A stretch of 64,000 nucleotides of DNA, taken from the NCBI RefSeq assembly GCF_021631985.1, contig NZ_CP070225.1, forward strand, positions 868,001-932,000. Reading direction: 5' to 3'. The position numbers and the translations under genes were made by a program. Of this stretch, positions 1 to 64,000 are shown one piece after another; within the stretch, counting starts at the first letter, position 1; the number at the start of each line of letters is the position of its first letter. This DNA is from Sandaracinus amylolyticus. GTDB taxonomy: Bacteria > Myxococcota_A > Polyangia > Polyangiales > Sandaracinaceae. The notes under the pieces were generated by a model. That model made no database searches, was not told where the DNA came from, and was given only the letters and a program-made list of their open reading frames with translations.

Positions 1-11
1 CGACGGAACGG

Positions 12-44
12 CGAAGGCCGCGCCCTCTCGGGTCGCGGCCTTCG
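12..44. terminator. Hairpin downstream of the cysteine-rich lipoprotein gene
   Basis: An 11-bp inverted repeat (12-22 with 34-44, arms reading CGAAGGCCGCG and its complement) lies 20 bp beyond the stop of the minus-strand gene that ends at 65. No clear T-run follows on either strand, so it is only a candidate terminator or 3'-end stabilising hairpin. Confidence 0.4.
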
Positions 45-64
45 TCGTCCGCTCTCGATCGCCC

Positions 65-1063
65 TCAGCGATTGCGGCAGGTGCCGTTCAAGCAGTCGCG
101 ACCGTCCGCACAGTCGCTCTCGCGGCGGCACTCGGGCGTCATCGTCTCGCTCGTCGCGAAGCAGTAGTAGACGCCACCCTCGGGACGGCAGAGCGGGAGC
201 TGCGCGTCGATGCTCAGGCACTGCGAGTCCTGCATCGTCGGGCAGGGCGTGCGGCAGACGCCCGCGACGCACTTGCGGCCGGTCATGCAGTCCGAGTCCT
301 CGTCGCAGAAGGGCTCGGGCTCCCAGTCGGGGCGGCAGAACGAGTCCTCGGGCGCGCAGTAGCTGCCCGCGCCGCAGGTGCGGGCCGCGCTGCTGCAGTC
401 GGGCAGGCAGCGGTCGTCGACGCAGTGCTCGCCGAGGTCGCACTGCGAGGTCGTGGTGCACTCGTCCGCGGGACGGCAGAACCCGTTCTGGCACGAGTCA
501 CCGGCCGCGCAGCCCGCGTCGTTCGTGCACACGCCCGTGCACTCGTTGTTCAGGCAGACGTTGCCGGGGGCGCAGTCGCGGTCGCGGCCGCAGGTGTCGT
601 CGATCGGGCGGCAGTAGCCCTCGATGCACACCTCGCTCGCGGCGCAGTCGGCGTTCGCGCGGCACGCGTTGGCGGGGCGCGGCGCGCAGGTGCCGCGCGG
701 GTCGCACCAGAGGCCGTCGGCGCAGTCCTCGTCGTTCTCGCAGGTGCCCGAGGGCGTGCACTCGCCGTCGGTACAGACCTCGCCCGCGGTGCAGTCGCCG
801 TCGACGCGGCAGGTCGAGGGGCCGCTGGGCACGCAGGTGCGCGAGGCGCTGCAGACGAAGCCGTCCTCGCAGTCGCCGTCGTCGTCGCACTCGCCGGTGG
901 GCACACACTCGCCGTCGATGCTGCAGATCTCGCCCGTGCGGCAGTCGAGATCGCGGTCGCAGTCGCGACCGGGGCCGTCGTCGCCGTCGTCCGTCCAGAT
1001 CGGGCAACCAGGCAGGAAGGCGAAGAGCGGAAGAGCGAGGAGCACTCCACGCAGCATTCTCAT
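65..1063 (-). CDS. Cysteine-rich repeat lipoprotein
   Basis: A 332-residue secreted protein with no recognised enzymatic domain. A hydrophobic leader ends at LPGC near residue 20, which resembles a lipobox, so it is probably lipid-anchored. The rest is about nine to ten modules of the form C-x3-DC-x(4)-G-x2-C-x(3-4)-G-x-C; the aspartates around the DC pairs could bind calcium. Proteins like this are common in myxobacteria and are often mislabelled 'tryptophan synthase alpha chain'. The ATG at 1063 has a good ribosome-binding site, AAAGGAG, at about 1071-1077. The frame stays open for about 3 kb upstream only because the DNA lacks stops. The role is unknown; a surface or adhesive role is a guess. 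Confidence 0.85.
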   Translation of the reverse strand: MRMLRGVLLALPLFAFLPGCPIWTDDGDDGPGRDCDRDLDCRTGEICSIDGECVPTGECDDDGDCEDGFVCSASRTCVPSGPSTCRVDGDCTAGEVCTDGECTPSGTCENDEDCADGLWCDPRGTCAPRPANACRANADCAASEVCIEGYCRPIDDTCGRDRDCAPGNVCLNNECTGVCTNDAGCAAGDSCQNGFCRPADECTTTSQCDLGEHCVDDRCLPDCSSAARTCGAGSYCAPEDSFCRPDWEPEPFCDEDSDCMTGRKCVAGVCRTPCPTMQDSQCLSIDAQLPLCRPEGGVYYCFATSETMTPECRRESDCADGRDCLNGTCRNR

Positions 1064-1239
1064 CGGGACGACTCCTTTGGAGCGGATGCGGCGCAACGGT
1101 GTGCGATGATCATGCCACGACGGGCTCTCGCGGATCGCAGCGTTTCCGGCGGGATCTGCGGGTGACGTCGTAAACGGAGGTTCACGACGGAGCGCGCGCT
1201 GTCGTGAAGTCGCGTTTTCGATCCCGAGGCTGGAGCCGC

Positions 1240-2139
1240 TCAACCCGGCTCCTCGTCGGGGGGCTCGGGCGCGTCCTCGGCGGGCTCGTCGGCGTCGCTC
1301 TCGGGGCGCGCGGGGCGACCCACGAAGCGACGCAGCGGGTCGCGGGGACGTCCCTCGACGTGCCACTCGAAGTGGAGGTGGGAGCCGTGCGCGAGACCGG
1401 TCGCGCCGACCGCCGCGATGATCTGTCCGCGCCGCACGAGCTCGCCGGCGGCGACGTAGGTCGCGCTGCAGTGCGCGTAGAGGCTGACGCTCCCGTCGCG
1501 ATGCACGAGCACCACGACGTTGCCGTAGCCGCTCATCCGGTTGTCGCTGTAGACGACGAGCGCGTCGTTCACCGCGACGATCGGCGTGCCGGGATCCGCG
1601 CCGATGTCGACGCCCTCGTGGCGGCGTCGTCCGCGTGCGCGTCGCATGCGTCCGTCGCGACCGCGGCGCAGGCGCTGGTGGATCCCGAAGCCGCGCCACA
1701 GTCGGCCGCCCTGCACCGGCCAGAGGAGATCGTCGTGCGCCTCGCCGCTCGGCACCGCGGCGATCCACTCGGGCAACGGTGCGCCCGCGACCGCGTGGTG
1801 CGCGACGCGCGGCTGATCGAGCCCGAGCGCCTGTTGTCGCGCGAGCGCTTCGGGTGAGGCGCGCGGCACGCGGCGCGGCCCTTCGCACACGCGCCGCCCG
1901 TGGCTGCGATGGCAGTTGCGCCCGCCGGTGCTCTCGGCCCACTCGATCGGCCCGACGCCTGCGGGCAACGTCTCTTCCGGTGTCTCGGGCGCGGCTGGCT
2001 CGAGGATCGCTGCGTCGCTCGGCACGCCCGCGTCGGGCTCGATCGGCGCTGCGTCGGTGAACTCCTGCGCGGACGCGATCGACGTCGCGCTCGCGAGCAG
2101 CGCAGCGAGGATCGGGGCGCATCGGACGGGAGCTCGCAC
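1240..2139 (-). CDS. Secreted M23 (LytM-type) peptidase
   Basis: A 299-residue protein with a signal peptide ending in the alanine-rich stretch SIASAQ. The C-terminal half carries the lysostaphin-type M23 fold: HEGVDIG supplies the first His and the Asp of the zinc site, YAHC precedes the strand with the third ligand, and HLHFEW is the conserved H-x-H motif. Active members cleave peptidoglycan cross-links, and the key residues look intact, so activity is plausible. The middle has about 100 less conserved residues with four cysteines. It lies between the cysteine-rich lipoprotein and trmL, all on the minus strand but separated by 176 bp and 33 bp. Confidence 0.88.
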   Translation of the reverse strand: MRAPVRCAPILAALLASATSIASAQEFTDAAPIEPDAGVPSDAAILEPAAPETPEETLPAGVGPIEWAESTGGRNCHRSHGRRVCEGPRRVPRASPEALARQQALGLDQPRVAHHAVAGAPLPEWIAAVPSGEAHDDLLWPVQGGRLWRGFGIHQRLRRGRDGRMRRARGRRRHEGVDIGADPGTPIVAVNDALVVYSDNRMSGYGNVVVLVHRDGSVSLYAHCSATYVAAGELVRRGQIIAAVGATGLAHGSHLHFEWHVEGRPRDPLRRFVGRPARPESDADEPAEDAPEPPDEEPG

Positions 2140-2172
2140 GGCCCCCGAGGCTCGCAGCGCCTCGCGGCCCGG

Positions 2173-2688
2173 TCAATCGCCCAGGAACGTGCGGTCCAGC
2201 GCGCCGCTGCGACGCAGCGCGTCGTAGAGGATGATGGACACGGCGTTCGACAGGTTCAGCGAGCGCACCGCGCCGAGCGTCGGGATCCCCCAGGTCGTGT
2301 CCGCGTGTTGCTCGAGCAGCCACGCCGGCAGGCCCACCGACTCGCGCCCGAAGACGAGCGCATCGCCCGGCGCGAGGTCGGCCTCGAGATAGCTGCGCGT
2401 CGCGTTCGCCGAGAAGAGATGGAGCCGCACGTCGGGCTGCGCCTCGCGGAACGCGCTCCACGACGCGTGCACCGAGACGTCGACGAGGTGCCAGTAGTCG
2501 AGCCCGGCACGCCGGATCGAGTGCTCGTCGAGGCGGAAGCCCAGCGGCTCGATGAGGTGCAGCGGCGACTGCGTCGCGGCGCAGGTGCGCGCGATGGAGC
2601 CGGTGTTCGGCGGGATCTCGGGCTCGAGCAGCACCACGCGGAAGGGATCGGCGAGGGGCGTGGCGCGTAGCTTCTTCGACTGACTCAC
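2173..2688 (-). CDS. trmL: tRNA (cytidine(34)-2'-O)-methyltransferase, TrmL family
   Basis: A 171-residue SPOUT methyltransferase of nearly the standard TrmL length. It has the N-terminal PEIPPNTGSIARTC motif and the C-terminal knot motifs LVFGRESVGLP and RSLNLSNAVSIILYD that bind S-adenosylmethionine. The family 2'-O-methylates the wobble nucleotide of certain leucine tRNAs in the cytoplasm. No ATG precedes the conserved region in frame. The best start is a GTG at 2688, giving a product that begins with Ser-Gln-Ser-Lys-Lys, although its ribosome-binding site is weak. The facing gene starts at 2824. Confidence 0.88.
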   Translation of the reverse strand: MSQSKKLRATPLADPFRVVLLEPEIPPNTGSIARTCAATQSPLHLIEPLGFRLDEHSIRRAGLDYWHLVDVSVHASWSAFREAQPDVRLHLFSANATRSYLEADLAPGDALVFGRESVGLPAWLLEQHADTTWGIPTLGAVRSLNLSNAVSIILYDALRRSGALDRTFLGD

Positions 2689-2737
2689 TGACTGCGTCCG
2701 TGCGTTTTGCCGCGTTCGGCCAGACGTTTCGGCCGGA

Positions 2738-2775
2738 GCATCCTTGATCGGCGGAGAATCGCAAAGGTAGGATGC
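2738..2775 (+). promoter_or_regulatory. Candidate sigma-70-type promoter flanked by an inverted repeat
   Basis: TTGATC (2744-2749), an 18-bp spacer and TAGGAT (2768-2773) resemble a housekeeping promoter placed about 50 bp before the ATG at 2824. A perfect 7-bp inverted repeat, GCATCCT (2738-2744) and AGGATGC (2769-2775), brackets both hexamers and could be an operator or a DNA hairpin. Confidence 0.4.
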
Positions 2776-2823
2776 TCTCCGCCCCCGCTTTTCCTCGCCT
2801 TTGCGCGGGTTCGAGGTGTCCAG

Positions 2824-3891
2824 ATGACCGCGCCCCTCTCGGCTCGTCTCGTCGCGCTCGCGTTCGTCGTCGTCGCGATTCCAGCCTGCGCGACGGGCGG
2901 CGGCGGTGATTTCGACGCGGGCAACACAGTTCGCCCCGACACCGGTCCAGTCGACGCGCAGCAAGTCCCGACCGACGCGGCGGGCGGATGCGCGATGACG
3001 TGCACCACCGGGACCGTGTGCCGCGAAGGCGCGTGCGTTCCGACCTGCGACGTCGACACGCCGTGCGGCGCGGGCCGCATGTGCTGCGACGGCGCGTGCA
3101 TCGAGGTCGGCAGCTCCTACGGGAACTGCGGCGCGTGCGGCAACCAGTGCGGCGCGACGACGGATCGCTGCACGACCGGCACGTGTCGGTGCGGCAGCAT
3201 CCAGGCGTGCCCCGCGGGCGCGCTGTGCTGCGGCGGGGCGTGCGCCGATCCCCAGACCAACGGGATGCACTGCGGCGCGTGCGGCAACGCGTGCGGCGAG
3301 GGACAGACGTGCGTCGCCGGGACCTGCACCACGCCGACGTGCGAGCCGGCGTGCGCGTCGGGTGAGACGTGCACCGTCGACGGCACCTGCGCGTGCGGCG
3401 CGACGGGTGGGCCGTGCCCGGCGGGCAGCAGCTGCTGCGGTGGCGCGTGCGTCGACAGCCAGACCGATCGCAACAACTGCGGCGGCTGCGGGATCGCGTG
3501 CACCGCGAGCCAGCAGTGCATGGGCGGCACGTGCATGGAGACGCCCTGCGTGCCCGCGTGCGGCTCGGGCGAGACGTGCTCGGGCGGGACCTGCCGCTGC
3601 GGCGCCGGCGCGGCGTGCACCACCGGCACCGCGTGCTGTGGCGGCTCCTGCGTGCGGCTCGACACGATCGCGAACTGCGGTCTCTGCGGCCGCGCGTGCA
3701 CCGGCGGCACGCAGCAGTGCTGCGACGGCAACTGCGTCGACACCCAGACGAGCGTCGACAACTGCGGTGGCTGCGGCCAGACCTGCGACGATCTCGGGGA
3801 CGTCGGTGATCGCTGCGTCGGGGGCGCGTGCTCGTGTGGTGGCGGCCCGTCGTGCCCGATCGGCTGCCTCTTCGGTGGCTGCTTCCCCTGA
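2824..3891 (+). CDS. Cysteine-rich repeat lipoprotein (CC-G-x-C-V-D module type)
   Basis: A 355-residue exported protein. The leader ends in AIPAC, a plausible lipobox with the cysteine at residue 22, followed by a Gly/Asp-rich linker. The body is a tandem series of modules containing CCGGACVDSQT-like and NCGGCG-like motifs, about six copies, each with eight or so cysteines, implying heavy disulfide bonding outside the cytoplasm. The frame is open from 2707, but the ATG at 2824 begins a proper signal sequence and lies downstream of a likely promoter. No enzyme motif is visible. Its module differs from that of the protein ending at position 65, so they are not close paralogues. Confidence 0.85.
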   Translation: MTAPLSARLVALAFVVVAIPACATGGGGDFDAGNTVRPDTGPVDAQQVPTDAAGGCAMTCTTGTVCREGACVPTCDVDTPCGAGRMCCDGACIEVGSSYGNCGACGNQCGATTDRCTTGTCRCGSIQACPAGALCCGGACADPQTNGMHCGACGNACGEGQTCVAGTCTTPTCEPACASGETCTVDGTCACGATGGPCPAGSSCCGGACVDSQTDRNNCGGCGIACTASQQCMGGTCMETPCVPACGSGETCSGGTCRCGAGAACTTGTACCGGSCVRLDTIANCGLCGRACTGGTQQCCDGNCVDTQTSVDNCGGCGQTCDDLGDVGDRCVGGACSCGGGPSCPIGCLFGGCFP

Positions 3892-3903
3892 GGCGCCGGC
3901 AGC

Positions 3904-3928
3904 CTGGCTGGGGTCTCACCCCAGCCAG
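3904..3928. terminator. Hairpin between convergent genes
   Basis: A 10-bp perfect stem (CTGGCTGGGG at 3904-3913, its complement at 3919-3928) with a 5-nt loop lies 13 bp after the lipoprotein stop and spans the stop codon of the convergent kinase gene, encoding its last residues. No T-run follows, so termination is likely but not proven by sequence. Confidence 0.45.
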
Positions 3929-6024
3929 CTGATGTCGATCAGCGTCTGAGGGTCCTCGAGGGCCCGCGCGCCGAGCAGGTTCACCTCGACGTCCTCGGCG
4001 CCGAAGCGCTCGAGGCTGCGCTCGAGGAACCCGAGCACGAGCACGCTCGTCGTGAGCGACGACTCCGACTGCTCGAGCAGCTCGAGCCGCCCGTAGCCCT
4101 TGCCGAGGCGGCGCACCTGGAGCTCGAGCCCCTGCGTCAGGCCCTGCATGACCTGCGGCATCTCCGCGATCAGCAGCTCGGGCGGAGGCTGCGGAGGGCG
4201 CACCTTCCGCATCACCTCGAATGCCCCCTCGGCCGCGGCGCGACCGCACTCGAGCACCATGTGCAGGTCGTCCTGACCGAGCCGCGCGTCGATCTGCTCG
4301 ACCAGCGCGCGCAGCGTGTCGTAGTCGACCCAGTTGTCGGGCTGGATCCCCTCGTCGAACGGGCCACGCACGTGCGCAGGCATCGCGTCGAGAAGGTCCT
4401 TCAGCGCGCGCTCGCCGAACTTGCGCGCGACGAAGCGCAGCACCGACACGACGAGCCGACCCTGCACCTTCGGCCCCGACGTCGAGGGCGCGTCGGCCTC
4501 GGCATCGGGCAGGCGCTTCACGCGCGAGAGCGGGATCGCGCTCTCGTTGCTGCTCTCATCGGGGATCGGCGGCGCGGGCGGGAGCGCGAACGCGAACGGC
4601 GAGAACTCCGGCGGCGGCGCGGGCTCGGTCGCGGGACGCAAGTGTCCGCTGCCGGGCGGCGGCATCGTCGACTTGTGGAGCGAGCCGCGCTGCGTCGAGC
4701 TCTGGTGCAGCGGCGGGGGCTGAGGCGGCGCGAGCGGGCCACCGAGCACCGGCGTCGTGCGAATCGTCGCGTCGGCGTTCCCGCCCGGCGGACGCGACGC
4801 GGCCTCGCGGCGCTGGGTCGAGCGATGCTCTTCTTCGGGATCGGGCTGCGGTGCCTCGACGTCGATTGGGATCTCGACGCTGTCGCGGCGGCGATCGGGG
4901 CGCGGCGTCGCGGTCTTCTCGACCGCGGGCTTGGTGCGCAGCGCGAGGAGCGCCTGCACGTCCTCGCGCGGCAGCTCGATCGAAGGGCGCGTGCCGCGCT
5001 TCTTCGTCTCGCGCGCCCTGATGCGCATCATCTCGAACGTGAACGAGTCGCTCGGCGCGTCCTCTTCGATGTTGATCGTGCGACCGCCGAACGGGACGAG
5101 CGCCGCCGCGAACTCCTCCGCGCTCGCCCAGCGATCCTCGCGCACCTTCGAGAGCGCGCGCGCGATCACGCGCTCGAGCCCCTCGCTCACGTCGGGGCGC
5201 ATCGTGCGGATCGAGGGCGCCGGCTCGTTGCGCACCTTGCGCGCGAGCTCCGCGAACGTCGGCGCGTCGAACGGGCGCTGACCCGCGAGCATCTCGAAGA
5301 GCACGACGCCGACCGAGTAGACGTCGGTGCGCGGGTCGCGTCGATCGTCGCCGCGCAGTCGCTCGGGCGCGGCGTACGCGGGCGTGCCCACCAGCGTGCG
5401 CTCGGGCGTCAGCGTCTTGCTCTCCTCGCTCTGCCCGCTGCCTCCGAAGAGCGCGGCGAAGCCGAAGTCGCAGACCTTCACGAAGTTGCGGTCGCCGAAG
5501 CGCGCCACGAGCATCAGGTTCGCGGGTTTCAGATCGCGATGCAGGATCCCGCGGTCGTGCGCCGCCGCGAGACCCGCGAGCGTGTGCGTCGCGATCGCGC
5601 ACGAGCGCTTGATGTCGATCGCGCCCTCGGTCGCGATGAGCTGCGAGAGCGAACGCCCGCGCAGGTACTCCATGACCATGTACGGGCGCTTGTCCTCGAG
5701 GCCGAAGTCGAGGATGTCGATGATGTTCGGGTGCCCGATCGCGGCGGCCGCGCGCGCCTCGCGCTGGAAGCGCTCCACCGAGGACGGGTTCCGCGCGACG
5801 TTCGGGTGCAGCAGCTTGATCGCGACGAAGCGCCGCAGCACCTGATCGGCCGCCTTGTAGACCGCGCCCATGCCGCCGTCGCCGAGCAGCCGCACGAGGT
5901 GGTAGCGACCCGCGATCGTGGTGCCGACGAGCCCGGGATCGCCGCCGATCGGGAGTCCGGTCGCAGGGCATCGCGCGAGCGATCCAGGGTGCCGAGCGCC
6001 GCAGTGCGGACAGGCGCGTGCCAC
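3916..6024 (-). CDS. Ser/Thr protein kinase with zinc-ribbon-like start and DUF2378-like C-terminus
   Basis: A 702-residue cytoplasmic kinase. Residues 5-19 hold three cysteines (CPHC and a later C) resembling a small zinc ribbon. The kinase domain (about 40-310) is complete: G-loop LLGDGGMGAVYKA, VAIK with Lys70, HRDLKPAN at 162-169, DFG at 186-188, then APE. A proline-rich, charged linker follows. The last 180 residues (from GRLVVSVLRF) resemble DUF2378/TIGR02265, a domain largely restricted to myxobacteria. I see no membrane helix, unlike many PASTA kinases. The GTG at 6024 puts the cysteine motif at the extreme N-terminus; the longer open frame upstream runs through a neighbour and is not real. 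Confidence 0.88.
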   Translation of the reverse strand: MARACPHCGARHPGSLARCPATGLPIGGDPGLVGTTIAGRYHLVRLLGDGGMGAVYKAADQVLRRFVAIKLLHPNVARNPSSVERFQREARAAAAIGHPNIIDILDFGLEDKRPYMVMEYLRGRSLSQLIATEGAIDIKRSCAIATHTLAGLAAAHDRGILHRDLKPANLMLVARFGDRNFVKVCDFGFAALFGGSGQSEESKTLTPERTLVGTPAYAAPERLRGDDRRDPRTDVYSVGVVLFEMLAGQRPFDAPTFAELARKVRNEPAPSIRTMRPDVSEGLERVIARALSKVREDRWASAEEFAAALVPFGGRTINIEEDAPSDSFTFEMMRIRARETKKRGTRPSIELPREDVQALLALRTKPAVEKTATPRPDRRRDSVEIPIDVEAPQPDPEEEHRSTQRREAASRPPGGNADATIRTTPVLGGPLAPPQPPPLHQSSTQRGSLHKSTMPPPGSGHLRPATEPAPPPEFSPFAFALPPAPPIPDESSNESAIPLSRVKRLPDAEADAPSTSGPKVQGRLVVSVLRFVARKFGERALKDLLDAMPAHVRGPFDEGIQPDNWVDYDTLRALVEQIDARLGQDDLHMVLECGRAAAEGAFEVMRKVRPPQPPPELLIAEMPQVMQGLTQGLELQVRRLGKGYGRLELLEQSESSLTTSVLVLGFLERSLERFGAEDVEVNLLGARALEDPQTLIDISWLG

Positions 6025-6185
6025 GACGCGAGCATAGCGGAGGGCGAGCCTCCGTGGTGATGTGTTTGCTGTTCGCGGACCGAGCGCCGCGAAGTCTGTT
6101 TCTGCTCGGGATGCGCCTTTCTCCGAGCCCCCGCGCCGCCGAGATTTCGCGCACGGCAGCGTTCCTGCTAACCTGCGCGTCTCCG

Positions 6186-6440
6186 ATGAGAGCCCTGCGT
6201 TCGGCCCTGGTGTGCGCCGTCGTCGCGGTCGGGATCGCCCCCGGGTGCGTTCCCTCGACCTCGCGCCAGGGTGTCGGAGGCTACTGCCATCGCGACGACC
6301 AGTGCCTCGATGGCCTGCGCTGCATCGAGCGTGTGTGCCGCGAGGGGACGCGACCGCAGCCCGACGGTGGGCCGGTCGACGCGTGGTGGCCGCCCGATCC
6401 GCCCGACACGGGGTACTTCCCGGAGCCCGACGGCGGCTGA
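6186..6440 (+). CDS. Small cysteine-containing lipoprotein
   Basis: An 84-residue protein. The leader ends in IAPGC, a lipobox-like site near residue 21, and is followed by one cysteine module (C-H-R-D-D-Q-C-x6-C-x4-V-C) like a single unit of the large protein ending at 65, then a Pro/Asp-rich tail. It is probably anchored in the outer or inner membrane. The ATG at 6186 starts a clean signal sequence; the frame is open further upstream but overlaps the promoter region of the divergent kinase. Function is unknown. Composition matches the neighbours. Confidence 0.7.
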   Translation: MRALRSALVCAVVAVGIAPGCVPSTSRQGVGGYCHRDDQCLDGLRCIERVCREGTRPQPDGGPVDAWWPPDPPDTGYFPEPDGG

Positions 6441-6529
6441 GCACGGAGCCATCGAGGCATGCGAGGAAGCGGCGAGCAGTCTTCGCCGCTCGGTTCGCGA
6501 CGCGGTGACGGTCGGACCGGGAGGCACGG

Positions 6530-9058
6530 GTGAGCCAGGGGCGGATGCTCCCGCTGGTCGGGCCTGCGCTCGTCCTCTATCTCGTCGTCGAGCTCATCTC
6601 GTCCGGCGTGCCGCTCGACGCTGCGGCGTGGGTGCTCGTCTCGTTCGCGCTCGGCGTCACGGTGCTGCCCTTCGTGCTCTCGCGGCAGGAGGAGCCCGAG
6701 GGCGCCCGGCGCCTGTCGTGGGTCGTGATGTGCGTCGCGGTCGGGCTCGTCGCGACCGCGATGCCGGGGCTGCTCTCGCCGCCGCTCGAGCTCGCGGCCG
6801 CGCTCGCGTGGCCGTGGGTCGGATCGCTGGTGATCGATCTCGCGCTCGACACCCCGGATCGCCCGCCCGGTCTCGCGCGGGCGCGGGTGATCGGCGGCCT
6901 CGCCCACGCCGCCGCGCTGGTCACGTCGTGCGTCTCGGTGCTCGCGGTGCTCCCCGAGATCGAGCTCTTCGGCGACGTCATCCTCGTGCCCGCATCGGCG
7001 GCGGTGCTCGCGCCGATCATGGTCGTCGTGCAGCTCGTCACCGCGCTCGCGGTGCGGCTCGCGCGACGTCGCCTCGGCAGCACCCCCGAGGCCCTCGCTT
7101 CGAACGGCGGCGCGCTCCTCGGGATCGCGTGCGGCGCCGCGACCGGTGCGGCGGCGCTGATCGTCGTCGCGCTCGGCGCGTACGACGCGGGCGCGTCGGT
7201 GGTGCGCGGGCTCGTGTGCACCGGCGCGATCGCGATCCTCGTCGGGCACCTCGCGATGCTCGACGCGCGCCGTCCGATCCACGCGGCGCGCGCGTCGCGT
7301 CGGGTGGTGTCGGCCGCGCTCACCGCGGCGGCGCTCGGCGCGGCGCTCGCTTGGCTCTCCGATCGACTTCCGAGTGATCGGGTCGCGCTCGGCGTGCTCT
7401 CGGCGGCGTTCGTCGCGACCGCCGCGCTGGTGTACCGGCTGATCGCGGCGTTCGTGGAGACGCTCTTCGCGCCCGACGGCGGTCGCCTGCTGCGCGCGCT
7501 CGCGGAAGGCGAGCGTGCGAGCGCGGGCACCCGCACGCTCGAGGAGCTCGCGTCGGCGGTGCTCGCGCCGCTGCGACGTGCGGCGCGCGCGAGAGACGCG
7601 AGGCCGCTGATCCAGACGCTCGATCCCGCGAAGCAGGCGGGCGTCGACGCGGCGGGCATGCCGAAGGTCGAGGCCCGCGCGATGTCGCCCGCGATCGTCG
7701 AGCGGCTGCTGGATCGCCCCGGCGAGATCATCGTGCTCGCGCCGCTGCGCGCGATGGTGGTGCGCCGGCCCGATCTGCGCGCGCTGGTCGATGCGCTCGA
7801 GCAGCTCGAGGCGCTGTGCGTGGTGCCGATCGCGGCGGCGGGCGAGCTCGAGGGCGCGCTGGTGGTCGCGCGGGGACGGCGTCGCGCGCCGGTCACGCTC
7901 GAGGAGATCGCGGCGCTCGAGGCGCTCGCGATGCGCCTGACCGGACCGCTCGCGATGCACCAGGCCGAGGCGCGCGCCCAGGATCGCGCGACGCGCGCGA
8001 TGCTGCAGAGCGAGCGCCTCGAGGAGCGCATCGACGCGCTCGAGGACGAGCTCACGCGCCTCCGCGCCGACACCCGCACGCTGAAGGCGGGGCGCGCGTC
8101 GGACCGCCTCGCCGCGCCGGCGATCGCGTACAGCCCCGCGATGCGCGCGCTGGTGGGGCGCATCGGCGAGGTCGCGGCGGTGGACGCGCCGGTGCAGATC
8201 GTCGGCGAGGTCGGCAGCCCGATCGATCAGATCGCGCACCTGGTCCACGCCGCGAGCCCGATGCGCGAAGGGCCCTTCGTGATCGCCGACTGCGCGGCGA
8301 TCCGGCCGGAGCGCACGGCAGCGGCGCTCTTCGGCGACGAGGGCGAGGCGGGGTCGCACCCCGGATGGCTGCGCCTCGCGACCGGCGGGACGCTCCTGCT
8401 CGTCGACGTGCCCGCGCTCTCGCTCGACACCCAGGCCGCGCTGGGCGAGGCGATCGCGACCCGCAGCGCGCGCGCCGAGGGCGGTGCGTCGGCGTATCCG
8501 GTCGACGTGCGGCTCGTCGCGCACAGTCGCCTCGAGGTGAACGGGCTCGCGCGCGTGAGCGCGTTCGATCCCGAGCTCGCGCGACGTCTCGAGCCGCTGC
8601 GCCTCGACGTGCCTCCGCTGCGCGAGCGACGCGAGGATCTGCCCTCGCTCGTGCTGCTCGCGCTCGATCGAGCGTGCCGCGCGCTCGGCCGCGAGGTGCT
8701 CGGCATCGAGGAGAGCGCGATGAACGTGCTGCTCGCCTACGAGTGGCCGGGGAACCTGCGCGAGCTGCAGTCGGTGATCGATCGCGCGGTGGCGCGCGCG
8801 AGCGCGCCGCGGGTGGTGGAGAGCGATCTGCCGGCGCTGCCCCAGCCGAAGATCGAAGCGCCCAGCGCGCCGAGCGATCCGCTCGACGGCACGTGGACCG
8901 AGATCGAGCTGCGCGCGCTGCGCGCCGCGCTGGATCGCGCGGGTGGGAACAAGAGCGAAGCCGCGCGCCTGCTCGGGCTCAAGAGGACGACGTTCCTCGA
9001 CAAGATGCGGCGCGCGGGGATCGAAGATCCCGGCGAAGGGCGGAGCGCGGCGGAGTAG
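6530..9058 (+). CDS. Membrane protein with degenerate sigma-54 activator (NtrC-like) module and Fis-type HTH
   Basis: An 842-residue protein. The first 310 residues contain about ten hydrophobic segments, then comes a linker with a possible GAF-like fold and a coiled coil (about 485-525). From about 535 it follows the sigma-54-interaction AAA+ domain and ends in a Fis-type HTH (GGNKSEAARLLGLKRTTFLDK). The catalytic features are gone: Walker A is reduced to VGEVGSPID with no Lys/Thr, the GAFTGA loop is missing, and Walker B reads LLLVDV instead of LFLDE. The arginine-bearing region and WPGNLRE are kept. It is probably a membrane-tethered DNA-binding protein that cannot activate sigma-54. A GTG at 6530 or ATG at 6545 could be the start. 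Confidence 0.82.
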   Translation: MSQGRMLPLVGPALVLYLVVELISSGVPLDAAAWVLVSFALGVTVLPFVLSRQEEPEGARRLSWVVMCVAVGLVATAMPGLLSPPLELAAALAWPWVGSLVIDLALDTPDRPPGLARARVIGGLAHAAALVTSCVSVLAVLPEIELFGDVILVPASAAVLAPIMVVVQLVTALAVRLARRRLGSTPEALASNGGALLGIACGAATGAAALIVVALGAYDAGASVVRGLVCTGAIAILVGHLAMLDARRPIHAARASRRVVSAALTAAALGAALAWLSDRLPSDRVALGVLSAAFVATAALVYRLIAAFVETLFAPDGGRLLRALAEGERASAGTRTLEELASAVLAPLRRAARARDARPLIQTLDPAKQAGVDAAGMPKVEARAMSPAIVERLLDRPGEIIVLAPLRAMVVRRPDLRALVDALEQLEALCVVPIAAAGELEGALVVARGRRRAPVTLEEIAALEALAMRLTGPLAMHQAEARAQDRATRAMLQSERLEERIDALEDELTRLRADTRTLKAGRASDRLAAPAIAYSPAMRALVGRIGEVAAVDAPVQIVGEVGSPIDQIAHLVHAASPMREGPFVIADCAAIRPERTAAALFGDEGEAGSHPGWLRLATGGTLLLVDVPALSLDTQAALGEAIATRSARAEGGASAYPVDVRLVAHSRLEVNGLARVSAFDPELARRLEPLRLDVPPLRERREDLPSLVLLALDRACRALGREVLGIEESAMNVLLAYEWPGNLRELQSVIDRAVARASAPRVVESDLPALPQPKIEAPSAPSDPLDGTWTEIELRALRAALDRAGGNKSEAARLLGLKRTTFLDKMRRAGIEDPGEGRSAAE

Positions 9059-9065
9059 GGCGCGC

Positions 9066-11087
<2,022 letters not shown>

Positions 11088-11175
11088 GGCGGGGCGGGAT
11101 ATAGCTCGTGACGTCCATCGAGGCGCGCCGCGATCGGACTGCCCGTTCGTCGAGGAAGGCCGCGCGACCGCTGCC

Positions 11176-11590
11176 GAGCGTCGGAGCTTCGTCCGGAACG
11201 ACGACGGGGCACCGCGTCGAGATGGCTCGCGGTCATCGAACCGCGCCGGATCGCTTGGTCGAGGTGGTCGTGAACGGCCGAACCACCGCGAGGCAGCGCG
11301 TCGAGGTGGTCGGTGGTCATCGGACCACCACGGACCACCTCGGCGAGGTGGTTGCCGCTGGTTCGCACCACGACGGACCGCCTCGCCGGGGTGGTTTGCG
11401 CCGACCGAGCCACGACGGACCGCCTCGCCGAGGTGGTCGCGGATGGTCTGGGCGACGTCTGACCGCCTCGTCGGGGTGGTCTGCGGCCACGGAACCACGA
11501 CGGATCGCCTCGCCGAGGTGGTCGCCGGTGGTTCGGAGCCCGTCCAGCGCCGCTCGCCCGCCTCGCAGGTGGTCTGGACCACCGATGGCC
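11176..11590. repeat. Tandem array of about nine to ten 42-43 bp units with a palindromic core
   Basis: The core CGCCTCGCCGAGGTGGT and variants recur with the GAGGTGGT element at 11261, 11303, 11345, 11388, 11430, 11473 and 11515, plus degenerate flanking copies near 11176, 11219 and 11566. One core is the near-perfect dyad CCACCTCGGCGAGGTGG. The spacing of 42, 42, 43, 42, 43, 42 bp is not a multiple of three, so the array cannot be a coding repeat, but it equals about four helical turns. It fills most of the 556 bp between the divergent ABC-F gene (start 11087) and the gene starting at 11644. Confidence 0.9.
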
Positions 11591-11643
11591 GGTGTCCGCG
11601 ATGGCGGTGGGAAGGAAAGACGCTGGCGCGTCATCCTCTCGCG

Positions 11644-12921
11644 GTGACCGAGACCGACACTCCGCTCGATCGAACGCTTCGTGTCCTGTTGATCCTCGCG
11701 CTCTTCGTCGCGTCTCAGGTGGCAGCGGCGAGCCGCACCGCCCGGGAATTCGCGCCAGGCGGTGGCGGCGCTTTGGGCGGCAGCATCATCGCCGCGCTGA
11801 TACTCCTCGCGCGTGCCCGCGTCGTGCTCGAAGACTCGGTGCTCCGAGTCGGAGTCTTCCGTCGCAGGATCGCGTGGAGCGAGGTCCGCTCGGTCACGGT
11901 CGAGGGCCGCCGGCTCGTCATCCGATCCGGGCACGCGCGTGTGTCGCTCGACCCACGGCGCTTCGCCGATCCCGACGGGATGCTGCGCTTCATCCGCGCG
12001 CGGGTGACCCTCGATGCCTGGACTCTCGACGAGCGCGCGATGACGGAGCTCGTACTCGGCCGGCGCGTGACGCGCTTCGCGCTCGCGAGCGCGGCGACGG
12101 CCGAAGCGCCCGCCGGCTACCGCGAGCCACCCCGTGCTTCGGAGCCGGTGGCCGTCGCGAAGCTCTTCCCGCTTCCTCGGTTCGGCCGCGCGGACGTGTC
12201 GAGCACCGATCTCGCCCTGGGCGGCACGGCGCTCGTCGTCGCGTGCCTCGGCCTCACGATGCGCGCCCCGTCGAACGTCGTGGTCTCGGTCGCTGCCGTG
12301 AGCGGCGCGGCGGCGGTCGCCTACCGCGCGTGGCGGCGGTTCGTGGCGAAGCTCGACAACCAGCGCGCTCGCGCCGCGCGCAACGCGGCCTTCGTCGGCG
12401 AGCTCGTGCGCGTCGACGCGGCCACGTGGGCCTCGCTGGACGGGACCCGACGGCGGCGGCGTCACGCAGCGGATCTCGTCGATCCGTGGGAGGGCTCGCA
12501 CCAACACTACGAACGCATCGACCCCGCCACGGGCGAGACGCTCGCGTCGTACGTGGGGACGAGTGCCGGCGTGTTCGAGGGCGAGGCGCTGCCACGCACG
12601 CGCGAGGTCGGGGTGCTTCCGCAGCCGATCGATTCACAGCGCCATTGGGACGGATTCCCGCCCGAGCTCGACCGCTGGGCGGGACGCAAGGCAGTGACCC
12701 GTGGCGCGGCGAAGGTGCTGGTGATCGACACGCACCCCGACGCGGTGTTCGTGCATCGATTCTCCGAGGCTCGCGAACCCGTGGGCGACACGATGCACGC
12801 CGATCGCGACGCCGCGATGCGGCAGCTCGCGAGCGAGTATCCCGGCGTGAGCATCGAGTGGCGGCCCGTCGATCCCGCGGCCGGACGATGGGCGTTCTGG
12901 TCGGTCGCGCTCAGCTCGTGA
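11644..12921 (+). CDS. Hypothetical membrane protein with bPH2-like N-terminal domain
   Basis: A 425-residue protein. Two hydrophobic segments (about 10-28 and 40-57) precede a strand-rich stretch (VVLEDSVLRVGVFRR onward, about 60-125) resembling bacterial PH-like (bPH2/DUF304) domains. A second hydrophobic pair lies near 195-235. The C-terminal half is soluble, rich in His, Arg and Trp, and I recognise no catalytic motif. The GTG at 11644 is the only start ahead of the first hydrophobic segment and directly follows the repeat array. Its 3' end overlaps the convergent gene by 11 bp. Function is unknown. Confidence 0.7.
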   Translation: MTETDTPLDRTLRVLLILALFVASQVAAASRTAREFAPGGGGALGGSIIAALILLARARVVLEDSVLRVGVFRRRIAWSEVRSVTVEGRRLVIRSGHARVSLDPRRFADPDGMLRFIRARVTLDAWTLDERAMTELVLGRRVTRFALASAATAEAPAGYREPPRASEPVAVAKLFPLPRFGRADVSSTDLALGGTALVVACLGLTMRAPSNVVVSVAAVSGAAAVAYRAWRRFVAKLDNQRARAARNAAFVGELVRVDAATWASLDGTRRRRRHAADLVDPWEGSHQHYERIDPATGETLASYVGTSAGVFEGEALPRTREVGVLPQPIDSQRHWDGFPPELDRWAGRKAVTRGAAKVLVIDTHPDAVFVHRFSEAREPVGDTMHADRDAAMRQLASEYPGVSIEWRPVDPAAGRWAFWSVALSS

Positions 12922-13804
12922 GGAGCTTGCCGATGTTCGCGCGCTCCCATGCGAGCGCGCGCTCGTAGTCCGGATACGCGCGCTCGCGGCGGCGGAACTC
13001 GGGGGTGTGGAAGATCGTGCGGCCGTCTTCTTCGCGCGCCGGCTCCACGTGGTGGAGCATCTCGTGGAAGACGATGTACTCGACGAAGAACGCGGGGACC
13101 CACGGCTGATCGAGCACGGGGTGGACGCGGATGAGGCGCTCGTCGTGGGTGTACGTGCCGAGGCGGATGCTGCGCTTGCGGCGACGACCGCGCGCCGCCG
13201 CGCCGTGGCGGCCCCAGGTGATCGTCACGCCCGCGAGCGCGCCCGGGAAGTAGGTCGACTCGATGCGCGCGTAGATCGCGAGCAGGTCGTGGTGCTCGCC
13301 GAGCGGGCGCAGCACGCGCGGAGGGCGCGGCGCGACGAAACGATCGCGCTTCTGCTCGATGAACTCGCCGAGCCGGCGCGATGCGCGGCGATCGCCGGTC
13401 TTCACGTAGCGGCCGAGCGCCTCGACGATCGCGCCGTCGGCCTCGACGAACATGCGGTGGAGGCGGAGGCGGAGCGCCATGCCGCTGCGCGCGCTCGAGA
13501 TCATCGTGCGGCGGTTGCTCGTGAGCTCGACCTCGACGCGCACGCCGAGCATCGAGTTCATCACCTGCTCGATGTGGGCGCGGGCCGACTCCTCGGGATC
13601 GCTCGGCGGCGACGGCGCTGGTGCGATCACCGGGGGCGCGGCCTGCGCAGGAGGAGGAGCCGGCGGCGGTGCGCTCCCGCCGGGCGCGGCGTCGAACGCG
13701 AGCGAGAGCTGGCGCGTCGCGGTGCCGGGCGCGCGCTGCACCGGCCCGGGTCGCGCCCCGGAAGACGCGACCCCTTCGGGCCCAGGATGCTGCACGCCGC
13801 GCAT
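12911..13804 (-). CDS. SprT-like metallopeptidase-fold protein
   Basis: A 297-residue protein with a Pro/Ala-rich first 80 residues and a conserved remainder. YIVFHEMLHHVEP contains HExxH with an extra His, the zinc site of SprT/gluzincin-like proteins; FHTPEF, a little further on, could give the third ligand. The stretch IRLGTYTHDERLIRVHP resembles the strand before the zinc helix in SprT-like and YgjP-like proteins. No signal peptide is evident, so it is probably cytoplasmic. The substrate is unknown. The ATG at 13804 is used, though a shorter start after the Pro-rich part is possible. The gene overlaps the convergent gene by 11 bp. Confidence 0.75.
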   Translation of the reverse strand: MRGVQHPGPEGVASSGARPGPVQRAPGTATRQLSLAFDAAPGGSAPPPAPPPAQAAPPVIAPAPSPPSDPEESARAHIEQVMNSMLGVRVEVELTSNRRTMISSARSGMALRLRLHRMFVEADGAIVEALGRYVKTGDRRASRRLGEFIEQKRDRFVAPRPPRVLRPLGEHHDLLAIYARIESTYFPGALAGVTITWGRHGAAARGRRRKRSIRLGTYTHDERLIRVHPVLDQPWVPAFFVEYIVFHEMLHHVEPAREEDGRTIFHTPEFRRRERAYPDYERALAWERANIGKLLTS

Positions 13805-13867
13805 CGAGAGCCCAATCCTGATCTCCTCGGATCCGTTGTCAATCTTTTCGTTCGAGCCGTTCCGCGC

Positions 13868-15163
13868 CTACCGGAACGCCTGCACGATCCGCTTGGTCTC
13901 GCGCTCCACCGACTCGGGCAGCACGCCGACCGCGACCACCTGCAGGTGGTCGGGACGGATCGTCCGCTGCGCGGCGGCCGCGAGATCGTCGAGCGTGACG
14001 GCGTCGATGCGCTCGGCGATGCGCTCGAGCGACTCTCCGAGCTCGAAGATCCGATCCATCACGAGCCACTCGGCGATGCCCTCGGCATCGTCGAGCACCG
14101 CGGTCAGATCGAAGAGCGCGCGCTTCTTCGCCTTCGCGAGCTCGCGCGGCTCGATCGGGCGATCACGCAGGCCGACCAGCAGATCGAGCACCGTCGTCAC
14201 GAGCGACGCGGTCTTGTTGTGCTCGATCGCGGCGCCGACCACGACGAGCCCGGTGTCCTCGTAGGGGTCGAACGAGCCGAAGGTCTCGTACGCGAGGCCG
14301 GTGTCCTCGACGACCGTGCGGAAGAGCCGGGTGCTCATCCCGTCGTCGAGCACGCGCGTCAGCAGATCCGTCGCGTAGCGCAGCGGGTCCTTCTCGCCGA
14401 CGCTCGGGAGCGAGACGCGCACGTCGGTCTGGCTGCCGGTGCTGTCGACGTAGGTGAAGCGCGGGCCACGCGTCGGCTTGGTGAACGGCGAGGGCTCCTG
14501 GCGCTCGCCGCTCGCGAGGATGCCGAAGCAGCGCTCCGCGGTGCGCGTGATCTCGTCGGGATCGACCGCGCCGGCCGCGACCACCACCGCGTTGCGCGCG
14601 ACGTAGTGCTTCGCGTGCCACGCGCGCAGATCGGCCTCGCCGAATTTCGAGAGGCTGGTCTCGCTGCCGGCGATCTTCGCGCCGAGCGGGTGCACCCCGA
14701 ACACCGCGCGGTGCGCGATGTCGTCGGGGTCCACGTCGCGCCCGTCCTCGTCGACGCCCTCGAGGATCTCCTCGCGCACGATGCGCTTCTCGAGCTCGAG
14801 GTTGCGCAGGCTCGGCGTGCCGAAGATCTCCGCGAGGATCGCGAGGCCTTCGATCGCGTGCTCGGGCGGGACCGTGAGCTCGTAGGTCGTGAAGTCGGCG
14901 CGCGTCGCCGCGTGCAGCGTGCCGCCGAGCTCCTCGACCGCGAGGTTGAACTCGTGCGCGGTCGGGTGCTCCGCGGTGCCGCGGAAGAGCATGTGCTCGA
15001 GGAAGTGCGAGATCCCCGCGTTGGCGGTGGTCTCGTGCCTCGAGCCCACGCGCACGCCGACCATCAGCGTCGCGGTGTGCAGGTGCGGGAGCGGCGCGAC
15101 GACGATCGGGAGGCCGTTCGTCAGCGTGCGCGTGCGGACGTCGAGCCCGCCTCTCCTCGTCAC
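13868..15163 (-). CDS. M16 family zinc peptidase (processing-peptidase-like)
   Basis: A 431-residue protein of the length typical for bacterial single-unit M16B peptidases. The inverted zinc motif HFLEH (residues 53-57) is intact, with the distal Glu in VREEILEG. The rest shows the two-domain M16 pattern (YVARNAVVVAAGAVD, then GMSTRLFRTVVEDTGLAY). There is no signal peptide, so it is probably cytoplasmic. The start is a GTG at 15163 that overlaps the stop of the upstream isomerase gene by 4 nt (GTGA), which indicates translational coupling and related roles in protein quality control. Confidence 0.92.
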   Translation of the reverse strand: MTRRGGLDVRTRTLTNGLPIVVAPLPHLHTATLMVGVRVGSRHETTANAGISHFLEHMLFRGTAEHPTAHEFNLAVEELGGTLHAATRADFTTYELTVPPEHAIEGLAILAEIFGTPSLRNLELEKRIVREEILEGVDEDGRDVDPDDIAHRAVFGVHPLGAKIAGSETSLSKFGEADLRAWHAKHYVARNAVVVAAGAVDPDEITRTAERCFGILASGERQEPSPFTKPTRGPRFTYVDSTGSQTDVRVSLPSVGEKDPLRYATDLLTRVLDDGMSTRLFRTVVEDTGLAYETFGSFDPYEDTGLVVVGAAIEHNKTASLVTTVLDLLVGLRDRPIEPRELAKAKKRALFDLTAVLDDAEGIAEWLVMDRIFELGESLERIAERIDAVTLDDLAAAAQRTIRPDHLQVVAVGVLPESVERETKRIVQAFR

Positions 15164-16938
15164 GCGCGGATGCCCGCGCCGCGGCGGGGCGGGATCGCGG
15201 TGGACTCCTCTTCCTCGGGCTCGGCGGCGGGCTCGTCGTCGCCCGAGGGGGCTTCCTCGGTCTCTTCCTCTTCCGGCGTCTCGTCGCCGTAGAGCAGGAT
15301 CGCGTCGTTCACGCGGAGCTGGCCGTCGGCGCGCGCCTGCTCGCGCAGATCGCGCACGTACGCGCGGAGGACCTCGGTCTGCTTCGCCTCGAGCAGCTGC
15401 TCGCGGATGCTCGACTGGACCTCGGGCGTGAAGTTCTCGTCGGTCGCCTCGGTGCGCTGCTTGAGCTGGAAGACGTACCAGTCGTCGCCCACCTGGATCG
15501 GCTCGCCGGGCAGCGGCTCGTCCATGGTGCGCTCGAACGCGGCGCGCGTGAGCTCGCCCGCGCCGGTGCCGCTGACCGGCGTGTCGGTGCGGCCGAAGAG
15601 GCGCGACTCGCGGACCTGCGGCGCGAACGAGTCGCGCTCCGGGGCCTCGGGCGCGGCGCCGTCGGGGCCGGGCGCGGGCGCGTCCTGCCAGTTCCACTGG
15701 AGGCGCGTGTCGAGGTCCTGCATCGAGTTTCCTTCGCGCAGGTACGCGAGGGCACGATCCGCCTGCTCGCGCGCGAGCTCCCCGGCGCGCGACCGTGCGT
15801 AGAGCGTCTCGGCGAGCTCGCGCTTCGCCTCGTCCTCGGGCACGTCGCCCTCGCGGCGTCCCTCGACCTTGATCACGTGGTAGCCGAAGTTCGTCTCGAC
15901 GACGTGGTCGGTGATCGATCCCGGCTCGGTCGCGAACTGGGCCTCGTCGAAGGGCGCGACCATGCGGCCGCGCGCGTTCCATCCGAGGTCACCGCCGCGA
16001 CGCGCGCTGCCGGTGTCCTCGCTGTTCGCGGTCGCGAGCGCCGCGAAGTCCTCGCCCGCCTGGGCGCGACGCAGCAGCTCCTCGGCGCGCGTACGCGCCG
16101 CCGTGCGATCCGCCTCGGGCGCGTCGGAGCTCGCCTTGATCAGGATGTGGCGGGCGCGGCGCTGCTCCTCGAGGCCGGTGTAGCGGTGGCGCTGGCGCTG
16201 GTACTCGGCGTCGACCTCTTCGGTGTGCTCCGCCATCCACGCGCGGATCGCCTCGTCGCCGCTCTCGACGCGATCACGGTAGTAGACCGGGCTGAAGCGC
16301 ACGTAGTCGACCTGCGCGCGATCGGTCTCGCGCTGGTACTGCTCGCGCACTTCCTGCGGGCTCACCGTCACCGTCGCGAGCACGGCGTCGCGCGTCTGCT
16401 GCGCCAGGCGCTCGCGGACCTGCCAGCGCTCGAACTCCTCCACGCTGCGGCGGAGGTAGTTCTGGATGAAGCGCCGCATGTTCTTGCTGGAGAAGCGGCC
16501 GTCACGATCGTCGAAGCTCTGCGGGATCTCCGGCCCCGGATAGCCCGCGGGGGCATCGACGGGCGGCGTCGACAGGATCACGCCGGTCTCCGCGACCTCG
16601 CGCATCACGTCGTGCGAGTCCGCGGTGAAGCCCATGCGCTCCGCCTCGTGCGCGAGCAGCTCGCGCTCGACGAGGCCGTCCATCGTCAGCTCGCGCAGGC
16701 GCAGCGTGCGGGCGCGGTCGATCGGGAAGCGCTGGAACCCGACGAGCTGGTACGCGGCGCGGAAATCACCTTCGGTGATCGTCGTCCCGTGGACGCGCGC
16801 GGCGAACGCTCCCTGGTTGTTGAGCGAGCAGCCCTGCGAATTGGGGCCGCCGAAGGTGAGGATGAAGGTCGCGCTCAACAGTCCGACGAGGATCGAGAGG
16901 ATGACCGTCTGGAAGCGCTTCTGGATGACGTCGAGCAT
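15160..16938 (-). CDS. PpiD/SurA-like membrane-anchored peptidyl-prolyl isomerase
   Basis: A 592-residue protein with one N-terminal membrane helix (about 11-30) and a long periplasmic part, as in PpiD. A SurA_N-like helical region (about 45-230) is followed by a parvulin domain with RARHILIKA, GGDLGWNARGRM and FGYHVIKVEGRR. A second, degenerate domain follows, then a Glu-rich tail. Such chaperones help outer-membrane proteins fold after leaving the Sec channel. The ATG at 16938 places the membrane helix at the N-terminus. It is the first gene of a two-gene operon with the M16 peptidase. Confidence 0.9.
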   Translation of the reverse strand: MLDVIQKRFQTVILSILVGLLSATFILTFGGPNSQGCSLNNQGAFAARVHGTTITEGDFRAAYQLVGFQRFPIDRARTLRLRELTMDGLVERELLAHEAERMGFTADSHDVMREVAETGVILSTPPVDAPAGYPGPEIPQSFDDRDGRFSSKNMRRFIQNYLRRSVEEFERWQVRERLAQQTRDAVLATVTVSPQEVREQYQRETDRAQVDYVRFSPVYYRDRVESGDEAIRAWMAEHTEEVDAEYQRQRHRYTGLEEQRRARHILIKASSDAPEADRTAARTRAEELLRRAQAGEDFAALATANSEDTGSARRGGDLGWNARGRMVAPFDEAQFATEPGSITDHVVETNFGYHVIKVEGRREGDVPEDEAKRELAETLYARSRAGELAREQADRALAYLREGNSMQDLDTRLQWNWQDAPAPGPDGAAPEAPERDSFAPQVRESRLFGRTDTPVSGTGAGELTRAAFERTMDEPLPGEPIQVGDDWYVFQLKQRTEATDENFTPEVQSSIREQLLEAKQTEVLRAYVRDLREQARADGQLRVNDAILLYGDETPEEEETEEAPSGDDEPAAEPEEEESTAIPPRRGAGIRA

Positions 16939-17225
16939 GGAGGCTGGTGCAGGCCCATCCGGCGCGAGACGCGACGTGCTCCGTCGCGGCGCCCGGATGA
17001 AAGGGGACCGGACTGTAGAAGAGGGCTTCTCCCGGCGCAATCGCCGCGAAACGACGGGTTCGCGCGGAACGGAAGGCGGCCAACCCGACGATCCGGGCAG
17101 GACCTTCGCGATCGGGGATTCCGCCGGGAAGGAAGCTCGTGGTACGTGGACGGTCCGGTTCGCGGATCGCGCGGCCGAGGACGAAACATCCGGTGCGCGC
17201 AGGGTCAGGGGGGGCGCGCTCTACC
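16939..17225. other. Intergenic leader region without a convincing gene
   Basis: These 287 bp lie between divergent genes. A frame from the ATG at 16998 to a stop at 17236 is open, but its third positions are only about as G+C-rich as the background, unlike real genes here, and its stop lies inside the terminator stem. The stretch probably holds the promoter of the isomerase gene on the minus strand and the 5' part of whatever plus-strand transcript ends at the hairpin at 17226. Confidence 0.5.
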
Positions 17226-17270
17226 GAGGGCGGTGAGACCGGGGGGGCTCACCGCCCTCTTCCTTTTCTT
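17226..17270 (+). terminator. Strong rho-independent terminator with no gene in front
   Basis: A 12-bp perfect stem (GAGGGCGGTGAG at 17226-17237, its complement at 17248-17259), a 10-nt loop and the T-rich tract TTCCTTTTCTT form a textbook terminator reading rightwards. The mirror direction has only A's. No plus-strand gene ends before it; it stands 26 bp ahead of the next gene, so it could end a small RNA or act as an attenuator. Confidence 0.75.
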
Positions 17271-17295
17271 CCGGGCGCGGTCACGATGCCCGCCG

Positions 17296-18057
17296 ATGCA
17301 GCCGAAGGATCCGCCAGTCTGGCGCGTGGCGTTGTGGGCGCTCGGCACCTGTGTGGTCGTCGGCCTGTCGATGCTGCGGGCGATGACGCCCGCGGCGGAC
17401 GAGCGCGCTGAGCTCGAGCGGGGGCTCGCGCGCGGGCTCGGGATCGAGGGAGAGGACGGCGCGTCGCGGGTGACGGAGATCGCGCGTCGCGAGCTCGCGC
17501 CGCTGCTGCGCGATCCGCGGTTCCGCGCGACGACGACGCTCGCCTCGCGCCCGCGACGGGATGCGGACGGGGCGGGCGGCGTGGAGGAGGCGCCGCTCGC
17601 CGATCTCGGCGCGCAGATGCTGCGAGGCGGGATCGCACGCGCCGAGCCCGAGCTGATCACCGAGCATCGCGCGGTCCGGGCGCGCCTCTTCGAGCTCTCG
17701 CCGACGGCGTGCGCGGCGGCGTGGCGAGGGACGCCCGTCGCGATCGGCACCGCGCTGTTGCGGGCGAGCGACGACGAGATCGCGACGTACTGGCGGACGA
17801 CGCGCCAGCTCGTCGAGCGCGAGCTCGACGGCGAGCGACCGCGGGTGATCGAGGACGACGAGACCGATGCGATCGTCGCGGAGGGCGTCGACGCGGTGCT
17901 CGCGCGCGGTGGCGCGGAGGCGCTGCAGCGCGCGATCGACGAGACAGACGCGAGCGACGAGGTGGCGTGCGCGGGGATGCGCGCGCTGCACGAGGCGCTG
18001 CCGACGCTGGACGCGTCGCTCGCCGATCGGCTCGCGCGCGCGCTCCTCGTGCGCTGA
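17296..18057 (+). CDS. Hypothetical single-pass membrane protein
   Basis: A 253-residue protein with one hydrophobic segment near the N-terminus (about 9-26) and a hydrophilic, helix-rich remainder dominated by Glu, Arg and Ala. I recognise no domain. It may be anchored in the inner membrane facing the periplasm. The ATG at 17296 is chosen because it precedes the hydrophobic segment and follows the terminator hairpin. The methylase gene begins 20 bp after its stop, so the two are probably cotranscribed. Confidence 0.65.
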   Translation: MQPKDPPVWRVALWALGTCVVVGLSMLRAMTPAADERAELERGLARGLGIEGEDGASRVTEIARRELAPLLRDPRFRATTTLASRPRRDADGAGGVEEAPLADLGAQMLRGGIARAEPELITEHRAVRARLFELSPTACAAAWRGTPVAIGTALLRASDDEIATYWRTTRQLVERELDGERPRVIEDDETDAIVAEGVDAVLARGGAEALQRAIDETDASDEVACAGMRALHEALPTLDASLADRLARALLVR

Positions 18058-18077
18058 CGCGCTACGTTGCGGCCGCC

Positions 18078-19112
18078 GTGATCAAGTACCTGGGCAGCAA
18101 GCGCGTGCTGATCGAGTGGATCCTCGACGCCGTGCGCGCGACCGGGCGCGCGGAGACGGTGCTCGATCTCTTCTCGGGCACGTCGCGCGTGGGGCACGCG
18201 CTCAAGCGCGCGGGGCACCGGGTGATCGCGAACGATCACAACGCGTACGCGCACGCGCTGGCGCGCTGCTACGTGCAGGCCGATCGCGAGGACGTGGAGC
18301 ACGACGCGCGGCGGCTGATCGCGGAGCTCTCCGCGCTGCCGGGGCGCGCCGGGTGGTTCACCGAGACGTACTGCGAGCGCGCGCGTTACTTCCAGCCGAA
18401 GAACGGCGCGCGCATCGAGGCGATCCGCGAGGAGATCGCGAGGAAGTCGCTGCCCCCCGAGCTCGAGTCGGTGCTGCTCGTGTCGCTGATGGAGGCGGCG
18501 GATCGCGTCGACTCGACCACCGGCGTGCAGATGGCCTTCCTCAAGTCGTGGGCGGCCCGCGCGCACAACGATCTCGAGCTGCGGTTGCCCGAGGTGCTGC
18601 CGCGCGCGCGAGCGGGGAAGGGCGAGGCGCACGCGCTCGACGCGCGCGAGGCAGCGGCGACGCTCGAGGCCGACGTCGCGTACGTCGACCCGCCGTACAA
18701 CCAGCACTCGTACCTCGGCAACTACCACGTGTGGGAGACGCTGGTGCGCTGGGATCGCCCCGACGTCTACGGCATCGCGTGCAAGCGCGTCGACGTGCGG
18801 GAGCGGCAGAGCGCGTTCAACCGCAAGCGCGAGGCGAGCGAGGCGCTCGCGAGGCTCTTCGCGCGACTCCGGGCGCGCGCGATCGTCGTGTCGTTCAGCG
18901 ACGAGGGCTACGTCGATCGCGAGGCGATGGTCGCGATGCTGCGCGAGCGGGGCGAGGTCGCGGTGATCGAGCGCGACCACAAGCGCTACGTCGGAGCGCA
19001 GATCGGGATCTACAACCCGCGCGGCCAGAAGGTCGGCGAGGTCTCGCACCTGCGCAACACCGAGTACCTCTTCGTCGTCACCGAGCGCCCGCTCGCGCTC
19101 GCGGCGGAGTGA
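18078..19112 (+). CDS. D12-class DNA adenine N6-methyltransferase
   Basis: A 344-residue protein with the D12/Dam-type order of motifs: an N-terminal KYLGSK (motif X), DLFSGTSRVG (motif I, S-adenosylmethionine binding) near residue 34, and DPPYNQHSY (motif IV, catalytic) near residue 210. It should methylate adenine N6 in a specific DNA site that cannot be read from the sequence. No restriction endonuclease or specificity gene lies nearby, so it looks like an orphan methylase with a regulatory or protective role. The GTG at 18078 precedes Ile-Lys-Tyr-Leu-Gly directly. It abuts the convergent gene with no intervening base. Confidence 0.9.
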   Translation: MIKYLGSKRVLIEWILDAVRATGRAETVLDLFSGTSRVGHALKRAGHRVIANDHNAYAHALARCYVQADREDVEHDARRLIAELSALPGRAGWFTETYCERARYFQPKNGARIEAIREEIARKSLPPELESVLLVSLMEAADRVDSTTGVQMAFLKSWAARAHNDLELRLPEVLPRARAGKGEAHALDAREAAATLEADVAYVDPPYNQHSYLGNYHVWETLVRWDRPDVYGIACKRVDVRERQSAFNRKREASEALARLFARLRARAIVVSFSDEGYVDREAMVAMLRERGEVAVIERDHKRYVGAQIGIYNPRGQKVGEVSHLRNTEYLFVVTERPLALAAE

Positions 19113-19589
19113 TCACTGGATCACGGCGCAGTCGAGCGTGACCGTCACGCGGCTCGCGTCGGTGCGCGATCCGAGCGCGAGCACACCGGCGCGCGCGCCC
19201 CACGACGCGCCCGAGATCTGACAGAAGCCGGTCGTGCTCACGACCGCGTCGCCGTGGGTGCACTCGAGCGTGCGCACCTCGGACCAGTTGGTCTCGTTCA
19301 GCTGCGCGCGGTTCGGCGCGGAGTAGGTGCACTGCCAGCCCGGCATCGGCACCTCGATCGTGCCGGGCTCCGCGCTCGCGGTGGTGCGGCGCGCCGGCTG
19401 ATCGCCGTGCGCGGACACGAACACGGTCCACTGCACCGTCGCGTCGGCGGGCACCACGCGCTCGGCGGCGCGGCCTCCGCGTGGCCGGCGTTGGGCCGGC
19501 GCCGCGCTGGGCGCGAGGGCGATCACGGCGATGACCGAGAGCAGGAGCGTGCGCACGAGGGCGGCGGACGGCCGGGGCCAGGTCGGCAT
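19113..19589 (-). CDS. Secreted hypothetical protein
   Basis: A 158-residue protein with a signal peptide (hydrophobic core about 11-28, cleavage probably after PAQ or near it). The mature part has four cysteines, including MPGWQCTY and LECTHG, suggesting one or two disulfides, and a predicted all-beta composition. I do not recognise a family. Its stop directly abuts the stop of the convergent methylase, and its start is only 23 bp from the start of the divergent peptidase gene, so their promoters must overlap coding DNA. Confidence 0.65.
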   Translation of the reverse strand: MPTWPRPSAALVRTLLLSVIAVIALAPSAAPAQRRPRGGRAAERVVPADATVQWTVFVSAHGDQPARRTTASAEPGTIEVPMPGWQCTYSAPNRAQLNETNWSEVRTLECTHGDAVVSTTGFCQISGASWGARAGVLALGSRTDASRVTVTLDCAVIQ

Positions 19590-19612
19590 TCAACGCGTGA
19601 TATAGCGGAGGC

Positions 19613-20836
19613 ATGTCCCTGGGGGAACGAGCCACGGCGGAACGAGAGGCGCGCGTGCGCGCCGCGGTGCGCGACGCGTTCGAGCGCGCGCAGGTGCCTC
19701 TGCTCGCGCGGCTCGTCGAGCAGTCGAGCTGCACGCGCGAGCCCGAGGACGTCGAGCACGCGGCCCGGATCTTCGACGAGGCGGCGAGCGCGCTCGGGCT
19801 CGCGATCGCGGTGCACCCCGATCCGCAGGGTCGCTATGCCGCACATCGCGTGTACACGACGCCGGCGACGCGCGACGACGATCGTGCGCTCGCGCTGGTC
19901 GGCCACGTCGACACCGTGTTCCCGCGCGCGATGGGGTTCGCGGGGTTCGTGCGCGAAGGTGACGTCGCGCGTGGGCCGGGCGTGCTCGACATGAAGTCGG
20001 GCTTGACCGCGATGCTCTTCGCGATCGGCGCGGTGCGCGCTGCGGCCCCCGATGTCTACGCGCGGCTCCGGGTGCGCGCCGTGTGCGTGAGCGACGAGGA
20101 GGTCGGCTCGCCCTCGTCGCGCGCGCTCTTCGCGAGCCTCGCGCCTCGCACCAGCGCTGCGCTGGTGTTCGAGGCCGGGCGGCGCGGGGATCTGATCGTC
20201 ACGCGCCGTCGGGGCGGCGGGCTGTGGACGATCACCGCGCACGGTCGCGCATCGCACGCGGGGCACGCGCACGCGGCGGGCGTGAGCGCGATCCACGCGA
20301 TGTCGCTGATCGTACCGCGGCTCGAGGCGATCACCGATCACGCGCGCGGGCTCACCGTGAACGTCGGGCTCTTCACCGGTGGCAGCGCGAAGAACACGGT
20401 GCCCGAGCACGCGGAGATCGGCATCGATGCGCGCTTCGAGAGCGCGCGCGACGCGGCCGAGCTCGAGGCGCGCCTGCGCGCGATCGTCGATGCGCCGTTC
20501 GAGGGCCTGCGCGACGTGCCCGAGAAGCTCTCGAGCGTGCGCTTCGAGCTCGGCGGGGGCGTGACGCGGCCGCCGATGGAAGCGAGCGAGGCGAGCCAGG
20601 CGCTGCGACTCCGTTACGAGGCCTGCGCGTCGCGCGTGGGCCTCGGCGTGGGCGAGGCGGCGCTCCAGGGAGGCGGCTCCGACGCGAACCTGCTCTCCGC
20701 CGCGGGCGTGCCGAGCATCGATGGGCTCGGGCCGTGGGGCGAGCACTTCCACGAGACGAGCGAGTGGAGCAGCCTCGAGAGCCTCGCGCGCCGCACCGAG
20801 GCGCTCGCTCTGTTCCTCCTCGACGAGATTGCGTAG
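19613..20836 (+). CDS. M20 family zinc peptidase (carboxypeptidase G2/ArgE-like)
   Basis: A 407-residue cytoplasmic enzyme of usual M20A length. The two-metal site is visible: GHVDTVFP (His and the following Asp), GPGVLDMKSG (bridging Asp), VSDEEVGS (catalytic Glu and metal Glu) and GEHFHETSEW (C-terminal His). The dimerisation domain in the middle includes SHAGHAHAAGVSAI. Family members hydrolyse C-terminal amino acids or deacylate amino acids; the exact substrate cannot be deduced. The ATG at 19613 has GGAGG five bases upstream-adjacent, and the sequence GATATAG just before it might be a -10 element. Confidence 0.9.
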   Translation: MSLGERATAEREARVRAAVRDAFERAQVPLLARLVEQSSCTREPEDVEHAARIFDEAASALGLAIAVHPDPQGRYAAHRVYTTPATRDDDRALALVGHVDTVFPRAMGFAGFVREGDVARGPGVLDMKSGLTAMLFAIGAVRAAAPDVYARLRVRAVCVSDEEVGSPSSRALFASLAPRTSAALVFEAGRRGDLIVTRRRGGGLWTITAHGRASHAGHAHAAGVSAIHAMSLIVPRLEAITDHARGLTVNVGLFTGGSAKNTVPEHAEIGIDARFESARDAAELEARLRAIVDAPFEGLRDVPEKLSSVRFELGGGVTRPPMEASEASQALRLRYEACASRVGLGVGEAALQGGGSDANLLSAAGVPSIDGLGPWGEHFHETSEWSSLESLARRTEALALFLLDEIA

Positions 20837-20961
20837 TCACGTACGCGTGTCTCGACGCCCACACGCGCGAGACGCGATCGATGGCATTCTCGCGGGGCTC
20901 GCGGGTGGTGCGCCGGTTGCCAGGGGGGCATCCGGGCTTCGCGCCCAGGAGGCACGAGAAC

Positions 20962-21471
20962 ATGGTGGGACCTCGTTCGATCCAGAACCTTCGTCGTCGC
21001 GGGATCGCGTCGCTGCTCGTCGCGTCCGCATTGCTCGTCGCCGCGCCAGTGTCCGCCGATCCGCCGGGGGACGACGTCGCGCGCGAGGCGCGCAGCGCGC
21101 AGACCACCGGTGAGGAGAGCGAGGCCGTCGACGGTCTGCGCATCACCGAGATCACCCTCGCGCGCAACATCGAGGCGGGCCAGGTCGTCGATCCGACGAC
21201 GACGTTCGCCGCGACCGACGGGCGCGTGATGGTGCTGATCCGCGTCGAGAACACGACCGGCGCGGAGACCGACATCCGCGTCTCGTTCGAGCGCGCCGAT
21301 CGCGAGGTCGCGGCGAGCGGATCGGGCGGCGTGACGCTGCACATCCCGGCGCGCCCGCGCTACCGCACCCAGGCGCGCACCGGCACGCGCGCGCCCGGTC
21401 GTTATCGCGTCGTCGTGCGCACCGCCGCCGGCAACGTGCTCGGCACCGCGGACTACGAAGTCACCGGGTGA
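20962..21471 (+). CDS. Secreted Ig-like (DUF2914-like) protein
   Basis: A 169-residue protein with a signal peptide ending near PVSADPP. The mature region (about 58-169) has the strand pattern of DUF2914-like domains: RVMVLIRVENTTG, an alternating middle and a final GRYRVVVRTAAGNVLG strand. No catalytic residues are evident. The frame is open from 20881, but AGGAGG at 20947-20952 lies 9 bp before the ATG at 20962 and that start gives a clean signal peptide. The role in the envelope is unknown. Confidence 0.7.
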   Translation: MVGPRSIQNLRRRGIASLLVASALLVAAPVSADPPGDDVAREARSAQTTGEESEAVDGLRITEITLARNIEAGQVVDPTTTFAATDGRVMVLIRVENTTGAETDIRVSFERADREVAASGSGGVTLHIPARPRYRTQARTGTRAPGRYRVVVRTAAGNVLGTADYEVTG

Positions 21472-21526
21472 CCCGTCGCCCACGGCGCGCGTGAGCCCTT
21501 CGCGCGCGCCGTGGTAGCTTCGCCCG

Positions 21527-22363
21527 ATGGTGCGGGCCCGCCTCGGAGTCCTCGTCGTCCTCGGCGTGATCGCCGCTCTCGCGCTCGGCGCGTGCGTGCG
21601 CCGCGGGGGCAGCGCGACCGTCGGACGGCGGCAGCAACGACAGCTCGTGCAGCAAGCCGCACGCGAGCTCGGCTGCGATCAGGGCACGCTCGTCCTCACC
21701 GCGCTCAACGATCGCGTCTACCAGGTGCACGGCTGCGGGCAGCTGCGCGACTACGCATGGGCGCTCGGTCGTCGTGGTGGTTGGTCGCCGCTCCAGCCCG
21801 TCGTCCTCCGTGCTGCGGCCGAGCTCGGATGCCCCGCCTCGCAGCTCCGCGTCGACGCGCCCGCGGCGACGGTGCGCAACGCGAGCGGATGCGGGCGCAG
21901 CGCGCGCTACGACCTCGTCTGCGGCGGCATCGAGTGCGCGTGGATGATGACCGCGCAGGGTGCGGGCTGGGGCCCGCAGGTCGCTGCTGCGCCCGCGCAG
22001 CCGATGCCCGACGCGGTCCCGCCTCCGCCCGGCGCCGTCACCGGGACCCCCGCCGTCGAGCCGACCGCGACCGCCACGACCACCAGCGTCGACGACGGCC
22101 TCGTCATCCCCGAGCCTCCGGCGCGCGGCTCGGCCGAGGAGATGCTGCGCGCGGCGCTCGATGCGCGGCGCGCCGACATCCACCGCTGCGCAGGTGTCGG
22201 CGTGATCCCCGTCCGCGTCTCGTGGGCCGCCGACGGCAGCGTCTCCCTCGCGCTCGAGGCACCGCTCGCCGGCAGCGCAGCGGAGTCGTGCGTGCGCGCC
22301 GCGGTCGTGACGCCGCGCGTCCCCGCGGGCACCGCGGGCGAGATCGTGCACCCCGTCCTCTGA
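21527..22363 (+). CDS. Lipoprotein with duplicated cysteine motif and TonB-C-like end
   Basis: A 278-residue protein whose leader ends in LALGAC, a good lipobox with Cys at residue 23. Two copies of a short module follow (AARELGC...VYQVHGCG...YAW and AAAELGC...VRNASGCG...YDL), each with paired cysteines; a third cysteine pair is near GGIECAW. A Pro/Thr-rich linker leads to a C-terminal stretch (about 205-278) reminiscent of the TonB-C/AgmX-type repeats frequent in myxobacterial lipoproteins. The role is unknown. It is separated from its neighbours by 55 bp and 164 bp. Confidence 0.75.
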   Translation: MVRARLGVLVVLGVIAALALGACVRRGGSATVGRRQQRQLVQQAARELGCDQGTLVLTALNDRVYQVHGCGQLRDYAWALGRRGGWSPLQPVVLRAAAELGCPASQLRVDAPAATVRNASGCGRSARYDLVCGGIECAWMMTAQGAGWGPQVAAAPAQPMPDAVPPPPGAVTGTPAVEPTATATTTSVDDGLVIPEPPARGSAEEMLRAALDARRADIHRCAGVGVIPVRVSWAADGSVSLALEAPLAGSAAESCVRAAVVTPRVPAGTAGEIVHPVL

Positions 22364-22527
22364 CCGAGATCGAGCGTCCTCGCGCCTCACCGCGCGCGGC
22401 GTTCCGTGACGTGCGCGCCGCACTTCGGACGCCACGAACACGGGATCTCGCACGTGACACTCTTCTGGCCTGTCGTCTGCACACGCACCTGCAGGGGCTC
22501 GCGAGGGCCCCGAGGAGGGTGGGTGTC

Positions 22528-22971
22528 ATGGCAGTCTCGCGTCCAGTCGAGCTCGAGGATCTCCCCGCGTGGCGCGCCCACGTCCTCGTGGCGACCGCTG
22601 ACGCAGCCGAGCGCGCGTCGATCGCGGACGCGCTCCGCAAGGACGGTCACCTCGTCAGCGCCGTCGAGGACGGAGTCGAGCTCCTCGAGCACCTCGACGC
22701 GTCCGAGCCGACCTCGCGCGCGCACCTCGTGATCGCCGACGTCGAGCTCGATGGGTTCACGGGGCTCGAGGTGCTCGGTATGACCGACGGCACGTCGGAC
22801 CGTCCCCCGGTCGTGCTGCTCTCGTCGCGCATCGATCTGCCGATGCGCGCCGCGGCTCGCCAGTTCGGAGCGGCCTCGCTCGTGCCCAAGCCGTTCGACA
22901 TGGACGAGCTGCGTCTGCTCGTCGGATCGATCCTGCGTCCGCACTATCGGTCTCCCGCCCGCGCCGCGTGA
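22528..22971 (+). CDS. Stand-alone response-regulator receiver
   Basis: A 147-residue single REC domain without an output domain. The phosphoacceptor Asp is in VIADVELDG, the switch Ser in VLLSSR and the Lys in VPKPFD, so phosphorylation is plausible. The acidic pocket after strand 1 is reduced (VATADAAER instead of VVDDDP-like), which may slow the chemistry. The ATG at 22528 follows GAGGAGGGTGGG. It is the first of three receiver-only genes on this strand and has no kinase beside it. Confidence 0.82.
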   Translation: MAVSRPVELEDLPAWRAHVLVATADAAERASIADALRKDGHLVSAVEDGVELLEHLDASEPTSRAHLVIADVELDGFTGLEVLGMTDGTSDRPPVVLLSSRIDLPMRAAARQFGAASLVPKPFDMDELRLLVGSILRPHYRSPARAA

Positions 22972-23050
22972 TCGCGGTCGCGCACCTTCGGTCGCCCATC
23001 GCGCGACTTGCCGTTGCGAACGGTGGAGCGCGGGTCGATGTGCGGCCCAC

Positions 23051-23434
23051 ATGGGGTTGCGCGTGGTGGTGGTGGCGAAGGCGGGGGCGCTTCGTGATCG
23101 CGTGTGCGACGCGTTGCAGGCCCGCGGCGTCGAGACCTGTGGGGATCTCGACGCCGCGATGGCGAGCGGGCCGATCGATGCCGTGATCGCGGAGCTCGAT
23201 CCGAGCCCACGCAAGAGCGGGCTCGGTATCCTGCTCGCGGCGAGCGAGCGCGCGCCACGCGCGCGACGTGTGCTCCTCGTCGAGGGGCGCGCGTCGATCG
23301 CGGACGCCGCGTTCGCGTCGGGTGTCGCGGACCGGGTCCTCCTCGGGTACGTGCCGCCGCGCATCGAGGCGATCGCGGAGTGGCTCACGAGCACCTGCGA
23401 GCACGGACCCCGACGCATCCCGGCGTTGTCGTGA
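23051..23434 (+). CDS. Pseudo-receiver domain protein
   Basis: A 127-residue protein with the alternating strand/helix pattern of a REC domain but altered active-site residues. Strand 1 reads VVVVAKAG in place of the acidic pair, and the phosphoacceptor position in DAVIAEL appears to be Glu48 rather than Asp, a natural phosphomimic. The final Lys region is also lost. It probably acts as a constitutive or phosphorylation-independent partner. The ATG at 23051 is the only good start. It lies between two better conserved receivers. Confidence 0.65.
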   Translation: MGLRVVVVAKAGALRDRVCDALQARGVETCGDLDAAMASGPIDAVIAELDPSPRKSGLGILLAASERAPRARRVLLVEGRASIADAAFASGVADRVLLGYVPPRIEAIAEWLTSTCEHGPRRIPALS

Positions 23435-23504
23435 TCACCCCGGTCGGCAACGCCATGCTCGGGTCGTTGTGCTGCGATCGCGCGGACCTACCTCGGCAGG
23501 CGCG

Positions 23505-24014
23505 ATGTCGACTCCACGCAGTCGTCCGGAATTGCGCGCCGTGACGCCGCCCGAGGACGAGGTCGAGCTGAAGACGCAGCGCGCGCGTCTGCCCCGTGCC
23601 CGCTCCACCACGCTTCCACGGACGCCCGCCTGCGCGACGGTGTCCGACGTCCGCGTGCTGATCGTCGACGACCACGACGACACGCGCCGCATGTTCGTCG
23701 AGTACCTCGCATGGCACGGCGCGCTGACGCTCGAGGCGAGCAGCGTCGCCGAGGCGATCGTCGTGCTGGAGCGCGAGCTCGTGCACGTCGTCGTGACCGA
23801 CGTCGCGATGCCGCGCGAGGACGGCTACGCGCTGCTGGCGCGCATGGACGCGCGCCCGGGTTGGGCGAGCATCCCGCGCATCGTCGTGTCGGGGCACAGC
23901 TCGGTGCTCGAGGCATCGGAGCGCGCGCCGCGCGCGACGTACCTGAAGAAGCCCGTCGATCTCGAGCGACTGCTCGAGGCGATCGCGACCTCCGCCGTGC
24001 GCGCCGAGCGCTAG
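23505..24014 (+). CDS. Stand-alone response-regulator receiver
   Basis: A 169-residue protein with a basic, poorly conserved N-terminal 45 residues and a canonical REC domain: VLIVDDHDD (acid pocket), VVVTDVAMP (phospho-Asp), IVVSGHSS (switch Ser) and YLKKPVD (Lys). The ATG at 23505 is assumed; a GTG at 23640 just before the REC domain is an alternative that would give a standard single-domain protein of about 124 residues. The gene ends four bases before a hairpin element that may be its terminator. Confidence 0.8.
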   Translation: MSTPRSRPELRAVTPPEDEVELKTQRARLPRARSTTLPRTPACATVSDVRVLIVDDHDDTRRMFVEYLAWHGALTLEASSVAEAIVVLERELVHVVVTDVAMPREDGYALLARMDARPGWASIPRIVVSGHSSVLEASERAPRATYLKKPVDLERLLEAIATSAVRAER

Positions 24015-24017
24015 TAT

Positions 24018-24123
24018 CTCTGCCCGGAACTTCGTTCCGGGTTTCTCCTAGTACTGCCGTCCGGCCGTTCGTTCCGGGCTGAACATCGATCCCGGAACGA
24101 ACATCCGGGCAGCAGTACTAGGC
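24018..24123. repeat. Two-hairpin intergenic element, copy 1
   Basis: Hairpin 1 is CCCGGAAC-TTC-GTTCCGGG (24023-24041) followed by TTTCT. Hairpin 2 has 31-nt arms (24048-24078 and 24091-24121) that pair at 27 positions around the 12-nt loop CTGAACATCGAT. The element lies between convergent genes, and its right arm contains the stop codon of the minus-strand gene. A second copy is at 32355-32462. The stem sequences of the two copies differ, yet each remains self-complementary. Confidence 0.85.
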
Positions 24124-24402
24124 CCGGCGCGCCGTCGCGGGATCGCTCGACTGACGCTCGGCCGCGACCACGAGCTCTCGCGCGCGGTCGAGCGCGGCCG
24201 CCCACGACTCGCGCGCGTACGCGTCGCGCGCCCGCTTCACCGACTCCCCGAGCGCCGCGACCATCTCGCGCGCAGCGTTCCGACGGTGCGCCCAGCCCCG
24301 CGGTGCGCTCCAGGGGACGTTCGCCGCGCCGCGCAGCATCGCTGCGATCCGCTCGTACTCGCGCGCCCAGGCCCCGTCGTCGATGCGCACCACTTCGGGC
24401 AT
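24118..24402 (-). CDS. Small hypothetical protein
   Basis: A 94-residue, helix-rich soluble protein beginning Met-Pro-Glu-Val-Val-Arg-Ile and rich in Arg, Ala and Glu. No family is recognised. The ATG at 24402 has only a weak GGGG upstream; the frame is open much further but that extension overlaps the divergent sigma gene. Its TAG stop is inside the right arm of the two-hairpin element. It faces the sigma-factor gene across 178 bp that contain paired dyads, so the two may be co-regulated. Confidence 0.5.
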   Translation of the reverse strand: MPEVVRIDDGAWAREYERIAAMLRGAANVPWSAPRGWAHRRNAAREMVAALGESVKRARDAYARESWAAALDRARELVVAAERQSSDPATARRA

Positions 24403-24430
24403 CTCGTCCCCGTGCTCGCCAGTGACAAGC

Positions 24431-24479
24431 GCGCAACCGCTGCGCGCACCCCCTCCGCCTCCGCGCAACCGCTGCGCGC
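24431..24479. promoter_or_regulatory. Two identical 17-bp dyads between divergent genes
   Basis: GCGCAACCGCTGCGCGC occurs at 24431-24447 and again at 24463-24479, 32 bp apart (three helical turns). Each copy is itself an inverted repeat (GCGCA and TGCGC). They lie about 100 bp before the sigma-factor start and 30-75 bp before the small divergent gene, a suitable place for a dimeric regulator. Confidence 0.55.
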
Positions 24480-24580
24480 GAATGGTCGTCGAGTTGGCAA
24501 AGATGCTGTGATTACGCGCGGTTATGCGTGTGGCACGAGCCCCGCAATGGCGCCTCCTCGCCACCGAGGAGACCCCGACC

Positions 24581-25408
24581 ATGCGCGCCACCACCGACGA
24601 CCTCTCGCTCGCCCAGCTCCGCCGCACCGCCGCCGCGGCCCCGATGCTCGGGGCGGACGTGGAGCAGGAGTACCTGCGTCGCATCCAGGACCACGACGAC
24701 GCACGCGCGCTCCGGGCACTGCTGGACGCGCACCTCCGCCTGGTCGTCGCGACGGCGGCGCGCTTCGCGCGCTCGGGGGTGTCGGCCGCGGAGCTGGTCG
24801 CCGAGGGGAACCTCGGGCTCGTGGAGGCGGCGCGCCGCTTCGATCCCGAGAAGGGCACGCGCTTCTCGACGTACGCGGCCTGGTGGGTGCGCGCGCGGAT
24901 CAGCCGCTTCGCGATGGGCAATCGCCGCATCGTCGCGGCGCCCTCGACCCGCAACGCGCGCAAGCTCCTCGCGGGGATGCGCAGCGTCGAGCGCAAGCTG
25001 CAGCAGGCGAGCGGCGAGCGCCCTTCGCGCGAGATGATCGCGGCGGTGACCGGCACGTCGGCGGAGGACGTCGCGATGGTCGAGAGCGCGCTCTCGGCGC
25101 GCGACGTCTCGGTGGGGCCGACCGAGGAGGACGGCAGCTCGGTCGAGCTCGGCGCGAACGATCCGTCGCCCGAGCAGGCGATCGCCGACGCCGAGGAATG
25201 CGAACGCCGCGAGCGCATCGTGGCCCTCGCGCTCGCGCAGCTCGATCGTCGCGAGCGCGAGGTGGTGCAGCGGCGGATCCTCGAGGAGGACGGCGAGACC
25301 CTCGCGGAGATCGGGCGGATGCTCGGCCTCTCGCGCGAGCGTGTGCGGCAGATCGAGGCGCGCGCGAAGCGGAAGCTGCGCGCCGTGCTGGTGGCCGAGG
25401 TCGCGTGA
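24581..25408 (+). CDS. RpoH-like sigma-70 family factor
   Basis: A 275-residue alternative sigma factor. Region 2 (LRLVVATAARFA, then AEGNLGLVEAARRFDPEKG and FSTYAAWWVRARISRF) matches the core-binding and -10-recognition segments. Region 3 (VESALSARDVSVG) resembles the RpoH heat-shock group. Region 4 ends with the HTH LAEIGRMLGLSRERVRQIE, which reads the -35 box. The ATG at 24581 has GAGGAG at 24566-24571 and is preferred over an ATG at 24524. Its stop overlaps the start of the next gene (TGATG), so sigma factor and sigma-54-type regulator are translationally coupled. Confidence 0.88.
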   Translation: MRATTDDLSLAQLRRTAAAAPMLGADVEQEYLRRIQDHDDARALRALLDAHLRLVVATAARFARSGVSAAELVAEGNLGLVEAARRFDPEKGTRFSTYAAWWVRARISRFAMGNRRIVAAPSTRNARKLLAGMRSVERKLQQASGERPSREMIAAVTGTSAEDVAMVESALSARDVSVGPTEEDGSSVELGANDPSPEQAIADAEECERRERIVALALAQLDRREREVVQRRILEEDGETLAEIGRMLGLSRERVRQIEARAKRKLRAVLVAEVA

Positions 25409-26847
25409 TGGACGGGCGAGTTGCGGCGCAGCTCGCGGGCGCTCTAGAACCCGGGGACATGGCTCCCCGATCCGTGCCCCGAGGTCGCGTGCTCGTCGTC
25501 GACGACGAGACGCATGCGCGCGACGCGCTCGCCGAGATCCTCGCGGAGGAAGGCTACGAGACCGCGACCGCGGCGGACGGGCTCGAGGCGCTGCGGCTCA
25601 TGGAGGAGCTGCGGCCCGAGGTCGTGCTCACCGATCTGAAGATGCCGAACCTCGACGGGCTCGGGCTGCTCGATCGCGGCAAGGCCGAGTACCCCGAGAC
25701 CTCGTTCGTCGTGATGACGGCGTTCGGGACGATCGACACCGCGGTCGAGGCGATCCGCCGCGGCGCCGAGAACTACGTCACCAAGCCGCTCGACGTCGGG
25801 ACCGTGACCGCGCTGCTCGCGCGCGCGATGGACAAGGCGAAGCTCGCGCGCGAAGCGTCCGAGCTGCGCGAGCGCCTGCACGAGACCTACGACTTCAGCC
25901 GCATCCTCGGCGAGCACCCGGCGATGCGCCGGCTGACGCAGGTGATCGCGCAGGTCGCGCCGAGCCGCGCGACCGTGCTGATCCACGGCGAGAGCGGCAC
26001 CGGCAAAGAGCTGATCGCGGCGGCGATCCACGAGAACAGCAAGCGCAAGAGCGGGCCCTTCGTGCGGCTCAACTGCGCGGCGCTCGCGGAGTCGCTGCTC
26101 GAGAGCGAGCTCTTCGGGCACGAGAAGGGCGCGTTCACCGGCGCGATGGCGCGCCGCAAGGGACGCTTCGAGCAGGCCGACGGCGGGACGCTCTTCCTCG
26201 ACGAGATCAGCGAGGTCCCGAAGCCGTTGCAGGTCAAACTATTGCGCTTCCTCCAGGAGCGCGAGCTCGAGCGCGTCGGCGGCAACGAGACGATCCGCGT
26301 CGACGTGCGTGTGGTCGCGGCGACGAACCGCGATCTCAAGCAGTGCGTGCAGGACGGGACGTTCCGCGAGGATCTGTACTACCGGCTCGACGTGGTGCGC
26401 GTGGACGTGCCGCCGCTGCGCGCGCGCCGGAGCGACATCCCGATCCTCGCGCATCACTTCCTGCATCGGTTCGCGAAGGAGAACGAGCGCGAGCTCGAGG
26501 GCTTCAGCGACGAGGCGATGAAGGCGCTGCTCGCGCACGCGTGGCCGGGCAACGTGCGCGAGCTCGAGAACGCGGTCGAGCGCGCGGTCGTGCTCGCGCC
26601 GGGCAAGCGGATCGAGCGCGAGCACCTGCCGATGCCGACGCCCGCGGCGGAGGCGGGATCGGTCGGCGCGTTCGTGCCGGGGATGACGCTCGCGGAGATC
26701 GAGCGCGTCGCGATCCTGCAGACGCTCGAGGCGTGCGAGGGATCGACCGGGAAGGCCGCGGAGATGCTCGGGATCTCGCGGCGGAAGATCCAGTACCGCC
26801 TCAAAGAGTGGGGGATGGGCGGGGAGATCGACGGAGAGCCGGACTGA
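25408..26847 (+). CDS. NtrC-family sigma-54-dependent response regulator
   Basis: A 479-residue (or 462 from the ATG at 25459) regulator with three domains. REC: VLVVDDE, LTDLKMPN with phospho-Asp, VVMTAFG, VTKPLD. AAA+ (about 160-400): GESGTGKE Walker A, GAFTGA sigma-54 loop, GTLFLDE Walker B, and the FREDLYYRLDVV and [10 protein letters not shown] motifs. A Fis-type HTH ends it (TGKAAEMLGISRRKIQYRL). All catalytic residues look intact, so it should drive sigma-54 promoters when phosphorylated. The start at 25408 overlaps the sigma-factor stop and has GAGG 7 bp upstream. It converges on the receiver-kinase gene, whose stop lies 9 bp away. Confidence 0.92.
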   Translation: MDGRVAAQLAGALEPGDMAPRSVPRGRVLVVDDETHARDALAEILAEEGYETATAADGLEALRLMEELRPEVVLTDLKMPNLDGLGLLDRGKAEYPETSFVVMTAFGTIDTAVEAIRRGAENYVTKPLDVGTVTALLARAMDKAKLAREASELRERLHETYDFSRILGEHPAMRRLTQVIAQVAPSRATVLIHGESGTGKELIAAAIHENSKRKSGPFVRLNCAALAESLLESELFGHEKGAFTGAMARRKGRFEQADGGTLFLDEISEVPKPLQVKLLRFLQERELERVGGNETIRVDVRVVAATNRDLKQCVQDGTFREDLYYRLDVVRVDVPPLRARRSDIPILAHHFLHRFAKENERELEGFSDEAMKALLAHAWPGNVRELENAVERAVVLAPGKRIEREHLPMPTPAAEAGSVGAFVPGMTLAEIERVAILQTLEACEGSTGKAAEMLGISRRKIQYRLKEWGMGGEIDGEPD

Positions 26848-26856
26848 GCACGGATC

Positions 26857-27969
26857 TCAGGTGGTCGCGGCGGGGAGGGTCACGATCGCGGTCGTGCCCG
26901 TGCCCGGCGTCGACTCGAGGGTCACCGTGCCGCCGTGGAGCTCGACGAGCTTCTTCACGATCGTGAGCCCGAGGCCGGTGCCGCGCGGCTTGCCCGACGT
27001 GACGAACGCGCGGAACGCGTCGCGCAGGAGCTCGGGCGCGATGCCCGGGCCGGTGTCGGCGATGCGCAGCTCGGCCGCGCCGTCGGGCGCGCGTGATGCG
27101 GCGATCGTCAGCGTTCCGCGGCCCTGAGGGCGCATCGCGTCGAGCGCGTTCGTCACGAGGTTGAGCACGACCTGCTTGATGCGGCCCTCGTCGCCGTCGA
27201 TCGCCGGCACGTCGGGCGCGAGCTCGAGCGCGATCGTCACGCCCGCATACGCCGCGACGGGCTCCTGGAGCGCGTGCACGTCCGCGAGCAGCGCGACGAG
27301 ATCGACGCGTCGCTTCTCGAAGTGGCGCGGGCGCGCGAGGCCGAGGAACTCGTCGAGCAACGTCGAGAGGCGCCCGAGGTCGGTCTTCACCAGGCGCACG
27401 CGATCGCCGATCCCCTTCTGCACCGCGGGATCGCCGCTCTTCTTCGAGGCGCGCTCCATCAGCTCGAGCTGCAGCATCGCGGCGTTGAGCGGGTTGCGGA
27501 TCTCGTGCGCGAGCGCGGCGGTGAGGCGGCCCATCGCGGCCATCGCCTCGGCCTCCGCGGCGCGCGTCTCGAGCTCGCTGCGCTCCTTGCGCAGCCGCAC
27601 CTGACCGAGGGCGCGCTCCGCGAGCGCCAGCAGATCCTGCGGCTGGAAGGGCTTCTGCACGTACGCGAACACGCCGTGGCGCACCGCCGCGATCGCGGTG
27701 TCGAGCGTCGCGTTGCCGGTCACGAGGATCACTTCGCCGTCGGGCGAGCTCTCCTTGAGGAACGGCACGAGATCGATGCCCGACACCTCGTCGTGCAGGC
27801 GCACGTCGACGATCGCGAGATCGAAGGGCCGCTCGCGCACCTTCGCGCGCGCGTCGTCGACGGTCGACGCGATGCGCACCTGCGCGCCGGTCTCCTCGAG
27901 CAGCTCGGCGACGTTCTCGGCGAGCGCGAGGTTGTCTTCGATGACCAGGACGTCGAAGCCCGGGGCCAC
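26857..27969 (-). CDS. Receiver-histidine kinase hybrid (REC at N-terminus)
   Basis: A 370-residue soluble kinase. An N-terminal REC domain (VLVIEDN, IVDVRLHDE, LVTGNA, VQKPF) precedes a short coiled coil and a HisKA domain with LAHEIRNPLN (phospho-His), followed by an HATPase with NLVTNALDAM (N box), DTGPGIAP (G1) and GTGLGLTIVKK (G2). Having the receiver in front means its kinase is probably gated by an upstream phosphodonor, most simply the globin-coupled kinase two genes earlier. The start is a GTG at 27969, six bases after the previous stop. It is the last gene of a three-gene operon. Confidence 0.92.
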   Translation of the reverse strand: MAPGFDVLVIEDNLALAENVAELLEETGAQVRIASTVDDARAKVRERPFDLAIVDVRLHDEVSGIDLVPFLKESSPDGEVILVTGNATLDTAIAAVRHGVFAYVQKPFQPQDLLALAERALGQVRLRKERSELETRAAEAEAMAAMGRLTAALAHEIRNPLNAAMLQLELMERASKKSGDPAVQKGIGDRVRLVKTDLGRLSTLLDEFLGLARPRHFEKRRVDLVALLADVHALQEPVAAYAGVTIALELAPDVPAIDGDEGRIKQVVLNLVTNALDAMRPQGRGTLTIAASRAPDGAAELRIADTGPGIAPELLRDAFRAFVTSGKPRGTGLGLTIVKKLVELHGGTVTLESTPGTGTTAIVTLPAATT

Positions 27970-27975
27970 CGTCGC

Positions 27976-28365
27976 TCAGGCCCCGCCGGCGCCGACCAGG
28001 TCGACGTCGCGCAGCGTGGCGATCAGCACGTCGGGCCCGAACGGCTTCGCGAGCACCCGCCGCACCCGCGCGTCGCGCTGCGCGAGGCGCTCTTCCTTGG
28101 TGAACGCCGTCATCAGCACGTAGACCGCGTCGGGCACGTGCTCGGCGAGCCGGCGCAGCAGGTCGATCCCGTCCATCCCGGGCATGCGCACGTCGAGCAG
28201 CGCCGCGTCGAAGCGCAGCTCGCGCACGGCGTCGAGCACCGCGTGGGGATCGTCCATCACCAGCGCCTCGAGCCCCTCCATCTCGAGGATCTCGGCCAGG
28301 TTCTCCGCGAGCTCGCGGTTGTCGTCGACGATGAGGATGCGTCGGCTCATGGCGTGCGAGGACAT
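27976..28365 (-). CDS. Stand-alone response-regulator receiver
   Basis: A 129-residue single REC domain with all landmarks: ILIVDDN, LLDVRMPGMDG with the phospho-Asp, VLMTAF and VLAKPFG. No output domain follows, so it is a shuttle or protein-interaction receiver. The ATG at 28365 is used; an ATG at 28350 would remove five residues. It is 14 bp after the globin-coupled kinase gene and 6 bp before the receiver-kinase gene, in a position to carry phosphate between them. Confidence 0.9.
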   Translation of the reverse strand: MSSHAMSRRILIVDDNRELAENLAEILEMEGLEALVMDDPHAVLDAVRELRFDAALLDVRMPGMDGIDLLRRLAEHVPDAVYVLMTAFTKEERLAQRDARVRRVLAKPFGPDVLIATLRDVDLVGAGGA

Positions 28366-28379
28366 GGGGTCGATCACGA

Positions 28380-29624
28380 TCACGATGGAGAGCCCGCCGC
28401 GGCGAGCGCCCCGGGAAGGCGGATCTCGAAGCGCGCCCCCTCGGGCGCGTCCGGCTGCCCGCGATTGTAGCCGCGGATCGTGCCTCCGTGCTTCTCGATG
28501 ATCCGCCGGCACAGCGGCAGTCCGAGGCCCACGCCGGTCGCGCGCGTCGTGAAGAGCGGCTCGAAGAGGCGGCGCACCGCCTCGGTGGACAGGCCCGGCC
28601 CGTCGTCCTCGATCACCAGCTCGAGCTCGTCGCCCGTGCGGCGCGCCTCGACCTTCACCACACCTTCGCGCTTCGCCGCCGCGATCGCCTGCGTCGCGTT
28701 GAGCACGAGGTTCACCACCACCTGCCGCAGCTGCGTCGGGTCGACGCTCGCCCGCGGCAGGCCCTCCTCGATCGACACCTCGACGCGCACCTGATCGGGC
28801 CGCGGGACCGCGCCCAGCGCCTCGTCGACCAGCGCGCGCACGTCGACCGCGCGGCGATCGGGCGCACGATCGCGCGCCATCTCGAGCAGGTCCGAGATGA
28901 TCGCGCCCGAGATCGCGAGCTGCTCGCGGATGCGGTGCAGGTGGCGCGCGGCCTTGTCGTCGGCGTTGCGGCGCTCCGCGAGGTGCAGCGAGGTCTCCAT
29001 CACCGCGAGCGGGTTGCGCAGCTCGTGGCCGATCGAGGCCGCGAGCTGGCCGATGGTCGCGAGGCGCTCGTTCGCGCGCTGCTTCTCCATGTAGCTCTCG
29101 CGGTAGGTCTCGAGCATCACGGCGAGCTCGATGTCGCAGATCTTGTCGAGCGCGTCGTGGCCGCGGATCGCCTCGTCGGCGGGCCACTGCGCGGCGCGAA
29201 GCGCGTCGTGCAGACCGCGCCGGATGACGTTCATCGCCGCCATCATGTAGCGCTGGTCGAGATCGATGCGGACGTGCATGCGACCGATGCGCGCGCGCTG
29301 CTCGAAGTACGAGTCGTCGTAGATCCCCGAGACGACGCCCTCGAGCCACGCGTGCATGCTCGCGTGGAGCCGCGCGCGCTGCGCGGGGCCTCCGGTGAAC
29401 ACCGCGCGGGCGCCCGCGTTGTCGTCGATGGTCCGGTAGAACTCGTCGACGATGTGCGGGAAGGCGGGGCGCACCGCGGGGCCCATGCGCACCAGCCACT
29501 TCGCGTCCTCCTCGTCGAAGCCGACGTAGTCGAAGAGCTCGCGCAACATGTCGGACGTGGCGGCCACGCGGACTTCTTCCGGCGTTCTCGGATGGACGTC
29601 AAGGAAGCCGGGGCGCTCGCGCAT
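28380..29624 (-). CDS. Globin-coupled sensor histidine kinase
   Basis: A 414-residue soluble kinase. Residues 15-180 follow the globin-coupled sensor pattern (FDEEDAKWLVRMGPAVRP..., LHASMHAWLEGVVSG, YDDSYFEQRARIGRMHVRI); His91 or His87 is the likely proximal haem ligand. The kinase half has GHELRNPLAVME (phospho-His), NLVLNATQAI, DDGPGLS and GVGLGLPLCRR. Anaeromyxobacter AfGcHK is a characterised relative of this architecture and responds to oxygen and other haem ligands. The ATG at 29624 is preferred over an in-frame TTG at 29642. It heads the kinase, receiver, receiver-kinase operon. Confidence 0.9.
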   Translation of the reverse strand: MRERPGFLDVHPRTPEEVRVAATSDMLRELFDYVGFDEEDAKWLVRMGPAVRPAFPHIVDEFYRTIDDNAGARAVFTGGPAQRARLHASMHAWLEGVVSGIYDDSYFEQRARIGRMHVRIDLDQRYMMAAMNVIRRGLHDALRAAQWPADEAIRGHDALDKICDIELAVMLETYRESYMEKQRANERLATIGQLAASIGHELRNPLAVMETSLHLAERRNADDKAARHLHRIREQLAISGAIISDLLEMARDRAPDRRAVDVRALVDEALGAVPRPDQVRVEVSIEEGLPRASVDPTQLRQVVVNLVLNATQAIAAAKREGVVKVEARRTGDELELVIEDDGPGLSTEAVRRLFEPLFTTRATGVGLGLPLCRRIIEKHGGTIRGYNRGQPDAPEGARFEIRLPGALAAAGSPS

Positions 29625-29803
29625 GGACGCGAGCTCGTGCAACGAGCTTGCCGTGCTCGCGTGGATGGCTCGTCGTCTGCAAAGGTGTCGGGAACACGGC
29701 GCATTGCTGGCGCGGAGCCGATCGAGGCTTCACGGATCTGCGAAAGCCTTGCGTCGTACGACTTCCCAACGCGCAAACCTTGCGCCTCAGCCACGAGAGA
29801 GCC

Positions 29804-30259
29804 ATGCCCGCCATCCACCGCGTCCTGGTCCCGGTCGACTTCTCGGAGAGCTCGGAGCGAGCTGCCGACTACGCCGTCGCGCTCGCGCGGCAGCTCGGGG
29901 CGGGCGTCCACTTCCTCCACGCCTGGCAGATGCCGGTCTACGCGTTCCCCGACGGAGCCGTGATCCTCGGGCCCGACGTGGTCGCGCAGATCACGACCGA
30001 GCTGCAGCGCTCGCTGGACGCGCTCGTCGAGCGACACAAGGAGCCGGAGCTCTCGGTCGAGGGGCACCTCAAGCAGGGCCTGCCGGATCGTGAGATCGTG
30101 CGCGCGGCCGGCGAGCTCGGGTGCGAGCTGATCGTGATGGGCACCCACGGTCGCACCGGGCTACCGCACCTGTTCCTCGGCAGCGTCGCGGAGCGGGTGG
30201 TGCGCACGTCGAACGTGCCGGTGCTCACCGTCCCGCCGGACCGCACGAAGCACAAGTGA
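29804..30259 (+). CDS. Universal stress protein (UspA family)
   Basis: A 151-residue single Usp domain: VLVPVDFSESS at strand 1, a helix-rich middle and the ATP-binding signature MGTHGRTGLPHLFLGSVAE near the end, so it probably binds ATP. The ATG at 29804 is preceded by GAGAGAG. It is divergent from the globin-coupled kinase gene with 179 bp between the starts, which makes shared control by oxygen or redox signals plausible. The 3' end meets a bidirectional terminator-like hairpin. Confidence 0.93.
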   Translation: MPAIHRVLVPVDFSESSERAADYAVALARQLGAGVHFLHAWQMPVYAFPDGAVILGPDVVAQITTELQRSLDALVERHKEPELSVEGHLKQGLPDREIVRAAGELGCELIVMGTHGRTGLPHLFLGSVAERVVRTSNVPVLTVPPDRTKHK

Positions 30260-30268
30260 GGGCGGAAC

Positions 30269-30300
30269 GCCCCGCGATCGATCAGATCAGGTCGCGGGGC
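30269..30300. terminator. Hairpin between convergent stress-protein genes
   Basis: A 9-bp perfect stem (GCCCCGCGA at 30269-30277 and TCGCGGGGC at 30292-30300) with a 14-nt loop sits between two converging Usp genes; the loop contains the stop codon of the minus-strand one. No T-run is present, so it is a probable bidirectional mRNA-end hairpin. Confidence 0.5.
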
Positions 30301-31225
30301 GCACGCAGAGCACCGGACGACGCGCGCGACGCAGCACACGCTCGGCGACGCTCCCGAGCAGCGCGTGCGCGACACCGGTGCGCCCGTGGGTGCCGATCAC
30401 GATCAGCGTCGCGCCGAGCTCCGCGGCGACCTCGCTCACCGCGACCGGCGGATCGCCCCGCACGACGCGCGATGCGACCGGCGGCGCTCCGTCGAGGCGG
30501 GCGCGGGCCTCGTCGATCATCTCGGTGAGCTGGACGCGGGCCTCGGCTTCTTCGTGCGCCGGATGATCGATCGACGTGTCGCCGACCGGCGTGGCTGCGA
30601 CGAGGGCAGGCAGGACCTCGGGGACGACGTGGACGGCGTGCACCCGCGCGCCGAGCTGCTTCGCGAGTCGCAGCGCGAGATCGAGCGCACCACGCGAGGG
30701 CTGCTCGAAGTCGAGCGCGACGAGGAACGTGCCCGACGCGAGCGGGGGCAACGCGCCGGTGTGCGGCGCGACGAGCACCGGACAGGGCGCGCGGCGCACC
30801 ACACGATCGGCGGTGATCCCGAGCAGCCACTCCATCGCGGCGGAGCGCAGCACCTCGACGGGCCCGGTCTGCCCGTGCGGTCCCACGACGATCAGCTGCG
30901 CGTGGGTGCGCTGCGCGTGCTCGACGATCGCCTCCCAGGGCCGGCCTTCGATCAGCGTGCATCCGACCTCGGGCGTGCTCGCCGCCGCGCGGGTGCGCTC
31001 CGCCTCGAGCTGCTCGGCGAGGAACGCGGTGCGCTGCTGCACGCGATCGATCAGCGTGCGCTGCGCGGGCGAGCTCGCGCGCTCTGCGATCCCGCCGAGA
31101 TCGGTCGCGTGCACCAGCTGCAGCGAGGCGCGCAGATCGTGCGCGGCGCGCGCCGCGAGATCGACGGCGCGTGCGCCGCCGGGCGAGAGATCGGTGGCGC
31201 AGACGATCGGTCCGTTCGGGCTCAT
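30287..31225 (-). CDS. Tandem-domain universal stress protein
   Basis: A 312-residue protein made of two Usp domains. The first (1-155) starts IVCATDLSPGG and has a G-x2-G-x9-G-like motif altered to VGPHGQTGPVEVL; the second (165-312) starts FLVALDFEQPS and ends with the canonical IGTHGRTGVAHALLGSVAE ATP-binding signature. The degenerate first site suggests only one functional nucleotide site per chain. The ATG at 31225 precedes the first strand directly. It is flanked by two single-domain Usp genes on the plus strand. Confidence 0.92.
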   Translation of the reverse strand: MSPNGPIVCATDLSPGGARAVDLAARAAHDLRASLQLVHATDLGGIAERASSPAQRTLIDRVQQRTAFLAEQLEAERTRAAASTPEVGCTLIEGRPWEAIVEHAQRTHAQLIVVGPHGQTGPVEVLRSAAMEWLLGITADRVVRRAPCPVLVAPHTGALPPLASGTFLVALDFEQPSRGALDLALRLAKQLGARVHAVHVVPEVLPALVAATPVGDTSIDHPAHEEAEARVQLTEMIDEARARLDGAPPVASRVVRGDPPVAVSEVAAELGATLIVIGTHGRTGVAHALLGSVAERVLRRARRPVLCVRPAT

Positions 31226-31410
31226 GTGTCTCCTGGAGCGCGAGGCTCGGCGCTCGCGCGAAACAGAGTTCGTGCCATCGCGCTCGCGAGGGCGGCGCGA
31301 TGCGTGCAATCTTGCGACAGGGTACGCGTCTGCAGCGTCCTGCGTGGGATCCGAGACGCAGGTTCGGCGTGTGCGCGCGCAAAGAATGCGCAAGAGAGGA
31401 CGAGGCCACC

Positions 31411-31845
31411 ATGCTCCAGATCCGACGAATCCTGGTCCCCACCGACTTCTCCGACGCGGCCGATCAGGCGCTGCGTTATGCGGTCGATCTCGCGTCCAAG
31501 CTCGGCGCGGAGGTCCACCTCGTGCACGCGTGGCAGCTCTCCGCGTACGCGTCACCGACCTCCGATCTCGCGAAGGGGATGGAGCGCGATCTCTCGCGCG
31601 ACCTCGCGGCGGTCGCCCAGCGTTACGGCTCGCACGGCGTGACGATGCACCGGCACCTCCGCATGGGCGTGCCCTACGTGGAGATCGTCGAGGCCACGAA
31701 GGACCTCGACTGCGACCTCGTGGTCATCGGCACGACCGGCAAGACGGGCCTCGAGCACTTCCTGCTGGGCAGCGTCGCGGAGCGGATCGTGCGCACCAGC
31801 GAGAAGCCGGTGCTGACCGTGCGCTACAAGTCCGCCGCGCCCTGA
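31411..31845 (+). CDS. Universal stress protein (UspA family)
   Basis: A 144-residue single Usp domain: ILVPTDFSDAAD, a YAVDLASKLGAEVHLVHAW helix-strand unit and the signature IGTTGKTGLEHFLLGSVAE. It is clearly paralogous to the Usp at 29804. The ATG at 31411 follows GAGAGGACGAGG. It is divergent from the tandem Usp with 185 bp between starts, and its last 22 bp overlap the end of the convergent acetyltransferase gene. Confidence 0.93.
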   Translation: MLQIRRILVPTDFSDAADQALRYAVDLASKLGAEVHLVHAWQLSAYASPTSDLAKGMERDLSRDLAAVAQRYGSHGVTMHRHLRMGVPYVEIVEATKDLDCDLVVIGTTGKTGLEHFLLGSVAERIVRTSEKPVLTVRYKSAAP

Positions 31846-32342
31846 TCGTCGTCGTCGTCGGCGCACTCGCGCGTCATCTCGATCATCGTCGGACGGAACC
31901 CGCAGCGCGCGAAGACCTTCTGGGCACGCGTGTTCGACGTCGCGGTGGAGAGCACGACGCGCGGTGCGCCGAGCGCGCGGGCACGGGCGCAGAACGCGCG
32001 CACCAGGCGCTCGCCGGCGCCGGTGCCGCGCGCGTCCTCGCTCACGAAGACGTCGTGCAGCGCCGCGTGTTTGTCGAGCAGCATGTTCCAGTCGCGGCCC
32101 TCGACGCGGCCGTACGCGTAGCCGACGATCGCATCGTCCTTCGTCGCGACGAGGAGGATCGTGTTGGCGCGCGGGAGCTCGCGGCCGAACCACTCGCGGT
32201 AGCCCTGCTCGACGCCGCGCGCGAGGAAGAAGCGCGCGGGGTCGAGCGCGTGATGGAAGCGCACGAGATCGGCGGCCATCGCCGCCATCGCGGGCAGATC
32301 GTTCTCGGTGGCGGCGCGGACGACGAGCGCGTCGGTGCTCAT
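31824..32342 (-). CDS. GNAT family N-acetyltransferase
   Basis: A 172-residue protein with the GNAT fold. The acetyl-CoA-binding motif A is visible in LHDVFVSEDARGTGAGERLV (R-G-x-G-x-G/A), preceded by the strand VGYAYGRVEGR and followed by VVLSTATSNTRAQKVFARCGF, the usual last strand and helix. The acyl acceptor cannot be predicted. The Asp-rich tail (residues 163-168) overlaps the neighbouring Usp gene's 3' end on the opposite strand. The ATG at 32342 is 13 bp from the second two-hairpin repeat, which therefore occupies its promoter region. Confidence 0.9.
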   Translation of the reverse strand: MSTDALVVRAATENDLPAMAAMAADLVRFHHALDPARFFLARGVEQGYREWFGRELPRANTILLVATKDDAIVGYAYGRVEGRDWNMLLDKHAALHDVFVSEDARGTGAGERLVRAFCARARALGAPRVVLSTATSNTRAQKVFARCGFRPTMIEMTRECADDDDDQGAADL

Positions 32343-32354
32343 GAATGCAGCGTA

Positions 32355-32462
32355 GTCGCTGCCCGGAGCTGCGCTCCGGGTTTCTGCTCGCAGCGCCGCG
32401 CGGATGTCGGTTCCGGGCTGAACTACGATCCCGGAGCCGACATCCGCGCAGCGCTGCTCGCG
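32355..32462. repeat. Two-hairpin intergenic element, copy 2
   Basis: Hairpin 1 is CCCGGAGC-TGC-GCTCCGGG (32362-32380), then TTTCT. Hairpin 2 has 28-nt arms (32390-32417, 32430-32457) matching at 26 positions plus one G-T, around the 12-nt loop CTGAACTACGAT. Compared with the copy at 24018 the loop differs at two bases, hairpin 1 shows a paired A-T to G-C change, and the outer stem is unrelated in sequence but still paired. This copy lies between divergent starts, not convergent ends. Confidence 0.85.
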
Positions 32463-32492
32463 CGCGCGGTCGTCGGTGACAACGGAGGACGT

Positions 32493-32912
32493 GTGAGGAG
32501 CAAGCTCGGGCTGTTCGCGGTGGCGATCGTGATGGGCATCGCGGGGTGTGGCGGGGACGACGACGAGGAGGCGCGCGATCGCTCGCGCGGCGGCGCGTAC
32601 GACGCGTGCGACCTCGAAGCGGACGAGTGCCCACTCGACGTCGAGGGATGTGCGGGCGTGATCGTCGACTACGTCGACTACCGCACGGCCGAGCGCGGCG
32701 TGTGCACGAGCGTGTGCGAGAGCGACACCGACTGCCCGGCCGATCCCGGCGGGCTCGGCGGCGCGTGCATCGACTTCGGGGGGACACCGCTCTGCTACGA
32801 GCGCTGCGACGCGGACGAGGACTGCGCGCCCGACTGGGGGTGCACCGATCGGCTCCCCGCGCCCGGCGGTGGCGAGATGTTCTTCGAGCCGGTGTGCTTG
32901 CCGATTCGCTGA
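32493..32912 (+). CDS. Small cysteine-rich lipoprotein
   Basis: A 139-residue protein with a short leader ending in MGIAGC (lipobox, Cys near residue 17), a run of Asp/Glu, then twelve or so cysteines including the modules CESDTDCPADPGG and CDADEDCAPDWGC, which carry the acidic D-x-D-C signature seen in the large lipoprotein ending at 65. The start is a GTG at 32493 with GGAGG at 32484-32488. It is probably exported and lipid-anchored. Function is unknown. It is followed after 28 bp by the caspase-like gene and may be cotranscribed. Confidence 0.8.
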   Translation: MRSKLGLFAVAIVMGIAGCGGDDDEEARDRSRGGAYDACDLEADECPLDVEGCAGVIVDYVDYRTAERGVCTSVCESDTDCPADPGGLGGACIDFGGTPLCYERCDADEDCAPDWGCTDRLPAPGGGEMFFEPVCLPIR

Positions 32913-32940
32913 TGCGCGAGGTTGGGCGCATGCTCCGGCG

Positions 32941-34449
32941 GTGCGTGCGTCGAAGGGATGGATCGCGGTCGGCGCGCTCGGCGTGGTGGCGTTGATCGCG
33001 TGGGCGGCGCAGGGCGCGGTGCGCTCCTCCGAGCCGCCGGTCGAGGACGCGGGGGAGCCCGAGCAGGAGGTCGCCGCGCCGATCGAGGTGACCGTCGCGC
33101 CTGCGGCGATGCCCGAGCACGTGCGGTGGATCGCGGTCGGCGGGGGCGCCGATCCCGAGCTCAACCAGATCTCGCTCGAGGAGGATCTGCTGCTCGCACG
33201 CGAGGTGCTCGGCGAGGGCGGCGTGGTGCTCTTCGCGGGTGGGCCCGGGACGCGCGCGGTGCAGGTGACGGACGACGGAGAGCGGGGCGATCCGCTGCGT
33301 CGTGAGCTCGGGGATCTGCTGGTGCCGCGTGGTGGTCGCGATGCGAGGTACCAGCCGGCGCGGCTCGCGATGCACGGGCCGGCGACGCTCGATGCGACCG
33401 TCGAGGCGCTGCGCGCGGCGCTGACCGACGGCGACGAGCCGCTCCTGCTCTGGGTCGCGGCGCACGGGGATCGCGGCGAGCTTCCCGCGGAGTCGACCGC
33501 GCTGCTGTGGGGCGGCACCGAGCTCGATCCGAAGACGATCGAGGAGACCGTCGCGTCGACGGAGTCGCCGCGCCCGCTGCGCATGGTGATCACGTCGTGT
33601 TACGCGGGCGGGTTCGCGGAGCTCGCGTTCGACGGGCTCGATCCCGATCGCGGGGCGTCGCCGCTCGACGTGTGCGGGTTCTTCGCGACGAGCTGGGACG
33701 AAGAGGCGAGCGGGTGCGATCCGAGCCCGGATCGCGCGTCGCACGAGGCGTGGTCGATCCACGTGCTCGAGGCGCTGCGAGGGCGCGATCGTGCGGGGAA
33801 CGACGTGCGCGCGGAGCTCGATCTCGATCACGACGGACGGGTGTCGCTCGCCGAGGCGGACGCGCGGGCGCGCATCGCGGCGCTCTCGTTCGATCTGCCG
33901 ACGAGCACGTCGGCGCGCCTGCTGCGCGTGATCGCGCCGAGCGAAGGGCCGAGCGCGGCGGTGTCGATGCCGGAGGACGAGGTGGTGGTGCGCGCGATCG
34001 GCGAGCGGCTCGACATCGACGGCGAGAGCGACGCGCAGGCGCGGCTCGATGCGCTGGCGCGACGCCAGGTGGAGCTCGAGGCCGCGATCGAGGCGCGCGC
34101 GGAGGAGGCCGACGAGGCGTGGTGGGCCGTGGTCGGCGAGCTGCTCTCGCGGTGGCCGGTGCTCGACGATCCGTGGCATCCCGACTTCGACGCGACGCTG
34201 GTGCGCGAGGCCGACGCGATCCGCGCGTTCCTCGTGCGCTCCGAGGCGCGGGCGCGCTGGCTCGAGGCGCAGGACGATCTCGGCGCGATGCAGGAGACCG
34301 AGGCCGCGCTGCGGGTGCAGGCCGCGCCGCTGCGGCGCTGGCTCGAGGCGTACGAGTCGATCGCGCTCGCGGGGCGGCTCCGGGCGAGTGGTGGTGAGGC
34401 GTGGGCCCGGTACGAGCGGATGCGCGCGTGCGAGCGCGGGACGTGGTGA
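32941..34449 (+). CDS. Caspase-like (clan CD) cysteine peptidase with EF-hand loop
   Basis: A 502-residue protein with an N-terminal membrane helix (about 7-24), so the rest probably lies outside the cytoplasm. The catalytic pair of clan CD is visible: hydrophobic strand plus His-Gly (LLLWVAAHG, His175) and hydrophobic strand plus Ser-Cys-Tyr-Ala-Gly-Gly (MVITSC, Cys220). A canonical 12-residue EF-hand loop follows at 294-305 (DLDHDGRVSLAE; Asp 294, 296, 298, Gly299, Glu305). The C-terminal 150 residues are Glu/Arg-rich and helical. Calcium control of a caspase-like fold is therefore plausible. The GTG at 32941 is the best start, with a weak ribosome-binding site. The stop overlaps the next start (TGATG). 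Confidence 0.78.
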   Translation: MRASKGWIAVGALGVVALIAWAAQGAVRSSEPPVEDAGEPEQEVAAPIEVTVAPAAMPEHVRWIAVGGGADPELNQISLEEDLLLAREVLGEGGVVLFAGGPGTRAVQVTDDGERGDPLRRELGDLLVPRGGRDARYQPARLAMHGPATLDATVEALRAALTDGDEPLLLWVAAHGDRGELPAESTALLWGGTELDPKTIEETVASTESPRPLRMVITSCYAGGFAELAFDGLDPDRGASPLDVCGFFATSWDEEASGCDPSPDRASHEAWSIHVLEALRGRDRAGNDVRAELDLDHDGRVSLAEADARARIAALSFDLPTSTSARLLRVIAPSEGPSAAVSMPEDEVVVRAIGERLDIDGESDAQARLDALARRQVELEAAIEARAEEADEAWWAVVGELLSRWPVLDDPWHPDFDATLVREADAIRAFLVRSEARARWLEAQDDLGAMQETEAALRVQAAPLRRWLEAYESIALAGRLRASGGEAWARYERMRACERGTW

Positions 34450-36221
34450 TGGCGAGCGAGCACGTGTGCCCGGGGTGCCCGCGGATCGGCGTGGCGGAGG
34501 AGACGCAGCGCGCGGAGAAGCGCGCACAGGTGGAGCACGCGCTGCGTCGCTTCCCCGAGCTCGAGCGCGTGGCGATCGACGAGGTGCCGCGCGCCGAGCC
34601 GCCGCTTCGTTATCGCACCCGCGCGAAGCTGATGGTGCAGGGCACGTCGCTCGGGCTCTTCCGCGAGGGCACGCACGACGTGATCGACACCGTCGAGTGT
34701 CCGGTGCTCGCGCCGGTGGTGCACGACGTCGCGGCACGGGTGCGCGCGCTGCTCGAAGATCCGCCGCGCGAGGCGGGGGCCGTGCTGCGCGCGAGCGATC
34801 GCGGGGGCGCGCTCGCGGCGGTCGATCTGCGCGAGGTGGTGGACGACGCAGGGAATGCGTCGGTGATGGTGACGTTCGCGCTCGATCGCGAGGTGAGCGA
34901 GCGCGAGGCGCGCGCGGCGGCGGACGCGGTGCGCAGCGAGCGTGTCGCGTCGGTCGCGATCAACCTGCGGGGGCGGGGTCCGCAGGTGCTCGGCGCGGAG
35001 ACGCGCGTGGTGTGGGGCCCGGGCGAGCTGCGGGATCGCATCGCGCCCGGCGCGCCGTGGACGTTCGCGACGCACGGATCGTTCGTGCAGGCGCATCGTG
35101 GGGTCGCGGCGGCGATGCACGATGCGATCGTCGGCGCGCTCGGCGGTGCGCAGCGCGTGATCGAGCTCTTCGCGGGATCGGGCGCGCTCGCGCTGCGGAT
35201 CGCGTCGAGCGGGGCGCGCGTGCACGCGATCGAGGCGTTCGCGCCGGCGATCGAGAACGCGAAGCGGGCCGCCGACGTGCAGCGCATCGCCGGGCTGTCG
35301 ATCGAGGTCGGCGATGCGAGCGGGGCGCTGATGGCGATGGCGTCGCGCGGTGAGCGCGCCGACGCGATCGTGCTCGACCCGCCGCGTCGTGGTGTGCCGC
35401 CCGAGCTGCGCGCCGCGATCGCCGCGCTGTCTCCGTCGCGCGTGATCTACGTCGCGTGTGATCCCGACACGCTCGCGCGCGATCTCGCGCACCTCGCGCG
35501 GCTGGGGCTCGCCGCGCGTCGGGCGTCGCCCTTCGATCTGATGCCGCAGAGCGCGCACGTGGAGACGATCGCGTGGCTCGAGCCGGCCGCGCCGCCGCGG
35601 GTGCGCGTGCTGCACGAGGACGAGCGGCTGATCGTGATCGACAAGGACCCTCACGAGCCGACGACGCCGCACCCCGAGCATCCGATCAGCGCGCTGGCGC
35701 GGGTGCGCGCGCTGCCCGGCGCGGAGGACGCGGTGCCGGTGCATCGCCTCGATGCGGGCACGAGCGGCGTGTGTCTGTTCGCGCGCCGTCCCGAGCACGT
35801 CGAGGTCTTCGCGCGCGCGCTCGCGGCGGGACGAAAGCGCTACCTCGCGCTCGTGCGCGGCGTGACCCACGGCAAGGGCATCGTGCGGCGCGCGCTGCGC
35901 GAGGAAGGGCGCGATCTGCCGTCGACGACGCGCTTCACGCGACGCGCGATCGTCGGGGGTCACTCGCTGGTGCGCGCCGCGCCCGACGAAGGGCGCACCC
36001 ACCAGATCCGGCGTCATCTCGCGTCGATCGGCCATCCGCTGCTCGGCGACGCGCGCTATGGCCATCCGCCGAGCAATCGCCATCTGTGGGAGCGCGCCGC
36101 GCTCGATCGACCGTTCCTGCACTGCGAGCGCATCGAGCTCGCGCTCGAGGCCGGACCGCTCGTGCTCGAGAGCGCGTTGCCCGCCGATCTCGCGCTGGTC
36201 CTCGAGCGATTGCGTTCCTGA
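34449..36221 (+). CDS. Fusion of RNA m5U methyltransferase (RlmC/RlmD/TrmA-like) and RluA-type pseudouridine synthase
   Basis: A 590-residue cytoplasmic fusion. The N-terminal half (to about 375) is a TrmA/RlmD-type uracil-5-methyltransferase: cysteines CPGC at 7-10 suggest part of an iron-sulfur site, FAGSGALALRI binds S-adenosylmethionine, LDPPRRG is motif IV and the Cys in VACDPDTLARDL is the nucleophile. The C-terminal half is an RluA-family pseudouridine synthase with the catalytic Asp in HRLDAGTSG, YLALV and the conserved GRTHQIRRHL. Both active sites look intact. No TRAM domain is visible. The ATG at 34449 overlaps the stop of the caspase-like gene. Confidence 0.88.
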   Translation: MASEHVCPGCPRIGVAEETQRAEKRAQVEHALRRFPELERVAIDEVPRAEPPLRYRTRAKLMVQGTSLGLFREGTHDVIDTVECPVLAPVVHDVAARVRALLEDPPREAGAVLRASDRGGALAAVDLREVVDDAGNASVMVTFALDREVSEREARAAADAVRSERVASVAINLRGRGPQVLGAETRVVWGPGELRDRIAPGAPWTFATHGSFVQAHRGVAAAMHDAIVGALGGAQRVIELFAGSGALALRIASSGARVHAIEAFAPAIENAKRAADVQRIAGLSIEVGDASGALMAMASRGERADAIVLDPPRRGVPPELRAAIAALSPSRVIYVACDPDTLARDLAHLARLGLAARRASPFDLMPQSAHVETIAWLEPAAPPRVRVLHEDERLIVIDKDPHEPTTPHPEHPISALARVRALPGAEDAVPVHRLDAGTSGVCLFARRPEHVEVFARALAAGRKRYLALVRGVTHGKGIVRRALREEGRDLPSTTRFTRRAIVGGHSLVRAAPDEGRTHQIRRHLASIGHPLLGDARYGHPPSNRHLWERAALDRPFLHCERIELALEAGPLVLESALPADLALVLERLRS

Positions 36222-36278
36222 GAACGCTCTCAGGAAGCTCTCAGACGTGCGCGTCGCGCGGTGCGCATATCTGGGGCG

Positions 36279-37526
36279 ATGCCGCGCTCGCTCCTCGCGC
36301 TCGTCGTGATCCTGCTCGCGTGCCCAACTGCGGCGCACGCGCAGTCGATCTCGTTCGACGAGGCGCTCGCGCTCGGCGAGGACGCGCCCGACGTGCGGGG
36401 CGCGGAGCGCGCGCTCGAGTCGCGTGCCCGCCGCGATCGCGAGATCTCGGACATCACCAGCGCGACGGAGCTGCACCTCGTGCCGGGCATCCGCGTGCTC
36501 CGCGAGCAGGATCGCGGGTTCGAGGGATCGGTCGGCGTGGTCCAGGGCTGGAGCCTCGCCGGGCTGGGTGGGGCGCGCCGCCGCGCCGCCGAGGACGAGC
36601 GTGCGGTGATCGCGGCCGAGCGTCGTGCCCTCGCGCTGGAGCGCCGCATCGGTGCGGCGCGCGCGTGGATCGAGCTCTCGGTGCTGGAGCGCCAGCTCGC
36701 GCTCGCGATCGAGGAGCGCGACATCGCGCGAGAGCTCGAAGAGCGGGCGCGACGCGCCGCGGACGTGGGCGTGATCACGGTGCCCGATGCATCGGAGGTG
36801 AGCGCGTTCCACGGCGAGACCCAGCTCGCGGCGCTCGCCGCCGAGGGCGCACGGCTCGCGGGTGCGCTCGCGCTCGCGAACGCGATGGCGGCGCCGGCCG
36901 AGGAGACGATGCACACGACCGGCGATGCGCCGAGCCCCGAGCTGCCCGGCCACGACGAGCTCGAGGCGCGGCTCTCGGACTTCGAGGGGCTGCCCCGCGT
37001 CGAGCGCGCGCGGCTCGCGGCGATCGCGGCGCGCGCCCGTGAGGCGGAGCGCGCGGCCGCGGTCGGCCCGACGATGCAGACCGGGCTGCAGGTCTATCGC
37101 GAGTCGCCCGACGGTCTGATGATCTTCGGGCAGCTCTCGTTCGGGATCCCGCTCGTCGATCTCGGCGCACGCGAGCGCTCGCTGGCGCTCGAAGAGGCCG
37201 AGCGCGCCGACGCGGCACTCGAGACCGAGGAGCTCGAGGCGCGACGTCGTGCGGTCGAGATCGCGCACGAGGTCGATCACACGCGGCGCGCGGAGCAGAC
37301 GCTGCGCGACGTGGTCGTGCCCGCGCTCGAGGCGCTGGTGTCGTCGCGCGAGGCGCAGATGCGCGCCGGTGAGACGACGACGATGCTGCTGCTCGACGCG
37401 CGGCGGCGCAGCCTCGCGGCGCGCAGTCGGCTCGTGCAGATGGAGGGCGCGCGGCGATGGGCCGAGGTGCGCGCCTGGCTGATGCTCGCGACGCGCGCGC
37501 GCGCCGAGCGCGTGGAGGAACGTTGA
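36279..37526 (+). CDS. TolC/CusC-like outer-membrane efflux protein
   Basis: A 415-residue exported protein, signal peptide ending AAHAQ. The mature chain starts ISFDEALAL, the typical opening of outer-membrane efflux proteins, and is built of long Ala/Glu/Arg-rich helices with two internal repeats, as in the trimeric TolC barrel-tunnel. It would give the exit duct of the pump encoded by the next two genes. The ATG at 36279 precedes a clean signal peptide. Its stop overlaps the start of the next gene by 4 nt (TTGA). Confidence 0.85.
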   Translation: MPRSLLALVVILLACPTAAHAQSISFDEALALGEDAPDVRGAERALESRARRDREISDITSATELHLVPGIRVLREQDRGFEGSVGVVQGWSLAGLGGARRRAAEDERAVIAAERRALALERRIGAARAWIELSVLERQLALAIEERDIARELEERARRAADVGVITVPDASEVSAFHGETQLAALAAEGARLAGALALANAMAAPAEETMHTTGDAPSPELPGHDELEARLSDFEGLPRVERARLAAIAARAREAERAAAVGPTMQTGLQVYRESPDGLMIFGQLSFGIPLVDLGARERSLALEEAERADAALETEELEARRRAVEIAHEVDHTRRAEQTLRDVVVPALEALVSSREAQMRAGETTTMLLLDARRRSLAARSRLVQMEGARRWAEVRAWLMLATRARAERVEER

Positions 37527-38629
37527 TCGTTCGTCGGCTGATGGTGGTGGTGGTGCTCGCGACGACGATCGCGTGCGGTGAGCGCAGCGAGCCCGAGCCC
37601 GCGCTCGAGCCCGAGCCCGAGCCGATCGCGGAGAACGGTGGGACGCCGAGCGTCGCGCGATGGGCCGAGGTGCGCGCCGCGGGCGATCGCGCGCTGCTCG
37701 AGGCGCCGGCGCGCGTGGTCGCGGGGCCGGGCGCGATGGCGCGCGTCGCGGCGCCGTTCTCGGCGCGTGTGCTCGAGGTGCGTGTCGCGCCGGGCGACTC
37801 GGTGCGCGAGGGCGACGTGCTGCTCGAGGCGAGCATGCCCGAGGTGCTCGATGCCGCGGCGATCTGGGTCGCGGGCGGGCGTCGTCTCGCGCTGCGCGAG
37901 GCGCGTCAGGGCGAGCTCGAGGCGCTGCGCGAGGAAGGGCTCGTCGAGCAGGGCAGGGTGTTCGAGCAGGCGGCGAGCCTCGCGGATCTGAGCGCGGAGC
38001 GAGCGCGTGCGCTCGCGATCCTGCGCGCCGCGGGCGTGAGCGCGGGGCGGGCCGCGGGCGTGCTCTCGCGCGGATCGGTGCCGATCGTCTCGCCGATCGA
38101 CGGTGTGGTGAGCCGCGTCGACGCGCGCATCGGCGAGGTGCGCGATCCCGCGGGCGAGCCGCTCGTCGAGGTGATCGGGAGCGCGCCGGTGCGCATCGAG
38201 GCGCGCCTCTCTCGCGTGATGCCCGAGGGAACGACGTCGACCTTCGTGCCCGCGATCGGCGCGCCGGTGCCGCTGCGCGACGAGCCCGACGCGAGCGCGA
38301 TCGATCCCGCCGACGGGACCCGCCTCTACTGGATCTCGCCGCGCGAGACGACGACGCTCGCCGACGGACTGCGCGGCACGCTCGAGGTGCACGTGGCGCG
38401 CGAGGGTGTGCTGCAGGTGCCTGCGGGCGCGATCGGGCACGACGACGAGGGCGCGTTCGTCATGGTGCGCGGCGCGGCGGAGCCCGTGCGGGTGCGCGTG
38501 CGCGTGCTCGCGACCGACGCGGGGATCGCGATCGTCGAGCCGATCGAGCCGGGCGCGCTCGCGACGGGGGCCCAGGTCGCCGACGATCCCGCCGCGCTGC
38601 TGCGCGCGCCGGCAGGAGACGACCATTGA
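37523..38629 (+). CDS. RND efflux periplasmic adaptor (membrane-fusion) lipoprotein
   Basis: A 368-residue adaptor. The leader ends in TTIAC, a lipobox with Cys near residue 18, then a Glu/Pro linker. The barrel-sandwich region is recognisable (VAAPFSARVLEVRVAPGDSV ... IVSPIDGVVSRVDARIGE), followed by beta-barrel strands and GVLQVPAGAIGHDDEGAFV. I see no His- or Met-rich metal-binding segment such as in CusB. The start is a TTG at 37523: it overlaps the previous stop and has GGAGG at 37514-37518, whereas the ATG at 37541 lacks a ribosome-binding site. Confidence 0.88.
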   Translation: MIVRRLMVVVVLATTIACGERSEPEPALEPEPEPIAENGGTPSVARWAEVRAAGDRALLEAPARVVAGPGAMARVAAPFSARVLEVRVAPGDSVREGDVLLEASMPEVLDAAAIWVAGGRRLALREARQGELEALREEGLVEQGRVFEQAASLADLSAERARALAILRAAGVSAGRAAGVLSRGSVPIVSPIDGVVSRVDARIGEVRDPAGEPLVEVIGSAPVRIEARLSRVMPEGTTSTFVPAIGAPVPLRDEPDASAIDPADGTRLYWISPRETTTLADGLRGTLEVHVAREGVLQVPAGAIGHDDEGAFVMVRGAAEPVRVRVRVLATDAGIAIVEPIEPGALATGAQVADDPAALLRAPAGDDH

Positions 38630-41600
38630 TCGAGGCGCTCGTCGAGCGCGCGGTCGCGCGTCGTCGCGCCGTGCTGATCGCGACCGCGATCTTCGCGGTG
38701 ATCGGCCTGCTCTCGATCCAGGCGATGCGCTTCGACGCGCTGCCCGACGTGACCGGGCAGCAGGTCATCGTGCTCACGACCGCGCCGGGCCTCACGCCCG
38801 AGGAGGTCGAGCGGCTGGTCACACGTCCGATCGAGATCTCGCTCGGCGGCATGCCGGGCCTGGTCGAGACGCGCAGCGTGTCGCGCTACGGGCTCTCGGC
38901 GATCACGTCGATCTTCGAGGACTCGACCGACATCTACCGCGCGCGACAGCTCGTCGGCGAGCGCGTCGCGATCGCGCAGGAGCAGCTCCCGCCGAGCGCG
39001 TCGCAGCCCGAGCTCGGTCCGGTGAGCGGCGGGCTCGGCGAGATCTACCAGTTCACGCTGAGCTCGCCGGAGCGCACGCCCGCCGAGCTGCTCGAGCTGG
39101 TGCAGCGCCGGGTCTCGCCGATCCTCCGGACCGCGCCGGGCGTGGTCGAGGTCAACACGTGGGGCGGCGGGCGTCGCACGCTCGACGTGATCGGCGATCC
39201 GGTGCGCATGGCGCGCTGGGGCGTGACGCTCTCCGCGCTGCGCGAGGCGGCAGCGCGATCGACCGGCAGCGTGACCGGCGCGACGGTGCCCGCGGGCCCG
39301 GCGCACGTGCTGCTGCGCGGCGTCGCATTGCCCACGACACCGAGCGAGATCGCGGCGGCGGTGGTGCGCGTCGATCCCCAGGATCCGACGCGCGTCGTGC
39401 GCATCGGCGACGTCGCGGACGTGCTCTCGGGACAGGAGCCGCGCATCGGTGCGGCGACCGAGGGCGGGCGCGGCGAGACCGTCTACGTGATGGTGCAGAT
39501 GCTCCTCGCGGAGAACGCGCTCGAGGTGCTGCGCGGCGTGCACGAGCGCATGCCCGAGGTGCGCGCCGCGCTCCCCGCCGACGTCGTGGTCACCGAGGTC
39601 TACGACCGCAGCGATCTCGTGAGCGCGACCCTGAGCACCGTCGGCAAGAGCCTGATCGAGGGTGGCCTGCTCGTGATCGCGGTGCTCTTCGCGATGCTGG
39701 GCAGCCTGCGCGCGGGATTGCTCGTCGCGCTGGTCATCCCGCTCTCGATGCTCGGCGCGGTGATGGGCATGGCGTTCTTCGGCGTGCCCGGGAACCTGAT
39801 GAGCCTCGGCGCGCTCGACTTCGGTCTGCTCGTCGACGGCGCAGTCGTCGTCGTCGAGAGCGTCTTTCATCACTTCCACGAGCGATTCGAGGGACACGCA
39901 CGCGACGATCGCCCCGCGGATGCGCAGGTCGCGGAGACCTCGCGCAGCGTCGCGCGCCCGGTCTTCTACTCGGTGCTCGTCATCCTGCTCGTGTACCTGC
40001 CGATCCTCGCGCTCGAGGGGATCGAGGGGAAGATGTACCGGCCGATGGCGATCACGGTCGTCATGGCCCTCGCGACCTCGCTCGTCCTCGCGCTCACGTT
40101 CGTGCCCGCCGCGGCCGCGCGATGGCTGCGCCCCGAGCACGTGCCCGCGCGCGAGCCCCTCCTGGTGCGCGCGAGCGCGCGCGCCTATGCGCCGGTGCTC
40201 GACGTCGCGATGCGCCGCCCGGTGCTCGTCGTCGCGATCGCGATCGGCCTCGCGCTGATCGGCGCGCGCGTGTTCTGGACCGCGGGCAGCGCGTTCGTGC
40301 CCCAGCTCGACGAGGGCGACCTCGTCGTGCAGACGACGCGCGCGCCCGACGTCTCGATCGAGACCGCGATCGCCGAGGGCATGCGGCTCGAGCAGGTGAT
40401 CCTCGAGGCTGCGCCCGAGGTGCTGCACGTCGCCTCGCGCATCGGGAGCCCCGCGGTCGCGACCGACGTGATGGGCATCGAGCAGGCCGACGTGTTCGTC
40501 TCGCTGCGACCGCGCGGCGAGTGGGCCGCGGGGCGCACCCTCGACGACGTGATCGCAGATCTGCGCGAGGCGATCGACGCGCGCGCCCCGGGCTCGGATC
40601 TCTCGTTCACCCAGCCGATCCAGATGCGCTTCAACGAGCTCGTCGGCGGTGCGGTGACCGACGTCGCGCTCGTCTACTACGGCGAGGATCTCGACGTGCT
40701 GCACGACCTCGCGGAGCGCTCCGCTGCGGCGCTGCGCGAGGTGCCGGGCGCGGTCGACGTGCGCGTCACCGCGCCTCCGAGCGTCTCGCTGGTCGAGGTG
40801 CGGCCGCGCCCGCTCGAGGCCTCCGCCGCGGGCTTCGACGCGCAGGACGTGCTCGAGGCGGTCGGCGCGCTGCGCGCCGGTGTGCACGCCGCCGACACCT
40901 GGGAAGGCCCGCTGCGCATCCCGATCCGCGTGCGCCTCGGATCTTCGACGAGCGCGTTCACGATCGCCGACGTCGGCCTGCCCACCGAAGGTGGCGCGCT
41001 CATCCCGCTCTCGCGCGTCGCGCACGTCGACCCTCGAGAGGCGCCCGCGCTGATCTCGCACGAGAACGGCGCGCGACGGATCGTGATCGGCTTCAACGTG
41101 CGCGGCCGCGATCTCGGCACCGTGGTGCAGGAGGCCGAGGCGCGCATCGACGCCGCGGTCGACGTGCCGCGCGGCTATCGCGCGGAGTGGGGCGGACAGT
41201 ACGAAGGGCTCGAGCGTGCGCGCGAGCGACTCGCGATCGTGATCCCGATCGTGCTGGTCGCGATCCTCGCGCTGCTCTATCGCGTGTTCGGGCGCGTGCG
41301 CCCGGTGCTCGTGATCTTCATGAACGTGCCGTTCGCCGCGGTCGGCGGGATGATCGCGCTCGCGCTGCGCGGCCTGCCGATCTCGGTGTCGGCGGCGGTC
41401 GGGTTCATCGCGCTCTCGGGCATCGCCGTGCTCAACGGCGTCGTGCTGATGTCGCGGATCATGCACGAGGAGGCGGAGGGCTTCGCGCCCGACGAGGCCG
41501 CACGCCGCGCGGCGCGCGCGCGCCTCCGCCCCGTGCTCACGACCGCGCTCGTCGCGTCGCTCGGCTTCGTGCCGATGATGCTCGCGCGCGGTGTCGGCGC

Positions 41601-41784
41601 CGAGGTCCAGCGCCCGCTCGCGACGGTCGTGGTCGGCGGGCTCGTCACCTCGACCTGGCTCACGCTCGTGCTGATCCCCTCGATCCACCCGTGGATCGCG
41701 CGGATCCGCCGGAGGCCCGATGAAGCTGCTCTTGGTGGAGGACGAGGAGAAGCTCGCGACGCACCTGGTGCGGGGCCTGCGTGA
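38626..41784 (+). CDS. Heavy-metal-type RND efflux pump (CzcA/CusA family)
   Basis: A 1,052-residue inner-membrane transporter of full RND length with twelve membrane helices and two large periplasmic loops. It has the HME subfamily marks: FDALPDVTGQQV near the N-terminus, SRYGLSAITSIFED, and LDFGLLVDGAVVVVE in helix 4, where acidic residues carry protons. The substrate is probably a divalent or monovalent metal ion; the Met triad typical of Cu/Ag pumps was not confirmed. The start is again a TTG (38626) overlapping the previous stop, with AGGAG at 38614-38618. The C-terminus overlaps the next gene by 65 bp. Confidence 0.92.
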   Translation: MIEALVERAVARRRAVLIATAIFAVIGLLSIQAMRFDALPDVTGQQVIVLTTAPGLTPEEVERLVTRPIEISLGGMPGLVETRSVSRYGLSAITSIFEDSTDIYRARQLVGERVAIAQEQLPPSASQPELGPVSGGLGEIYQFTLSSPERTPAELLELVQRRVSPILRTAPGVVEVNTWGGGRRTLDVIGDPVRMARWGVTLSALREAAARSTGSVTGATVPAGPAHVLLRGVALPTTPSEIAAAVVRVDPQDPTRVVRIGDVADVLSGQEPRIGAATEGGRGETVYVMVQMLLAENALEVLRGVHERMPEVRAALPADVVVTEVYDRSDLVSATLSTVGKSLIEGGLLVIAVLFAMLGSLRAGLLVALVIPLSMLGAVMGMAFFGVPGNLMSLGALDFGLLVDGAVVVVESVFHHFHERFEGHARDDRPADAQVAETSRSVARPVFYSVLVILLVYLPILALEGIEGKMYRPMAITVVMALATSLVLALTFVPAAAARWLRPEHVPAREPLLVRASARAYAPVLDVAMRRPVLVVAIAIGLALIGARVFWTAGSAFVPQLDEGDLVVQTTRAPDVSIETAIAEGMRLEQVILEAAPEVLHVASRIGSPAVATDVMGIEQADVFVSLRPRGEWAAGRTLDDVIADLREAIDARAPGSDLSFTQPIQMRFNELVGGAVTDVALVYYGEDLDVLHDLAERSAAALREVPGAVDVRVTAPPSVSLVEVRPRPLEASAAGFDAQDVLEAVGALRAGVHAADTWEGPLRIPIRVRLGSSTSAFTIADVGLPTEGGALIPLSRVAHVDPREAPALISHENGARRIVIGFNVRGRDLGTVVQEAEARIDAAVDVPRGYRAEWGGQYEGLERARERLAIVIPIVLVAILALLYRVFGRVRPVLVIFMNVPFAAVGGMIALALRGLPISVSAAVGFIALSGIAVLNGVVLMSRIMHEEAEGFAPDEAARRAARARLRPVLTTALVASLGFVPMMLARGVGAEVQRPLATVVVGGLVTSTWLTLVLIPSIHPWIARIRRRPDEAALGGGRGEARDAPGAGPA

Positions 41785-42403
41785 GGAGGGCCACCAGGTC
41801 GATCGCTGCTCGCGCGTGCACGATGCGCGCGAGCAGGCGCGCACGATCGAGTACGACGTCGTGCTGCTCGACTGGATGCTGCCCGACGGAGATGGCGTCG
41901 AGCTGCTGCGCGAGTGGCGCCGCGCCGGGCTGCGCACGCCGGTGCTGGTCCTGACCGCGCGCGGCACGGTGCCCGAGCGCGTGACCGGCCTGCGCGCCGG
42001 GGCCGACGACTACCTGCCGAAGCCCTTCGACTTCGACGAGCTGCTCGCGCGCATCGAGGCGCTGCATCGCCGCGCCGAGGGCGCGATCGATCTGCGGCGC
42101 GTCGGCGAGGTGGTGCTCGACGGACGTCGCCGCGCGATCCGCTTCGGCAGCGCGGAGGTCGCGCTCACCGCGCGCGAGCACGCGCTCGCGGCCGAGCTCT
42201 TCTCGCACGCGGGCGAGGTGATCACCCGCGCGCATCTGCTGCGCAGCGTGTGGGGCTCGGGCTTCGAGGGCGATCCCAACGTGCTCGACGTCTACGTCGG
42301 CTACCTGCGGCAGAAGCTCGTGCGCGTCTCGGCGCCGCTCGAGATCCGCTCGGTGCGCGGCGTCGGGCTTCGTCTGGTGCCGCGCGAGGAGAGCGACGCG
42401 TGA
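41720..42403 (+). CDS. OmpR/CusR-type response regulator
   Basis: A 227-residue regulator: REC with LLVEDEEK, LLDWMLPDGDG (phospho-Asp), VLTARG and LPKPFDFDEL, then a winged-helix DNA-binding domain with LTAREHALAAEL, VLDVYVGYLRQKL and SVRGVGLRLV. Its place directly after the pump genes makes it the probable local activator of the operon. The ATG at 41720 has GGAGG at 41711-41715 but lies 65 bp inside the pump gene, an unusually long overlap. The stop overlaps the kinase start (GTGA). Confidence 0.93.
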   Translation: MKLLLVEDEEKLATHLVRGLREEGHQVDRCSRVHDAREQARTIEYDVVLLDWMLPDGDGVELLREWRRAGLRTPVLVLTARGTVPERVTGLRAGADDYLPKPFDFDELLARIEALHRRAEGAIDLRRVGEVVLDGRRRAIRFGSAEVALTAREHALAAELFSHAGEVITRAHLLRSVWGSGFEGDPNVLDVYVGYLRQKLVRVSAPLEIRSVRGVGLRLVPREESDA

Positions 42404-43761
42404 GCCTCGGCGCCCGGCTGCTCCTCGTCGGCGCGATCCTCCCCGCGCTCGCGCTGCTGGGCGCGCTCGCGATCGGCCGCGCGATGTTCGCGCGCGAGCT
42501 GACGAGCGCGGTCGACGACGCGATGCGCACCCAGGCCGCGATCGAGGCGGTGAGCCTCTTCGACGGACCGCACGGCGAGCCCCACCTGCACCTGCGCCGC
42601 TCGCAGCTCGCGCGCAGCGCCGCCGACGCGAGCGAGGCCGCGCTCTACGACGACACCGGCACGCGCGTCGTGATCTGGCCCGACGACGGGCGCGCGCCCG
42701 ATCACGTCTCGCTCTCCGAGGCGAGCACCGAGCCGCGCCTCCGCACCGCGGACGGCCTGCGCGAGCTCCGGGTGCGCGTGCGCTCGCCCGACGGACGTCG
42801 CTGGGTGCTCTGGCTCGGCCACGATCTCGGCCCGCACGACGCCGCGGTCACCGCGTACGACCGCACCGCCGCCATCGTCGTGGTGCTCGTCACGCTGCTG
42901 CTGCTCGGCGCACAGATTGCGCACGCCGCGGGCCTCACGCGACGGTTGCGCCTCCTCGCGCAACACATGCGCCGGCTGCGCGAGGGTGATCTCGCCTCCG
43001 CGCCGCCGCCCGACGGTGGGCGCGATCTTGTCGGCGAATTGCGCGACTCGATCGCCGACGCGACCGATCGCCTCCGAGAGGCCAAGGAAGCGCGCGAGCG
43101 CCTCGTCGCCGACGCCGCGCACGAGCTGCGCACGCCGCTCGCGACGATGCGCACCGCGATCGACGTCACGCTCCGGCGCGAGCGCGCCGCCGAGGATCTG
43201 CGCGACGCGCTCGAGCGCACGCGCGAGGAGGTCGACCGGCTCGCCGCGACCGCCGCCGATCTGCTCGAGCTCGCGAGCGGAGGGCGCGCCGAGGAGGAGC
43301 GCGAGCCGCTCGATCTCGTGGCGCTCGCCGAGGACGCGATCCTCGCGGCGCGATCCGTCGCGTCGGATCGCGGCGTCGAGCTCGCGCTGCGCGGTGACGC
43401 CTTCGTGCCCACCGTCGCGGCACCGCGCGCGCTGCGCCGCGCGATCGACAACCTCGTCGCGAACGCGCTCGCCTTCGCGCCGGAGGGGAGCGCCATCGAG
43501 GTGCACGTCGAGCGCGACGGCGAGGGCGCGCAGCTCCGCGTGCGCGACCACGGCCCGGGCATCCCCGACGCCCAGCGCGACGCGGTGTTCCAGCCCTTCC
43601 ATCGCCTCGATCGCTCGCGCAGCGGCACCGGCCTCGGCCTCGCGATCGTGCGCGAGGTCGCGACGCGCCACGGCGGACGCGCGTTCGCGCGTGCGCCCGA
43701 CGACGACGGACCGGGCGCCGAGCTGGTGCTGGAGCTCGGAGCGCGCGGCCGGACGGGATAG
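42400..43761 (+). CDS. Sensor histidine kinase of the pump operon
   Basis: A 453-residue inner-membrane kinase. Two membrane helices (about 7-27 and 160-180) enclose a 130-residue periplasmic sensor region, followed by a HAMP-like segment, HisKA with DAAHELRTPLATM (phospho-His), NLVANALAFAP (N box), DHGPGIPDA (G1) and GTGLGLAIVRE (G2). It resembles CusS-type kinases. The periplasmic part contains several His residues (HGEPHLHLRR) that could bind metal. The GTG at 42400 overlaps the regulator stop by 4 nt, giving the fifth coupled gene in the unit. Confidence 0.92.
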   Translation: MSLGARLLLVGAILPALALLGALAIGRAMFARELTSAVDDAMRTQAAIEAVSLFDGPHGEPHLHLRRSQLARSAADASEAALYDDTGTRVVIWPDDGRAPDHVSLSEASTEPRLRTADGLRELRVRVRSPDGRRWVLWLGHDLGPHDAAVTAYDRTAAIVVVLVTLLLLGAQIAHAAGLTRRLRLLAQHMRRLREGDLASAPPPDGGRDLVGELRDSIADATDRLREAKEARERLVADAAHELRTPLATMRTAIDVTLRRERAAEDLRDALERTREEVDRLAATAADLLELASGGRAEEEREPLDLVALAEDAILAARSVASDRGVELALRGDAFVPTVAAPRALRRAIDNLVANALAFAPEGSAIEVHVERDGEGAQLRVRDHGPGIPDAQRDAVFQPFHRLDRSRSGTGLGLAIVREVATRHGGRAFARAPDDDGPGAELVLELGARGRTG

Positions 43762-43812
43762 CCCACACGGGTTCGCGGAGCGCGGTTTTTTCGCTATCGT
43801 CGCGCGCTGCGT

Positions 43813-45102
43813 ATGACCCAGGCACGCCGCATCCTCGTCGCCCGCCTCGTGAGCGCGCTCTGCGCATCGTTGATCGCGCTCGCCGCGATCCCAGCGCTCG
43901 CGCAGACGAGGCCCCGCGCGGTCGTGCTGCGCTTCGAGGGGTGGCGCGCCGAGCAAGCGCGTCGCGCCGCGATGCAAGGGCTCGAGCAGGGCTACGAGCT
44001 CGTGCCCGAGCAAGCGCTCGTCGACACCGCGTCGCGCCTCGGCGTCGACGTGAGCACGCCCGAGGGCATGGCGACGGTCGTCGAGAGCCTGCACGTCGAG
44101 CTCGTCGTCGGCGGCTTCGTCGAGGGGACGGGACGTCGCGCGACCACGACCGTGTGGGTGATGGACATCCGCGGCAACGAGCTCACGCGTCGCACCACCA
44201 GCGCGCCGAGCGGACGCGGCGGCACCCAGGACATCGCCTCGGCCGCGAGCGAAGCCGCGGCGGAGGGCATCGCGGTGCTGCATCGCCCGCCGCCCGAGCC
44301 GATCGAGGTCGCGCCCGCCGAGCCCGAGCCCGACGCGCGCGAGGTCGCGCCCGATCACCACATGATGCGCGACGACGTCGACGTCTCCGGGCGCTGGAAC
44401 CAGCCGATCGTGCGCGCGCTCGCGGGGCTCCGGATCCGCAACCGCACCGCGGCGATCTCGCCCAACGCCGAGCAGCACCGCTTCGACGCCGACTTCTTCC
44501 CGGACATCCAGCTCGCGGTGGAGCTGCGCCCGCTCGCGCTCGCGCCGGGCGCCGAGCGCGGCCTCTACTTCGCGGTCTCCGGCGGGTTCTCGGCGGGCCT
44601 CAGCTACGTGCGTCGCGACGGTCAGGTGCGCGACATGATGACCTACGACTTCGAGGTCGACGCGGGCTACGGCCTCGTGCTCGCCGAGATGGTCGAGCTC
44701 GTCCTGTCCGCGGGCTTCGGCATCGACGGCTTCGAGCTGAGCGAGTGGCTGCCCACGCCCGGCGCGCCCGACTTCGCGTCGACGCTCTACACGTACATCC
44801 GCCCCGCGGTGCAGGGCCGCATCCGCCTGGTCCCCGACAGCGTGCTGGTCGCGGAGCTCGGCTTCGGCGGTCGCATCGTCGTCGACTCGGGCCCGATCCA
44901 GTACCTCGGGCCCGACGGCACCTCGAACGGCGGGATCGATCTGTTCCTCGGCCTCGCGGGCCAGCTCGACATCGGCTTCAGCTGGGCCGCGCGCTTCGCG
45001 TACCAGAGCTATTTCCTCGGGTTCAGCGGGATGCCCGCAGTGGCGGAGTCGGGCACCGACGAGTCGATCCAGATCTGGCTCATGGTCGGCTGGAGCTTCT
45101 GA
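43813..45102 (+). CDS. Outer-membrane beta-barrel protein with periplasmic domain
   Basis: A 429-residue exported protein, signal peptide ending PALAQ. Residues 30-165 look like a soluble TolB-N/CsgG-like alpha/beta domain (RAVVLRFEGW, VELVVGGFVEG). From about 195 the chain alternates hydrophobic residues in ten or so strands and ends in aromatic Phe (WLMVGWSF), the usual C-terminal signal for the Bam complex. The function is not evident. The ATG at 43813 follows a 51-bp gap from the pump operon. The gene may be cotranscribed with the O-acetylation pair that follows. Confidence 0.78.
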   Translation: MTQARRILVARLVSALCASLIALAAIPALAQTRPRAVVLRFEGWRAEQARRAAMQGLEQGYELVPEQALVDTASRLGVDVSTPEGMATVVESLHVELVVGGFVEGTGRRATTTVWVMDIRGNELTRRTTSAPSGRGGTQDIASAASEAAAEGIAVLHRPPPEPIEVAPAEPEPDAREVAPDHHMMRDDVDVSGRWNQPIVRALAGLRIRNRTAAISPNAEQHRFDADFFPDIQLAVELRPLALAPGAERGLYFAVSGGFSAGLSYVRRDGQVRDMMTYDFEVDAGYGLVLAEMVELVLSAGFGIDGFELSEWLPTPGAPDFASTLYTYIRPAVQGRIRLVPDSVLVAELGFGGRIVVDSGPIQYLGPDGTSNGGIDLFLGLAGQLDIGFSWAARFAYQSYFLGFSGMPAVAESGTDESIQIWLMVGWSF

Positions 45103-45153
45103 CCGGATCGACGTACGTCTCGCGGCCCCGGGCTCGTCCGGGGCGCCGACGCG

Positions 45154-46575
45154 ATGCTGTTCAACAGCCTCGATTACCTGCTCTTCCTCGCGCTCGCGCT
45201 CGCCGGCTGGTGGCTGCTCGCGCGCGCCGGATGGGTGCGCCTCCTCTTCGTGATCGTCGCGTCGTGCGTGTTCTACGCGGCGTGGCAGCCCTGGTATCTC
45301 GGGCTGATCCTCGGCTCGACGCTGATCGACTGGCTCGTCGCCAAGCAGATCCACGCGCACGAGGACGACACGACGCGCAAGCGCTGGCTCTCGGTCAGCG
45401 TGGTGCTGAACCTCGGGCTGCTCGGCACCTTCAAGTACTTCGACTTCGGATCGCGCGCGATCTCCGACGCGCTCGCACCGATCGGGCTCTACCCGGACCC
45501 GGTGCTGCTGAACGCGATCCTGCCGGTCGGCATCTCGTTCTACACGTTCGAGTCGCTCAGCTACTGCATCGACGTCTATCGCCGGAAGACCGCGCCCGCG
45601 AAGAGCCCGCTCGAGCTGCTCTTCTTCATCACGTTCTTCCCCAAGCTCGTCGCCGGCCCGATCGCGCGCCCCGCGGACCTCCTGCCGCAGCTCGATCGCG
45701 CGCCGCGCGTCGACGTCGCGCGCGTCTCGAACGGTCTCTTCCTGATCGCGACCGGCCTCGTGAAGAAGGTCGTGTTCGCCGACTACGTCTCGGTGAACCT
45801 CGTCGATCGCGTCTTCGACAACCCCGACGCGTTCACCGCGGCCGAGGTCGTGATCGGCCTCTACGGCTTCACGCTGCAGATCTACGCGGACTTCTCGGGC
45901 TACACCGACGTCGCCCGCGGCTCCGCGAAGCTCTTCGGCATCGAGCTGCCCGAGAACTTCGATCGCCCGTACCAGGCCAAGAGCCCCGCCGAGTTCTGGC
46001 GTCGATGGCACATGACGCTCTCGACGTGGCTGCGCGACTACCTGTACTTCCCGCTCGGCGGATCGAAGCTCGGCGAGCGCCGCACGTACCTCAACCTCTG
46101 GCTCACGATCTTCCTGATCGGCCTGTGGCACGGCGCCGCGTGGACGTTCGTGATCTACGGCGCGCTGCAGGCGACCGCGGTGGTGCTGCATCGCCTCACG
46201 ACGCGCGTGACCGGCAAGCCCGCGGGCACGCCCGATCCGCTCTGGCTCACCGCGCTGAAGATCGCGGGCACGATGCAGTTCGTCGTGTTCTCGCGGATCC
46301 TCTTCCGCGCGGAGAGCCTCGACAACGCGGGCGAGATCGTGTCGCGCCTCGGCTCGGGCACGAGCTCGCTCGCGCAGGTCGCGCCCGGCGTGTGGCTCGT
46401 GATGCTCGTCGGTTTCGCGATGCACTACACGCCGCGCGCGTGGTACGCGACCATGCGCGAGCGCTTCGTGGCGCTCCCCGCGGTGGCGCAAGGTGTGCTG
46501 TTGGCGGTGCTCGCGGGTGCGCTCCTGGAGCTTTCATCCACCCAGGTCGTCCCGTACATCTACTTCCAGTTCTGA
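45154..46575 (+). CDS. MBOAT family O-acyltransferase (AlgI/DltB-like)
   Basis: A 473-residue polytopic membrane protein with about ten to eleven hydrophobic helices. It carries the MBOAT signatures YTFESLSYCIDVYR, FFPKLVAGPIARP, FADFSGYTDVARG-like and the active-site His in LIGLWHGAAWTFVIYG. Such proteins move acyl groups across the membrane for O-acetylation of surface polysaccharides or peptidoglycan. The ATG at 45154 precedes the first helix. Its stop overlaps the start of the SGNH partner (TGATG), the typical arrangement in alginate-like or PatA/PatB systems. Confidence 0.93.
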   Translation: MLFNSLDYLLFLALALAGWWLLARAGWVRLLFVIVASCVFYAAWQPWYLGLILGSTLIDWLVAKQIHAHEDDTTRKRWLSVSVVLNLGLLGTFKYFDFGSRAISDALAPIGLYPDPVLLNAILPVGISFYTFESLSYCIDVYRRKTAPAKSPLELLFFITFFPKLVAGPIARPADLLPQLDRAPRVDVARVSNGLFLIATGLVKKVVFADYVSVNLVDRVFDNPDAFTAAEVVIGLYGFTLQIYADFSGYTDVARGSAKLFGIELPENFDRPYQAKSPAEFWRRWHMTLSTWLRDYLYFPLGGSKLGERRTYLNLWLTIFLIGLWHGAAWTFVIYGALQATAVVLHRLTTRVTGKPAGTPDPLWLTALKIAGTMQFVVFSRILFRAESLDNAGEIVSRLGSGTSSLAQVAPGVWLVMLVGFAMHYTPRAWYATMRERFVALPAVAQGVLLAVLAGALLELSSTQVVPYIYFQF

Positions 46576-48143
46576 TGGCCACCACGAAGCGCGCGCCCTG
46601 GGAGGAGAAGCCCTACGGTCTCGACGACCCGTGCGACGCGACGCCCGAGGAAGCGCGCCGCGGCGTGGTGCACCTCGCGATCGTCGCCGCGGTGTTCGTG
46701 GTGATCGCGCTCGTGACGTACCTCGTGCCCCTCGACGCGATGCACGCGCTGCGTCCCTGGGAGCCCGGCGAGGAGATCCCGATCGCGCGGCTCTACGGGC
46801 GCGAGGCGAGCGAGGTGAGCAGCACCGCGATCGCGACCGGCGGTGGGGGCGCGGGCGGCCCGCAGCAAGGCGCGCTCGACGACTCGGTGCTCGCGAACCT
46901 CGAGGAAGAGGAAGAAGCGCCGGCCCCGGAGATCGAACCGACCGATCCCGCCCAGCGCGCGAGCGGCGTGCGCATCGATCCCAGCGAGCTCGAGGGCCTC
47001 GCGCGCGAGATCGAAGATCCGAACGGCACCGCGATGCGCGCGTTCTACGACGCGCTCTATCGCACCGCGGCGCGCGAGCCCGGCGCGATCACGCGCGTCG
47101 CGCACTACGGCGACTCGTCGATCGCGCTCGACGGCATCACGCAGACGGTGCGCGAGCGCATGCAGCACCGGTTCGGCGACGCGGGCCACGGCTTCGTGCT
47201 CGCTGCGCGCGGCTCGATGCCCTATCGCCATCGCGGCGTGCGTCACGAGTCGAGCGACGCGTGGCGCCTGATGGACATCACGCACCTGCCGCTCTCCGAC
47301 GGGCACTACGGCTACGGCGGCTACCAGGCGCGCTCGATCAGCGGCGCGACCGCGGAGTTCGCGACCGCCGAAGAGGGCAACCCGGTCGGCACCCACGCAT
47401 CGCGCTTCGAGGTGCTCTACGAGCGCCATCCGCGCGGCGGCCGCTTCGAGATCCGCGTGGACGGAGGCGAGCCCCAGCTCGTCGACACGCGCGGTGAGCC
47501 GGTGACCGACGACGTGCATCGCGTGGTGGTGCCCGACGGACCGCACGAGATCACGATCCGCACCGTGGGCCACGGCGAGAGCCACCTCTACGGCGTGGTG
47601 CTCGAGCGTGACGGGCCCGGCGTGGTCTACGACTCGCTCGGCATGGTCGGCGCGCGCGCGCGTCGTTTCCTCGGGTTCGATCGCGCTCACCTCGCGCGCC
47701 AGCTCGAGCAGCGCGGCACGAACCTCGTGGTGATCGGCTACGGCGGCAACGACGCCGACGACGATCGCGACGAGGCGCAGTTCGAGGAGGACTTCCGCCA
47801 GGTCGCGCGCCTCGTGCGCCAGGCGCGCCCCGAGGCGTCGTGCCTGCTCTTCGCGCCGCTCGACCAAGCGGAGCGCGACGAGCGCGGCCGCATCCGCACG
47901 CTCGAGACGGTGCCGATGATCGTGCGCGCGATGCGTCGCGCCGCGCAGGCCGAGGGCTGCGCGTTCTTCGACACCTGGAGCGCGATGGGCGGCGAGGGCG
48001 GGATGGAGCGCTGGTTCCGATCACGCCCGCGCCTCGCGTTCGGCGACTTCCGACACGCGACGCCGGCGGGCTATCGAGTGATCGGGAACATGCTCTACAA
48101 GGCGCTCTTGAAGGGGTTCTCGGACTACCTCGAGCGTCGCTGA
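46575..48143 (+). CDS. SGNH-fold acyltransferase/esterase partner of the MBOAT protein
   Basis: A 522-residue protein with one membrane helix (about 33-50), an acidic linker and a periplasmic SGNH hydrolase domain. Block I is HYGDSSIALDG (nucleophile Ser), block II has the Gly in GARGSMPYR or nearby, block III is IGYGGNDADD (Asn) and block V is FGDFRHATPAGY (Asp and His). A carbohydrate-binding-like insertion sits in the middle. Paired with an MBOAT channel it probably transfers acetyl groups to a cell-surface glycan; the acceptor is unknown. It ends with no gap against the convergent kinase gene. Confidence 0.87.
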   Translation: MATTKRAPWEEKPYGLDDPCDATPEEARRGVVHLAIVAAVFVVIALVTYLVPLDAMHALRPWEPGEEIPIARLYGREASEVSSTAIATGGGGAGGPQQGALDDSVLANLEEEEEAPAPEIEPTDPAQRASGVRIDPSELEGLAREIEDPNGTAMRAFYDALYRTAAREPGAITRVAHYGDSSIALDGITQTVRERMQHRFGDAGHGFVLAARGSMPYRHRGVRHESSDAWRLMDITHLPLSDGHYGYGGYQARSISGATAEFATAEEGNPVGTHASRFEVLYERHPRGGRFEIRVDGGEPQLVDTRGEPVTDDVHRVVVPDGPHEITIRTVGHGESHLYGVVLERDGPGVVYDSLGMVGARARRFLGFDRAHLARQLEQRGTNLVVIGYGGNDADDDRDEAQFEEDFRQVARLVRQARPEASCLLFAPLDQAERDERGRIRTLETVPMIVRAMRRAAQAEGCAFFDTWSAMGGEGGMERWFRSRPRLAFGDFRHATPAGYRVIGNMLYKALLKGFSDYLERR

Positions 48144-49565
48144 TCACTCACCCGCGTTCGCCGGGAGGTGGATCACGAACACCGCGCCGCCGTTCGGCGC
48201 GTCGTGCAGCGACACGCTGCCGCCGTGGGCCTCCGCGGCGCGACGAACGACCGAGAGGCCCAGCCCGGTGCCGCTCGGGCGCGTCGTGAAGAAGGGCTCG
48301 AACACGCGCTGCGCGAGCGCTGCCGGCACCCCGGGCCCGTGATCCTCGACCTCGATGCGCACGCCATCCGAGTCGCCCCCCGCGACCCGCACCGCGATCG
48401 GCTCGCCGTCGGGCGAGGCGAGCACCGCGTTCACGATCAGGTTGATCAGCGCCTGACGGATCATGCGCCCGTCCACCCACGCCGCGCTCGCGTCGCCCTC
48501 GGTCGTGAGCGTCACGTGCGACTCGGGGAATCGCACCCGCACGCTCTCGATCGCCGTCTCCGCGATCGTCGCGATCGACTCGCGCTTCGGCGCCGGCGTG
48601 TGCGGTCGCGCGAAGTCGATCAGGTCGCTGACGATCTGGTTCAGCCGTCCCGCCTCCTCGCGCACGATCGCGATCATCCCGCGCGCATCGCCCTCCGCGG
48701 GCACCAGCCGCGCGAGCACCGAGACCGCGTTCGAGATCGCGCCGAGCGGGTTCCGCACCTCGTGCGCGACCACGGCCGCCAGCTCGCCCAGCGCCGCGAG
48801 CCGCTCGCGCTCCACGCGCTCGCGCTGTGCGTCCGCGAGCCGCTCGTAGCTGAGCTGCAGATCGCGCAGCAGCCGCGAGCTCGTGACCGCCGCCGCGATC
48901 TGGCGCGCGAAGAGCCCGAGGAACGCGACGTCCTTCGCGTTCGGCAGCTCCTCGTGGAAGCTCAGCGGCCCACCGCGGGTGCGGAACACGAGCACGCCCT
49001 CGAGCTCCGATCCCGGCGTGCCCCGCCGCGAGAGCGGCAGCACCAGGGTCCACGCGCGCACCGTCGCGTCGGTCGAGGGATCGTCCCGCGCGAACGCCGC
49101 GTCGACGCAGTCCAGCAGCGGCGAGATCGAGCTGGCGCGCCGCAGCTCGTCCGCGGTGCCGAAGCGCGGCTCGCGATCCTCGGGCAGCGCGCCGAGCACC
49201 GTGGCGCACGCGTCGCGCGCCCGCGACTCGGGCGGCTCTCGCCCCGGCACCGCGCGCACCACCGAGGGCACCAGCGCGAGCCCGTCGCGCACCACGAACG
49301 CGAGCGCCTGATCGAAGGGGAACAGTGAGAACAGCACGTCCGCCGCGCGCTCGAGGATGCGCTCCGGGCTCGCGTGTCCCGCGACGTCGATCGCGAACTG
49401 GTTCAGCGCGTCGAGCCGCGCGATCTGCCGTCCGAGCTCGCGCTGCGAGAGGAAGAGCTTCTGCTCGGTGCGCACGAGGTGGCGCACCTGGTCGTCGAGG
49501 GCCGCGTTCAGCCGCAGGAGCTCGCGGACTCGGGAGTCGCCGTCGTCGTGCCCGTCCTCGCTCAT
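48144..49565 (-). CDS. GAF-type sensor histidine kinase
   Basis: A 473-residue soluble kinase. It has an N-terminal coiled coil (about 15-50), a GAF-like sensor region (about 55-225), a second coiled coil and a kinase core with VAHEVRNPLGAISN (phospho-His), NLIVNAVLASP (N box), DHGPGVPAAL (G1) and GTGLGLSVVRR (G2). The sequence resembles PAS/GAF kinases that act with FIST sensors. The start codon ATG at 49565 overlaps the FIST stop by 4 nt (ATGA), so the two are coupled. No membrane segment is seen. Confidence 0.92.
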   Translation of the reverse strand: MSEDGHDDGDSRVRELLRLNAALDDQVRHLVRTEQKLFLSQRELGRQIARLDALNQFAIDVAGHASPERILERAADVLFSLFPFDQALAFVVRDGLALVPSVVRAVPGREPPESRARDACATVLGALPEDREPRFGTADELRRASSISPLLDCVDAAFARDDPSTDATVRAWTLVLPLSRRGTPGSELEGVLVFRTRGGPLSFHEELPNAKDVAFLGLFARQIAAAVTSSRLLRDLQLSYERLADAQRERVERERLAALGELAAVVAHEVRNPLGAISNAVSVLARLVPAEGDARGMIAIVREEAGRLNQIVSDLIDFARPHTPAPKRESIATIAETAIESVRVRFPESHVTLTTEGDASAAWVDGRMIRQALINLIVNAVLASPDGEPIAVRVAGGDSDGVRIEVEDHGPGVPAALAQRVFEPFFTTRPSGTGLGLSVVRRAAEAHGGSVSLHDAPNGGAVFVIHLPANAGE

Positions 49566-50758
49566 CTCGTTCGCGGGTACAGCGCGCAGAGCACGGCGGT
49601 GTAGTTGTGGAACCACGTGCGGCCCGCGACCGGCGCGATCTCGCCGTAGGTGTGCGCGCCGACCCACGGCACCCGGTCGTCGAACTCGCGCTGCACCGGC
49701 GCGATCAGGCGCGGCGTGGTCTCGTGCCCGAAGAGCAGCGCGCCGCGCCCCGCGCACTCGAGGTCGAGCACCAAGAGCGGCTTCGCACCGCGTCGCGCCG
49801 CGATCTCGCGCGCCGCCGCGACCGCGCGCGCGCACACCTTCTCGGGGTTGCGGACCGCGAGCTGCACGCGCGTCCCCGCGCGCAGGCCCGCTTGGAAGTA
49901 GAGCGCCCCGCGCGTCGCATCGAGGCGCACCGGGACGCGCACCGTGAAGTCGTCGATGCCGACCTCGTCGCCGCCGACCTTCTCGGCGACGAGCAGATGC
50001 GCGACGTGCATCGCCTCGAGCGTGTCGGTCCCGTCCGCGAGGTACTCCTGGAAGAACGACCACGCCGGGCGATCGTCGATGCGCTCCATCCATCCGCCCT
50101 GCGCCTGGGTGACCACGCGCTGGCTCCCGACGAGATCGCACCCGTGCGTCACCAGCACCTCGGGCTCGACCGCGCCGCCGATCAGCAGCGCCGAGAGCCC
50201 GCCGTGCAGCACGCGATCCCCCTCGTACTGCCACGTGCGCTCGAAGCGGAGCAGGTCGCCCGCGGTGCCGCCCACGATGCGCAGCGGCGCGGGCAGCGTC
50301 GCCTCGAGCGTCTCGAGCAGCTCGCGGCAGTCGCCGCCGATCCCGTCGGGGAAGAGCGCGAGCAGCGCACCGTCGTCGCGCCCGCGCGTCGCGATCATCG
50401 ACGAGAGCGCGCGCGCCGCGCCCGCCGGATCATCGACGAACCCCGGCACCGAGAACGTCTCGAACCACATCTCGTCGGACGCGATCACCGCGACCGTCGC
50501 CGCGTGCGTGACCTCCTCCGAGCCGTGCCGCGTGACGATGCCCTCGGCCGAGCACCCCACGAGCGGCGCGCCCTTCGTCGCCTCGCGCACCCCGCGCACG
50601 AGCGCTTCCTGATCGTGTCCCGCCGTCGCGAACACCAGCACGATCGACGGCGCACGACCCTCGAGCGCGCCCATCGCCTCGCGCGCCGCTTCTCGCCCAG
50701 CGGTCGCACCATCGCGATTGATGCTCCGGCCGACGCCCGCGAAGCTCCTCGTCGTCAT
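49562..50758 (-). CDS. FIST domain sensor protein
   Basis: A 398-residue soluble protein with the FIST N domain (IVLVFATAGHDQEAL, VGCSAEGIVTRHG, LALFPDGIGGDC, IVGGTAGDLLRFERTWQY) and FIST C domain (WSFFQEYLADGT to VPWVGAHTYGEIAP and FHNYTAVLCAL). FIST proteins are proposed small-molecule sensors, perhaps of amino-acid-like ligands, and often accompany signalling proteins. Here it is the first gene of an operon with a histidine kinase, which it probably informs. The ATG at 50758 is unambiguous; a repeat array lies immediately upstream. Confidence 0.9.
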   Translation of the reverse strand: MTTRSFAGVGRSINRDGATAGREAAREAMGALEGRAPSIVLVFATAGHDQEALVRGVREATKGAPLVGCSAEGIVTRHGSEEVTHAATVAVIASDEMWFETFSVPGFVDDPAGAARALSSMIATRGRDDGALLALFPDGIGGDCRELLETLEATLPAPLRIVGGTAGDLLRFERTWQYEGDRVLHGGLSALLIGGAVEPEVLVTHGCDLVGSQRVVTQAQGGWMERIDDRPAWSFFQEYLADGTDTLEAMHVAHLLVAEKVGGDEVGIDDFTVRVPVRLDATRGALYFQAGLRAGTRVQLAVRNPEKVCARAVAAAREIAARRGAKPLLVLDLECAGRGALLFGHETTPRLIAPVQREFDDRVPWVGAHTYGEIAPVAGRTWFHNYTAVLCALYPRTR

Positions 50759-50796
50759 CCCCCGGACGCTAGCCTACGCCCGAGCGACGCACTCTG

Positions 50797-51261
50797 TCTG
50801 CTCCAGCCGGGAGTGCTCGCTGACGGAGGGCGCGCACGGGAGCGTGCGAAGCACGCGGACGGGAGCGGCCTCCGCCCGCGAGCCGACGTTGAGCTCTGTC
50901 TGCTCCAGCCGGGAGTGCTCGCTGACGGAGGGCGCGCACGGGCTTAGCTGGAGTGCTCGCTGACGGAGGGCGCGCACGGGAGCGTGCGAAGCACGCGGAC
51001 GGGAGCGGCCTCCGCCCGCGAGCCGACGTTGAGCTCTGTCTGCTCCAGCCGGGAGTGCTCGCTGACGGAGGGCGCGCACGGGCTTAGCTGGAGTGCTCGC
51101 TGGCGGAGGGCGCGCACGGGAGCGTGCGAAGCACGCGGACGGGAGCGGCCTCCGCCCGCGAGCCGACGTTGGGCTCTGTCTGCCTAGCTGGAGTGCTCGA
51201 TGAAGTGCTCGATGACGGAGCACGCGGACGGGAGCGGCCTCCGCCAGCGAGCCGATGTTTT
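50797..51261. repeat. Array of a 140-bp hairpin-forming repeat
   Basis: Two identical 140-bp units (50811-50950, 50951-51090) are followed by a diverged third (51091-51190) and a partial fourth. Each holds the motif GAGTGCTCGCTG, then GCGTGC-GAA-GCACGC and ends in CCCGCGAGCCGA; the outer parts (GCTCGC, CGGAGG) pair with GCGAGC and CCTCCG, giving a long hairpin. Further copies at 59476-59545 (reversed) and 61078-61165 show it is a dispersed family. The array is between the mscS stop (51262) and the FIST start and contains no gene; the open frames across it are artefacts. Confidence 0.88.
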
Positions 51262-52323
51262 TCAGCGCTCGATGGCGGCCTCGCGCTGCACGACCACGGT
51301 GCGCGTCGGGAACGCGAACGAGATCCCTTCCTGCTCGAAGCGTCGATGCAGCGAGAGCAGCAGCAGCTGCTGGCGATCCGCGAACGCGTTGAACTCCGGC
51401 GAGAGCACGTAGAAGACGGTCTCGAAGTCGAGCGACGACTCACCGAGCTTCACGAAGTGCGAGCGATCGAAGCGCAGCCCGTCGATGCCCTCGATCGTCT
51501 CGCGCACGATCCCCGGGATCGCCGCGAGCTTCGCGTTCGTCGTGTCGTACTGCACGCCGAACGTCACGACCGCGCGCCGCTCGGTCATGCGCTTGTAGTT
51601 CCGGATGCGCGCGCGAGAGAGGTCGCTGTTCGCGAGCACGATCATCTCGCCGCTGAGCGAGCGCAGCTGCGTCGAGCGCCAGCCGATCCGCTCGACGGTC
51701 CCGCTGAACGTGTCGACGGTCACGAAGTCGCCGAGGTCGAACGGACGGTCGACGTAGATCGAGAACGCGCCGAACAGGTCGCCGAGCACGTTCTGCACCG
51801 CGAGCGCCGCTGCGATGCCTCCGATCCCCAGGCCCGCGACCAGCGTGCTCACCTCGACGCCGAAGTTCGAGAGCACGACCAGCACGAGCACGGCCCACAC
51901 CACGAGGTTCGTCGCGAACCCCAGCGCCGCGCCCATCGTGCGCTGCCCCGGCTGCACGTCGGGCCTCACGCGCGCATCGAGCAGCAGCCGCACCGCGTTC
52001 GTGATCCAGCTGCCTGCCTGGATCGCGAGCACGACGATCATCACGCGCCCGAGCCAGAGATTCCCGTCGCGCGGCAGATCGAGCGAGCGCACCCCGGCCG
52101 CGACGCCCGCGACGACGATCGTCATCGTGCTCGTGCGCTGGATGACCTGCACCACGACGTCGTCGAGCCGCGTCGCGGTGCGATCGCTCAGCTTCGAGAG
52201 CCGCGACACCGCGAGCCGCTTCGCGATGACGAGCGCCGCGATCACCGCCGTCGCGACGAGCAGCGCGATCCCCCAGCGCAGCAGTGGGTTCCCGAAGAAC
52301 CGGACCTCGAGGAGCTCCTCCAT
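51262..52323 (-). CDS. MscS-family mechanosensitive channel
   Basis: A 353-residue inner-membrane protein with four to five helices. The pore helix and start of the beta domain are conserved: VAGLGIGGIAAALAVQN, LGDLFGAFSIYVDRPFDLGD, followed by the all-beta region GTVERIGWRSTQLRS and a C-terminal alpha/beta part. It releases solutes when osmotic tension rises. The ATG at 52323 is chosen, giving a start right before the first helix. It lies 68 bp from the divergent methyltransferase gene. Its stop codon abuts the repeat array directly. Confidence 0.92.
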   Translation of the reverse strand: MEELLEVRFFGNPLLRWGIALLVATAVIAALVIAKRLAVSRLSKLSDRTATRLDDVVVQVIQRTSTMTIVVAGVAAGVRSLDLPRDGNLWLGRVMIVVLAIQAGSWITNAVRLLLDARVRPDVQPGQRTMGAALGFATNLVVWAVLVLVVLSNFGVEVSTLVAGLGIGGIAAALAVQNVLGDLFGAFSIYVDRPFDLGDFVTVDTFSGTVERIGWRSTQLRSLSGEMIVLANSDLSRARIRNYKRMTERRAVVTFGVQYDTTNAKLAAIPGIVRETIEGIDGLRFDRSHFVKLGESSLDFETVFYVLSPEFNAFADRQQLLLLSLHRRFEQEGISFAFPTRTVVVQREAAIER

Positions 52324-52390
52324 GATGGCCCTGACGTAGCGACGTCCGGGCGCGATCGCCAACGTCGAGCGCGCGCGCTACATCCGCGCC

Positions 52391-53578
52391 GTGCCTCGCC
52401 CCCCTCGCGACGACCGCCGTTCTTCGTTGCCCACGCTGCGCCTGCGCCGTCCGCTGCGCGCCGCGCTCGAGGCAGGCCACCCGTGGATCTGGCGCGACGC
52501 GCTCGACGCGTTCGATCTCGAGCCGGGCACCGTGGTGCGCATCGTCGACGATCGCGGCCCGGTCGCGACCGGCCTCGCGGAGCAGGGTCCGATCGGCGTG
52601 CGCGTGCTCTCGACGCGCCCGATCACCATCGACGCGACGTTCTTCGCGGAGCGCATCGCGCGCGCCGCGTCGCTGCGCGATCGCGTCGTGCCGCCCGACA
52701 CCGACGCGTACCGCCTCGTGCACGGCGAGGGCGACGGAGTGCCCGGCGTGGTGGTCGACGTCTACGCGCACTGGGCCGTCGTGCAGCTCGACGGCGCGGC
52801 GTCCGAGCGCTGGCGCGACGCGCTGGTGGCCGGCGTGCGCGCCGCGCGCCCCGCGCTGCGCGGCATCCTCGTGCGCACCGGCCGTCGCGAGCAGAAGAAG
52901 ATCGAGCTCGCCGACGGCGAGGCGCCTCCGCCCTACGTCGACGTGCGCGAGCACGGCATGGTGCTGCGCGGCGATCTCGCGCACGGCCAGAAGACCGGGC
53001 TCTTCCTCGATCACCGCGAGTCGCGCTTCCGCGTGCGCCAGCTCGCGCGCGGCCTGCGCGTGCTCAACCTCTACGGCTACACCGGCGGCTTCTCGATCGG
53101 CGCGGGCCTCGGCGGTGCGATCGAGGTCGACACCGTCGACGTCGCGCCCGCCGCGCTCGAGCTCGCGCAGCAGTCGTGGGCGCTCAACGGGCTCACGGCC
53201 CCGCACCGCACCCACGCGCGCGACGTGCCCGAGCTCCTCGAAGAAGCGCGCGCCCGAGGCCAGCGCTGGGATCTGATCATCGCGGACCCGCCGAGCTTCG
53301 CGCCCAACGAGGCGTCGCTCCCCGCGGCGATCAAGAGCTACCGCGCGCTCCACCGCGCGTGCCTCCGCGCGCTCGAGCCCAACGGCCTCTACCTCGCGGC
53401 GTCGTGCTCGAGCCACGTCGATCGCGCGACGTTCGATCGCACCCTGCGCGAGGCCGCCGAGAAGATCGGCCCGGTGCAGGTCCTCGAGCGCTGGGGCGCG
53501 CCCGCGGATCATCCGCGCCTCGCCGCGTTCCCCGAGGGCGACTATCTGAAAGTGGTTCTCGCTCGCCGCCTCGACTGA
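52391..53578 (+). CDS. rlmI: RlmI-like 23S rRNA m5C methyltransferase
   Basis: A 395-residue protein matching RlmI in length and order. A PUA domain (about 14-90, LRLRRPLRAALEAGHPWIWR) is followed by an EEHEE-like segment and a Rossmann methyltransferase domain with GLFLDHRESR, LNLYGYTGGFSIG (motif I), IIADPPSFAP (motif IV) and LAASCSSHVDR containing the catalytic Cys. E. coli RlmI makes m5C1962 in 23S rRNA. The start is a GTG at 52391. It converges on the DUF4202 gene across a repeat array. Confidence 0.85.
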   Translation: MPRPPRDDRRSSLPTLRLRRPLRAALEAGHPWIWRDALDAFDLEPGTVVRIVDDRGPVATGLAEQGPIGVRVLSTRPITIDATFFAERIARAASLRDRVVPPDTDAYRLVHGEGDGVPGVVVDVYAHWAVVQLDGAASERWRDALVAGVRAARPALRGILVRTGRREQKKIELADGEAPPPYVDVREHGMVLRGDLAHGQKTGLFLDHRESRFRVRQLARGLRVLNLYGYTGGFSIGAGLGGAIEVDTVDVAPAALELAQQSWALNGLTAPHRTHARDVPELLEEARARGQRWDLIIADPPSFAPNEASLPAAIKSYRALHRACLRALEPNGLYLAASCSSHVDRATFDRTLREAAEKIGPVQVLERWGAPADHPRLAAFPEGDYLKVVLARRLD

Positions 53579-53623
53579 GCGCGCGGATCGCGGTGTCGGC
53601 GGCCGACATCCAGCTCCGGGCGC

Positions 53624-53820
53624 GCGGATGGCGTCGCGACCGGTCGCGGAGCAACCCTGTGCGCGGCGATGGCGTCGCGACCGGTCGCGGAGCAACCCTG
53701 CGCGCGGCGATGGCGTCGCGACCGGTCGCGGAGCAACCCTGCGCGCGGCGATTGGCATCGCGACCGGTCGCGGAGCAACCCTGCGCGCGGCGATGGCATC
53801 GCGACCGGCCGCGGAGCAAT
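53624..53820. repeat. Five-unit tandem array of 41-bp repeats with a 14-bp perfect palindrome
   Basis: The palindrome CGCGACCGGTCGCG is centred in each unit. The ACCGG element starts at 53639, 53680, 53721, 53763 and 53804, a spacing of 41, 41, 42 and 41 bp; the last copy carries one change (ACCGGCCGCG). Flanking bases (GGAGCAACCCTGCGCGCGGCGATGG-like) are also conserved. It lies between convergent genes ending at 53578 and 53854. The open frames crossing it are not genes. Confidence 0.92.
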
Positions 53821-53853
53821 TCCGTGCGCGCCGGCGGCGATCGCGGCCGCCGG

Positions 53854-54441
53854 TCAGCCTCCCAGCGCCCGTCCGATCAGCGACTGCGCGCGCTCCGAGA
53901 GCGACGGTGCCGCCGCGAGCGCGGCGGCGTGCCCCTGGTCGCTCATCTTCGCCCACGTCTTGCGGAGGATGTCGATCACCTTCGCGTCCTCGTGCTGCGC
54001 CGCGAACGCGTCGAACCCGTGCGCGAGGAACACCAGGCACGCGCAGTCCTCGAGCGCCTGCGCGTCGGCATCGCTCGCGAGCTTCTGCTTCTGCACGATC
54101 GACGCGACGCGCGCGATCGTGTCCTCGTCCCACCCCTCGGCGCGCATGAGCGCGCTCGCGCGCTCCGCGTGCATCTTCCCGAGCTCGCGCCGCCACTTCA
54201 GGTACCCGACGCGCCCCTCGGGATACGTCGCGCGCGGCACCTTCCAGCGCTCGACGTGCTGCGCTCGCACCGCGATCCGCAATGCGTCGCTCGCGTCGGG
54301 TCGCAGCGCCGCGAGCGCCGCGCTCATGCGCCTTCCGTAGACCAGCGCCTCGGGCGTCCCGTCCTCGCTCCGGCTGGGATCGGCCGCGTTCACCGCGTCG
54401 ATCGCCGCCAGCGTCCGCTCCACTCGCTCGTCGTTCGCCAC
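53854..54441 (-). CDS. DUF4202 family protein
   Basis: A 195-residue soluble protein that matches DUF4202 throughout: RVERTLAAIDAVNAADP near the N-terminus, RAQHVERWKVPRATYPEGR in the middle, EDCACLVFL and KVIDILRKTWAKMS near the end. The His/Asp distribution (QH, KMHAE, LED) is reminiscent of the HD-domain superfamily, but the assignment is weak and the molecular role is unknown. The ATG at 54441 begins directly at the conserved segment. It is 42 bp from the divergent TerB-like gene. Confidence 0.9.
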   Translation of the reverse strand: MANDERVERTLAAIDAVNAADPSRSEDGTPEALVYGRRMSAALAALRPDASDALRIAVRAQHVERWKVPRATYPEGRVGYLKWRRELGKMHAERASALMRAEGWDEDTIARVASIVQKQKLASDADAQALEDCACLVFLAHGFDAFAAQHEDAKVIDILRKTWAKMSDQGHAAALAAAPSLSERAQSLIGRALGG

Positions 54442-54483
54442 GCCGTCCTCCCGCGCTCGCCAGTTCTGTTACTACTCCGCGCG

Positions 54484-54891
54484 ATGTTGGACGACCGCCT
54501 GACCGCCGACGAGCGCCGTGCGCTGCTCTTCCTGCTCACGTCGGTCGCGCTCGCCGACGGCAAGCTCTCCGACTCCGAGGTCCGCTTCGTCCAGCGCCTC
54601 GCGCTCCCAGTGGGCATCGAGGTCGGCGAGCTGCTCGCGATGGTCGACGAAGCGCACGAGGGCGAGCTCTGCGCCCGCCTCGCGCGACCCGTCGCCGCGC
54701 GCATCGCGGTGCTCGAGCTGCTCCGCCTCGCGCACGTCGACGACGTCTACACCCACGTCGAGGAACACGCGATCCACGAGCTCGCGACCCGCCTCGGCGT
54801 CGATCTCGCGCGCGTCGAGAAGCTCGAGTCCTGGGTGCGACGGGAGTGGCAGCTCCTGTCCGAAGGCCGCCGCCTCGTGGAAGAGAGCTGA
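54484..54891 (+). CDS. TerB-like domain protein
   Basis: A 135-residue all-helical protein similar to the TerB/DjlA-N fold: LLFLLTSVALADGKLSDSEV at the start contains the D-G-x2-x-D/E acidic motif that may bind a metal, with a second acidic stretch near LELLRLAHVDDVYTHVEE. Family members take part in tellurite resistance or membrane stress responses, but no ter operon is nearby. The ATG at 54484 is adequate. Its stop overlaps the start of the UbiB-like gene (TGATG), so both are probably made together. Confidence 0.8.
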   Translation: MLDDRLTADERRALLFLLTSVALADGKLSDSEVRFVQRLALPVGIEVGELLAMVDEAHEGELCARLARPVAARIAVLELLRLAHVDDVYTHVEEHAIHELATRLGVDLARVEKLESWVRREWQLLSEGRRLVEES

Positions 54892-56216
54892 TGGATCGCC
54901 TTCGCCTCTTCGCGCGCTTCCTGCGCATCGCGTGGGTCTTCGTCGCCGCGCCGTTCCGCTACCTCGGCCGCCTGCTCGTCGCCGACGGAGCGCCCGACCC
55001 CGCGACGCGCGAGCGCTGGCAGGGCGAGATCTTCGCGAATGCGCTCGAGTCACTCGGCGCGACCTACGTGAAGTTCGGCCAGATCCTCGGCTCGCGCCCC
55101 GATCTGCTCCCGCCCGGATGGCTCGCCGCGCTCGCGCGCCTGCAGGACGACGTCGCGCCCGCGCCGTGGCCCGCGATGCGCGCGATGCTCGAGACGGAGC
55201 TCGGCCCGGAGCGCCTCGCGCGCTTCACGCACATCGACGAGACCCCGCTCGCCGCGGCCTCGGTCGCGCAGGTGCACATCGGCGTGCTCGACACCGGCGA
55301 GAAGGTCGCGATCAAGATCCAGCGCCCCGAGGCGCGCGAACAGATCGAGCGCGACCTCTTCCTCATGCGGGTGATCGCCAACGCGCTCGATCGCATCCCG
55401 CAGCTGCGCCTGCTCTCGATCCCCGGCTCGGTCGAGCGCTTCGGCGAGGCGCTCTCGAACCAGCTCGACTTCACGCTCGAGGCCGCGAACAACCGCCGCC
55501 TCGCGAAGAACTTCAAGCGCGAGAAGAAGGTCCGCCTTCCCGCGATCCACGACGCGCTCTCGACGTCGCGCGTGCTCACGATGCAGTTCGTCGACGGCGT
55601 GAAGGCGACCCAGCCCGAGCGCGTCGGCGGCGATCGCGTGGAGCTCGCGGAGCGCGGTGGTCGCGCGATCCTGCAGATGGTGTTCGCCGACGGCTTCGTG
55701 CACGCCGACCTGCACCCCGGGAACATCCTGCTCGCCGACGACGGCACGATGACGTTCCTCGACCTCGGCATGGTCGCGGAGATCCCGCCCGACCTGATGC
55801 GCCCGTGGTGCGAGACCTTCCTCGCGCTCGCCCAGAAGGACGGCGCAGCGGCAGCGCGGCTCTTCTACGTGCACGCGCCGAGCGTGGGGAAGAGCGACTA
55901 CGACGACTACGAGCGCGACGTGCTCGAGTACCTCTCGAAGCTGTGGGACGTGCGCCTCGGCGACATCGAGGTCGGCGCGGTCGTGAGCGGCATGATGAAC
56001 GTGCTGCGCCGCCACCAGGTCCAGATCGAGCCGGTGTTCACGGTGGTGAACGTCTCGCTGCTGGTCGCCGAAGGCCTGGGCAAGCAGCTCGATCCGCAGA
56101 TCGATCTCGTGAACCTCGCCGTCCCCTACCTGCTCCAGGCGCAGCTCGCCGCGCCGCCGGGCAGGGCGCCCCGCCGCGAGGTGGAGCGTCGCGAGCCGCG
56201 CGCCCAGGCGAATTGA
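54891..56216 (+). CDS. UbiB/ABC1-family atypical kinase
   Basis: A 441-residue protein with an N-terminal amphipathic or membrane-associated segment, then the ABC1 core: VKFGQILGSRPDLLP (KxGQ motif), PLAAASVAQVH (A-rich loop replacing the G-loop), VAIKIQRP, VHADLHPGN and FLDLGM. The family supports ubiquinone synthesis or lipid-related processes, and ATPase activity is more likely than protein phosphorylation. The usual C-terminal membrane helices of UbiB are not evident; a charged tail ends the protein. It is coupled to the TerB-like gene. Confidence 0.9.
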   Translation: MDRLRLFARFLRIAWVFVAAPFRYLGRLLVADGAPDPATRERWQGEIFANALESLGATYVKFGQILGSRPDLLPPGWLAALARLQDDVAPAPWPAMRAMLETELGPERLARFTHIDETPLAAASVAQVHIGVLDTGEKVAIKIQRPEAREQIERDLFLMRVIANALDRIPQLRLLSIPGSVERFGEALSNQLDFTLEAANNRRLAKNFKREKKVRLPAIHDALSTSRVLTMQFVDGVKATQPERVGGDRVELAERGGRAILQMVFADGFVHADLHPGNILLADDGTMTFLDLGMVAEIPPDLMRPWCETFLALAQKDGAAAARLFYVHAPSVGKSDYDDYERDVLEYLSKLWDVRLGDIEVGAVVSGMMNVLRRHQVQIEPVFTVVNVSLLVAEGLGKQLDPQIDLVNLAVPYLLQAQLAAPPGRAPRREVERREPRAQAN

Positions 56217-56250
56217 CTCGTCGCGCACGAATTCGTTCGCTGGGGGGGCT

Positions 56251-56278
56251 TTGAGCCGGCGGACCGCAGTGCTATCCT
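56251..56278 (+). promoter_or_regulatory. Candidate promoter of the RNA-binding protein gene
   Basis: TTGAGC (56251-56256), a 16-bp spacer and TATCCT (56273-56278) lie about 375 bp before the RRM gene. If used, the transcript would have a leader of roughly 370 nt, which contains no convincing gene. Confidence 0.4.
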
Positions 56279-56284
56279 CGCTCG

Positions 56285-56653
56285 CGTCGAGTTTCGTTCG
56301 TGCCCGTCCGTGCTCCGAGATCCTGGCCCCTTTGGCTCGTTCCCGCGATCGTCGCGGGCGAGCCGCCGGTGTCTCGTTCCGTGCACACGACGCAGCGTTT
56401 GCTGGCTCGCGGACTCACCGCCGCGAGCGCTTCCCGCCGCAGGTCCCATCCATGTCCGTCGAGCCCGTCCTGCATGAACGTGGCGAGCCCGGCTTCGTCG
56501 ACCGCAGACGTGTGGACCAGCAGAGGTATCGAGCGAGGTGACACGTAGCGAACGCGCTGCGTGCGAAGAGGCTGCGGGCGTCGAGCCCGCACGGGAGGGC
56601 CGCGAAGGCGGCTCGCCCATGAGGAGAAGGCCGTAGGGAGAGAGAGTGGATCG
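56285..56653 (+). other. Long untranslated leader before the RRM gene
   Basis: These bases contain no plausible reading frame with the codon bias of real genes. They include a perfect 7-bp hairpin (TGCGGGC at 56573-56579, GCCCGCA at 56585-56591) and the sequence GGGAGAGAGAG just before the start codon. Cold-regulated RNA-binding proteins elsewhere often have long structured leaders, so thermosensing or autoregulation is possible but unproved. Confidence 0.4.
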
Positions 56654-57256
56654 ATGTCGAAGAAGCTTTTCGTGGGTGGTCTGAGCTGGGGTACGACGGA
56701 CGAGGGACTGCGGCAGGCGTTCGAGCGTTTCGGTGACGTGTCGGAAGCCAAGGTGATCACCGATCGCGAGACCGGTCGTTCGCGTGGCTTCGGGTTCGTC
56801 ACGTTCGCGGACGGTGCGGCAGCCGATCGTGCGATCCAGGAGATGGATGGCGCGATGCTCGACTCGCGCACCATCAACGTGAACGAGGCGCGTGAGCGCA
56901 CGCCGCGCGGTCCGGGCGGCGGTGGTGGCGGCTTCGGCGGCGGTGGCGGCGGCTACGGTGGCGGCGGCGGTGGCCGTGGCGGCTACGGCGGCGGCGGCGG
57001 CGGTCGCGACTTCGGCGGCGGTGGCGGCGGTTACGGCGGCGGTGGCGGTGGCTACGGCGGCGGTGGCGGCGGCTACGGCGGCGGTGGCGGTGGCTACGGC
57101 GGCGGTGGCGGCGGCTACGGCGGCGGCGGTGGCGCGCCGGGCGGCGGCGCCGGCGGCGGTGGCCGTGGTGGCAGCGGCGGCGGCGGGCGCGGGGGCGGCG
57201 GTGGCCGTCCGGAGCGCAAGCGTCGTCGTGGTGAGGACGACGACGGCGAGTGGTGA
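56654..57256 (+). CDS. Glycine-rich RRM RNA-binding protein
   Basis: A 200-residue protein with one RNA-recognition motif (residues 1-82): RNP2 is LFVGGL at 5-10 and RNP1 is RGFGFVTF near 45, with aromatic residues positioned for RNA stacking. The rest is a run of Gly-Gly-Tyr/Phe/Arg repeats and a basic end with RKRRR followed by an acidic tail. The architecture resembles cyanobacterial cold-induced Rbp and plant GRP proteins. It may remodel RNA at low temperature and could condense through the Gly-rich tail. The ATG at 56654 starts the motif exactly; a strong hairpin follows the gene. Confidence 0.95.
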
Positions 57257-57307
57257 GATCCGCGCGTCTCCGCGCGACTGATCCCCCCACGAAAAGCTGA
57301 AGACGAA

Positions 57308-57358
57308 GGCCGCACCGGCGTCACGACGTGACGCCGGCCAGCGGCCTGTCGTCGTTTT
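57308..57358. terminator. Bidirectional terminator after the RRM gene
   Basis: A 10-bp stem (CCGGCGTCAC at 57315-57324, its complement at 57328-57337) nested in an outer GGCCGC/GCGGCC stem is followed by TGTCGTCGTTTT on the plus strand and by TTCGTCTTC on the minus strand. It separates the convergent RRM and FHA-regulator genes. Confidence 0.75.
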
Positions 57359-57363
57359 CGGGC

Positions 57364-58806
57364 TCACTCGTCGACGTCGAGCTCGTCGTCCTGCGCGGTG
57401 ATTCCGTACTTCTTCATCAGCTTGCGGAAGTACTTGCGGTCGATCTCCGCTTCGCGCGCGGCGTGCGAGATGTTGCCGTTGTTCTTCTTGAGCAGGCCCG
57501 CGATGTAGTCGCGCTCGAAGCTCGCGACCCAGCGCTCCTTCGCGTCCTTGAACGTGCCCTCGAGCTCCGACGCGCGGAAGTCGGGCAGCGGGATCGACAC
57601 GTCCGTCTCGCTGTCGTTGTCGCGCGGCACGCCGCGCGGCCACGCGATGTGCTCGGGCACGTCGGCGAGCTCGACCGTGTCGCTCTCCGAGAACGACACC
57701 GCGCGCTCGATCACGTTGTGCAGCTCGCGCACGTTGCCGGGCCAGTCGTACTGCGAGAGCCGATCGAGCACGCCGGGCGCGAACTGCGTCACGCGGCGAT
57801 GCCCCTCGCGATCCTTGTTGAAGTGGCCGTGATCCAGGAAGTGCCGCGCGAGCAGCTTCACGTCGTCGCGACGCTCGCGCAGCGGCGGGAGCACGAGGCG
57901 CACGACCGTGAGCCGATAGAAGAGATCCTCGCGGAAGCGCCCGGCGCGCACTTCCTCCTCGAGGTTGCGGTTCGTCGCGGCGACGATGCGCACGTCGACC
58001 TTGATCGGCTTGGTGCCGCCGATGCGCTTCACCTCGCGCTGCTCGAGCACGCGAAGGAGCTTCGGCTGCAGATCGAGCTGCAGCTCGCCGAGCTCGTCGA
58101 GGAACACGGTCCCGCCGTTCGCCATCTCGAACACGCCCTGGCGGGTCTGGTGGGCGCCGGTGAACGAGCCCTTCTCGTGCCCGAAGAGCTCGCTCTCGAT
58201 CAGGTTCTCCGGCACCGCGCCGCAGTCGAACACCATGAAGGGTCCGCCCTCGCGCTTGCTCGCGCCGTGGATCGTGCGCGCGACGACGTCCTTGCCGGTG
58301 CCGGTCTCGCCCTCGATGACGACGGTCGCGTCGGTGGGCGCGATCTTCTCGAGGATCGCGTAGATCTCGCGCATCTTGCGGTCGCGCCCGATGATCTCGC
58401 CGTAGCGATCGGTCTCCGCGGGGACGATGCGCACGCGCTCGTCGAAGGGCTGGAAGCGGATCTCGGTCTTGCCCAGCGTGACGACGACGTCGGGGCGCAG
58501 CCACGCCTCGCGGATGCGCACCCGGTTCACGAACGTGCCGTTCGTCGAGTCGAGATCCTGGATCAGGTACTGATCGCCCTCGACGAAGATGCGGCAGTGA
58601 TTGCGCGAGACCGTCTCGTCCTCGAGGACGAGATCGTTGTCCTCCATCGCGCCGATGTTGATCACGTCCTTGTCGAAGAGCCGCTCCTCGACTTGACCCT
58701 CACGGGCGACGACGAGCTTGAAGCGCCGCAGCGTGATCGTCGCGGGACGCCCGTCGATGTAGGTGATCTTGGTCGCGGAAGCGGGAATCGCGTCGGCGTC
58801 AGACAT
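57364..58806 (-). CDS. FHA-domain sigma-54-dependent activator
   Basis: A 480-residue regulator. The N-terminal FHA domain (about 45-110) has [23 protein letters not shown] and [10 protein letters not shown], so it binds phosphothreonine peptides and is probably controlled by a Ser/Thr kinase. The AAA+ domain (about 140-375) is active-looking: [14 protein letters not shown] in place of [22 protein letters not shown] and [10 protein letters not shown]. The C-terminus has a Fis-type helix-turn-helix ([20 protein letters not shown]). Such FHA activators are typical of myxobacteria. The ATG at 58806 is only a few bases from a likely transcription start. Confidence 0.93.
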
Positions 58807-58815
58807 CCGCGCGCA

Positions 58816-58844
58816 CACTTACCGCGGGCCGAATATGGGGTCAA
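58816..58844 (-). promoter_or_regulatory. Candidate promoter giving a near-leaderless mRNA
   Basis: On the minus strand TTGACC (58844-58839), a 17-bp spacer and TAAGTG (58821-58816) resemble a sigma-70 promoter. Transcription would begin only about 3-5 bases before the ATG at 58806 of the FHA activator. The -10 match is weak. Confidence 0.35.
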
Positions 58845-58942
58845 CGGTCCCCACGTGATCCCCCTCCGAACGGTGTACTGCGAGTCCTGTCTTGTTGCCG
58901 CCCCGAAAAGATCGTGACAGCCTCGGCGAAAGCGGGGCTTCC

Positions 58943-59470
58943 ATGGACGGCCAGGCGCTCTTCGACAAGGTCGTAGCCCTCTCGGGCGTGAGCGCGGTGC
59001 TCGCCCCGGGCCTCGTGAAGCGCGCTCTCCTGGACGGGAAGGTCCACATCGAGAGCGCGACGCCCGCCGACTATCGCGCTGCGCTGCCGCGCATCCTGGC
59101 GCGGATGCGCGCGTACATGCCGGAAGAGGAAGCGCAGCGACGCGCGCGGCGCATCAGCGCGATGCTCGCGCACCTCGAGTCGGGGCGCACGCTGGTCGAG
59201 GGCGAGGACGAGAGCGACTGGTCGTTGATCGGTCGCGTGAACGACGCGCTGCGCGCCGGTGGAGGGACGCCGGCGGAGGGTGTTCGTCGCAGCTCGACGC
59301 AGAGCGGTGAGCGCTCGCTGGACGATCTCGACGACGACATCACGGTGCTGGGCCGCCGCTACACCGCGCACGAGCGCGAGCTGCTGCGCAAAGCGGGCGC
59401 GCCGGTGAAGGAGCCCACGCAGCCCTTCTCGATCCCCCCGCGCACCGGCTCCGACGACGACGAGCGCTGA
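58943..59470 (+). CDS. Hypothetical protein
   Basis: A 175-residue soluble protein: a helical, fairly conserved-looking first 105 residues (FDKVVALSGVSAVLAPGLVKRALL) and a polar, probably disordered tail with Asp, Arg and Ser. I recognise no family and no motif. The ATG at 58943 is used; an upstream ATG at 58892 adds a polar stretch with no sign of conservation. It is divergent from the FHA activator across 136 bp. Its codon bias matches real genes. Confidence 0.65.
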   Translation: MDGQALFDKVVALSGVSAVLAPGLVKRALLDGKVHIESATPADYRAALPRILARMRAYMPEEEAQRRARRISAMLAHLESGRTLVEGEDESDWSLIGRVNDALRAGGGTPAEGVRRSSTQSGERSLDDLDDDITVLGRRYTAHERELLRKAGAPVKEPTQPFSIPPRTGSDDDER

Positions 59471-59475
59471 TCGCG

Positions 59476-59545
59476 CTCAGGACGCTCGCCCGCCGGTCCG
59501 TACGCGCTTCGCGCGCTCCCGTCCGGGGCGGGACGAGCACTCAGT
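59476..59545. repeat. Single reversed copy of the 140-bp hairpin repeat family
   Basis: On the minus strand this reads CTGAGTGCTCG..., then CGGGAGCGCGCGAAGCGCG and a GGCGGGCGAGCG end, matching the core of the array at 50811. It overlaps the stop codon of the DUF486 gene, whose TGA forms part of the element's first bases. The central stem differs from that of the array copies but is again self-complementary. Confidence 0.65.
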
Positions 59546-59909
59546 GCGCGGCGCCATCGCCCGTGCCGCCGCGGAACACGAAGTACGCAGCGCCGCAGAG
59601 GCAGAGCGTCGCCCAGACGAGATCCATCGAGAACGGGCGCCGCATGTAGAGCACGGCGAACACCATGAACACGATCATGGTGATCACCTCCTGCATCACC
59701 TTGAGCTGACCCAGGTTGAACGTGCCGAACCCGGCGCGGTTCGCGGGGACCTGGAGGCAGTACTCGAAGAAGGCGATGCCCCAGCTCACCGCGATGGCGA
59801 TCCAGAGCGGGCGATCACGCAGCGTCTTCAGGTGCCCGTACCACGCGAACGTCATGAAGACGTTCGAGAGGACGAGCAGCCCGATGGTCCTCAGCCACAC
59901 CGACGACAT
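59541..59909 (-). CDS. DUF486/DMT-superfamily small membrane protein
   Basis: A 122-residue protein with four hydrophobic helices matching DUF486 from end to end: LVLSNVFMTFAWYGHLK, SWGIAFFEYCLQVPANR, LKVMQEVITMIVFMVFAVLYM and LCLCGAAYFVFRG. It is of normal length and resembles half-size drug/metabolite transporters; the substrate is unknown. The ATG at 59909 begins at the conserved first helix. It follows the parvulin gene by 7 bp and may be in the same operon. Confidence 0.93.
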   Translation of the reverse strand: MSSVWLRTIGLLVLSNVFMTFAWYGHLKTLRDRPLWIAIAVSWGIAFFEYCLQVPANRAGFGTFNLGQLKVMQEVITMIVFMVFAVLYMRRPFSMDLVWATLCLCGAAYFVFRGGTGDGAAH

Positions 59910-59916
59910 GGAGCGA

Positions 59917-61026
59917 TCACGGCGTGCGCTCGCCCTCGGGCGGCGCTTCGGCGGGGCTCTCGTCGGTGGCGCCCATCTCGGCGCCCTCGTCGACCTCCGC
60001 GCCCTCGTCGACCTCGGCGTGCTCGTCCTCGCCCGCGAGGGTCTCCGGCGGATCCATGCGGATCGGGCGCATGCGCTCGTACTCGACGGTCACGCCCGCC
60101 TGGGTGCGCAGGCGCTCCACGAGCTCGTCGATCGCGGCCTGACGGCGCTCGCGCCAGAGGCGCAGGCGGATCGACGGCGAGGCCTCCTCGAGGCTGCGGT
60201 GCTCGGCGGGACGACGCCCGGTGAGCTTCACGACGCTCCACTGACCGCCGACCTCGACCGGCTGCGACACGTCGCCGACCTCGGTGAGCCCGAACGCGGC
60301 GCGCACGAGCGCAGCGTCGACCTCGGGGTCGGTGCTGTTCGGGGCGCGGCCCTGGTCGTCGAAGTAGCGGAGGTCGCCACCGCGGGCGCGGCTCTCGGCG
60401 TCGAGGCTGCGCTCCTGCGCGATCGAGCGGAACGTGCGCGCGTCGGCCTCGCGGAGCTGCGGCAGGACGCCGTCCGCGTCGGCGCGCGTCGCGAGCAGGA
60501 TGTGGCTCGCGCGCCGGAGCTCGGGGCGGCTGAACTCCTCGGGGTGCGCGTCGTAGAACGCGCGCACGTCCTCGGCGGAGATCGACTCCGGCGTGATGCG
60601 CTCGTCGAAGCGCTCGCGCACGAACTGCTGCACCGCGGCCTGCGACGTGGCCTCGCGCACCTCGGGATCGTCGCCGAAGCCCTGACGCGCGGCCTCGCGC
60701 GCGAGCAGCTCGAAGCGCACCATGTTCTGCACGAGGTCGCGCAGCTGCGCGGGATCGCGATAACGCGCGCGCATGAAGGGCGACTGCCGCGCGACCTGAT
60801 CCTCGATCTCGCCGACGGTGATGCGCACGTCGCCGACACGGGCGATGACCTGCGCGCGACGCGCCTCGTCCTCGGGGGTGCGCGTCGCGGGCGGCGTCGG
60901 TGCCGGCGGCGTGGGCTGCGTGGGGTCGACCTGCTGGGCCGTCGCCTTGGAGAGGTCGGTGCCCGCATAGGCGAGGGCGGCGCCCGCGAGCACGGCGGCG
61001 ATCAGGAGCGTGGCGATCCGGCGCAT
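59917..61026 (-). CDS. Parvulin-type peptidyl-prolyl isomerase, exported
   Basis: A 369-residue protein with a signal peptide or anchor (about 5-22), a Pro/Thr linker, a SurA_N-like helical part (about 60-150) and one parvulin domain with RASHILLATR, ARGGDLRYFDDQG and GQWSVVKLTGRR. The tail is acidic with short Glu/Asp-Val repeats (HAEVDEGAEVDEGAEMG). It is a second periplasmic folding helper besides the one ending at 15160, but shorter and with a single catalytic domain. The ATG at 61026 is clear. Confidence 0.88.
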   Translation of the reverse strand: MRRIATLLIAAVLAGAALAYAGTDLSKATAQQVDPTQPTPPAPTPPATRTPEDEARRAQVIARVGDVRITVGEIEDQVARQSPFMRARYRDPAQLRDLVQNMVRFELLAREAARQGFGDDPEVREATSQAAVQQFVRERFDERITPESISAEDVRAFYDAHPEEFSRPELRRASHILLATRADADGVLPQLREADARTFRSIAQERSLDAESRARGGDLRYFDDQGRAPNSTDPEVDAALVRAAFGLTEVGDVSQPVEVGGQWSVVKLTGRRPAEHRSLEEASPSIRLRLWRERRQAAIDELVERLRTQAGVTVEYERMRPIRMDPPETLAGEDEHAEVDEGAEVDEGAEMGATDESPAEAPPEGERTP

Positions 61027-61077
61027 CGGCGGGCCTTCATTCCATGCACGAAAACGAGGGTCAAGCGTGCTCAGGAC

Positions 61078-61165
61078 AGCTGGAGTGCTCGCTGGTGGAG
61101 GGCCCGCACGGGAGCGTGCGGCGCACGCGGACGGGAGGGCTCTGCGCCAGCGAGCCGATTTTGGA
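61078..61165. repeat. Single copy of the 140-bp hairpin repeat family
   Basis: GGAGTGCTCGCTGG (about 61082) and CCAGCGAGCC (61147-61156) form an outer stem, with GCGTGC-GGC-GCACGC in the middle. Compared with the array at 50811 the central loop (GGC versus GAA) and outer stem differ but pairing is kept. It lies 8 bp beyond the stop of the minus-strand barrel gene, the same relation as the array has to mscS. Confidence 0.8.
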
Positions 61166-61173
61166 CACTCTCT

Positions 61174-62106
61174 TCAGAACCCGTAGCCGACCGAGCCGCC
61201 GAACGAGAAGCCGTAGCCGTTGAACGCGGTGTCGACGCGGATCTGGATCTGGCGGATCGGCTTGAAGCGGAACGAGACGCGCGGGAGGTCGATCGTCGCG
61301 AAGATCGGCGGGACGCCGCCCTCGCCGAAGTAGAACGGGTTCGCGCCCGTGATGTGCTGGTAGGTGCCGCCGCGCTGGCGCGTGTCGTCGAGACGGCCGT
61401 TCGAGCCGGGCATCTCGACCGGGGTCTCGCAGCGATCGCCGGTCGACGCGTCGGGGCCGGGGCAGGGCATCCAGTTGCTGCCGCTGCCGACCGCGTCGAT
61501 CGCCTCGGTGCGGTAGAGGTCACCGATCACGCCGCCGACGCCGAGGCCGAGGCCGATCTCGATCGCGAACCAGTCGGCGATCGGGATCGACCACGAGAAG
61601 CCGAACCAGCCGTAGATGACGCCGAGGTTGCTCTCGATGTACTCGGTCTCGCCGACGGGCTCGTTCTCGCCGCGGAGGAACCCGTTCCAGCCCATCCCCT
61701 GGTAGAAGACCTCGAGCTGGATGTTGAAGCCGTTGCGGCGGTAGTTGAAGTACGCGCCGAACGCGCCGTTCACCGGGACGTCGAAGCCGTTGGGGAACGC
61801 GACGCCGCCGACCTCGAACGGGTAGCTCGGGATGACGAGCGCACGCGCGAGCGCGCCGACGAAGAAGTAGTCGCGGTTCTCGACTTCGTGGGGATCGATG
61901 CCGTCGTCGCCGCGCTCGACCGTGGTCTGCTCCTCGAGCAGCGCCTGCTCGTCGGACATCTGGGTCTCGGACGGCGTGCCCGTGTCGTCGGTCGCCGTCG
62001 CGCCCTCGGCCGCGGTCGTCGTGCCGGTGGTCTGCGCGGACGCGCGTGGAGCTGCGAGCGAGAGGACGAGCGCGGTCAGGAGCGAAAGCGAGGCGATGCG
62101 AGTCAT
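61174..62106 (-). CDS. Outer-membrane beta-barrel protein
   Basis: A 310-residue exported protein with signal peptide ending RASAQ. After a Thr/Glu-rich 60-residue N-terminal stretch it has alternating strands with aromatic girdles (YFFVGALARALVI, GAFGAYFNYRRNGFNIQLEV) and ends in SFGGSVGYGF, the C-terminal aromatic signature of outer-membrane barrels. Two cysteines in MPCPGPD and DRCETP may bond in a loop. I do not recognise a specific family. The ATG at 62106 starts the signal peptide. Confidence 0.78.
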   Translation of the reverse strand: MTRIASLSLLTALVLSLAAPRASAQTTGTTTAAEGATATDDTGTPSETQMSDEQALLEEQTTVERGDDGIDPHEVENRDYFFVGALARALVIPSYPFEVGGVAFPNGFDVPVNGAFGAYFNYRRNGFNIQLEVFYQGMGWNGFLRGENEPVGETEYIESNLGVIYGWFGFSWSIPIADWFAIEIGLGLGVGGVIGDLYRTEAIDAVGSGSNWMPCPGPDASTGDRCETPVEMPGSNGRLDDTRQRGGTYQHITGANPFYFGEGGVPPIFATIDLPRVSFRFKPIRQIQIRVDTAFNGYGFSFGGSVGYGF

Positions 62107-62184
62107 GGACGGGCATCCTAAGCGGGGACGCGGATCCCGTGGAAGAGGCGGCGCGAACGGCGTGTGCGCGCGCTCAAGCGGAGA

Positions 62185-63036
62185 TCAGACGTTGGGGATG
62201 CGGACTTGCGATGCGAACGCAGCGCCGAGCGTCGTGACCGTCACGCACGCGAACATCGCCGCGAGCGCGAGCCAGAGCAGGAACGCGAGCGCACCGCGTC
62301 GTGCGTCGATGCCCTGCATGCGCGAGACCGCGACGATCTGGATCCACGTCGACCAGACGCCGAACGCGAAGCCGATCGCACCGCCGAACGCGCCGACGAA
62401 GGTGAGCGGCGAGACGATCGGGACGAGCGCCGCGGTGGCGCTCGCGTAGCAGAGCGCGCGCACGATCACGTGGTAGGGGCGCTGCAGCCCCCCGACGGCG
62501 CGCAGGGCGATCCACCAGAACGACGCCGCGACGAACGTGCTCACGAAGAACACGAGCGGGGCGACCGCGAGCTGCGCGAGGAACGCCTCGTCCGATGCGG
62601 CCCAGAGGAACTGGCGCATCACCGGATCGGCGCGCAGCTCGGCGCGCGTCTGCTCGGCGAACACGAGGTTCCAGCCGGTGCTCGAGGCGGCCCCGACGAG
62701 GTGCAGCAGGAGCCCGAGCGCGACGGTGGGCGCGAGCGCGCGCTCGCGCGTGGGCTGCGAGAAGAACGCGTGCGGCTGGGTGATCACGCCGACGACGGTG
62801 CGCACCAGGGCGCGCACGATGCCGAGCTCTCGGCGCTGCTCCCACGGGATGTGGCCGGCGCGCGACGACTCGCACGATGCGCACAGGACCTCGCCGTTCG
62901 CGAGCACCTGCGTGCAGGCGACGCACGCGGCGCGCTGGCAGCGCGTGCAGGTCGCGTGGCCCGGACGATCGGGGTGCGTCGCGCAGCTCGCGGGATCGGG
63001 AGACGTCGAGGCGTCGAGCGGCGTGGGCGGGATCAC
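62185..63036 (-). CDS. Yip1-like membrane protein with N-terminal zinc-finger segment
   Basis: A 283-residue protein. Residues 18-60 hold eight Cys/His residues (CATHPDRPGHATCTRC, ACVACTQV, CASC), resembling a B-box-like zinc finger. Five to six hydrophobic helices follow from about 105, in the pattern of YIP1-family proteins (PHAFFSQPTRERALAPTVALG). The GTG at 63036 overlaps the hydrolase stop by 4 nt (GTGA), so the pair is coupled. Function in bacteria is unknown. Confidence 0.8.
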   Translation of the reverse strand: MIPPTPLDASTSPDPASCATHPDRPGHATCTRCQRAACVACTQVLANGEVLCASCESSRAGHIPWEQRRELGIVRALVRTVVGVITQPHAFFSQPTRERALAPTVALGLLLHLVGAASSTGWNLVFAEQTRAELRADPVMRQFLWAASDEAFLAQLAVAPLVFFVSTFVAASFWWIALRAVGGLQRPYHVIVRALCYASATAALVPIVSPLTFVGAFGGAIGFAFGVWSTWIQIVAVSRMQGIDARRGALAFLLWLALAAMFACVTVTTLGAAFASQVRIPNV

Positions 63037-63923
63037 GCGGGCGATCCTGACGCCGTACGGCGGGTGTGCGCCAGCACGGCCTCGGCGAGCGCCGCGGCGC
63101 CGCGCCAGTGCATGTTGTGCCCGACGCCCGCGAGCTCGACCTCGTGGGCGTGCGGGATCGCGGCGACGCGCTCGGCGTGATCGGCGGTGCGGAAGCCGAG
63201 CTCGGTGCTCACGACCAGCACCGGGGCGTCGATGCGCGCGAGGAGCGCGCGGAAGCTCTCGGGGCGGAACACGCGAGGCGAGCTCGTCCGGTGCATCGGG
63301 TCGAAGCGCCACGCGAGCCCGCCTTCGACCACGCGCGTGCCCTTCTCGGCGAGGAAGCGCGCGTGCGCGGGATCGAGATCGGCGTTCTGGGTGAGCAGGC
63401 GCTTGGCCGCCTCGTCGAGATCGCGCATCGGGCGGGGCGTCGCGGCGCGCACCCGCGCGACCGAGGAGAGCCAGCCCGCGATGCGATCCGGCGCCGCCTC
63501 GAGCGCGATCGCGGGCGGACCGAGGCCCTCGCAGAGCGTGAGCGTGAGCAGGCCCGCGGGGCGGGTGCCCGCGTACATCGCGCTCGCGGTGCCGCCCATC
63601 GAGTGCCCGAGCCAGTGGTGCGGCGCGCCCTTCGTGAGGTGCGGCGCGAGCTCGACGAGATCGAGCAGGTAGTCTTCGAAGTGATAGTAGCCGCCGCGCC
63701 CGATCCACTCGGTGTCGCCGTGGCCGCGCCAGTCGAACGCGAGCACGCGATGTCCCGCGCGCGCGAGGTGCTGCGCGACGAAGTGGAAGCTCCATGCGTG
63801 ATCGAGGAAGCCGTGCGCGCACACGATCGGCGCGCCGCGCTCGTCGGGCGCGTCCCACTCCAGCACGCGGTGCGAGAGGCCGTTCGCGACGAAGCGCGAC
63901 TCGCGCGGAACGATCTCGCTCAC
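63033..63923 (-). CDS. Alpha/beta hydrolase
   Basis: A 296-residue soluble hydrolase. The oxyanion region is VCAHGFLDHAWSF, the nucleophile elbow is GHSMGG, the acid is probably the Asp in IDAPVLVV or the Glu of STELGF, and the catalytic His is in GVGHNMHW. It resembles epoxide hydrolase/esterase-type enzymes; the substrate is unknown. The start is a GTG at 63923 that overlaps the upstream stop by 4 nt, so this is the middle of a coupled chain of at least three genes. Confidence 0.9.
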   Translation of the reverse strand: MSEIVPRESRFVANGLSHRVLEWDAPDERGAPIVCAHGFLDHAWSFHFVAQHLARAGHRVLAFDWRGHGDTEWIGRGGYYHFEDYLLDLVELAPHLTKGAPHHWLGHSMGGTASAMYAGTRPAGLLTLTLCEGLGPPAIALEAAPDRIAGWLSSVARVRAATPRPMRDLDEAAKRLLTQNADLDPAHARFLAEKGTRVVEGGLAWRFDPMHRTSSPRVFRPESFRALLARIDAPVLVVSTELGFRTADHAERVAAIPHAHEVELAGVGHNMHWRGAAALAEAVLAHTRRTASGSPA

Positions 63924-64000
63924 GCCGTGCCTCGCGCGAAGCGACGCGGATCGAGCGCGGCCGCGTCGGGGATCGAGGTCGCACCCTCGGCGATCATCTC
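63920..64000 (-). CDS. C-terminal end of an unidentified protein (truncated by the window edge)
   Basis: The last 26 codons of a minus-strand gene enter at the window edge and end at a TGA at 63920-63922, with the product finishing ...DPRRFARGTA. The stop overlaps the hydrolase GTG start by 4 nt, as in the next gene pair, which supports a real gene. Too little is visible to name it. Confidence 0.55.
   Translation of the reverse strand, partial: EMIAEGATSIPDAAALDPRRFARGTA

Follow-up and report, generated by a model that had tools for sequence, protein, structure and literature searches.

A run of near-palindromic repeats spaced at about four helical turns, located between two divergent genes of the soil bacterium Sandaracinus amylolyticus, raises the question of which property of the DNA is kept at this locus, and for what. 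The window (the whole stretch of 64,000 nucleotides that was analysed) corresponds to positions 868001-932000 of the chromosome (10.75 Mb); the assembly also holds a second contig of 0.21 Mb. The features discussed are as follows, in window coordinates:

9066-11087, minus strand: ABC-F ATPase gene on the left, its transcription directed away from the array (gene call; Pfam ABC_tran twice and ABC_tran_Xtn)
11207-11523, no strand assigned: dyad array, eight units GACCRCC-N7-GGTGGTC (TRF, unit reading, shuffle test)
11333-11353, no strand assigned: best-preserved unit of dyad A, GACCACCTCGGCGAGGTGGTT (19/21 consensus matches, 9/10 arm pairs)
11354-11375, no strand assigned: linker carrying the second dyad, B (TGGTTCGCACCA), whose centre lies about 21 bp from those of A (perfect form CGTGGTTCGAACCACG in the orthologous array)
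11418-11438, no strand assigned: unit of dyad A in which the core given by the first-pass annotation is exact, GACCGCCTCGCCGAGGTGGTC
11555-11590, no strand assigned: decayed edge unit, CGCCCGCCTCGCAGGTGGTCTGGACCACC, the unit lying near 11555-11576 (read from the sequence)
about 11646-12921, plus strand: right neighbour, protein of no known family, transcribed away from the array
53600-53850, no strand assigned: second array of the same class, 41-bp unit, dyad CGCGACCGGTCGCG, between convergent genes (kept in the related genome G001 with the dyad CGCGACGCGTCGCG)

The array consists of eight 21-bp dyads, one per 42-43 bp, starting at 11207, 11249, 11291, 11333, 11376, 11418, 11461 and 11503 (steps of 42, 42, 42, 43, 42, 43 and 42 bp). 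Autocorrelation was maximal at lags 85 (0.555) and 42 (0.458), TRF reported units of 42, 43 and 85 bp, and the self-similarity of the array was reached by none of 2000 dinucleotide-preserving shuffles (shuffle maximum 0.419). The array described in the first-pass annotation is therefore real, with eight to nine units (eight clear and one decayed) in place of the nine to ten that had been counted. The core given there was found in two exact copies (11421 and 11506) and, with 1-4 mismatches, in five further units. Dyad B (TGGTYCGRACCA) is located in the linker, about midway between the A dyads, so that two-fold centres alternate approximately every 21 bp, and the array matches its own reverse complement in part. 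The earlier description had included neither this linker dyad nor the related loci elsewhere in the genome, nor the second array of the window (~41 bp, 53600-53850).

As had been proposed, the array is non-coding and lies in a divergent gap, between the start of the ABC-F gene (11087, minus strand) and the right-hand gene (about 11646, plus strand). A coding origin, already dismissed on the ground that the spacing is not a multiple of three, was rejected because the region is non-coding and because coding repeats in the sampled stretches had units of 15, 18, 21, 24 bp and similar multiples of three, and none of 41 or 43 bp. The partly palindromic repeats and regular spacing are also reminiscent of CRISPR; this identity was rejected, since the linkers are recognisably repeated, with no unique spacers, and 42 bp is too short for a repeat plus a spacer.

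Relatives were searched for the array, which had been expected to recur there with conserved spacing and varying linkers if it was meaningful; this expectation, which could have failed, was borne out. Three arrays of the GACCACC family were found in the source genome: that of the window, one at 2255370, between tamB and sua5 (both minus strand), and one at 5574282; position 4312742 is probably a remnant of the family. Four were found in G001, the second complete genome of the genus (one contig, 10,327,335 bp), at 6593428, 5281871, 1998087 and 3222942. The array at 6593428 is the orthologue of the window array, because it lies directly upstream of the orthologue (55% identity) of the right-hand gene. 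It repeats every 43 bp and retains the arms GACCACC/GGTGGTC; its linker dyad is perfect, and the 7-bp centre of dyad A is replaced (TCGYCGA to TCKCGCC). The two other family arrays pair unit by unit with L038 and L039, most units following the same order of 42- and 43-bp steps, and the orthologous place is kept at all three family loci. In the L038 and L039 pairs, 10/210 positions were changed in the arms, 13/105 in the centres and 22/308 in the linkers; the contrast between arms and centres is modest (p=0.02) and is lost when the arms are compared with centre plus linker (p=0.10). Little covariation was seen in dyad A of the orthologous units. In the window's family, recognition seems to involve the arms GACCRCC/GGTGGTC, the 7-bp centre being free.

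A classical operator array, in which a single regulator bound to GACCRCC-N7-GGTGGTC would control its few loci (the ABC-F gene, tamB/sua5 and others), would account for arms common to all loci of the family in both species, for the conserved place, and for a free centre, as in many two-fold sites. We regard this explanation as quite improbable, because the same architecture recurs with unrelated sequences at many other loci, so that it fits the window's family only. In addition, a gene pair would not usually have eight or more operators, the tamB-sua5 locus is not a divergent promoter, and the genes adjoining the family loci share no theme.

First seen in TRF output for sampled stretches, the recurrence of the architecture was apparent in a survey of 1.66 Mb. 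The source genome contributed 1.264 Mb (the window and 60 stretches of 20 kb distributed along the genome), and G001 contributed 0.4 Mb. Across both genomes, intergenic arrays whose fundamental period was 23-80 bp numbered 28, and 20 of these had a unit of 41-43 bp (binomial p ~4e-20 against a uniform range, a rough guide since the arrays are partly non-independent). Each array has about 3-9 units, and the unit sequences are mostly unrelated across loci: apart from the window's own family, small families were formed by L052 and L082, by L053 and L140, and by L058 and the 53600 array, and most of the remaining sampled arrays match no other array in the sample. The density outside the window (about 12 arrays in 1.2 Mb, roughly ten per Mb) gives an estimate, extrapolated from the sampled stretches, of about 100 such arrays per genome. 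It is this lock of unit length across unrelated sequences that is the point of interest.

The lock was maintained during sequence drift. Over 23 arrays, 132/139 unit steps were of 41-43 bp, and this held in arrays with as much as 28% substitution relative to the consensus; L052 carries 72 substitutions in 255 bases, yet its steps are 44, 43, 43, 43 and 43 bp, and L082 is a second drifted example. Between species, gap events per substitution were 0.14 in the arrays versus 0.28 in neighbouring intergenic DNA (54 and 29 events). These data suggest that spacing, not letters, is the kept property of the class, with the reservation that homogenisation within arrays also removes indels, which counts against selection on spacing. 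A sub-periodicity of 10-11 or 21 bp was weak as a class-wide feature and was clear only in a few arrays (e.g. L131 and L102).

Outside the genus, no 41-43 bp peak was detected in samples from four other genomes of the family (0.54 Mb), nor at further loci totalling 1.34 Mb, mostly from Myxococcota around the ABC-F gene. The two exceptions, G026 and G097, are members of a single different family within the order. In G026, contig C212 starts inside a 42-bp dyad array of similar sequence (L042 1-181), and five weak profile matches in tandem, with steps of 42, 45, 43 and 43 bp, were found in the 13.3-Mb genome of G097; this kind of array is thus not strictly confined to the genus. Draft genomes may conceal such arrays because assemblies break at them. 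Upstream of the ABC-F gene of Nannocystis pusilla (L240 9023-9423), tandem repeats with units of 49 and 64 bp, which include a dyad (GAGCCTGTCTGATGAGACAGG), were observed. A literature search on tandem or palindromic repeats in Sandaracinus or Sorangium returned nothing relevant.

At 8 of 10 tested loci, the orthologous place in G001 also holds an array, with an identical or almost identical period, the exceptions being L128 and L083. Since these two have no counterpart there, arrays are born and lost. L128 (9236-9552) holds a nearly uniform 42-bp array of 7.7 copies with 98% identity; it is probably young and is the best locus for the study of array origin. At both L128 and L083 the global alignment was poor, and no insertion boundary could be read. 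In the first, older unit of L128, the second hairpin is spelled differently and is still paired (GACCGA/TCGGTC vs GATCG/CGATC).

This turnover is what would be expected of neutral or selfish minisatellites, that is, functionless palindrome-rich repeats grown by slippage or unequal recombination under a mechanical bias of the genus towards ~42 bp. Like bacterial minisatellites (VNTRs), the arrays are tandem, head-to-tail, intergenic and homogenised within each locus; their unit sequences are locus-specific, small dispersed families exist, and the arrays sit where constraint is weak. VNTR periods vary between loci, whereas these arrays hold a near-constant period at unrelated loci and commonly contain dyads. 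Neutral growth also has to be reconciled with the conservation in place across species, does not easily explain how heavily drifted arrays hold 42-43 bp steps with few indels, and requires an unknown bias towards 42 bp, no other period being comparably common and no such peak occurring in the other genomes sampled. We consider it somewhat unlikely.

With respect to neighbouring genes, 9 of 22 arrays were located between convergent genes, against an expectation of 13% for gaps of at least 60 bp (p=8.5e-4), and 3 of 22 between divergent genes (35% expected for the same gaps, p=0.04); against all adjacent gene pairs, the convergent excess was weaker (p=0.03) and the divergent depletion was absent. 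This location test is approximate, because the genes were called with a simple codon-usage caller and the arrays themselves lengthen gaps. The window array, in its divergent gap, is atypical of its class. The first-pass annotation had suggested a multimeric protein-binding or nucleoid-organising site in a divergent promoter region: the phased dyads with conserved spacing stood, and such a reading of putative sites in the window array is partly supported, but it describes the class poorly, given the unrelated units, the density of about ten per Mb and the convergent-gene excess.

Symmetry was a common property of the class. Matches to the reverse complement exceeded column-permuted controls, in which period and composition were kept, in 18 or more of 27 arrays, and in about a third of the arrays the two best dyad centres were 20-22 bp (about half a period) apart, as for a fully two-fold repeat. 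Folding was better than in column-permuted controls on both strands in all but a few arrays (z -6.7 for the plus strand of the window array). Such folding, the convergent-gene excess and the lower rate of change at predicted paired positions (15.8% vs 23.0% at unpaired positions) would be consistent with an RNA-level element, the packed hairpins acting at transcript ends as two-way terminators or 3'-end protectors. Against this, hairpins need no fixed 41-43 bp step, the window array is upstream of both its neighbours, and the Rfam scan of the 64-kb window gave no match.

The pairing tests point in the same direction. In the orthologous arrays, covariation of paired bases, as in a structured RNA family, was not seen: retention of changed pairs equalled the control in the compensatory-change test (p=0.73), and doubly changed pairs were kept in 21 cases and broken in 19, versus 24 and 44 in the control (p=0.11). 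Since changed pairs were retained no more than in the control, selection on pairing itself is not shown. In the 53600 array, the dyad changed from CGCGACCGGTCGCG to CGCGACGCGTCGCG between species, the palindrome still being perfect. Arrays between co-directional genes had no sense-strand folding advantage of consistent direction, and the sign of the difference between G-T and A-C counts in dyads varied from array to array. The lack of compensatory retention and of a consistently favoured strand speaks for DNA rather than RNA, and we judge an RNA-level element unlikely.

Among known systems, BIMEs bind gyrase and sit at 3' ends, and iteron and operator arrays (DnaA boxes, plasmid partition sites) are helically phased, repeated protein sites, either two-fold or direct. 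The class differs from the latter in having no constant site sequence and about ten loci per Mb on the chromosome; the identical site sequence that a single regulator would use was found within the GACCACC family only, most arrays of the class mismatching one another. The likeness to REP/BIME elements, for which the roles proposed include supercoiling, termination and mRNA stability (PMC3733652), lies in the intergenic location, the palindromes and the sometimes tandem arrangement. REPs form one or few sequence families with many copies, tagged with GTAG or CGTC and accompanied by a Y1 transposase, whereas the class arrays are locus-specific. No match to RAYT (Y1_Tnp, PF01797) was found in either genome of the genus (5/14 control genomes match), and the GTAG tag is absent from the unit consensus of the window's family, which has 3-4 loci per genome. 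A REP/BIME system with RAYT was rejected on these grounds: no Y1_Tnp protein, no GTAG, and not many copies of one sequence.

The window array thus belongs to a genus-wide class with a 41-43 bp unit (about four helical turns) that is usually dyad-symmetric, largely irrespective of unit sequence, and its arrays remain at orthologous places while the units homogenise and drift. Over RNA hairpins or neutral minisatellites we prefer, tentatively and at a probability short of even, a DNA-level architectural element locked in its spacing; it is the most likely reading because what appears to be kept is spacing together with two-fold symmetry. The period lock, the dyads, the conservation in place, the arms changing less than the centres and the convergent-gene excess were counted in its support. 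Under this architectural reading, selection would keep both the spacing and the two-fold symmetry, and the DNA would form a ladder of equivalent two-fold sites, all on one face of the helix. A symmetric protein might line up on this ladder, recognising dyads or DNA shape more than any fixed sequence; candidates are a nucleoid-associated protein or, where converging transcription units end, a wrapping enzyme such as gyrase. The period peak could also stem from the formation of the arrays instead of from selection.

The broader proposal, a chromosome-wide element set by spacing and two-fold symmetry, with about a hundred arrays per genome, the unit selected at about four turns and a putative protein sensing phased dyads or DNA shape, is possible, if on the unlikely side. 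Repeat classes are normally recognised by sequence, and a class defined by length and symmetry would escape standard annotation. If true, the arrays would provide a natural experiment on helically phased, sequence-tolerant landmarks at bacterial transcript ends; even if they are neutral, the sharp 41-43 bp preference would indicate an unknown amplification mechanism.

Two other repeats were observed in the window. Positions 50810-51203 hold tandem copies of a dispersed element of ~90-140 bp (GGGAGTGCTCG...CGGACGGGAGCGCGCGAAGCGCGCGGACGG), which is a repeat family separate from the 42-bp arrays; it occupies many intergenic sites in both genomes (e.g. L057, L066, L080, L100 and L137) and sometimes adjoins a 42-bp array. 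At 56915-57205, a glycine-rich tandem repeat (GGCGGCGGTGGCGGCGGCTAC, 21 bp) lies inside a called gene.

Follow-up and report, generated by a model that had tools for sequence, protein, structure and literature searches.

The window, the whole 64,000-nt stretch of Sandaracinus amylolyticus DNA analysed here, holds two copies of a dispersed two-hairpin element, both found where an earlier note had placed them but with slightly wider true limits (24011-24122 and about 32352-32461; Table 1). The genes on either side of copy 1 are convergent, a plus-strand response-regulator gene (ORF 23268-24014) and a minus-strand gene ending at 24118, and those beside copy 2 are divergent, both as described before. 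What had been missed is that CTAG stands at both ends of copy 1 and holds the stop codons of both neighbours, the TAG within the left CTAG being the stop of the response-regulator gene. Hairpin 1, the TTTCT spacer and the 12-nt loop are indeed common to the two copies, and when as many as 3 mismatches are tolerated the shared motifs have 2 matches each in the window, compared to 0.01 and 0.00 expected. The RNA folding energies of copies 1 and 2 are -69.1 and -80.5 kcal/mol (z of -8.6 to -10.3 against shuffles), an equally good fold occurring in 0 of 200 shuffles.

Table 1. Coordinates of the two element copies in the window and of their parts.
Feature	Position	Strand	Basis
Element copy 1, complete, 112 nt	24011..24122	+	Sequence, fold, clean empty site in the sister genome G001
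Copy 1, left terminal CTAG, target site	24011..24014	+	TTAG at the G001 empty site
Copy 1, hairpin 1 (half-unit A) with 9-bp stem and 3-nt loop	24022..24042	+	Fold; 97% of cells paired (12 copies)
Copy 1, TTTCT spacer	24042..24046	+	Identity 0.94 (7 own-genome copies)
Copy 1, hairpin 2, REPIN-like pair of inverted half-units	24047..24122	+	Arms 24047-24078 and 24091-24122
Copy 1, conserved 12-nt loop CTGAACATCGAT	24079..24090	+	Identity 0.93 in own-genome copies, 0.84 over 12 copies
Copy 1, right terminal CTAG, element-encoded	24118..24121	+	Gives the minus-strand TAG stop of the convergent gene, ORF 24118-25218 (-)
Element copy 2, degenerate ends	32352..32461	+	Sequence, fold; G001 empty, GTAG CAGC there
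Copy 2, left tetranucleotide GTAG	32352..32355	+	Same as the G001 empty-site GTAG
Copy 2, hairpin 1	32361..32381	+	Fold
Copy 2, loop CTGAACTACGAT	32418..32429	+	Between arms 32390-32417 and 32430-32457

The element unit reads CTAG-TACCTC-hairpin 1-TTTCTC-CTAGTAC...-loop-...GTACTAG, with three related half-units of ~31 nt, one as hairpin 1 and one in each arm of hairpin 2, the latter two being inverted around the loop (in copy 1 the arms form an inverted repeat, 88% complementary) and most copies having the near-symmetric ends CTAGTAC...GTACTAG. To evaluate covariation, 12 full copies, taken from three genomes of the Sandaracinaceae, were aligned; the alignment comprises 41 pairs, with 86.7% of the cells paired. 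The count of covarying pairs, which the earlier note had proposed, came to 17 with two-sided changes compared to 9.3 ± 1.6 in shuffles, and the cells with two-sided changes to 43 compared to 14.6, neither number being reached in any of 500 shuffles; the covariation moreover far exceeds that of structures slid by 1-3 columns. The aligned copies bear out that the sequence of stem 2 differs between copies with pairing kept (two-sided changes in 16 of the 32 pairs of hairpin 2), and they confirm the paired A-T to G-C change reported for hairpin 1 (columns 20/26: AU 7, GC 4, GU 1). Covariation is accompanied by a preserved loop, its identity still 0.84 over the 12 copies. Own-genome copies have conserved TTTCT (identity 0.94), loop (0.93) and hairpin 1 (0.90) sequences; identity is lower in the outer stem of hairpin 2, at 0.78, and in the left link, at 0.48. 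Shortened forms consist of one hairpin with loop (L023), have lost the loop and part of the arms (L020), or retain half-unit A only (L031, L038). Two half-elements of the host genome (L040, L071) adjoin another repeat, GGAGGGTCTGTCC...GACCCTCC...GCCGGAGTGAATC, which suggests mosaics.

In the 10.96 Mb of the host genome, BLAST and the covariance model detected about ten copies that are full or nearly so, and fragments in roughly equal number. The covariance-model search, likewise advocated beforehand, retrieved further copies from the host and from two relatives, several in Sandaracinaceae bacterium SSF7 and three or so in a genome of the same genus (G001), so that copies are clearly not few. 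Counting any model match at E <= 0.01, weak ones included, 6 of 145 genomes of the order are represented, and plasmid and phage records contained no element match above threshold. A loop-pattern scan of the genome contigs returned 16 stretches, three of them in SSF7; those elsewhere look like chance.

A protein search served to find the orthologous loci of G001, whose sequences were then compared; the flanks are ~90% identical. Clean empty sites with precise junctions were obtained for nine host copies (window copies 1 and 2, L016, L017, L018, L019, L020, L023 and L038), the L021 site is nearly clean, and in the reverse case the G001 copy L045 is missing from the host; copies with ambiguous junctions (L027, L030 and the SSF7 copy L044) were left out of the clean count. 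The nine empty sites, together with the absence of L045 from the host, imply that the element moved after the host and its sister species split, and judged from these sequence comparisons it is mobile DNA, recently inserted. The tetranucleotides at the empty sites are TTAG (twice), TCAG (twice), TGAG, GTAG, CTAC, CTAT and CTCG, and the comparisons show precise insertion at a tetranucleotide of NYAG/CTAG-like sequence, in many cases a stop codon, with the neighbouring frames staying terminated. In three copies the left tetranucleotide is that of the empty site (TCAG in L018 and L019, GTAG in copy 2); right ends are CTAG, as in L018 and L019, or a close variant of it. Having the target on the left and the element's own CTAG-like sequence on the right fits the prediction of one-sided HUH insertion. 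A 4-nt target duplication finds no support at the compared junctions; a 2-nt (AG) duplication made by another enzyme may be an alternative.

Stop codons figure prominently among the insertion sites. Neighbouring genes end in TAG within the terminal tetranucleotide at L015, L018, L020, L022, L023, L027, L030, L031 and L038, and TAG makes up only 7 of the 40 stops called in the window. CTAG itself occurs 6 times in the window compared to 159 expected from base composition (~26-fold depleted), with 3 of the 6 sitting in copy 1; stop codons of the TAG type naturally offer a store of CTAG-like sites. At the G001 empty site of copy 1, GCGTTAGGCG, the TAG stop of the plus-strand gene overlaps the TAA stop of the minus-strand gene, and in the host the convergent genes have been pushed apart, each with a TAG of its own, one per side of the element.

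Based on the collective evidence, the element is probably a REPIN-like composite, a short non-autonomous mobile palindrome moved in trans by a Y1 (HUH) transposase of the RAYT/TnpA-REP type. To proceed, the reaction would require the element to fold as hairpins on single-stranded DNA and the hairpins to be recognised by a trans-acting Y1 tyrosine transposase of that kind; cleavage would occur on the left after the target tetranucleotide and on the right after the element's own CTAG, and joining would then take place without 4-nt target duplication, like in IS200/IS605 and presumably in REPINs. TnpA-REP is known to cut single-stranded REP at an adjoining CT (PMC8266576). Like REPINs and BIMEs (PMC3116915), the element is non-coding, extragenic and dispersed, its inverted half-unit doublet forms a long hairpin, it has apparently been moved in trans, and decayed singlets and deletion forms exist beside it (L031, L038, L020, L023). 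Unlike them, it has a third half-unit (hairpin 1) ahead of the doublet and a conserved 12-nt loop, and it numbers ~10-20 copies, not hundreds, with no RAYT gene adjoining a copy. RAYT genes are described as always REP-flanked (PMC2817692); because this feature is lacking here, we file the element as REPIN-like, not as REPIN.

There exist further analogies with GTAG-REPs, which often give TAG stops to flanking ORFs (PMC3733652). The element shares with them the combination of a tetranucleotide with a GC-rich palindrome and the supply of the neighbours' TAG stops by its termini (PMC3733652, PMC2817692), and a similar palindrome is that of the Pseudomonas mendocina REP GTAGCCCGGATGCAATCCGGG, a GTAG-REP. 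A REP-type GTAG/GTGG head immediately preceding the palindrome is absent; CTAG for the most part, or TCAG or GTAG, stands instead, usually 6 nt from hairpin 1. The tetranucleotide varies with the target site and is therefore no fixed head, unlike in GTAG-REPs. Non-autonomous IS200/IS605 derivatives resemble the element in their subterminal hairpins and perhaps in insertion 3' of a tetranucleotide with no 4-nt duplication, and differ from it in that its right hairpin reaches the very end and the host has no IS200/IS605 TnpA as detected by PF01797.

Testing for the RAYT-type link raised by the earlier note was worthwhile: RAYT-like genes are present in the genome, but none adjoins any copy. The host has six diverged, paralogous RAYT-like Y1 transposase genes (L199, L202, L206, L209, L212, L215), and G001 also has six, as detected with a profile built from RAYT-like proteins of relatives. 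The proteins have the HEH motif and the Tyr of Y-x-x-x-NP, and the one compared with NCBIfam REP_Tyr_transpos gave 1.3e-13 and 51 bits, which is under the cut-off of 80. A PF01797 search of the host and G001 returned no match; for the host this is a failure of sensitivity, given the six genes found by the relatives' profile. No element lies within 1.5 kb of any of the six host genes, and mobilisation in trans by a RAYT is accordingly something we infer. Several of the RAYT-like genes share another upstream motif, around CGACCCACGTTGnGTTT. In another genome (G004), RAYT-like genes are present and the element is absent. This, the distance of the element from the RAYT-like genes, the score under the cut-off, a copy number that is low for a REP and the varied tetranucleotides of the empty sites weigh against the REPIN-like, RAYT-mobilised reading.

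Regarding the nature of the element, the earlier note had spoken of a structured RNA or DNA. A dispersed structured element with conserved loop and pairing is what we find, yet the RNA part of that claim gives way to mobile DNA in view of the empty sister sites. One could suppose that function, as a conserved structured RNA, an attenuator or a bidirectional terminator, is what has kept the element and that its dispersal is only apparent. This idea draws on the very stable hairpins, the conserved loop, the TTTCT after hairpin 1 and the many copies at gene 3' ends; we regard it as very improbable. Orthologous sites in the sister genome are empty, copy 2 and L016 lie between divergent genes, an intrinsic terminator scan calls neither window copy, and no Rfam family reaches its gathering score (the sub-threshold matches are microRNA precursors, expected of any long hairpin), so that RNA or terminator as the primary nature is unsupported. 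The earlier view that the element is not simply a terminator was correct: it is more than that, some copies lying between divergent genes, and a secondary terminator role after insertion is possible. Nor is stem covariation alone a sign of RNA, since wobbles are not enriched on the plus strand (4 G-T compared to 24 A-C cells in hairpin 2) and selection for a DNA hairpin or templated repair can also keep long palindromes paired. The same asymmetry of 24 to 4 cells was considered as a sign of a minus-strand RNA and is not relied on, the independent events being few.

Other machinery might also have moved this mobile DNA. Families of the IS630, IS5 and IS481 type are known to target CTAG and TA, and a MITE moved via terminal inverted repeats by a DDE transposase of such a kind would explain the near-symmetric, inverted ends with CTAG or a CTAG-like sequence on each side. 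We consider this unlikely, because a TCAG target goes with unequal tetranucleotides on the two sides: L018 and L019 have the empty-site TCAG on the left but end in CTAG on the right, which suits duplication of neither CTAG nor TA. Moreover, the BLAST and covariance-model matches include no autonomous copy with the same ends, PF01797 being the only transposase family surveyed. Still less probable, in our judgement, is a CTAG-recognising site-specific recombinase, a retro-type (RNA-mediated) route, or one CTAG-directed system shared by several hairpin families. It would accommodate two observations. At the G001 site of host copy L022 (G001:C1:6400287-6400404), there is a hairpin segment bounded by CTAG and unrelated to the element (CTAGCAGCCCGTCGAAC...GTTCGACGGGCTG...CTAG), and SSF7 has a second CTAG-bounded palindromic family (L062, L054, L246; CTAGAGCACCGATTC...GATCGGTGCTCTAG with CTAGTCTGTGTTTTC inside), two cases of which adjoin copies of the studied element. 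Against it, no candidate enzyme was found, and what occupies the G001 site may simply be intergenic sequence native to it that contains a terminator. A scan of CTAG...CTAG spacing gave chance pairs for the most part.

The REPIN-like composite moved by a RAYT-type transposase is the reading for which we count the recurrence of its left module with other right halves. A module NYAR-(6 nt)-TGCCGGAnnTTCGnTCCGGG with different right halves is seen in G018 (L046, L056, L067) and G031 (L047, L057, L061, L066), repeats that belong to two other families of the order. Tentatively, several unrelated hairpin families of the Polyangiales could share one left-end module and one CTAG-directed, HUH-type integration system that prefers the overlapping stops of convergent genes and separates the genes without protein change.

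Lastly, the way in which REP/REPIN-type palindromes move is a question that precise pairs of filled and empty sites help to decide. Here, two species of the same genus provide at least nine such pairs, in which both the target and the ends of the element can be read, in a phylum for which a literature search turned up no report. The family also shows the overlapping stops of convergent genes to be a harmless niche for insertion.
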